From Chitinophaga pinensis (GTDB lineage: Bacteria > Bacteroidota > Bacteroidia > NS11-12g > UBA9320): a DNA stretch of 33,401 nucleotides. Positions 1-33,401 of the stretch are shown one piece after another. The DNA lies in assembly GCA_945889315.1 (NCBI GenBank), contig CAMDBP010000020.1, forward strand, positions 1 to 33,401, written 5' to 3'. Under the pieces are notes generated by a model. That model did not search any database. It had not been told where the DNA came from and saw only the letters and a list, made by a program, of their open reading frames with translations. Positions within the stretch are counted from its first letter, which is position 1. Every line of letters starts with the position of its first letter. A program made the translations under genes and the position numbers.

Positions 1-431
1 CCATATTTACCACTGATTTAGAATTTACGATCGGTAAGGCACTGCACATGAGAAAAGGAACAGATGTTACCATATTTGCCACAGGACATTTAGTATGGAA
101 TTCATTAGAAGCTGCTAAAGCATTGGCAGAAGAGGGTATTTCAGCTGAGGTAATTAATATACATACCATAAAGCCTTTAGATAATAAAGCAATTCTTGAT
201 GCAGTTGCAAACACAAAATGTGCAGTTACCGCAGAGGAGCATCAAATGAATGGTGGCTTAGGAGATAGTATTTGTCAATTATTGGCAAGACATACTCCAT
301 TACCAGTTGAGATGGTAGCCGTTAATGATAGTTTTGGAGAGAGTGGCACGCCAATGCAATTACTTGAAAAGTACGGTTTAGGCGTTAAAGACGTAGTAGC
401 TGCTGCTAAACGTGCAATTGCTCGAAAATAA
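1..431 (+). CDS. Transketolase, C-terminal part (5' truncated by window edge)
   Basis: Frame is open from base 3 (IFTTDLEFTIGKALHMRKGTDVTIFATGHLVWNSLEAAKAL...) to the TAA at 429-431; matches the transketolase C-terminal domain pattern. The ORF-track ATG at 48 is internal. Confidence 0.88.
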   Translation, partial: IFTTDLEFTIGKALHMRKGTDVTIFATGHLVWNSLEAAKALAEEGISAEVINIHTIKPLDNKAILDAVANTKCAVTAEEHQMNGGLGDSICQLLARHTPLPVEMVAVNDSFGESGTPMQLLEKYGLGVKDVVAAAKRAIARK

Positions 432-1278
432 CACATTGAAAGTCCTATTCGTTTACAATAAAAAAGCAGGGAAGAAATACGAGCCCTCCATTGTAGATCG
501 AATAAAGAATACTCTGCCGAGTAACTTCGAAGTTTCGTTTATTGATATCCGAGATTTTGTCAACTTCAAAACAAAGAAATTTGACATGCTTGTAGCCATC
601 GGGGGAGACGGAACTGTAAATACAGTGGCTAGTCGTTGCACCAAACAAAACCTCATTTTGGGTATTATTCCCAAGGGATCAGGAGATGGACTAGCGCGAT
701 TTTTAGGCATTCCACGAGATCTTAGTAGTGCAATAAGCATCATTTCTACCGGTAAAGTCATAACGATTGATACTGCAAAAGTGGATAAGCACTTTTTTAT
801 TAATGTGGCAGGTGCCGGATTTGAAGCGTATGTGGCCCATAAATTCGGTCTCGCAGGAATAAGAGGATTAAGAGGGTATGCAACAACCATCCTAGATTCT
901 TTTTCTACCCAAGAAGAACAAGAAATAACGCTTACACTAAATGGCAAAAAAACAACACTACCATTTTTCAGTTTAAGCATAGCGAATGGAAGTCAATGGG
1001 GTAATAACTTTGAAATAGCCAGTGAAGCTGACATACAAGACGGTATGCTAGAGGTTGCTGTGATGAGAAAGCCAAAATGGCATCAATTGGCAAGCTTAGT
1101 TTTTTATCTCAAGAGTAAAAAGCAAGAAAATAATGCCCTTTTTACCTACTATAAAGCTTCCGAAATTGATTTAAAAAGGAGTGGTAAGCTATGGCATATC
1201 GATGGAGAACCCGTAATTTTGAGAAATAAAAAAAGAATAACGGTGTACCCCAAAAGTCTAAACGTAATGGTGAGATAA
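412..1278 (+). CDS. Diacylglycerol kinase catalytic-domain / YegS-like lipid kinase
   Basis: GGDGTVN motif, IPKGSGDGLAR, and C-terminal HIDGEPV typical of the DAGK_cat family. Start is either GTG 412 (overlaps the upstream CDS) or TTG 436. Confidence 0.85.
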   Translation: MQLLENNTLKVLFVYNKKAGKKYEPSIVDRIKNTLPSNFEVSFIDIRDFVNFKTKKFDMLVAIGGDGTVNTVASRCTKQNLILGIIPKGSGDGLARFLGIPRDLSSAISIISTGKVITIDTAKVDKHFFINVAGAGFEAYVAHKFGLAGIRGLRGYATTILDSFSTQEEQEITLTLNGKKTTLPFFSLSIANGSQWGNNFEIASEADIQDGMLEVAVMRKPKWHQLASLVFYLKSKKQENNALFTYYKASEIDLKRSGKLWHIDGEPVILRNKKRITVYPKSLNVMVR

Positions 1279-1646
1279 TGACTAAAAAAAAAATGGAAAA
1301 GTTGGATTTATCCAACTTCTTCTTGAACAACCAAGAAGATAGTAGATTTAAATTGCTCAGCGATGAAGAGGTTATAGAACCGGAAATAGCCCAACTTCCC
1401 ATCAATGCTCAAAAACTGCTTGTACGAAAAGAGAAAAAAGGTCGCGGTGGAAAAACAGTCACTATTATCGAAGGTTATCAAGGAAATCCGCAAACCCTAG
1501 AAACACTGTGTAAAAAAGTAAAGCAACAATGCGGCGTAGGTGGCTCAGTCGAACACAAAACATTTATAATCCAAGGTGACAAGTGTGATCAAGTAGTAAA
1601 GATATTAATTAAAGAAGGTTATAACGCTCGCAAAACAACCATGTAG
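1278..1646 (+). CDS. SUI1/eIF1-like translation initiation factor (YciH family)
   Basis: C-terminal region RKEKKGRGGKTVTIIEGYQG...LCKKVKQQCGVGGSVEHKTFIIQGDKCDQVVKILIKEGY is characteristic of SUI1; TAATG overlap with the upstream stop. Confidence 0.88.
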   Translation: MTKKKMEKLDLSNFFLNNQEDSRFKLLSDEEVIEPEIAQLPINAQKLLVRKEKKGRGGKTVTIIEGYQGNPQTLETLCKKVKQQCGVGGSVEHKTFIIQGDKCDQVVKILIKEGYNARKTTM

Positions 1647-1823
1647 AGTAGCGCTAGATCAATGACCTTTTAACCCAAAATAAAATTAACAATTATGCAA
1701 GCAAAATTTGTGTAATTAACTAACTATGAAAATATTAGATATTTATAGTATATTTAACTATAAGATAGGTCTAATCTAAAACGTATATAATTAAGACACT
1801 TTTAAGTGAATATAATGTTCGAT

Positions 1824-1858
1824 TTTGACATCTTTAAAGCTTATCAAAGTTACCTTTG
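1824..1858 (+). promoter_or_regulatory. Bacteroidota-type promoter for pckA (TTTG ... TACCTTTG)
   Basis: TTTG at 1824-1827 and TACCTTTG at 1851-1858, about 27 nt apart start to start, just upstream of ATG 1873. Confidence 0.65.
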
Positions 1859-1872
1859 CATTCTACTTAGTT

Positions 1873-3465
1873 ATGAAGTCACATCCAATTACTGATCGTG
1901 TTTTTGATATTGCATCCAAAACAAACAAGAATTTAAGCTTAGACGAATTACTCGAAGCTGCAGTTTCTCGAAATGAAGGAAGAATAACCAGCACAGGAGC
2001 TTTGGCCGGCGACACAGGTAAATTTACAGGAAGATCACCAAAAGACAAGTACAGTGTTTTAGACGACACCACCAGAGATGAAGTATGGTGGGGAAATATT
2101 AACCAACCCTTTGAGCCTGAGAAGTTTGATGCTTTGCTTGAGCGCGTTATTCAGCATTACGCGGGCAAAGAAATATTTGTAAGAGATGCGTATGCATGTG
2201 CAGACCCTGAGTATAAAATAAATGTACGCGTGGTCAACGAAACTGCGTATCAAAATTTATTTGTTCATCACATGTTTATTCGGCCCGAAAAAAGCGAGTT
2301 GGATATTATTGATCCAGAGTGGATAATCTTAGCGGCTCCTAGTTTCTTAGCCGCACCGGAGCGTGACGGAACTCGTCAAGAAAATTTTTCAATCATTAAC
2401 TTTACCAAGAAAATATACATTATTGGTGGAAGTGGCTATACGGGAGAAATCAAAAAAGGAATTTTCACCGTGCTTAATTTTACCTTACCCGTTGAGCATG
2501 ACGTACTAAGTATGCATTGCTCTGCAAACATTGGAAACAACGGTGACTCAGCTGTTTTCTTTGGCCTTTCTGGCACAGGTAAAACTACCCTTTCTGCAGA
2601 TCCAAACAGAAAATTAATTGGGGATGATGAGCATGGTTGGAGTAAAAATGGTATCTTTAACTTTGAAGGTGGATGCTACGCGAAAACCATTAATCTTACC
2701 GAAGAAAATGAACCTACCATTTGGAAAGCAATTACAAACGGAGCACTCGTTGAGAATGTTCGCTTCTTCCCAGATTCAGACGTAGTTAATTATGATGATG
2801 TGAGCGTTACCGAAAATACCCGATGTGCTTACCCAATTGAATATATTGACAATATCGCTGTGCCAAGTGTTGGACCACAGCCTAAAAATATTTTCTTTCT
2901 TACCGCAGATGCATTTGGTGTGCTTCCTCCTATTTCTAAACTTACTCCTGGTCAAGCTGGTTACCACTTTATAAGTGGATATACCGCCAAAGTTGCAGGA
3001 ACAGAAGAAGGTATTACCGAACCACAAGCCACTTTTTCTGCTTGTTTTGGAGCTGCATTTATACCGTTACACCCAGGAAGATATGCGGATATGCTGGGTA
3101 CAAAAATGACTGAAAACAATGTAAATGTTTGGTTAGTAAATACCGGATGGAGTGGTGGCGCATATGGCGTAGGAAGTCGTATGAAGCTAAAATACACGCG
3201 ATCTATGCTTAATGCAGCAATGGATGGGAAATTGGGTAATGTAACGTTTGAAATGCACCCTGTTTTTGGTGTTGCTATGCCTACTGAATGCCCAGATGTG
3301 CCATCAGAACTTCTAAATCCTCGAAACACATGGAAGGATAAAGTGGGCTATGATAAATCAGCAAATGAACTTGCGCAACTATTCAACGCTAACTTCGAGA
3401 AATATGCTGCAGGTGTCTCTAACGAAATCCTTGAAGCAGCCCCTAAAGGAACTCGTTCTATTTAG
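1873..3465 (+). CDS. pckA: Phosphoenolpyruvate carboxykinase (ATP)
   Basis: GLSGTGKTTLSADPNRKLIGDDEHGW kinase motifs, TGRSPKDKY, and SGYTAKVAGTE. ORF-track start (TTG 1825) lies within the promoter; ATG 1873 is preferred. Confidence 0.95.
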   Translation: MKSHPITDRVFDIASKTNKNLSLDELLEAAVSRNEGRITSTGALAGDTGKFTGRSPKDKYSVLDDTTRDEVWWGNINQPFEPEKFDALLERVIQHYAGKEIFVRDAYACADPEYKINVRVVNETAYQNLFVHHMFIRPEKSELDIIDPEWIILAAPSFLAAPERDGTRQENFSIINFTKKIYIIGGSGYTGEIKKGIFTVLNFTLPVEHDVLSMHCSANIGNNGDSAVFFGLSGTGKTTLSADPNRKLIGDDEHGWSKNGIFNFEGGCYAKTINLTEENEPTIWKAITNGALVENVRFFPDSDVVNYDDVSVTENTRCAYPIEYIDNIAVPSVGPQPKNIFFLTADAFGVLPPISKLTPGQAGYHFISGYTAKVAGTEEGITEPQATFSACFGAAFIPLHPGRYADMLGTKMTENNVNVWLVNTGWSGGAYGVGSRMKLKYTRSMLNAAMDGKLGNVTFEMHPVFGVAMPTECPDVPSELLNPRNTWKDKVGYDKSANELAQLFNANFEKYAAGVSNEILEAAPKGTRSI

Positions 3466-3485
3466 CATAACGAAATTTTCTCAAC

Positions 3486-3515
3486 ACGACAGTCTTCATG
3501 GGGTGTCGTTTTTTT
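3486..3515 (+). terminator. Intrinsic terminator after pckA
   Basis: ACGACA (3486-3491) / TGTCGT (3504-3509) stem followed by a T run to 3515. Confidence 0.7.
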
Positions 3516-3635
3516 CTAGTATTACCTTTCCTAGGTTGGCAGCATAAAACTAATTCAATAGATACGTTTTACTCAAAGCCGCTCATGCATGGTTATTATT
3601 AATGCAATTTGTCTTAAACACTATTGTATTTTGCT

Positions 3636-3684
3636 TTTTCCTTGAATTTATCCACCTGGTTGTTTATAAAAAAATCAAGGAAAA
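3636..3684. repeat. Inverted repeat TTTTCCTTGA / TCAAGGAAAA upstream of parE
   Basis: 10-bp perfect arms at 3636-3645 and 3675-3684, plus inner TTTAT (3647-3651) / ATAAA (3666-3670). Confidence 0.7.
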
Positions 3685-3753
3685 TATCTGCAAACGACCT
3701 ATCCATGCTACATTTGGGGTTTTAACATAAGATAATTAATTTACCAACGCTAA

Positions 3754-5643
3754 ATGGCTGAAAATCAATACGACGAAGATAGCATACGTTCCTTAGATTG
3801 GAAGGAACACATACGGCTCCGCCCAGGCATGTATATAGGTAAGCTAGGAAACGGTTCTTCTGCAGAGGATGGAATTTACATTCTGATGAAGGAAGTTATT
3901 GATAACTCTATTGATGAGTTTATGATGGGAAATGGTCGGCGTATTGATATAAAATTACACGAAAATATAGTTTCTGTTCGAGATTTTGGTCGAGGAATCC
4001 CACTCGGAAAAGTAGTTGACGTGGTAAGTAAGATTAATACGGGAGCTAAATACGATAGTAATGTTTTTCAAAAATCAGTAGGTCTTAATGGCGTTGGAAC
4101 AAAAGCCGTAAATGCTCTTTCTTCTTATTTTCTGGTAACCAGTTACAGAGAAGGAAAATTCAAAACTGCGATTTTTGAACGTGGAAACTTAGTAAAGGAA
4201 GAAGAAGGAACTACCACTGAAACCAATGGCACGTATGTAGAATATGCAGCGGATATTGACATATTTAAAACACATAAGTACATCACAGAGTACATTGACA
4301 ACCAAATGTGGAATTATGTGTACCTCAATGCCGGGCTTACCGTAAACTTCAACAGTAACAAGTACTTTTCCAAGAATGGACTTTTTGATTTACTAGAAAG
4401 AAAAACAGTTGCAGAAGAAATAAAATACCCCATTATTCACCTTAAAGATGGTGATATTGAGATTGCAATAACCCATGATAATCATTACGGTGAAGAATAT
4501 TTTTCTTTTGTAAACGGTCAAAATACAACACAAGGGGGAACACATGTTGCTGCTTTTAAAGAGGCTTTAGTGCGTACTATACGCGATTTTTATAATAAAA
4601 GTTTTGAGCCAAGTGATATAAGAGCTTCGTTGATATGCGCAGTTTCTGTTCGTATTCAAGAACCTGTTTTTGAATCTCAAACAAAAACTAAATTAGGCAG
4701 TACCGAGATAGCTCCTGATGGCGCAGCGCTTAAAACAGAGATAAACCAATTTGTAAAATCTCAATTAGACAACTATTTACACAAAAATCCAGAAACTGCC
4801 GATGCCTTGCTGCGTAAGATACAACAGAGTGAGCGTGAACGAAAGGATATGGCTGGTGTACGAAAAATAGCACGTGACAGGGCCAAAAAAGCAAGTGTTC
4901 ACAATAAAAAACTGCGCGACTGCAGGGTACATTTCACAGATGAAAAATCCGAAAAAGCACTGGAAACTACGTTATTTATCACAGAGGGTGATTCTGCATC
5001 AGGAAGTATTACCAAAGCCCGTGACGTTCAGACTCAAGCGGTTTTTAGCTTAAGAGGTAAGCCTCTAAATTGCTATGGTCTTAAGAAAAAGATCGTATAC
5101 GAAAACGAAGAATTTAACCTGCTTCAACATGCTCTTAATATTGAAGAAAGTGTTGACGATTTGCGTTATAATAAGATAGTAATTGCCACAGATGCCGATG
5201 TAGATGGTATGCATATTCGACTACTTATCCTTACCTTTTTCTTGCAATTTTTCCCAGATTTAGTCCGAAAGGGACATGTATACATCTTAGAAACACCCCT
5301 TTTTAGAGTTCGAAACAAAAAAGAAACCTTTTATTGCTATACAGATCAAGAACGTTTTGATGCCATTAAAAAAATAGGAAAAACAGCAGAAATTACACGA
5401 TTTAAGGGATTAGGTGAGATTTCACCTGATGAATTTGGAGGTTTTATAGGTGAAGATATTCGTTTAGAACCAGTTTTATTGACGGAAGATTCGAGCATCA
5501 CAAAAATCCTAGAATATTACATGGGTAAAAACACGCCTGATCGACAAGATTTTATTATTGATAATCTCCGAATTGAGATAGACGAATCTAGTGATGAAGA
5601 ACCTGAATTAACAGCAGAACGAATAGAAACGGAATCGGTATAA
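3754..5643 (+). CDS. parE: DNA topoisomerase IV subunit B
   Basis: GHKL ATPase motifs ([31 protein letters not shown]), [14 protein letters not shown] and [10 protein letters not shown]; about 630 aa and directly followed by the A subunit. Confidence 0.92.
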
Positions 5644-5649
5644 TACATT

Positions 5650-8469
5650 ATGGACGAAAACGAAGAGTTGGAAGATAATTTGGAGACAAATCCCCAAGAG
5701 AAGGTTATTAAAATTGACCTTGCTAATGGTCAACGTGCCGTTAAAGGGATGTATGAAGACTGGTTCTTAGATTACGCCAGCTATGTGATTTTAGAGCGAG
5801 CAGTTCCTCATATCAATGATGGATTAAAACCTGTGCAACGACGCTTCCTTCATGCAATGAAGGAAATGGACGACGGACGTTACAATAAAGTAGCCAATGT
5901 GATTGGCAGTACGATGCAGTATCACCCTCACGGAGATATGGCCATAGGTGGTGCAATCATTAATATGGGGCAAAAAGACCTACTTATCGATTGTCAAGGA
6001 AACTGGGGCGATGTAAGAACAGGTGACAGCGCGGCTGCTTCGAGATATATTGAGGCAAGACTCAATAAGTTTGCCTTAGAAATAGCATTCAATAAACAAA
6101 CTACCGAATGGCAAAAAAGCTATGACGGTCGTAAGAATGAACCCATTACACTACCCGTTAAATTCCCGCTTTTGTTGGCACAAGGAGTAGAAGGAATTGC
6201 GGTTGGACTGAGTACCAAGATAATGCCTCATAATTTTATTGAATTAATAAAAGGAAGCATAAAAATATTAGAAGGAAAGACACCTACACTTTACCCTGAC
6301 TTCTTAACAGGTGGTCAGGTAGATGTAACCGATTATCAAGATGGAAAACGCGGAGGCAAAATAAAAGTACGTGCCACCATCATTGAAAAAGATAAAAATA
6401 CGCTTGCGATTACCGATGTGCCTTATGGAATTACGACGGGTGGCCTGATAGATAGCATCCTTAAGGCAAACGACAACGGAAAAATAAAAATAAAAAAAGT
6501 TGTAGATAACACAGCAAAAGATGTAGAAGTAGAGATACAATTACCTAATGGCATTTCTACCGATAAAACAATAGATGCATTATATGCATTTACAGCATGC
6601 GAAAGTTCTATTTCTCCGAACGCATGTGTCATTGTAGAGAATAAGCCAATGTTCTTGGGTGTTTCGGATATACTCAAGATTAACACAGAAAATACGGTAA
6701 AACTTCTCAAAGCAGAACTGGAGATTAAAAGAGGCGAGCTAGAAGAAAAATGGCATTTTAGCTCACTGGAAAAGATATTCATTGAAGAACGTATATACCG
6801 TGACATAGAGGAAGAAGAAACGTGGGAAGGCGTGCTCTCCGCCATAGATAAAGGTTTACAACCTTTCATCAAACACCTAAGACGAGAGGTTACCGAAGAA
6901 GATATAATTAGACTAACAGATATAAAAATTAAACGCATTTCTAAATTTGATGCGTTTAAGGCGGATGAACTCCTAAAAGGTATTGAAGATGCCTTATTGG
7001 AAGTAAATAATTACTTAGAGAACTTAGTCGAATATGCCATTGCTTATTATCAGAATTTACTTGATAAATATAGCAAAGGCAAAGAACGTAAAACCGAAAT
7101 AAAAGGTTTTGAGGAGATAAATACCAAAGTAGTAGCCGTAGCCAATGAGAAGCTCTATGCCAATTTTGCAGAGGGATTTGTTGGAACCGGTATTAAAAAA
7201 GACGACTACATCTGTGATTGTTCTGATATTGATGACATTATCGTTTTCAGAAAAGATGGAACCTACTCTATAAGTAAGGTTAGCGCGAAGGCATTTTTTG
7301 GAAAAAATATCATACACGTGGGTATTTATCGTAAAAATGAAGAACGCCTTACCTATAATATTATCTATACAGATGGAGATTCAAAAAGAACCTTGGCGAA
7401 GCGTTTTAACGTAACAAGCGTAACTCGAGATAAAGAATATAATGTAACTAAAGGTGCTGCAGATAGTAAACTTCAATATTTTAGTGTAAATCCAAATGGC
7501 GAAGCAGAAATAGTAAATGTTTATCTACACTCTGCAGCTAAGGCAAGAATAAAGTTATTTGACTTTAACTTCTCTGATATTGCCATAAAAGGACGCAGTA
7601 GTCAAGGTAATATGGTCACAAAACAACCTGTTCGTAAGGTTGACCTTAAAATAAAAGGCATATCAACTATTGGTGGAAGAGATATTTGGTATGAATCAAA
7701 TATAGGTAGGTTGAATGTACACGAACGAGGTCAATACCTTGGTAGTTTCCAAACAGACGATTTAATTCTGGTCATTTTTGAAAGTGGCGAATATGAGTTA
7801 ACCAATCATGAGTTAACCAATCATTATGCGAATAAAGAAATTCTATTAATTGAGAAGTTTGATCCTAATTGTGTCATTAGTGTGCTGCATTACGATGGCA
7901 ATGGAAAAAACTACTGCGTCAAAAGATTCAATGTAGAAACACGCTCCACAGAGAAACGCTTCAGCTTCATAACAGAAGGTTGGGGAAGTAAAATGATTCT
8001 TGTTGCAACGCATAAATCACCTGTACTGGAACTTACCGTAAAAACATCTAGTGGAGAGAAAAAAATAAGTCAAGTCAATTTAACCACTTTTATTGATGTT
8101 AAAGGATGGAAAAGCATCGGAAACAAGTTGTGCGGTAAAGAGTTTATTAAAGCTAAATTGCTTCCACCTCCTCCACCAGAAAATGAAAATAACGATGACG
8201 ACCCACCTCGTGGTTTTGACGGTGAAACAGAATCTTCTATTCTTGTCGAAACTGAGATAAAACATAAAACTCAGACTACGGATAGCACCGATAGTCAGGA
8301 GGAAACATCGCCTCCTATCTTAAAAAAAATCACTGAACGTAAAAAACCAGAAGAATCTACAAAAGAATTAAAAGAAATTCCAGATGATGCCTTACCAGAG
8401 TTACCTTCAAAAGAAAAGAAAGACAATGGGACAACCTTTACCACTGGAGATCAAATAAGTCTATTATGA
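5650..8469 (+). CDS. parC: DNA topoisomerase IV subunit A
   Basis: MYEDWFLDYASYVILERAVPHINDGLKPVQRR, GNWGDVRTGDSAAASRYIEARL (catalytic Tyr context); long low-complexity charged C-terminal tail. Confidence 0.92.
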   Translation: MDENEELEDNLETNPQEKVIKIDLANGQRAVKGMYEDWFLDYASYVILERAVPHINDGLKPVQRRFLHAMKEMDDGRYNKVANVIGSTMQYHPHGDMAIGGAIINMGQKDLLIDCQGNWGDVRTGDSAAASRYIEARLNKFALEIAFNKQTTEWQKSYDGRKNEPITLPVKFPLLLAQGVEGIAVGLSTKIMPHNFIELIKGSIKILEGKTPTLYPDFLTGGQVDVTDYQDGKRGGKIKVRATIIEKDKNTLAITDVPYGITTGGLIDSILKANDNGKIKIKKVVDNTAKDVEVEIQLPNGISTDKTIDALYAFTACESSISPNACVIVENKPMFLGVSDILKINTENTVKLLKAELEIKRGELEEKWHFSSLEKIFIEERIYRDIEEEETWEGVLSAIDKGLQPFIKHLRREVTEEDIIRLTDIKIKRISKFDAFKADELLKGIEDALLEVNNYLENLVEYAIAYYQNLLDKYSKGKERKTEIKGFEEINTKVVAVANEKLYANFAEGFVGTGIKKDDYICDCSDIDDIIVFRKDGTYSISKVSAKAFFGKNIIHVGIYRKNEERLTYNIIYTDGDSKRTLAKRFNVTSVTRDKEYNVTKGAADSKLQYFSVNPNGEAEIVNVYLHSAAKARIKLFDFNFSDIAIKGRSSQGNMVTKQPVRKVDLKIKGISTIGGRDIWYESNIGRLNVHERGQYLGSFQTDDLILVIFESGEYELTNHELTNHYANKEILLIEKFDPNCVISVLHYDGNGKNYCVKRFNVETRSTEKRFSFITEGWGSKMILVATHKSPVLELTVKTSSGEKKISQVNLTTFIDVKGWKSIGNKLCGKEFIKAKLLPPPPPENENNDDDPPRGFDGETESSILVETEIKHKTQTTDSTDSQEETSPPILKKITERKKPEESTKELKEIPDDALPELPSKEKKDNGTTFTTGDQISLL
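7795..7824 (+). repeat. 15-bp perfect tandem duplication within parC
   Basis: GAGTTAACCAATCAT x2 (7795-7809 and 7810-7824), encoding ELTNH-ELTNH. Confidence 0.95.
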
Positions 8470-8945
8470 GCAAAATAACACCACATTCTATTTTTAAACA
8501 AACGTCTTCTCTTCACCTAACCATAAGTGTATTCACGACGTTAATTGTGGGAATATGCTACACACTTAGAATGCAAGCAAACGGTGGCGTACAGCCTCAC
8601 ACTGCGCTTAACATATTTGAATTACTTGTCCCCGTTTTGGCAATAGCCAGTTTTGCCGCGGCATATTATATAGGAAAAAACAGGTACAAGAATCTAAGCT
8701 CTAGCGCTAATTTGATAGATAAAATGAATATCTACCGTGACAACAACATACTTATTTGGAGCACTTTAACTGGATCAGCATTTTTTGCAGGAATATCATT
8801 TTATATCACTGGACAAAATAATTTGTTACTTTATGGACTTATGACGGGAGTACTGTTACTTTACTTTCGTCCCTTAAAATCTAGAGCCAAAGAAGAACTA
8901 AATTTGAACGAAAAAGAAAGTCATCAATTAGATCAAATTCTATGA
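8466..8945 (+). CDS. Hypothetical membrane protein (about 4 predicted TM segments)
   Basis: ATGA overlap with the parC stop; hydrophobic segments such as TISVFTTLIVGICYTL, IFELLVPVLAIASFAAAYYIG, LIWSTLTGSAFFAGISFYI, LLLYGLMTGVLLLYF. Confidence 0.8.
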   Translation: MSKITPHSIFKQTSSLHLTISVFTTLIVGICYTLRMQANGGVQPHTALNIFELLVPVLAIASFAAAYYIGKNRYKNLSSSANLIDKMNIYRDNNILIWSTLTGSAFFAGISFYITGQNNLLLYGLMTGVLLLYFRPLKSRAKEELNLNEKESHQLDQIL

Positions 8946-9409
8946 GTCATCTTGAATTTAGGCAAAGAGCACTTGGACCATTTTTTTGGTTTTTCTTACT
9001 TAAAAAATTACCGCTGGCTTTTTTTGCTGGTGTTAGACTTATACATTTAGATGATCTTGGAAGTATAACCTCCCTCAAATTTAAATGGATGAATCAAAAT
9101 CCTTTTCGATCTATGTATTTTGCTGCCATGCAAATGGCTGCTGAGCTAGCTACGGGATTATTGCTTTTTCAATACCGTTCGTCGGCTAAACCATTTTCAA
9201 TGTTACTAGTGCGTGTAGAAGCTAATTACCACAAAAAAGCAGTAGGAAAAATAACCTTTACCTGCACAGATGGAATACATGTAAAAACATTTATTACGAA
9301 GCTTTTTAGCACCCATGAGGCACTATTAATTTCCATGCCCGTAATCGCTAAAGACGAAAATGAGGTTGCCGTTGCCGATTTTATTTTTTCATGGTCGTGT
9401 AAAAAATAG
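8942..9409 (+). CDS. DUF4442-like hotdog-fold protein (putative acyl-CoA thioesterase)
   Basis: LPLAFFAGVRL...FKWMNQNPFRSMYFAAMQMAAELATGLL resembles DUF4442; ATGA overlap with the preceding CDS. Confidence 0.72.
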   Translation: MSHLEFRQRALGPFFWFFLLKKLPLAFFAGVRLIHLDDLGSITSLKFKWMNQNPFRSMYFAAMQMAAELATGLLLFQYRSSAKPFSMLLVRVEANYHKKAVGKITFTCTDGIHVKTFITKLFSTHEALLISMPVIAKDENEVAVADFIFSWSCKK

Positions 9410-9431
9410 CACCTCTAGTGTCATCCCCTAA

Positions 9432-9453
9432 AGGACATAAATAGTCCTATTTT
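9432..9453 (+). terminator. Weak terminator-like hairpin after the parE-parC gene cluster
   Basis: AGGAC (9432-9436) / GTCCT (9444-9448) followed by ATTTTA. Confidence 0.35.
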
Positions 9454-9599
9454 AGACGTAACTTGTAAACTATTTAAATGCGCTACCGCATAAAATTAAT
9501 GCACCCGTAACTTGATTCAACAAAAGTTCCTTTTTTCTTTTATCCGAGATAGTGCAATATGATACAAGTTTTGTTGGAATATTGCAATCACTTACCGCC

Positions 9600-10466
9600 A
9601 TGAAAAACCGAACCCTACATCCCTATATATCTCTTGGTATTCTCGCCCTCATTTGGGGGAGTTCCTTTATTCTTATGAAAGAGGGATTAAAGATTTTTTC
9701 AAGCTATCAAGTAGCTGCCATGCGTATTTCTTTTGCTGGGTTAGCCCTACTCCCATTCGTAAATTGGAAAAAGGTAAAACTCAAAAAAGGAGACTTGAAG
9801 TATTTTGCGATAAGTGGTTTTACAGGAAGTGCGATACCTGCTTTTTTGTTTACCGCAGCTCAAACCAAGATCTCTAGCTCATTGGCTGGCGCATTAAACG
9901 GGCTCACTCCATTATTTGCTTTATTAGTTGGTGTTCTTTTTCTAAAGGTAGAATTTAATAAAAAAAAGTTTTTGGGCGTCGTTTTTGGCTTGGTAGGAGC
10001 CCTATTCCTGGTATATAGACAAGATATGAACTATAATATAGGATACACCTTACTTGTGGTACTTGCTACATTCTTGTACGGTATCAATGTCAATATTATA
10101 AAGCATAAACTTTCTGATTATCCTCCATTGTTAGTGTCAGCCTTACCGCTAGCTATTATAGGCATATTTGGCGGAATGGTTCTACTCTATACAGGTCTTC
10201 ACATTGAGTTTAAAGAAAGTCAATCTCTCAAATCACTGGTAGCGGTAATAATTCTTGCACTTATTGGTACGGCGTTTAGTCTCATTTTATTCAATAAGCT
10301 CATACATCAAACCAATGCAGTTTTTGCTACATCTGTTACGTACCTTATTCCTATAGTGGCTTTGTACTGGGGTTTTTTGGCAAATGAAGCGATTTCACTG
10401 AATCAAATAGGTGGATTGTTGTTCATCATTATTGCAATCTGGATGATCAGAAATGATAAAGGTTAA
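9600..10466 (+). CDS. EamA / DMT-superfamily transporter
   Basis: ISLGILALIWGSSFILMKEGLKIFSSYQVAAMR and repeated EamA-like hydrophobic segments. ATG 9600 preferred over GTG 9552 in the ORF track. Confidence 0.85.
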   Translation: MKNRTLHPYISLGILALIWGSSFILMKEGLKIFSSYQVAAMRISFAGLALLPFVNWKKVKLKKGDLKYFAISGFTGSAIPAFLFTAAQTKISSSLAGALNGLTPLFALLVGVLFLKVEFNKKKFLGVVFGLVGALFLVYRQDMNYNIGYTLLVVLATFLYGINVNIIKHKLSDYPPLLVSALPLAIIGIFGGMVLLYTGLHIEFKESQSLKSLVAVIILALIGTAFSLILFNKLIHQTNAVFATSVTYLIPIVALYWGFLANEAISLNQIGGLLFIIIAIWMIRNDKG

Positions 10467-10528
10467 TCCTTTTAGACGTAAAACGTTAACTCTTCATAAA
10501 TTGTAAACACATTAAATCTTCAGCCTAT

Positions 10529-11113
10529 ATGAAATTTAAACATAACCTAACAGATAGAAATAAATATACCTATAAAACCTACAGAGATCTTATTGAAGCA
10601 CTTCATGCTGACCACAAAACAACAGGCAACAATCACTCAGAAGCTATGTTAGCGTATTCCAAAATGAACGTAACTCGAATGAAGCGATTAGATAAAACAG
10701 CTATTATACGTCAAGATTTAAGCCATATAATTCAGTCTTTACCTCCGCAAAAATGGATAATTCTAACAGAAGCTTGGTGTGGCGATGCTGCCCAAAATAT
10801 CCCTTGGATCACTAAAATGGCCGAATTAAATAATGGGATTCAAGTTCAGCTTATACTAAGAGATGAAAACACAGATATCATGAATGATTATCTAACCAAC
10901 GGGGGAATGAGCATTCCCAAATTAATTGCAATAGACGAACAGGAGGAATTACTCTTTACTTGGGGACCAAGACCAAAACGAATGCAAGGTTTATATATAC
11001 AACTGAAGAAAGAAGGAATTGAGTACTCAGAATTATCCAAATCAATCCATTCTCTTTATGCCAAAGACAAAGGATGTGCACTCCAAGCTGAATTCTATAC
11101 AATTCTCAAATAA
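10529..11113 (+). CDS. Thioredoxin-like family protein with atypical WCGD motif
   Basis: KWIILTEAWCGDAAQNIPWITKMAE...GGMSIPKLIAIDEQ: thioredoxin-fold pattern with cis-Pro (SIP), but a single Cys in the active-site position. Confidence 0.75.
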   Translation: MKFKHNLTDRNKYTYKTYRDLIEALHADHKTTGNNHSEAMLAYSKMNVTRMKRLDKTAIIRQDLSHIIQSLPPQKWIILTEAWCGDAAQNIPWITKMAELNNGIQVQLILRDENTDIMNDYLTNGGMSIPKLIAIDEQEELLFTWGPRPKRMQGLYIQLKKEGIEYSELSKSIHSLYAKDKGCALQAEFYTILK

Positions 11114-11193
11114 TCTTCTTCTAATTGCGCAATTTGGGCAAAAGTTTATCGTGTATATTGATAAGTTTTAATGATTTATTTTGTCTTAAATCA

Positions 11194-11201
11194 TACTTTT
11201 G
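11194..11201 (+). promoter_or_regulatory. -7 element TACTTTTG upstream of dnaN
   Basis: TACTTTTG at 11194-11201, 39 nt before ATG 11241; no convincing TTG at the usual -33 spacing. Confidence 0.45.
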
Positions 11202-11240
11202 GGTTTAATTTGACAACTTCAAAAAAACTATAAATCTGAA

Positions 11241-12365
11241 ATGAAATTTATCGTAAACACAAACCAACTTCTAAACAAGCTTTTAGGTGTTAGTGGCACA
11301 ATCGTGTCAAAACCTGTTATACCTATATTAGATCACTTCTTGTTTGATATAAAAGATGGCAAGCTAACTATTACTGCAACAGATTTAGAAACATCTATGA
11401 GCACCTCATTAGATGTACAATCCGATGAAGATATTCGCATGGCTGTACCTTCTAAAATGTGCATAGAAATGCTAAAAGCACTTCCTAATCAACCAGTCAC
11501 GTTTACATTACAGGCCGATACAAACATCATTGAGTTAAAATCAGAATTCGGTAGATATAAACTAATTGGACAAAATGCGGATGACTTCCCTAGGATTCCT
11601 GAAGCAACTTCTGAAAATAGTTTTAACATGGCGTCAGGTGCTTTATCTAGTAGTATTGTTCAAACCATTTTTGCATCAGGTAACGATGAACTCAGACTAA
11701 GTCTTACAGGCGTTTATGTTCAACTGTACAAAGACAATGTTGTCTTTGTAGCTACAGATGCTAATCGTCTCGTAAAAATAGAAAGAACTGATGTAAAACC
11801 AGGCGTAAATGCAAGTTTCATATTACCCAAAAAAGCGTTAAACCTACTTAAGTCTAGTTTACCGCAAGATGATAGTGTGTGTCACGTAGATTTTAACGAG
11901 AGTAATGCATTCTTTACCTTTGGTGACGTAAGACTCATTTGTAGATTGATAGACGAACGTTATCCTGATTATAGAGCAGTTATACCTACTGAAAACCCAA
12001 ATAAACTTACAGTTAATAGAACAGATTTCTTAAACTCTGTGAAACGTATTAGCATATTTGGTAATAAGTCTACAAATCAAATCAATATTAAAATAACGGG
12101 TAGCGAACTTACTATTTCAGCAGAAGACATAGATATGAGTAATGAAGCCGTTGAACGTTTAGGCTGTGATTTTGCTGGAGAAGACATGGAAATAGGCTTT
12201 AATTCCAAGTTACTTATTGAGTTACTTCAAAATATAAACACTCCGGAAATAATTATCGAGTTATCTACTCCAAACAGAGCGGGAATTATACTTCCAAACC
12301 AAAATATAGACGATGAACATCTACTGATGTTAATCATGCCTATGATGATTGCAAGCACATCATAG
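11241..12365 (+). CDS. dnaN: DNA polymerase III subunit beta (sliding clamp)
   Basis: FIVNTNQLLNKLLGVSGTIVSKPVIPILDHFLFDI, ATDLETSMS, FVATDANRLV, C-terminal HLLMLIMPMMI. Confidence 0.94.
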   Translation: MKFIVNTNQLLNKLLGVSGTIVSKPVIPILDHFLFDIKDGKLTITATDLETSMSTSLDVQSDEDIRMAVPSKMCIEMLKALPNQPVTFTLQADTNIIELKSEFGRYKLIGQNADDFPRIPEATSENSFNMASGALSSSIVQTIFASGNDELRLSLTGVYVQLYKDNVVFVATDANRLVKIERTDVKPGVNASFILPKKALNLLKSSLPQDDSVCHVDFNESNAFFTFGDVRLICRLIDERYPDYRAVIPTENPNKLTVNRTDFLNSVKRISIFGNKSTNQINIKITGSELTISAEDIDMSNEAVERLGCDFAGEDMEIGFNSKLLIELLQNINTPEIIIELSTPNRAGIILPNQNIDDEHLLMLIMPMMIASTS

Positions 12366-12473
12366 GTTGTTATGACGTTATTGTCATTTGAACGTCAGAT
12401 TAATGTTATTAATCCTGTTTCGTTTACAAACAGAATTACATTTGATTTGACTTAATTGTCGAAAAGCCAATCT

Positions 12474-12502
12474 AAAGCCTCAGTACCAGTACTGGGGCTT
12501 TT
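12474..12502 (+). terminator. Intrinsic terminator downstream of dnaN
   Basis: AAAGCCTCAGTAC (12474-12486) / GTACTGGGGCTTT (12489-12501), followed by T-rich sequence. Confidence 0.78.
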
Positions 12503-12683
12503 ACTTTTATATTTTTTTGGTACATAAAATACGTAATGATGTCCAACGGTATCGTAGAATAAAGCATACATCACACAAGTATATAATTCAAAAATGAGAG
12601 ACACATAGATCGTAATTAATAAACACGCCCTTGCGGTTATTGTTAAAGACGATTTGGCCTATTAGTTGCGTTAGTAACAATAA

Positions 12684-12692
12684 GAAAGGAGG
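12684..12692 (+). promoter_or_regulatory. Consensus Shine-Dalgarno (GAAAGGAGG) 9 nt before ATG 12702
   Basis: Direct match to the complement of the canonical 16S 3' tail (CCUCC core), with 9-nt spacing to the ATG. Confidence 0.7.
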
Positions 12693-12701
12693 ATTCAAAT
12701 C

Positions 12702-13865
12702 ATGAAATACATCAAAGCTACATTATTGACCACCCTTTTCACATTACTATTACACATAGAAGCAGGTTCTTCTTATACACATATAATTGACTTTTACGGC
12801 CATCCCCTAACGGTTTCTTATGATCCTCAGCTAAGTGCGTTGAAATTCAGAAAATGGGATCAGGCAGAAATAAACCGTAATCTAAGTGTATTTAGAAATT
12901 CAAATCTATCCATAAGTCTAAATAATCTTAAACGTCATATTGCCCTTTTTAATCTAGACGGGACTGCCACAACGCTTCTTATTGATAAGTATGCTCAACA
13001 AATTTCTAAAACGAATGATCAAAACACCAAAACCTTCATAAAATACCTTTTCTTAAAAGAACTCAACTACGATGTTATTTTAACAAAAACAGGCACTGAG
13101 TTTAATTGTATGGGGAATTTAAACTTTACGCCTGGACGATATATCTTTATTAATTATGCGAATAAAACCTATAAAGATTTGAATTATTCTAATCGTAAAA
13201 ACAAAGGAAAACACCTTATTTTTATGGATAAAAAAATAACAAAGCAAAGAATTGATCATAAAACATTAAGTCTTCCACTAGTGAATGGCAAACTGAAAAG
13301 CAGAAATATTTCTTTCCATCTGGATGGTGATACATTTACGGTTCAGGTTAAATCCAACGGTTCTATGACCGAATTCTTAGGTGATTTACCAATGTTTGAA
13401 ATAGGGAAAGCGTTTACAGATGTACCTGTGTCTGCAGAGATGGACTCTTCGCTTATGAATTACTTAAAACAACAGCTAAAAGGTCTTGAATTAATCGATC
13501 AGGTAAGGTTCTTACTGGCGTTTGTGCAACAAGTAGTGCCCTACGGAAGCGATTATGAAAAATACGGAGAAGAACGATTTTATTACCCCGAAGAAACTAT
13601 CATGTCTACTTCTTCAGATTGCGAAGACAAGGCTATGCTGATGTCCTACCTCACCTATAAAATTTTGGGGCTTAAATCTATTGGATTATTTTTTAAGAAA
13701 GACGAACATCTTAGTTTAGGAATTGAAATTCCAGGATATGCACCACATGGCTCATTTAACTATGCAGGAAAAACGTATGTGAGTTGCGAGCCTACAGCTC
13801 CTTCACCTCGTATTCCTCAATCTCAATTCAGCTTACAACGGGTGGATGAGGTATTTGAGTTTTAG
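12702..13865 (+). CDS. Secreted transglutaminase-like (papain-fold) protein
   Basis: N-terminal signal peptide-like MKYIKATLLTTLFTLLLHIEAGSS; Cys-His-acid candidate pattern STSSDCEDKAMLMSYL ... DEHLSLGIEI ... KTYVSCEPT. Confidence 0.65.
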   Translation: MKYIKATLLTTLFTLLLHIEAGSSYTHIIDFYGHPLTVSYDPQLSALKFRKWDQAEINRNLSVFRNSNLSISLNNLKRHIALFNLDGTATTLLIDKYAQQISKTNDQNTKTFIKYLFLKELNYDVILTKTGTEFNCMGNLNFTPGRYIFINYANKTYKDLNYSNRKNKGKHLIFMDKKITKQRIDHKTLSLPLVNGKLKSRNISFHLDGDTFTVQVKSNGSMTEFLGDLPMFEIGKAFTDVPVSAEMDSSLMNYLKQQLKGLELIDQVRFLLAFVQQVVPYGSDYEKYGEERFYYPEETIMSTSSDCEDKAMLMSYLTYKILGLKSIGLFFKKDEHLSLGIEIPGYAPHGSFNYAGKTYVSCEPTAPSPRIPQSQFSLQRVDEVFEF

Positions 13866-13898
13866 GCTAAATATCCTCAACGTAAGATTCCAAGAGAC

Positions 13899-13945
13899 TA
13901 TGAGTGTAAGCCGTGATTTATCTTAAATCAAGGCTTACACTCATA
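13899..13945. terminator. Long hairpin between convergent genes (putative bidirectional terminator)
   Basis: ATGAGTGTAAGCC (13900-13912) / GGCTTACACTCAT (13932-13944), one mismatch, then TGATTTA (13914-13920) / TAAATCA (13924-13930), loop TCT. No clear U tract. Confidence 0.7.
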
Positions 13946-13970
13946 CCAATTATATTTAAATATTTTTCGA

Positions 13971-16889
13971 TTAGTACCCAAATAACTGCTCCAATGAAAC
14001 CTCCGTTACCGAACCAAATTGCTTCATGTATTCAAGGTCTATTTTGGCTCTATCTCCTAATATGATATAGGTAAAGTCTCCTTTAACCTTATTCGCATGA
14101 AAATTCTTAACATCTTGCAATGTCAATTTTTCTAAACGGTCCAGTGTTGTTTTACGACTATCTTCCGTTAGGCCTAGTTTTAAAGCGTTATCAAAGTTAA
14201 ATAAAATAGCGGTTTTGAGTATTCTGCTTGTTTCTAATCCTTGTTTTAGCGATTGTTTACCATTATCAAACGTTTTTTGATCTTCGGGTAAATCATTAAG
14301 TAGGATATTCATTGCCTCTATGCCCTCTTTCATCTTGTCAGATTGCGTACCTACATAAGCTAACACGGAATTAGTTTCTCCTAATTTACTAGCCTCAGCA
14401 TAATAGCTATAGGTTGAATAAGCAAGCGCTTTTGCCTCTCTAATTTCTTGAAAGACAATACTACTCATGCCACCACCAAAGTATTCATTAAACATACTAA
14501 TTTCTGCAGCCTCATTTACCATAAATTCTGTTGATTTTTTCAACCACATAATTTCTGATTGAACCATATCATAGTGAGCGAACAAAGTACCTCCTTTATT
14601 TTCGAGCATCTTGAATTCTTTAATTTCAGGAGTAGCTAAAAATTCTTTAGGTGTTTGGTGCACTTCTGTTAGCTTGCTGGTTAATTCATTCATGATTAAG
14701 GGTCCACTGTACCACACTTTATGATTGTATGAAGTTAAATTATGGATATAGTTTGAAAGTTCTTTACCATTTATGCTTTTCAGTTGCTCTGCCGTTAAGA
14801 TATAGTTACTTGGATTTTCAGCACCATACAAAGCAAAATTTCTTAAGTTACGCATGATTGCGCCTTTATTTAATTTAGCATCCTCTCTACTTTTTAATTT
14901 TTGCGCAATCATTTGTTCTAATTTGCTATCATCAGCCACGGCATTGGCCAACAGATGCTCAAATAATTCGATAGCCTTCTCAAAACTTGTTGCTAGACCG
15001 TTTAGGTAAACATAGCTTTGGTCTGTACCGGTAGAAACTCCAAAATCACAAGCAAGCTTGTAAAACTCTGTACTAATTTCATCTGCAGAATATTTATTAG
15101 TTCCTAAGTATTCCAAGTATTCAACTGCTAACGCTAATTTTTGGTCGTGTCTAGATCCCATATCCAATACATAGTACAATGAAAAAAGTTGCTCATCACC
15201 ATTAACCACTTTCCATACTGGAATTTCACCATTTAGTTTAGCAAACTCAATTTCTTTGGTGTAGTCTAGTAGTTGAGTTGTAATAGAATTTGCTTTAGTT
15301 GCCAAAACTTTTGAAACAAATGGTGAAGTCTTACCTCTATTTACCTCTACTTTGGTTATTTCAGGCTTATCTACTTTTTGTACCTCAGCCTTCTCTCCTT
15401 TCCTTTTGTAAACGACAATGTGCCCATCTACATAGTACTTATTCGCAAAATCTATTACATCTTGTTTGGTGTATTTCTGCATATTGTCCAATGCTGCAAG
15501 TTCTTTGCTCCAGGTATTCTCCATCACAAACGCATCCATAAGTGCATAGGCCGTACCTTGATACGATTCGAACTGTATGATCTCGTCAACCTTTTTATTC
15601 AACACTATACTTTTTACCAAGTCCATATCAAAATCACCAGATTTTAATACGTCCAATTGCGCATAAAATAATGATTCTAGCTCTTCTAAACTTTGTCCTT
15701 CATTAGGCGAACCTCCGAAATAATGTAATCCTCTTTCTTTTAATAACTCGGGAGAGCAATAGGCTTGAATACATTTTTGAGCTTTTACCATATTAAGATC
15801 TATAAGTCCAGCAGAGGAATTAGCAAGAATAAGATCTACCAGCTTTACCAAATCAGCATCTTTACTTAAGGCATTAGGCACTCTATATCCCATGGTTAGA
15901 GACTCTTCACTAGGACCTACTACCTCTACTACTAATTTCTGAGCCAATGGCGTCTCATCTTCAAAAGTCATTTTAGGAACTTTTTTAGACTTCATATAAC
16001 TGAAGTTTTTCTTTACCAACAAGAAAGTTTCATCCAAATTAATATCTCCTGCCATAATTACCGCCATGTTATTGGGAACATAATAGGTGTTGAAATAATT
16101 TCTAATTTTCACTAAACTTGGATTCTTTAAATGTTCTATCGTTCCGATAGTTGTTTGTCTTCCATAATTGTGATTTGGGAATGCTTCAGCAAATAATTTT
16201 TCATAAACTTCCCAATCATCGCTATCCAAACCTCTATTTTTCTCTTCATACACAGCCTCTAATTCGGTGTGAAAAAGTCTAAGAATTGGATTTCTAAATC
16301 GTTCAGATTCTATGGTAAGCCAGGTACTAATTTGATTGGCAGGAATATCGTTTACATACACAGTTCTCTCAAAACTGGTAAATGCATTGGTGCCTTGAGC
16401 GCCAATCCCTTGCAACATTTTGTCATATTCATTTGCAATTGCAAATTTTGCAGCTTCACCACTTACTCTATCAATTTCTGCGTAAATAATTTTACGCTTT
16501 GCCTCATCAGTTGTTTGATTGTACTTTTCATAGAGTTTATCTACTTGATCAAGCAGTACTTTTTCTTTGGAGTAGTCTAGACTACCAAATTTGTCCGTGC
16601 CTTTAAAGAGCATATGCTCCAAATAGTGTGCAAGTCCAGTGTTGTCTGCCGGATCGCTGCTACTACCTGCTTTGGTAGCTATAAGTGTTTGTACACGGGG
16701 TTTGGCACTATTTTGAGATAACACTACCGTCAATCCATTATCCAAGGTGTACCATCTTGAATTGGTAGGGTCGTTCGAATAACTAAGGTACGAGTTACCG
16801 TTTTTGTCTTGCTTGGTTTCTGATTTCTGAGCAAACAAAGAAATGGAAACAACAGCGAATAGGGCTATAAGTGAAATTCTTAACTTCAT
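13971..16889 (-). CDS. M16-family (insulinase/pitrilysin-like) zinc metallopeptidase, secreted
   Basis: Signal peptide MKLRISLIALFAVVSISLFAQ; HYLEHMLFKGT (HxxEH) inverted zinc motif; about 970 aa with a second M16-like half. Confidence 0.92.
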   Translation of the reverse strand: MKLRISLIALFAVVSISLFAQKSETKQDKNGNSYLSYSNDPTNSRWYTLDNGLTVVLSQNSAKPRVQTLIATKAGSSSDPADNTGLAHYLEHMLFKGTDKFGSLDYSKEKVLLDQVDKLYEKYNQTTDEAKRKIIYAEIDRVSGEAAKFAIANEYDKMLQGIGAQGTNAFTSFERTVYVNDIPANQISTWLTIESERFRNPILRLFHTELEAVYEEKNRGLDSDDWEVYEKLFAEAFPNHNYGRQTTIGTIEHLKNPSLVKIRNYFNTYYVPNNMAVIMAGDINLDETFLLVKKNFSYMKSKKVPKMTFEDETPLAQKLVVEVVGPSEESLTMGYRVPNALSKDADLVKLVDLILANSSAGLIDLNMVKAQKCIQAYCSPELLKERGLHYFGGSPNEGQSLEELESLFYAQLDVLKSGDFDMDLVKSIVLNKKVDEIIQFESYQGTAYALMDAFVMENTWSKELAALDNMQKYTKQDVIDFANKYYVDGHIVVYKRKGEKAEVQKVDKPEITKVEVNRGKTSPFVSKVLATKANSITTQLLDYTKEIEFAKLNGEIPVWKVVNGDEQLFSLYYVLDMGSRHDQKLALAVEYLEYLGTNKYSADEISTEFYKLACDFGVSTGTDQSYVYLNGLATSFEKAIELFEHLLANAVADDSKLEQMIAQKLKSREDAKLNKGAIMRNLRNFALYGAENPSNYILTAEQLKSINGKELSNYIHNLTSYNHKVWYSGPLIMNELTSKLTEVHQTPKEFLATPEIKEFKMLENKGGTLFAHYDMVQSEIMWLKKSTEFMVNEAAEISMFNEYFGGGMSSIVFQEIREAKALAYSTYSYYAEASKLGETNSVLAYVGTQSDKMKEGIEAMNILLNDLPEDQKTFDNGKQSLKQGLETSRILKTAILFNFDNALKLGLTEDSRKTTLDRLEKLTLQDVKNFHANKVKGDFTYIILGDRAKIDLEYMKQFGSVTEVSLEQLFGY

Positions 16890-17036
16890 AAAAAATGTTT
16901 AACGCAAAGTAAACAGAAGATTTAAGTATTGAATATTTTGTTATCCGAATGAAAGGCAAGTTTATCGAAATACAGGTAAATCTTATTTGTTATCAATTTG
17001 AATATTAATTAGCACTAATGGCTAAATCTAAACTTG

Positions 17037-17044
17037 TACTTTTG
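17037..17044 (+). promoter_or_regulatory. -7 element TACTTTTG upstream of the E2 gene
   Basis: TACTTTTG at 17037-17044, ATG at 17059; -33 element not convincing. Confidence 0.5.
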
Positions 17045-17058
17045 CACTACATAACGCT

Positions 17059-18381
17059 ATGTCAGAATACAAACTAATAATGCCTAAAATGGGCGAAAGC
17101 ATTGCTGAAGCAACGATTATTTCTTGGCTAAAAAACGAAGGTGACACCATAGATATAGATGAAGCTGTGCTCGAAATCGCAACGGATAAAGTGGATAGTG
17201 AGGTTCCCAGTATGGAATCTGGCATATTAATTCAAAAGCTTTATAATGAGGGAGATGTAGTAAAAGTAGGTGAACCTATTGCCATTATTAGCGCAAGTGG
17301 TGTAGCTGCTGTTTCTGCTCCAATAGAAAAGGTTTCAACTCCCGAACCGGTAGCTGTTATTGAAAACACCATCGCTGTTGCTCAACAGATTACTGTCACT
17401 CATTCACCCTCAACCAGCAATCGGTTTTATTCACCACTCGTAATGAATATTGCGCGTGCGGAAGGGGTTTCTATGGATCAATTAGAACGAATTTCGGGTA
17501 CAGGCCAAGAGGGTCGAGTTACCAAAAGAGATATACTAGATTTTGTAAAAAATGGCAGTTCACAACCTCCAGCTGTTCCAACGCCAGCTGCTCAACCAGT
17601 TGCAGCCATCATGCCAAGCGCACCCGTTGCTCCTATCGCCTCTCATGAAACTCCATCTATTAGTCTAGCACCTGGGGATGAGTTAATTGAAATGGACAGA
17701 ATGCGAAAACTAATTGCCGATCATATGGTAATGAGCAAGCATACGTCTCCACACGTAACTTCTTTTGTAGAAGCAGATGTGACCAACATTGTTAATTGGA
17801 GAAATAAAATTAAAGACGGTTTCAAAGCACGTGAAGGCGAAAATTTTACCTTCACTCCTATTTTCATAGAAGCTATAACCAAGGCAATTAAAGATTTCCC
17901 GATGATAAATATTTCTGTAAGTGGAGATAAAATCATCAAACATAAAAATATAAATATTGGTATGGCGGCAGCACTCCCGAGTGGAAACTTAATCGTACCT
18001 GTTATTAAAAATGCAGATTTTATGAATCTTACAGGCTTAGCCAAGTCTGTGAACGATTTAGCCGGAAGAGCCAGAAACAACAAACTTAAACCCGATGAAA
18101 TACAAGGCGGTACCTACACGGTAACGAATGTAGGTACTTTCGGAAATGTATTAGGTACTCCTATTATTAACCAACCACAAGTAGCCATTATGGCGATGGG
18201 CGCTATTGTTAAAAAACCAGCTGTCATCGAAACAGAGCACGGAGACCTAATCGGTATCCGACATAAAATGTTCTTGTCACATTCTTACGACCATAGAGTA
18301 GTTGATGGAGCGTTGGGAGGTATGTTTGTGCGCAGAGTGGCCGATTATTTGGAGCAATGGGATGTAAACAGAGAGGTTTAG
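17059..18381 (+). CDS. 2-oxo acid dehydrogenase E2 (dihydrolipoamide acyltransferase)
   Basis: Lipoyl domain EIATDKVDSEVPS, peripheral-subunit-binding domain NIARAEGVSMDQLERISGTGQEGRVTKRDI, catalytic SHSYDHRVVDGALGG. Confidence 0.92.
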   Translation: MSEYKLIMPKMGESIAEATIISWLKNEGDTIDIDEAVLEIATDKVDSEVPSMESGILIQKLYNEGDVVKVGEPIAIISASGVAAVSAPIEKVSTPEPVAVIENTIAVAQQITVTHSPSTSNRFYSPLVMNIARAEGVSMDQLERISGTGQEGRVTKRDILDFVKNGSSQPPAVPTPAAQPVAAIMPSAPVAPIASHETPSISLAPGDELIEMDRMRKLIADHMVMSKHTSPHVTSFVEADVTNIVNWRNKIKDGFKAREGENFTFTPIFIEAITKAIKDFPMINISVSGDKIIKHKNINIGMAAALPSGNLIVPVIKNADFMNLTGLAKSVNDLAGRARNNKLKPDEIQGGTYTVTNVGTFGNVLGTPIINQPQVAIMAMGAIVKKPAVIETEHGDLIGIRHKMFLSHSYDHRVVDGALGGMFVRRVADYLEQWDVNREV

Positions 18382-18512
18382 GAACCGTTTCAATAGTCTT
18401 GATAGGGAGATTGTGTTTCCCTAATAAAGTTTACGTAACCTCCCATTTTTATTCTCATCTATTTTAAAAAGCGTAATCACAACTTATTAACCTTTTAACT
18501 AATTTATTTACC

Positions 18513-19268
18513 ATGAACAGTGTCGTATTAATACCGTGTAGATTAGAGTCTACTCGTTTCCCTAACAAACCGTTAGCTCTTATAATGGGTAAGCCCATGA
18601 TTCAGTGGGTATATGAAGCTGCTGAAAAAAGTGATGCAACGGAGGTTTTTGTAATTACAGATAGTGAAGAAATAGTCAAAATGGTTGAATCATTTGATGG
18701 TCAAGCTATTCTTACTTCTGATGAACCACAAAATGGCACAGAACGTTGTGAAGAAGCGATGGAAATTTTAGCTTCTGACGGAACGGAATACGACGTTATT
18801 ATCAACGTACAAGGAGACGAACCCTTAATTTCTCCATTAGATATTAATAGAATGCTTGATCTTTTTGAAGAAGAAGATGTAGATGTACTTACTTTTATTC
18901 AACCTATTAACGAAGAGGATGATTGGAGAAATACCAACATCGTAAAAGCAGTTCCGACTTCGTTTGATGAAGGTTTCTGCGACGTATGTTACTTCAGTCG
19001 TTCACCTGTACCTTTTATGGATGAATTTAGACCAGAGGTTGCATTCAAACATATTGGCATTTATGGATTTACGGCAACCGCATTTGAAGAGATTAAGAAT
19101 CTAGACGCTTCATTGTTGGAAGAAGTGGAAAGACTAGAACAACTCCGATGGGTTCAAAATCATATTGTTGTTTCTGCCATGGTTACAGAAAATCAAATGA
19201 TTGGAGTGGATACACCGGAAGATTTAGCCCTAGTTGAGAATATTTTAAAGCAGAAATCACTTCATTAA
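18513..19268 (+). CDS. kdsB: 3-deoxy-manno-octulosonate cytidylyltransferase
   Basis: VLIPCRLESTRFPNKPLALIMGKPMIQWVYE, NVQGDEPLI, CYFSRSPVPF, KHIGIYGF, GVDTPEDL. Confidence 0.9.
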   Translation: MNSVVLIPCRLESTRFPNKPLALIMGKPMIQWVYEAAEKSDATEVFVITDSEEIVKMVESFDGQAILTSDEPQNGTERCEEAMEILASDGTEYDVIINVQGDEPLISPLDINRMLDLFEEEDVDVLTFIQPINEEDDWRNTNIVKAVPTSFDEGFCDVCYFSRSPVPFMDEFRPEVAFKHIGIYGFTATAFEEIKNLDASLLEEVERLEQLRWVQNHIVVSAMVTENQMIGVDTPEDLALVENILKQKSLH

Positions 19269-19433
19269 GGTACGCATTCAATCCTGATGCTTGTAAATCG
19301 AAGTGTAATCGTATTTAAGTATTATTCGGGGAATTACCGCATGGAATCATTTTTGAAGTAGACAAAATTTGGGTGTTGAAAAGATATTGAAATTCAAAAA
19401 AGCAGATTACGCATTTTACGGTTTCCTTTCACT

Positions 19434-19441
19434 TACTTTTG
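19434..19441 (+). promoter_or_regulatory. -7 element TACTTTTG upstream of pyrG
   Basis: TACTTTTG at 19434-19441, 82 nt before ATG 19524. Confidence 0.5.
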
Positions 19442-19465
19442 ACCTCCGTACAAATACGGAGAGTC
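19441..19465 (+). repeat. Inverted repeat GAC-CTCCGTA-CAAA-TACGGAG-a-GTC at the predicted pyrG start site
   Basis: CTCCGTA (19444-19450) / TACGGAG (19455-19461), extended by GAC/GTC around one bulged A. Confidence 0.85.
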
Positions 19466-19523
19466 TTTCGTTTATTCAAACGGTCTTTTTTCCTTTTTTG
19501 AACATTAAAAAACAATTAAATTT

Positions 19524-21128
19524 ATGGACACAAAATACGTATTTGTTACTGGAGGAGTTACATCGTCTCTAGGAAAAGGAATCATTTCAGCTTCTCTGGC
19601 AAAGCTTCTTCAAAAGCGAGGCTACCGAGTTACTATTCAGAAATTTGATCCTTACCTAAACGTAGATCCAGGAACTATGAATCCGTATGAACATGGCGAG
19701 TGTTACGTAACCGATGACGGGGCCGAAACAGATTTAGATCTTGGTCACTATGAGCGTTTTTTAAATGTTCCTACATCGCAAGCCAATAACGTAACTACCG
19801 GACGTGTATATCAAACTGTAATCGATAATGAACGTGAAGGAAAGTATTTGGGTAAAACTGTTCAAATTATACCTCACGTTACAGACGAAATACAGCGAAG
19901 AATGAAAATTCTAGGTGACAGCGGTGAGTTTGATATTATTATCACCGAATTAGGAGGTACAGTTGGTGATATAGAATCTCTGCCTTACGTGGAGTCGGTT
20001 CGTCAACTGAAACGTAAATTAGGTAGTGATGATTCTGTAGTAATACATCTAACCTTTGTTCCGTATCTAAAAGCAGCTGGAGAATTAAAAACCAAGCCTA
20101 CTCAACATTCCGTACAAAAACTGCTCGAAGCTGGAGTTCAGCCTGACATTTTAGTATGTCGGACAGAACATAAATTAAGTAAAGAAATTCGTAGCAAAAT
20201 TTCATTGTTTTGCAATGTAAATCAAAACGCCGTTATCGAGAGTATTGATGCTTCTTCTATATATGAAGTTCCTTTACTTATGGAAAAGGAGAAACTAGAT
20301 AAGGTAGTGCTCGCTAAATTGCGCCTCCCGTCTACCAGTGATGCCGATTTGGACAGTTGGAAAGACTTCTTATTTAAATTAAAACACCCAAAAAATGAAG
20401 TAAATATTGGCCTTGTTGGTAAATATGTTGAATTACCCGATGCCTACAAATCTATAATTGAGGCTTTTATTCATGCAGGTGCAGTGAACGAGTGTAAGGT
20501 TAATCTTACGCTAATGTCTTCGGAAAATTTACATGAAGATACCATTGAAGAAAAATTAAAAGGTTTAGATGGTGTATTGGTAGCCCCTGGTTTTGGAGAC
20601 AGAGGAATAGATGGTAAAATTAGCACTATCAAATATTTACGCGAGAATAATGTTCCGTTTTTCGGGATTTGTCTCGGTATGCAATGCGCCGTAATAGAAT
20701 ATGCACGCAATGTTCTTGGTCTTAAAACAGCCCATAGTACCGAAATGATAAAAACAATAGACCCTGTGATTGACCTAATGGAAAGTCAAAAAGGAATTAG
20801 TAAAAAAGGTGGAACCATGCGTTTAGGAGCGTATAAATGTAAGTTAGAAAAAGGTTCAAAATCATATACTGCGTATGGTAAACAAATGATTTCAGAGCGT
20901 CACAGACACAGATTTGAATTTAACAATACATACTTGGAGAAATTCGAAGCGTTAGGCATGAAAGCCGTTGGAATTAATCCTGATAATAACCTAGTAGAGG
21001 TTGTAGAAATACCCACACACCCATGGTTTGTAGGAGTGCAATATCATCCAGAGCTAAAGAGTACAGTGGATGAACCTCATCCGTTATTCGTACGATTTGT
21101 AAAAGCAGCTTTAGACAACAAAAAATAA
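19524..21128 (+). CDS. pyrG: CTP synthase
   Basis: [49 protein letters not shown], glutamine amidotransferase domain [22 protein letters not shown]. Confidence 0.97.
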
Positions 21129-21146
21129 AAGTATTAGTCTAATTAA

Positions 21147-21192
21147 TTACTTTAAACACTCGCTAAGTTAACTTAGCGAGTGTTTAAAGTAA
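21147..21192. repeat. 46-bp perfect palindrome downstream of pyrG (terminator-like hairpin lacking a U tract)
   Basis: TTACTTTAAACACTCGCTAAGTT / AACTTAGCGAGTGTTTAAAGTAA, perfect inverted repeat centred between 21169 and 21170. Confidence 0.9.
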
Positions 21193-21279
21193 AGGGCTTT
21201 ATCTCGTCATTTCAGCCAGAAGAAATGGATTGTTTATCTATATTTTATTGATAGTCAGTCAAATTACATAAAAAAAGCC

Positions 21280-21287
21280 TACCTTTG
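21280..21287 (+). promoter_or_regulatory. -7 element TACCTTTG of the DEAD-box helicase gene
   Basis: TACCTTTG at 21280-21287, immediately before the structured leader. Confidence 0.6.
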
Positions 21288-21298
21288 CACCTAATTTT

Positions 21299-21364
21299 AG
21301 CAGCGGAGCACCACTGTCGTGAATTAAATTACCCCGTCGGGTAAGGAGAATGTGCTCTATTGCT
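21299..21364 (+). ncRNA. Putative cis-regulatory three-way-junction RNA in the 5' UTR of the DEAD-box helicase
   Basis: P1: AGCA (21299-21302)/TGCT (21361-21364) and GAGCAC (21306-21311)/GTGCTC (21352-21357); P2: CAC-TGTC-GTG (21312-21321); P3: TTACCC-CGTC-GGGTAA (21329-21344). Confidence 0.6.
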
Positions 21365-21382
21365 ATACTAAACATATAGAAA

Positions 21383-23326
21383 ATGAGTACATTCAAAGAA
21401 ATGGGTCTAAAATCGGAGATTTTAGAGGCCATACTAGAGCTTGGTTATGAAAAACCTACGCCTATTCAAGAAATTGCAATACCAAAAGTATTGGAATCTA
21501 AACAAGATTTAATCGCATTTGCACAAACAGGTACAGGTAAAACTGCTGCTTTTAGTTTGCCCATTCTTAATCAAATTGACACCTCTAAAAGAGGAGTCAA
21601 ATGCATTGTATTAAGCCCTACACGTGAGCTTGGTCTACAAATTACAGCAGACATCGAATCCTACAGTAAAAACATTCCTGGATTTAAAGTAGTAGCGGTA
21701 TATGGTGGAGCAGATATCATGGGTCAAATCAAGAAATTAGAAAGAGGTTGTGATATCGTTGTTGGTACACCCGGAAGAACTCTAGATTTGGTAAAAAGAA
21801 ACAAACTAGACCTAGAAACTGTAGAATTTCTTGTATTAGACGAGGCAGACGAAATGCTAAGTATGGGATTTGCCGAAGATTTAGATGCCATCCTAGGAAA
21901 TACCCCTAAGGATAAGCAAACCCTTCTTTTCTCTGCTACCATGCCGCCAGACATGCTTAAGTTGAGCAAGAAATACATGACCGATCCCTTCGAGATATCG
22001 GCAGGTAGTAAACAAGAAACAAATACAAACGTAACCCACCAATACTATAAAATAAATTCAAGAGACCGTTACCCTGCGCTTAAAAGAGCAGTGGATATCG
22101 CTCCGGATATTTATGGTATTATTTTCTGTAGAACCCGAGCGGAAACTAAAGAAGTAGCAGAACGACTTGCAGAAGACGGTTATAACACCGATGCATTGCA
22201 CGGCGACTTATCACAAGCGCAACGTGATTATGTAATGAACAGATTCCGTAATCGTCAGTTGCAATTGCTTATTGCTACAGACGTAGCAGCTCGTGGACTA
22301 GATGTAAACGAACTTACACACGTAATAAACTATAAATTACCTGACGAAGATGCCGTTTATGTGCATAGAAGTGGAAGAACAGGAAGAGCTAATAACGAAG
22401 GATATTCTATCTCTCTGCTTACCGCCAAAGAAGAAAGTAGACTTCGTTATTTAGAGAAAAAAATAGGTCGTAAGTTTGAAAAAGTTCCTATTCCTAACGG
22501 TAAAGACATCTGCCAAAAGCAATTATTCAATCTTATCGATAATATAAAAGAAACTGAAATAGCCAATAGCCATATCGATAGTTTCTTACCTCAGATTTAT
22601 GAAATGTTTGAGGATATGACTAAGGAAGAAGTATTAAAAAAAATAGTATCTGCTGAGTTTAATCGATTCTTAGAATACTACAGAGATGCGCCAGACTTAA
22701 ATAAAACTTCTGACCCAAGAGAAAGAGAAAGAAGTCGTGAACTAGAAAACGATAGAGACGACGACAGAGGTGGTCGAAGAGAAAGGCCTGAGCGAGGAGA
22801 AAGAAGAGACCGAGATAGAGGCGAAAGATCTGAACGAAGCGAGCGCAAAGAGCACACAACTGCTTCAAATATGACGCGTTACTTTATTAATCAAGGTAAA
22901 AAAGATGGATTCAGCCCAAAATTATTGATGGGTATGATCAACAGTAACTTAGGTGGTGCTACACCTGAAATTGGTCAAATTGAAATTATGAAAATGTTCT
23001 CTTTCTTTGAAATGGAAAGTGGCCACACTGCCGATTTACAACGTGCCGCTAAAGACATGGAGTTTAATGGTAGAGAAATATCTATAGAAGAAAGTTCACC
23101 TCGCCCAAGCGGTGTTGGAGACCGTGGATCAGATCGTGGAGACCGAGGTGGAAGCCGTGATGGTGGCGGATACAGAGGTGGAGAGCGAAGTGGAAGTCGT
23201 GAAGGCGGTGGTTACAAAGGTGGTGACCGAAGTGGAAGTCGTGATGCCCGACCACGTGAAAGTGCTCCTAGAAGCAGCCAAAGACCTGCGGGAAGTCATG
23301 GCGCTAAACGCAGAACTAGAAGATAA
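21383..23326 (+). CDS. DEAD-box ATP-dependent RNA helicase (DeaD/CsdA-like, with DbpA-type RNA-binding domain)
   Basis: FAQTGTGKTAAFSLPIL, SPTRELGLQI, VLDEADEML, LLFSATMP, ARGLDVNELTHVINYKLP, HRSGRTGRA; C-terminal RBD-like region and RGG tail. Confidence 0.93.
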   Translation: MSTFKEMGLKSEILEAILELGYEKPTPIQEIAIPKVLESKQDLIAFAQTGTGKTAAFSLPILNQIDTSKRGVKCIVLSPTRELGLQITADIESYSKNIPGFKVVAVYGGADIMGQIKKLERGCDIVVGTPGRTLDLVKRNKLDLETVEFLVLDEADEMLSMGFAEDLDAILGNTPKDKQTLLFSATMPPDMLKLSKKYMTDPFEISAGSKQETNTNVTHQYYKINSRDRYPALKRAVDIAPDIYGIIFCRTRAETKEVAERLAEDGYNTDALHGDLSQAQRDYVMNRFRNRQLQLLIATDVAARGLDVNELTHVINYKLPDEDAVYVHRSGRTGRANNEGYSISLLTAKEESRLRYLEKKIGRKFEKVPIPNGKDICQKQLFNLIDNIKETEIANSHIDSFLPQIYEMFEDMTKEEVLKKIVSAEFNRFLEYYRDAPDLNKTSDPRERERSRELENDRDDDRGGRRERPERGERRDRDRGERSERSERKEHTTASNMTRYFINQGKKDGFSPKLLMGMINSNLGGATPEIGQIEIMKMFSFFEMESGHTADLQRAAKDMEFNGREISIEESSPRPSGVGDRGSDRGDRGGSRDGGGYRGGERSGSREGGGYKGGDRSGSRDARPRESAPRSSQRPAGSHGAKRRTRR

Positions 23327-23346
23327 TTTCTTTATTTTATAACTTT

Positions 23347-23384
23347 AAAAAACCTCCTCAAGATAACTTGAGGAGGTTTTTTTT
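23347..23384 (+). terminator. Strong (bidirectional) intrinsic terminator
   Basis: AAAAAACCTCCTCAAG-ATAA-CTTGAGGAGGTTTTTTTT: 16-bp perfect stem between convergent helicase (+) and mltG (-). Confidence 0.93.
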
Positions 23385-23490
23385 GAATCTGTTTTGCATT
23401 ATGCTTCCTACTCTTCTGGGAGAAAAAAAACATATTGTACAAAACTAGAAATTTCCAATTATCTCAAAACACATGCAACTACCCTAAAAC

Positions 23491-24552
23491 TTATCTTACT
23501 ACACCTTGCTTATCTAAACTCTTTCGATACGCTGTGGCATTTCTATTGTGTTCATCCAATCCATTAGCAAACGCATGGCGCAGTGAGCCATCCGGCTTAG
23601 CACACATGTAATAATAGTTATGACTTTTGGGATTGATGGCTGCCTCTATAGCACGCTTATCTGGACAAAAAATAGGTCCTGGAGGTAATCCTCTATTGAG
23701 ATACGTATTATACGGATGAGGCACTTTTAGATCCGCATAGCGCAGTCTGTGTCGCTCACCTTTTCCAATCACAAACCAAATGGTAGGATCTGCTCCTAAA
23801 GGTATTCCTGTACGCACCCTGTTTAGATATAACCCTGCTATAACTGGCATCTCATCAGCATAGATTGCTTCACCATCTACAATACTGGCCAAAATAGTAG
23901 CTTCTTTGGAGGTAAGGCCTTGCTCTTGAGCTTGCGCCTTGCGTTTTACCGTCCAATATTTATTATACTCTTCCACAAAACGATTAATTGTTTTATCTGC
24001 TGGACTGGCCCAGTTAAGATGATAATGATCCGGTAAAAAAATGCACCATTTATTTTCATTGGTAAATCCATTCTCAGCCATCCAATCACCATTCATCGCA
24101 TCCATCAATTCTTCTTTTGTTGCTTCGGTATTATCAGCAAGGTAGTTTATGACTTGCTCGCGCGTCATTTCAGACTTGAGCTTGGCTACCGTCGTCTCCC
24201 AACCTCCATTTCTTATTTTTCGTACCAACTCTATATTAGACATCCCTGCTTCTAGCTTGTATTTTCCTGCTTTAAACTTGGTAGGTAAATCGAGTTGAGT
24301 AGCCACTATGTTAAATGACTCCATATTCTTTATAATATGATGATACGTAAGATTTTCAAGAACTTGCGTATAGTTGTCTGTTGATTTGATATAAAAATAC
24401 TCGCCATCAGAAGCATCTGTATTTCCTTTAAAGAGTAAATAGTATCCTGCGGTGATTCCAAAAAACACTACAATCAACACTATACCCCATATTTTATTGC
24501 CGCTATTACTTTTTTTAGCACCCTTTGTTGGTGTTATTCTTCTTTTTTTCAA
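23491..24552 (-). CDS. mltG: Endolytic murein transglycosylase MltG (YceG family)
   Basis: N-terminal TM, LASIVDGEAIYADEMPVIAGLYLNRVRTGIPLGADPT, NTYLNRGLPPGPICPD-like core; appears to start with TTG. Confidence 0.92.
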   Translation of the reverse strand: MKKRRITPTKGAKKSNSGNKIWGIVLIVVFFGITAGYYLLFKGNTDASDGEYFYIKSTDNYTQVLENLTYHHIIKNMESFNIVATQLDLPTKFKAGKYKLEAGMSNIELVRKIRNGGWETTVAKLKSEMTREQVINYLADNTEATKEELMDAMNGDWMAENGFTNENKWCIFLPDHYHLNWASPADKTINRFVEEYNKYWTVKRKAQAQEQGLTSKEATILASIVDGEAIYADEMPVIAGLYLNRVRTGIPLGADPTIWFVIGKGERHRLRYADLKVPHPYNTYLNRGLPPGPIFCPDKRAIEAAINPKSHNYYYMCAKPDGSLRHAFANGLDEHNRNATAYRKSLDKQGVVR

Positions 24553-24710
24553 GGCTTTAATTTAGTTCAGCAAATAAAGGAAAGAATCTGCAAGTTTATA
24601 TCAGATAGCTGAGTGTAAGTGAGTACGAAAAAAGACGCTATTACTTTTACTCTCATTTCTATTTTACCCTTATTAAATGAAAAAAAAGATGTTGTTTTGT
24701 TCTGAATTAG

Positions 24711-25433
24711 ATGAACATAGCATTAATAGGATATGGAAAGATGGGCAAAACCATCGAAAAGGTAGCTTTAGAACGTGGTCATACGATTGCAGCTATTATA
24801 GATTCTTCTGATTTCGACATTAATGAACTCGATAAAAGTGACGTTGCGATTGAGTTTACACAACCGGATGCAGCAGTCTCAAATATTCATAAATGTTTTG
24901 AAGCGAATACGCCTATAATAGTCGGAACAACTGGATGGTACGAGCATTATGCAAAATTAGCAGACGTTGCACTTGAACATAACAAAGGACTATTTACTGC
25001 TACAAATTTTAGTATCGGCGTTAATATTCTTTTTCACATGAATGAGCGATTGGCTAAAATCATGAATGGTTTTTCTGAATATGAGGTAAGCATGACCGAA
25101 ACGCATCATTTACAAAAATTAGACCATCCGAGTGGCACTGCGGTTACGCTTGCAGAGGGAATTCTAGATTCTATTGATAGAAAAAATAAATACGTTGGTC
25201 TGCTCGAAGGAGAGAAAGCCGAATTAACATCGTTTGATTTGCAAATACTAAGTAAGCGAGCGCCTGATGTTGCTGGTTTTCATCAAGTAAGGTATGAAAG
25301 TCCCATTGATGAAATCACGTTAATTCACAATGCAAAAAGTAGATTAGGTTTTGCCCAAGGTGCTGTTTTGGCCGCAGAATGGATGCAAGGTAAAAAAGGT
25401 GTTTACACCATGAAAGAATTATTAAATTTTTGA
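24711..25433 (+). CDS. dapB: 4-hydroxy-tetrahydrodipicolinate reductase
   Basis: MNIALIGYGKMGKTIE, VGTTGWYE, ATNFSIGVNILF, ETHHLQKLDHPSGTAVTLAE. Confidence 0.95.
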   Translation: MNIALIGYGKMGKTIEKVALERGHTIAAIIDSSDFDINELDKSDVAIEFTQPDAAVSNIHKCFEANTPIIVGTTGWYEHYAKLADVALEHNKGLFTATNFSIGVNILFHMNERLAKIMNGFSEYEVSMTETHHLQKLDHPSGTAVTLAEGILDSIDRKNKYVGLLEGEKAELTSFDLQILSKRAPDVAGFHQVRYESPIDEITLIHNAKSRLGFAQGAVLAAEWMQGKKGVYTMKELLNF

Positions 25434-25448
25434 CAAAAAATAAAGTAA

Positions 25449-26768
25449 ATGAAAATTAATTTCAAGGAAGATTGGAAACTACTGAGTAAGCGTGCGGCTA
25501 TATTCTATATTATTTTTACGGTTGTAAACATACTTACGTTTATACTTCTCCTTACACAAACAGACGCTGGTTTTATAAATCCTTTAATATACTTAGTATT
25601 TTGGCAAGTAGCCATTTGGGTATATTATATGTTCCGTTATAAGTATAGAAAAACGGTATCGGGTGGCGAGTGGATAGATGCGGGTATGTTTGCCATAATT
25701 GCGGCCACTCTTATCCGTACATTTTTTATAGAAGCTTATCAAATACCAACCTCATCTATGGAGAAATCACTCCTTAGAGGTGACTTTTTATTTGTGAGTA
25801 AGATGCATTATGGTGCACGTGTGCCCATGACACCCATCGCGTTTCCATTTGTACATCAAGAGATGCCTGTTATAGGCGGAAAAGCCTATTCCGAAGCGCT
25901 TAAATTACCTTTTTACCGATTACCAGGTTTTCAAAATATCAAAAATAATGACATCGTAGTTTTTAACTACCCCTACGAACTTATTACACAAAACACGTTT
26001 GCGCATCCTACGGACAAAAAAACCAATTATATCAAACGATGTATTGGGATACCTGGAGATACCTTAAAAATAGTCAACGGAAAAGTGTACATAAACGGTA
26101 AAGCAACGGCTGTGGCGGTTCATGGACAAAGTTCTTATATGGTTCAATTGTCTAATACACTATCATTTAAAGATTATGAAAAGTTAAATATTTCTGAGAT
26201 TGACCAGACCAATGGTGAGGGAAGCTACTTAATGCAACTGACCAAGCAAAATCTTATAGACCTAAAAAATACGCCAGGTGTAGTGAGTATTCAGCCTGTA
26301 ATAGACGATTATAATGCAACCGTAAACTTACCCGAATATTGTAAAACCAATAAATGGACGGTAGATAATTTCGGTGCACTTTATGTACCTCAGAAAGGCT
26401 CGAGCATTAAATTAGATTCAAACACCTACGCTATTTACGAGACGGCTATCCGACTTTATGAAGCCAATCCAGACTTCAGAATGGCAGATGGTTTATTTTA
26501 CATGGGCACCGAGCAGATTACAGAATATACCTTTAAAATGAACTATTACTTTATGATGGGAGATAATAGGCATCACTCTGCAGATTCTCGTTTTTGGGGT
26601 TTTGTGCCAGAAGATCACGTGGTGGGTAAAGCTTTATTTATTTGGATGAGTATAGAGCCAGAAGACAATAACACCTTGTATCATAGAAGTCCTGAAGGCA
26701 TGAAACGTTATTCAAAAAATATATTTTCACGCATACGTTGGGGTAGAATATTTAATAGTATTCACTAG
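25449..26768 (+). CDS. lepB: Signal peptidase I (large Bacteroidota-type)
   Basis: Catalytic Ser region IPTSSMEKSLLRGDFLFVSKMHYG, Lys region NYIKRCIGIPGDTL, and YYFMMGDNRHHSADSRFWGFVPEDHVVG, with a long insertion between the latter two. Confidence 0.93.
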   Translation: MKINFKEDWKLLSKRAAIFYIIFTVVNILTFILLLTQTDAGFINPLIYLVFWQVAIWVYYMFRYKYRKTVSGGEWIDAGMFAIIAATLIRTFFIEAYQIPTSSMEKSLLRGDFLFVSKMHYGARVPMTPIAFPFVHQEMPVIGGKAYSEALKLPFYRLPGFQNIKNNDIVVFNYPYELITQNTFAHPTDKKTNYIKRCIGIPGDTLKIVNGKVYINGKATAVAVHGQSSYMVQLSNTLSFKDYEKLNISEIDQTNGEGSYLMQLTKQNLIDLKNTPGVVSIQPVIDDYNATVNLPEYCKTNKWTVDNFGALYVPQKGSSIKLDSNTYAIYETAIRLYEANPDFRMADGLFYMGTEQITEYTFKMNYYFMMGDNRHHSADSRFWGFVPEDHVVGKALFIWMSIEPEDNNTLYHRSPEGMKRYSKNIFSRIRWGRIFNSIH

Positions 26769-27721
26769 TGCACAAAAAGAAATCTGACCTACGGATTATA
26801 TTTCTAGGAAACCCGGAGTTCGCTCGGTTTCATTTAGCCCGTATCTTAGATGAAGGATACAACGTTGTTGCTGTTGTTTCTGCTCCCGATAAACCTGCAG
26901 GAAGAGGAATGAAGCTTCTTGCAACGCCGGTTACTGAATATGCAAGAGAAAAAAATATTCCCTGCCTACAACCGTCTAATCTTAAAAACCCTGATTTTCT
27001 AGAAGAACTGAAAGGATATCATGCCGATTTGCAGATCGTAATTGCTTTTAGAATGCTGCCCGAATTAGTTTGGGATATGCCATCCTTAGGTACATTTAAT
27101 TTACATGCCTCGCTCCTTCCCCATTACAGAGGTGCAGCCCCCATCAATTGGGCCATAATTAATGGAGAAACAATCACAGGTGTTAGCACATTTAAACTAA
27201 AACATGAAATTGACACGGGCAATTTACTGGTACAAAAATCCTGCGCTATTTTACCTGAGGACAATGCAGGAACCTTGCACGATAAGCTAATGCATTTGGG
27301 AACGGATGCTATAATTGAAACCTTGGAACAAGTCCTCAATAGTGAACTAAAAGAGATACCGCAGCGTGAATCAGAACAAGATAAAAATGCACCAAAATTA
27401 CATCCTGCTAATACTGAACTGCGGTGGGACGGCACAGGGTTAGAAGTGGTAAATTTAGTTCGAGGATTAAGTCCTTATCCTCTGGCTCACAGCGTTTTCG
27501 ATCAAAAAAAAATAAAAGTGTACAAGGCTAGTTTTTATCCTGAGCACCATACAAATGATGTAGGATCGTTTGTAACAGACGGTAAATCATATCTTGGCGT
27601 TTGGGTTACGGATGGCATGGTACACTTAGATGAAATTAAGATAGAGGGAAAACGTCAGATGAAAATTAAAGATTTTCTAAATGGGTATGACATTAGTCAT
27701 CTAAAAATCAAGCACTCATAA
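26768..27721 (+). CDS. fmt: Methionyl-tRNA formyltransferase
   Basis: RIIFLGNPEFARFHL, NLHASLLPHYRGAAPINWAIINGE; GTG start overlapping the lepB stop by 1 nt. Confidence 0.95.
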   Translation: MHKKKSDLRIIFLGNPEFARFHLARILDEGYNVVAVVSAPDKPAGRGMKLLATPVTEYAREKNIPCLQPSNLKNPDFLEELKGYHADLQIVIAFRMLPELVWDMPSLGTFNLHASLLPHYRGAAPINWAIINGETITGVSTFKLKHEIDTGNLLVQKSCAILPEDNAGTLHDKLMHLGTDAIIETLEQVLNSELKEIPQRESEQDKNAPKLHPANTELRWDGTGLEVVNLVRGLSPYPLAHSVFDQKKIKVYKASFYPEHHTNDVGSFVTDGKSYLGVWVTDGMVHLDEIKIEGKRQMKIKDFLNGYDISHLKIKHS

Positions 27722-27793
27722 TATAGGGTTTCACCGTTACAAGGATCAATGGTACCTTCATTCCAATCATCAAACCTAAACGATTTATCACAC

Positions 27794-27823
27794 TTGCTTT
27801 TGCAAGCCATATAATTACTTTTG
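27794..27823 (+). promoter_or_regulatory. Bacteroidota-type promoter of the MMPL gene (TTG-N19-TACTTTTG)
   Basis: TTG 27794-27796, TACTTTTG 27816-27823, ATG at 27837. Confidence 0.65.
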
Positions 27824-27836
27824 CAGCCTTTTTAAT

Positions 27837-30290
27837 ATGTGGGAAAATATAGCCAATACCATACTCCGAAATAGATTAGCTTTAATCCTATTTCTCATTT
27901 GTACCACCGTACTCATGGGTTATAAAGCCTCTCAAGTTCAGTTGGCCTATGACAATCCCAAATTCATACCGGACGACGATGTAGACAATGTAGCGTACAA
28001 AGAATTTAAAAAAACGTTTGGGGATGACGGTAGTGTAATGGTTGTGGGCATTAACTCTGAAAAAATTCACCAACTTTCTTTTTTTAACAAGTGGTATGAT
28101 TTAACGCATGAATTAGATACTACAGCTAATGTAAAGCAGGTACTTTCCATCGCTAATTTAAAATCACTAGAAAAAGAAACCGTAACAGAATATTTTGAAG
28201 AAGACAGTTTTACTACTTCTAAATTTCATGCTCGAGATTTTGTTTATGCCAAACCCCAAACACAAGCCGAACTAGATAGTCTTTTTGGCGCATTAAAGAA
28301 CCTACGCTTTTACGAAGGACTTCTTTTCAAGGACAGTAGTGACTTTAGTCTCATGGCTATTACCTTAGAAAAATCAATACTGGACACCAAAGGACGGGTA
28401 GCCTTTGTTTCTGGATTACAAGACAAAATAGAAAAAGTATGTGCGGAAGAAAATGTAGAAGTGCATTTCTCTGGATTGCCATTCATTCGCACAAAAATGT
28501 CGAAAATGATACAGCAAGAGTTAGTGCAATTCACGCTAATTTCTATGCTGATCACTTCTTTAATTCTATTATTCTTCTTCAGAAGTTTTCCAACACTAGC
28601 TTTCTCGCTTTTAACTGTAATAATCGGTGTGGTGTGGTGCATGGGTATTGTAGTATTATTAGGATATAAAATAACCATGTTTGTTGGCTTGCTACCTCCA
28701 CTCATTGTAGTAATCGGAATAGCCAATTGCATTTATCTCCTTAATAAATATCACGAAGAATACCGCAGTCACAATAACCAGATAAAAGCATTACAACGCG
28801 TTATCTCCAAAGTAGGTAGAGCTGTATTATTTACAAACTTGACTACTGCTGTAGGATTTGGCGTATTTGTCTTAACAGGTAGCTCTGTTTTGCAGGAATT
28901 CGGTCTCACCTCTTTCCTTGCAATTATGGCAGTGTTTGTGATTTCGCTGATCCTGATTCCTGTACTTTTTAGTTATTTGCCCGCTCCTAAAGAGAAGCAT
29001 ATAAAGCACTTAGATTACAAATTCTTAAATCAATTAATAGATAAAATATCGAGTATTGTTCAAACCAAAAAACGAACTATCTATATCGGAACAGTAGTTT
29101 TTGTTCTTATTTCTTTAGTAGGTATGTCTAAGTTGAAGAACATTGGCTACATGGTAGACGATATCTCGAAATCGGACAAATTATATACTGATCTTAAGTT
29201 TTTTGAAGAAAACATAAGTGGTGTAATGCCATTTGAGATTGTTATAGATACCAAAAAAGAACAAGGTGTTTCGCAAGTACGAACCTTAATCAATATAGAT
29301 AGACTTGAACGTGAACTAGCTGAATTTGAAGAATTCAGTAAACCCATGTCTATTGCACCAACCTTAAAATTTTTAAATCAGACTTACTATGACGGAGATG
29401 CCAGAAGATACGCTGTCCCAAGTGTGCTTGATTTAGGAAATATCATGAGTGCTGTGCCCAAGAATGAAACAAACGAGGGCATGCTAAGCAGTTTAGTAGA
29501 TAAAGACAACCGGAAGGCAAGAATAAGTGTGCAAATGGCTGATGTTGGCAGTGTTCGAATTAAGGAATTAAAAGAACTGGTTTACCTCACTGCAGATACC
29601 ATTTTTAATTTTGCAAAAAATACAGAGGATATATATACGGATTCTATTAAGGAGATCTACTACGACTCAAGCACGCAATTGGCTGATACTTCCTACTACT
29701 CATACCCCATAGTTACCTATACCGAATTAGATAGTGCGCAAAAAACAGATATCGCCATAACCGGAACCAGTGTTATTTTCCTCAAAGGAAACGACTATCT
29801 CATTAGTAATTTATTAATGAGTTTAGTCATCGCTTTTATAATAATTTCACTTCTTATGGCAAGTATATTTAAGTCATGGAAAATGATTCTCATATCTGTT
29901 ATACCTAATGTAATACCCTTGTTATTCACCGCGGGTATCATGGGATTCTTTGGCGTTAATTTTAAACCAAGTACTGTGTTGGTGTTTAGTGTGGCATTTG
30001 GAATAGCTGTGGATTTCTCCATTCATTTCCTGACTAAATATAAGATGGAATTAAAGGGATTAGGTTCTGTGCCGCTGGCAGTTCAAAAGGTGCAGAAAGA
30101 AATTAGTACCAGTATGATTTATACTGCCGTGATTTTATTCTTTGGCTTTATAATATTTGTTTTTTCTGACTTTGGAGGAACTATAGCATTGGGACTATTT
30201 ACTGCAATAACCTTGTTTGTTGCTCTGTTATCTAACTTGCTATTACTACCTGCCTTGCTTTTATCTTTTGATAGCGAGAAAGACGTATAA
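27837..30290 (+). CDS. MMPL/RND-family exporter
   Basis: Two hydrophobic MMPL-like halves (LPPLIVVIGIANCIYLLNKYHEE; VLVFSVAFGIAVDFSIHFLTKY) with large extracytoplasmic loops. Confidence 0.88.
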   Translation: MWENIANTILRNRLALILFLICTTVLMGYKASQVQLAYDNPKFIPDDDVDNVAYKEFKKTFGDDGSVMVVGINSEKIHQLSFFNKWYDLTHELDTTANVKQVLSIANLKSLEKETVTEYFEEDSFTTSKFHARDFVYAKPQTQAELDSLFGALKNLRFYEGLLFKDSSDFSLMAITLEKSILDTKGRVAFVSGLQDKIEKVCAEENVEVHFSGLPFIRTKMSKMIQQELVQFTLISMLITSLILLFFFRSFPTLAFSLLTVIIGVVWCMGIVVLLGYKITMFVGLLPPLIVVIGIANCIYLLNKYHEEYRSHNNQIKALQRVISKVGRAVLFTNLTTAVGFGVFVLTGSSVLQEFGLTSFLAIMAVFVISLILIPVLFSYLPAPKEKHIKHLDYKFLNQLIDKISSIVQTKKRTIYIGTVVFVLISLVGMSKLKNIGYMVDDISKSDKLYTDLKFFEENISGVMPFEIVIDTKKEQGVSQVRTLINIDRLERELAEFEEFSKPMSIAPTLKFLNQTYYDGDARRYAVPSVLDLGNIMSAVPKNETNEGMLSSLVDKDNRKARISVQMADVGSVRIKELKELVYLTADTIFNFAKNTEDIYTDSIKEIYYDSSTQLADTSYYSYPIVTYTELDSAQKTDIAITGTSVIFLKGNDYLISNLLMSLVIAFIIISLLMASIFKSWKMILISVIPNVIPLLFTAGIMGFFGVNFKPSTVLVFSVAFGIAVDFSIHFLTKYKMELKGLGSVPLAVQKVQKEISTSMIYTAVILFFGFIIFVFSDFGGTIALGLFTAITLFVALLSNLLLLPALLLSFDSEKDV

Positions 30291-30388
30291 TCAGCGGATT
30301 AACCTCCGTCTCTGCATAGAAAAATAGGAAGGCATGTATTCCTTGGATATCTCCTTTCTATAACTCAGAAATAAGCCTTCAAAATTAT

Positions 30389-30396
30389 TACCTTTG
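30389..30396 (+). promoter_or_regulatory. -7 element TACCTTTG upstream of ileS
   Basis: TACCTTTG at 30389-30396, ATG at 30420; -33 not convincing. Confidence 0.5.
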
Positions 30397-30419
30397 CACA
30401 CTTTATCTAAGTAGAGATT

Positions 30420-33401
30420 ATGTCGTCAAAGGCCAACGCCACTATATATCAACAATACAAGCAATTGGACATACCCAGTACAGAAAAAAATGTACTCGCG
30501 TATTGGAAAAATAATAATGTATTCGAAAGAAGTGTTTCGAACCGTGAAGGTAAAGACACCTACGTTTTTTATGAAGGGCCACCGTCTGCTAACGGTATGC
30601 CTGGCATACATCACGTTATTAGTCGATCACTAAAGGATGTTTTTTGCAGATACAAAACGTTAAAAGGATTTAAAGTAGAGCGCAAGGCGGGGTGGGATAC
30701 GCATGGTTTGCCCATAGAGCTACAAGTAGAAAAGAAACTGGGTATAACCAAAGAAGATATTGGCACTAAAATAAGCGTAGAAGATTACAACGCGGCGTGC
30801 CGAGCAGATGTCTTGCAGTTTAAGGATATTTGGGATGACCTGACCGAAAAAATAGGGTATTGGGTAGATCTCGATAATCCGTACATCACTTATGAAAATG
30901 AGTACATTGAGTCTGTATGGAACTTATTACAGCGATTACATCAAAAAGGATTTTTATATAAGGGACATACTATACAGCCCTTCTCTCCTGCTGCGGGTAC
31001 TGGTCTAAGCTCACATGAGCTCAACCAACCAGGCACCTACAAAGACGTAAAAGATACCACTGTTGTGGCTCAATTTCAAATGAGTACTCCTGCCAGCATG
31101 GGATTAGACCTTAATTGGGGAAACACTTATTTCATTGCATGGACAACCACACCATGGACTTTGCCCAGTAACACGGCTTTAGGCGTAGGTCCTAAAATTG
31201 ATTATTCTATAGTTAAAACGTATAATCAGTATACGTTTGAAAAAATAACAGTTATATTAGCTACCAAGCTTATTTCAAAATATTTTTCTGATAAAAATAG
31301 TGAACTAAACCTCGCAGATTATGTTGAAGGCGATAAGCTAATTCCCTTTGAAATAGTTAAGGAACTAAAAGGCAGTAATCTGGTTGGATTGAAATACGAG
31401 CAGCTTATGCCCTACCATCAGCCAGAAGATGGAAGAGCCTTTGAAGTAATCGGAGCTAATTTTGTGACTACAGAAGATGGAACGGGTATAGTGCACCTTG
31501 CTCCTAGTTTTGGTAGTGACGATTATATCGTCGCCAAACAAAATGGCATAGGTTCATTGACGCTTGTAGACAAAACCGGAAAATTTGTGGCTGGTATGGA
31601 AGAGTTCTCAGGCTTGTATGTTAAAAATTACAAAGACGAAGATGAATCTGCAGAGGGATATATGACTGCAGATGTTAAAATTGCCATTAAGCTCAAAACA
31701 GAAAATAAAGCGTTTAAAGTCGAAAAATATGAGCATAGCTATCCACATTGTTGGCGAACTGATAAGCCAATACTTTACTACCCTTTAGAAAGCTGGTTTA
31801 TTAAAACTACTGCCGTAAAAGAACGACTCATAGAACTGAATAAGACCATCAACTGGAAACCTGCAAGCACAGGAGAAGGTAGATTTGGAAATTGGCTTGA
31901 AAATCTTGTAGATTGGAACTTAAGCCGAAGCCGCTATTGGGGAACACCATTACCTATTTGGCGAACTGCCGATGGGGAAGAAGAGATTTGTATAGGCTCC
32001 ATAGAACAATTAAGAATAGCGGTTGAAAAAGCTGTAGATGCTGGTTTTATGCCGAGCAATACCATTACCCCTGATTTTGATTTGCATAGACCGTTTATTG
32101 ATGACGTGATACTGGTTTCTAAAACGGGTAAGCCGATGCAACGCGAAACAGACCTTATTGACGTTTGGTTTGACTCTGGCGCAATGCCCTATGCACAATT
32201 ACATTATCCGTTTGAAAACAAGGAAAAAGTGGATGACAGAACCAATTATCCAGCTGATTTTATTGCCGAAGGCGTAGATCAAACACGTGGATGGTTCTTT
32301 ACCCTGCACGCCATATCTGTAATGCTAAATGACTCCGTTGCCTTTAAAAACGTAATGGCAAATGGACTTGTGTTAGACAAAAACGGGAATAAGATGTCTA
32401 AGCGATTAGGTAACACCATAGATCCGTTTAAAGCAGTAGAAAATTATGGTGCTGATGTAATACGTTGGTACATGTTGAGTAATTCTGCACCTTGGGATAA
32501 TTTAAAATTTGACATAGAAGGTCTTACAGAAACGCAGCGTAAGTTTTTTGGCACCCTGCATAACACTTATGGATTCTATGCCCTATATGCCAATATAGAC
32601 GGTTTTACGAATAAAGATGCGGAAGTGCCGTTGCCAGAAAGACAAGAATTAGACCGCTGGATATTATCCAAGTTGAACTCATTAATACAGCTTGTTTCAG
32701 ATGCTATGGATGACTATGAGCCTACCAAAGCAACTCGTGCAATTCAAAATTTTGTAATTGATGATTTGAGTAATTGGTACGTTAGGCTTAATCGTCGCCG
32801 TTTTTGGAAAGGAGAGCTAAGCAAAGACAAAATAGCTGCTTACCAAACGTTGCATACTTGTTTAACCAGCATCGCTAAGCTCATGTGTAGCTTTAGTCCT
32901 TTTTATGCTGACAATATGTATCAAGATTTGATGTTTACAGATGATTCTGTGCACCTGCAAGATTTTCCGGTTGCAGATAAGGCACTGATAAATGAAGAAT
33001 TAGAAAAACAAATCGAAATATCTCAGCGAATCACTTCTCTCATATTACGTATTCGAAAATTAGAAGGTATCAAAGTACGTCAACCATTAAGTAAAGCGAT
33101 TATACCCGCTTTAAGTGATGAGTTTGCAGAGAATCTTCAAAAAGTACAAGAGGTAATCAAGTCTGAGGTAAACATCAAAGAAATTGAGATTATAGATAAG
33201 AATTCTAGTATTATCAAGAAATCATGTAAAGCCAACTTTAAGATTTTAGGCGCTAAAGTAGGGAAAGATATGAAGACAGTCGCTGATCAAATAGCACACT
33301 TTGATAATGACATAATTAGCAAACTTGAAAACGGATCATCTATAACTATCCATGCAAATGGCCAAGAATATGCCCTAACATCGGAAGATATTGAGATAAA
33401 A
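30420..33401 (+). CDS. ileS: Isoleucyl-tRNA synthetase (3' truncated by window edge)
   Basis: Open frame from ATG 30420 to 33401 (994 codons, no stop), absent from the ORF track; YEGPPSANGMPGIHHVISR, GWDTHGLPIELQVEKKLG, NKMSKRLGN, SNWYVRLNRRRFW. Confidence 0.95.
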   Translation, partial: MSSKANATIYQQYKQLDIPSTEKNVLAYWKNNNVFERSVSNREGKDTYVFYEGPPSANGMPGIHHVISRSLKDVFCRYKTLKGFKVERKAGWDTHGLPIELQVEKKLGITKEDIGTKISVEDYNAACRADVLQFKDIWDDLTEKIGYWVDLDNPYITYENEYIESVWNLLQRLHQKGFLYKGHTIQPFSPAAGTGLSSHELNQPGTYKDVKDTTVVAQFQMSTPASMGLDLNWGNTYFIAWTTTPWTLPSNTALGVGPKIDYSIVKTYNQYTFEKITVILATKLISKYFSDKNSELNLADYVEGDKLIPFEIVKELKGSNLVGLKYEQLMPYHQPEDGRAFEVIGANFVTTEDGTGIVHLAPSFGSDDYIVAKQNGIGSLTLVDKTGKFVAGMEEFSGLYVKNYKDEDESAEGYMTADVKIAIKLKTENKAFKVEKYEHSYPHCWRTDKPILYYPLESWFIKTTAVKERLIELNKTINWKPASTGEGRFGNWLENLVDWNLSRSRYWGTPLPIWRTADGEEEICIGSIEQLRIAVEKAVDAGFMPSNTITPDFDLHRPFIDDVILVSKTGKPMQRETDLIDVWFDSGAMPYAQLHYPFENKEKVDDRTNYPADFIAEGVDQTRGWFFTLHAISVMLNDSVAFKNVMANGLVLDKNGNKMSKRLGNTIDPFKAVENYGADVIRWYMLSNSAPWDNLKFDIEGLTETQRKFFGTLHNTYGFYALYANIDGFTNKDAEVPLPERQELDRWILSKLNSLIQLVSDAMDDYEPTKATRAIQNFVIDDLSNWYVRLNRRRFWKGELSKDKIAAYQTLHTCLTSIAKLMCSFSPFYADNMYQDLMFTDDSVHLQDFPVADKALINEELEKQIEISQRITSLILRIRKLEGIKVRQPLSKAIIPALSDEFAENLQKVQEVIKSEVNIKEIEIIDKNSSIIKKSCKANFKILGAKVGKDMKTVADQIAHFDNDIISKLENGSSITIHANGQEYALTSEDIEIK

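Follow-up and report, generated by a model that had tools for sequence, protein, structure and literature searches.

The defining feature of the 5' UTR of the DEAD-box RNA helicase gene in the window (the whole 33,401-nt stretch of DNA analysed here) is, in our folding calculations, a pair of mutually exclusive folds and not a three-way junction. The two computed helices, P1 and P4, share a strand, one of them lies over the start site, and this arrangement is maintained in all 15 leaders of the genus. The element is a structured, probably autoregulatory helicase leader that is restricted to one clade. That the 5' UTR and the first codons together form a bistable co-transcriptional switch for translation of the helicase gene, with feedback through refolding, is a reading to which we would give an even chance.

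The leader element and its conservation

The window is part of a 2.1-Mb MAG whose closest relatives among public genomes are uncultured Bacteroidia/Bacteroidetes MAGs. Much of the original prediction, which described a junction of three helices (P1, P2 and P3), is borne out at the level of the letters: the strand sequences and positions are as described, including the -7 element TACCTTTG at 21280-21287, the outer and inner strands of P1 and the purine stretch GGAGAAU (at 21345-21351), and the element closes some 17-19 nt ahead of the ATG at 21383 (Table 1). The 98 nt from 21288 to 21385 have a minimum free energy (MFE) of -24.8 kcal/mol against a mean of -16.7 for shuffled sequences (z -2.80), with 3 of the 200 shuffles as good. 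The junction itself fared less well. It is the MFE fold of a sequence cut off at the ATG, but not when 20-60 nt of coding sequence are included and one strand pairs with the start-codon region. As a defining feature it does not hold either: P1 is real and occurs in 15/15 same-genus leaders, but P2 is complete in just two near-identical leaders, those of the window and its nearest relative, and is broken in the other five leaders of type A, and P3, though present in the window, is missing from the eight leaders of type B, about half of the genus. The UGUC loop of P2, together with the PF03880 domain of the protein, had suggested that the leader might carry a mimic of hairpin 92 (H92) of the 23S RNA that the DbpA-type RNA-binding domain would recognise; this candidate was dropped because P2 is not conserved.

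Table 1. Positions of the helicase gene, its promoter element and the elements of its leader in the window.
Feature	Position	Strand	Remarks
TAnnTTTG (-7 type) promoter element, TACCTTTG	21280..21287	+	15/15 same-genus leaders have it 9-11 nt ahead of P1; TACCTTCG in one
P1 5' arm, UAGCAGCGGAGCAC	21298..21311	+	open state: pairs with 21352-21365
P2', alternative hairpin of the 5' arm, GCAG.GG-AGCA-CC.CUGU	21300..21317	+	forms when P1 is open
P2 of the original prediction, CAC-UGUC-GUG	21312..21321	+	not conserved: broken in L003-L006 and L008
P3 hairpin, UUACCC-CGUC-GGGUAA	21329..21344	+	type-A leaders only; stem sequence differs, forms in 7/7 type-A; none in type B
GUCG motif	21336..21339	+	15/15 same-genus leaders and L068 have GUC; L005 is the only one without the full GUCG
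P4 5' strand, GAAUGUGCUC	21348..21357	+	pairs with 21385-21394
P1 3' arm (switching strand), GUGCUCUAUUGCUA	21352..21365	+	common, in part, to P1 and P4
P4 inner hairpin, CUAUA-CUAAACA-UAUAG	21363..21379	+	compensated as CUUAAA/UUUAAG in L008
P4 3' strand, GAGUACAUUC, G of AUG and codons 2-4	21385..21394	+	codons 2 (AGT) and 3 (ACA) invariant in 15/15
DEAD-box RNA helicase gene, 647 aa, C-terminal DbpA RNA-binding domain	21383..23326	+	PF00270, PF00271 and PF03880, all above cut-off

Our same-genus set comprises 15 genomes, the window's own included, whose leaders were found by a DNA search of relatives. The common plan is TACCTT(T/C)G, 9-11 nt, UAGCA-NNN-GAGCA ... UGCUC-NNU-UGCUA, 15-21 nt and the ATG; the outer stem shows a few single-base variants. 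Searched with a covariance model of P1, each genome has one strong copy (62-69 bits), which lies at the helicase, and no other of that strength. A conserved cis-acting RNA ahead of this gene is well supported: one copy in each of 15/15 genomes, always in the same place. The element is kept in every same-genus genome in which the 5' end of the helicase gene is assembled, even where the upstream neighbour differs. Four further genomes are not countable as losses: the contig of G003 ends within pyrG, the helicase gene of G013 is cut at a contig end, and G004 and G016, in which no helicase was found, are both less than 75% complete. The leaders fall into two types. Type A (the window and six others) has the inserted P3, with a stem that varies by species and a loop that keeps GUC; type B (eight leaders) is without P3 and keeps GUCG. 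In the protein tree, type B minus L010 is a supported group, and L008 is placed as sister to L001-L003.

Compensatory changes are present, in small numbers. P1 has one, in L008, where UAGCA/UGCUA has become AAGCA/UGCUU (UA to AU); P4 has two pairs and the type-B form of P2' one. In the sister genus (G027, leader L068) the arrangement is GUUAAAAC-GAGC-GAGC-UCUGG...GUCG...GUGCUC-CGG-GUUUUAAC, so that the outer stem has been swapped for a perfect 8-bp GUUAAAAC/GUUUUAAC while the GAGC-UCUGG-GUCG-GCUC core is retained. These comparisons of related leaders support a structured RNA conserved by selection, with modest covariation that draws on few independent changes in one genus and one outgroup. Upstream of orthologous helicases the structure is conserved in the genus and the sister genus, and the element is absent beyond. 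The covariance model did not find it in the other genera of the family, and, beyond the genus, a set of 296 genomes of the class yielded nothing except one weak match (G168). On inspection the weak matches at L046, L050 and G168 look like chance, the last lying inside a coding frame. No family of Rfam 15, Bacteroidota motifs included, reached its gathering cut-off in the whole window or in 18 homologous or orthologous loci, and permissive thresholds gave chance matches only (E > 1).

Two sequences are conserved across the leaders, GUC(G) and UCUGG/CUG, and the second is accounted for by the alternative hairpin P2' described below. The GUC lies in the P3 loop of type-A leaders and is unpaired in the core P1 fold of type B. 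In the 16 homologous leaders we found no pairing partner or function for GUCG, which has no role in the switch model; it could be a contact for a protein or an RNA. It is also the one specific pointer to the ligand binding that had been suggested for this leader.

The upstream neighbour of the helicase gene is pyrG, and a perfect 46-nt palindrome (21147-21192; 23-nt arms, no spacer) lies between it and the helicase promoter. This is probably a terminator. The relatives G018 and G012 have diverged versions of it, and in G012 the arms have changed yet are still complementary.

Competing folds at the start codon

With coding sequence in the calculation, the 3' arm of P1 gains a second partner, the start codon and codons 2-4, for which most leaders quit P1. 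With 60 nt of coding sequence at 15 C, P4 is favoured over P1 by 5.4 to 12.3 kcal/mol in 15/15 leaders; with 20-40 nt, the type-B leaders L007 and L009 are near balance between the two. In every leader the 3' arm is more complementary to the start region than in 1000 dinucleotide shuffles (p 0 to 0.014 per leader in 15/15, these being related leaders and not independent tests). A global count of switching bases is likewise higher than in shuffles in 13/15 leaders (p <= 0.033), with L007 and L009 scoring 0; significance is not reached in the sister genus (p 0.13) or in another genus, g3 (p 0.05 to 1.0).

The pairing in P4 is well maintained. In type A, 98.1% of cells are paired, where slid versions reach 51% at most, and two pairs have changed on both sides, a covariation score that 12 of 500 shuffles equalled. 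The end pair is A-U in L004-L006, G-U in L008 and G-C in L001-L003; here the synonymous codons TTC and TTT at position 4 of the protein vary in step with G or A at 21348 in the leader. The A to U change of L008 at 21365, in the strand common to both folds, is matched in P1 (21298) and again in P4 (21377). In type B, UGCUCAUUU pairs with AAAUGAG..CA over a 2-nt bulge, with 95% of cells paired as against at most 54% for slid versions, and no two-sided change occurs among the eight leaders. The 5' arm released from P1 has a partner of its own in P2', for which 100% of cells are paired in the seven type-A leaders and also in type B, where it takes the form C(G/A)GA-GCAN-UC(U/C)G with AU, GU or GC at one pair. 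Most of the conserved CCACUGU of type A and UCUGG of type B can thus be put down to the pairing of P2'.

The start of the helicase gene is conserved at the codon level as well. Codons 2 and 3 are the only invariant codons in 160 columns with invariant Ser, Thr, Gly, Ala, Leu, Val or Pro. When Arg is counted, 4 of 185 codons are invariant in the helicase gene (the extra two being Arg AGA), versus 0 of 192 in pyrG and 0 of 140 in the adjacent E2 gene. The start-proximal codons of pyrG are fairly conserved too (ACA in 14/16), and the invariance of codons 2-3 may in part reflect general selection on start regions.

As to the order of folding, P1 is predicted at 15 C to be practically the only fold (near 1.00) until about +3 from the A of the AUG, with L004 leaving it slightly earlier, and P4 takes over (near 1.00) by about +11 in all type-A and most type-B leaders. 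Path searches from P1 to the full-length structure give barriers of about 10-20 kcal/mol, a range that covers only the leaders ending in P4 and leaves out L007 and L009, whose end state is not P4. The P1-P4 equilibrium changes little from 5 to 25 C and P4 is usually more favoured in the cold, so that over this range we found no shift in the inducing direction such as an RNA thermometer or cold-shock leader would have. All these values come from energy models, which are at their weakest for multiloops and at low temperatures.

Proposed mechanism and rival explanations

To our knowledge, a few models aside, little is known of the means by which bacterial DEAD-box helicases adjust their own level, and this compact leader of about 90 nt offers a concrete two-state design for such control. 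P1 would form first and would be the sole fold until about the time the AUG is transcribed. When roughly the first 10 nt of coding sequence are out, the 3' arm would move to P4 and the released 5' arm would close as P2'. P1, with the start codon free, would be permissive for translation, and P4, with the start codon covered, would be blocked; as Bacteroidota generally do without Shine-Dalgarno initiation, pairing of the start codon is a natural control point. The open state would be metastable, and a high barrier would have to be crossed to reach the closed one. Cold slows such refolding and RNA helicases speed it up, so the mRNA would stay open when helicase is scarce or the temperature drops, and would close when helicase is plentiful. 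The most economical sensor would be the refolding itself, with the encoded protein as the refolding factor, and the outcome would be a negative feedback that reads RNA-refolding capacity, plus cold induction, with no need for a ligand. Such a switch would probably respond to its own helicase and to cold; its trigger and regulatory sign, and with them the autoregulation and cold response of the leader, are what we infer from the predicted folds. If the helicase does drive its own leader from open to closed, the leader would report directly, at the molecular level, on RNA-remodelling activity. One study describes refolding between competing RNA structures as strongly temperature-dependent and chaperone-assisted (PMC8565331).

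Other explanations have to be weighed against this one. Either P1 (with P3) is part of a switch or it is simply a 5'-terminal structure that protects from decay or binds a protein or ligand, the complementarity in P4 being incidental. The latter would suit the start of P1 just 9-11 nt past the TTTG box in every leader, the GUC that is kept in 16/16 leaders with or without P3, as expected of a binding site, and the preference for P1 of some type-B leaders with short coding sequence. We nevertheless consider it unlikely, given that the end pair of P4 co-varies with a synonymous codon change, that codons 2-3 are invariant, that the complementarity beats shuffles in 15/15 leaders and that P2' is maintained. 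A DNA-level dyad, serving as operator for a transcription factor, would also place an interrupted inverted repeat (the P1 arms) just 3' of the promoter. This seems hardly credible when the spacing of the arms differs by almost 20 nt, when changes are compensatory and when the partner strand reaches into codons 2-4.

The two remaining rivals accept both folds and differ in what moves the leader between them. In an equilibrium RNA thermometer, or cspA-like cold-shock leader, temperature alone would shift P1 against P4 and the helicase would not be the reader. DEAD-box helicases are commonly cold-induced and two alternative folds do exist around the start codon, but with a balance that barely moves from 5 to 25 C and mostly tips towards P4 in the cold, opposite to cold induction, such a device is improbable. 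Alternatively the sign could be the reverse, with P4 as a ground state from which the leader is opened by the helicase or by some other unwinding factor; expression would then be under positive feedback or would depend on unwinding. P4 is the predicted thermodynamic ground state in nearly all leaders, and DeaD-type helicases can unwind leaders and thereby activate translation. Positive feedback is, however, less expected for a housekeeping helicase, and the maintained P2' fits a one-way displacement of P1 by P4; we regard this reversal as quite improbable.

The proposed refolding switch has several relatives among known systems. The E. coli cspA 5' UTR is a cold-shock thermosensor whose alternative folds expose or hide the translation start, and it too belongs to a cold-related RNA-remodelling protein; however, it is much longer and heads a different gene, whereas in the window's leader it is the start codon and codons 2-4 that the switching strand captures, and the predicted equilibrium does not lie on the open side in the cold. 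E. coli rne and deaD are autoregulated via their own 5' UTRs, mainly through RNA decay. As in our proposal, an RNA-processing enzyme or helicase is controlled via its own leader (here, the autoregulation is what we infer), the difference being that reliance on decay. Feedback on rne is mentioned in PMC10989929. In Synechocystis, expression of the RNA helicase gene crhR responds both to temperature and to the CrhR protein, at the transcriptional and the post-transcriptional level; whether the involvement is direct or indirect is left open there, and the text searched contains no 5' UTR structure (PMC3485376). Both crhR and the window's gene encode RNA helicases, and on this comparison only the window side has a defined, computed two-state RNA; we claim no relation in sequence. 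Translational riboswitch platforms resemble P1/P4 in that their helices exclude one another and one strand has either an upstream arm or the ribosome-binding region as its partner, but in the window's leader no aptamer, ligand, Shine-Dalgarno sequestration or Rfam match was identified.

Helicase leaders in other lineages

In the sister-genus leader L068 the same change of fold is predicted at +1 to +3, where AUGUGC and GCAUAU form a helix that covers the AUG. Genus g3 (L069-L072) has another structured leader, in which a 5' GAACG/CGUUC hairpin is set against GUUCGUU/AACGAAC just ahead of the AUG; the competing fold is strong in two of the four leaders and near balance in the other two. These g3 leaders also carry a conserved GCAC....GUGC hairpin. 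As parallels to the switch in other genera, the modelled L068 and g3 cases are suggestive only. A broader reading would make the leader a cis-encoded sensor of RNA-refolding capacity that starts out in a metastable open fold, its own helicase speeding and cold slowing the collapse to the closed fold and so setting translation, with the same logic perhaps at work, on unrelated sequence, in the sister genus and in g3; this more general view strikes us as doubtful. Elsewhere, the orthologous helicase gene is near-leaderless in one genus of another family of the order, and in genus g4 its leader is A/T-rich and unstructured.

In the Sphingobacteriaceae (L097-L148; Mucilaginibacter, Pedobacter, Daejeonella, Parapedobacter and relatives), 45/45 leaders have a hairpin NNNNC-(RAUNNN)-GNNNN within about 41 nt upstream of the ATG of the orthologous helicase gene. 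Its stem covaries strongly (UCAGC/GCUGA, UUGGC/GCCAA, CCGGC/GCCGG, AAAGC/GCUUU, CCAAC/GUUGG and others), and the start of its RAU-type hexaloop is conserved. The loci that we scanned gave no Rfam match for this hairpin, which is a candidate for a separate RNA motif. Finally, in genus g12 of family f2 (L160-L162 and L164) the helicase leader is about 76 nt long and has a conserved GGGG...UUCCCU with ACCCCGC downstream, possibly another leader with competing helices.
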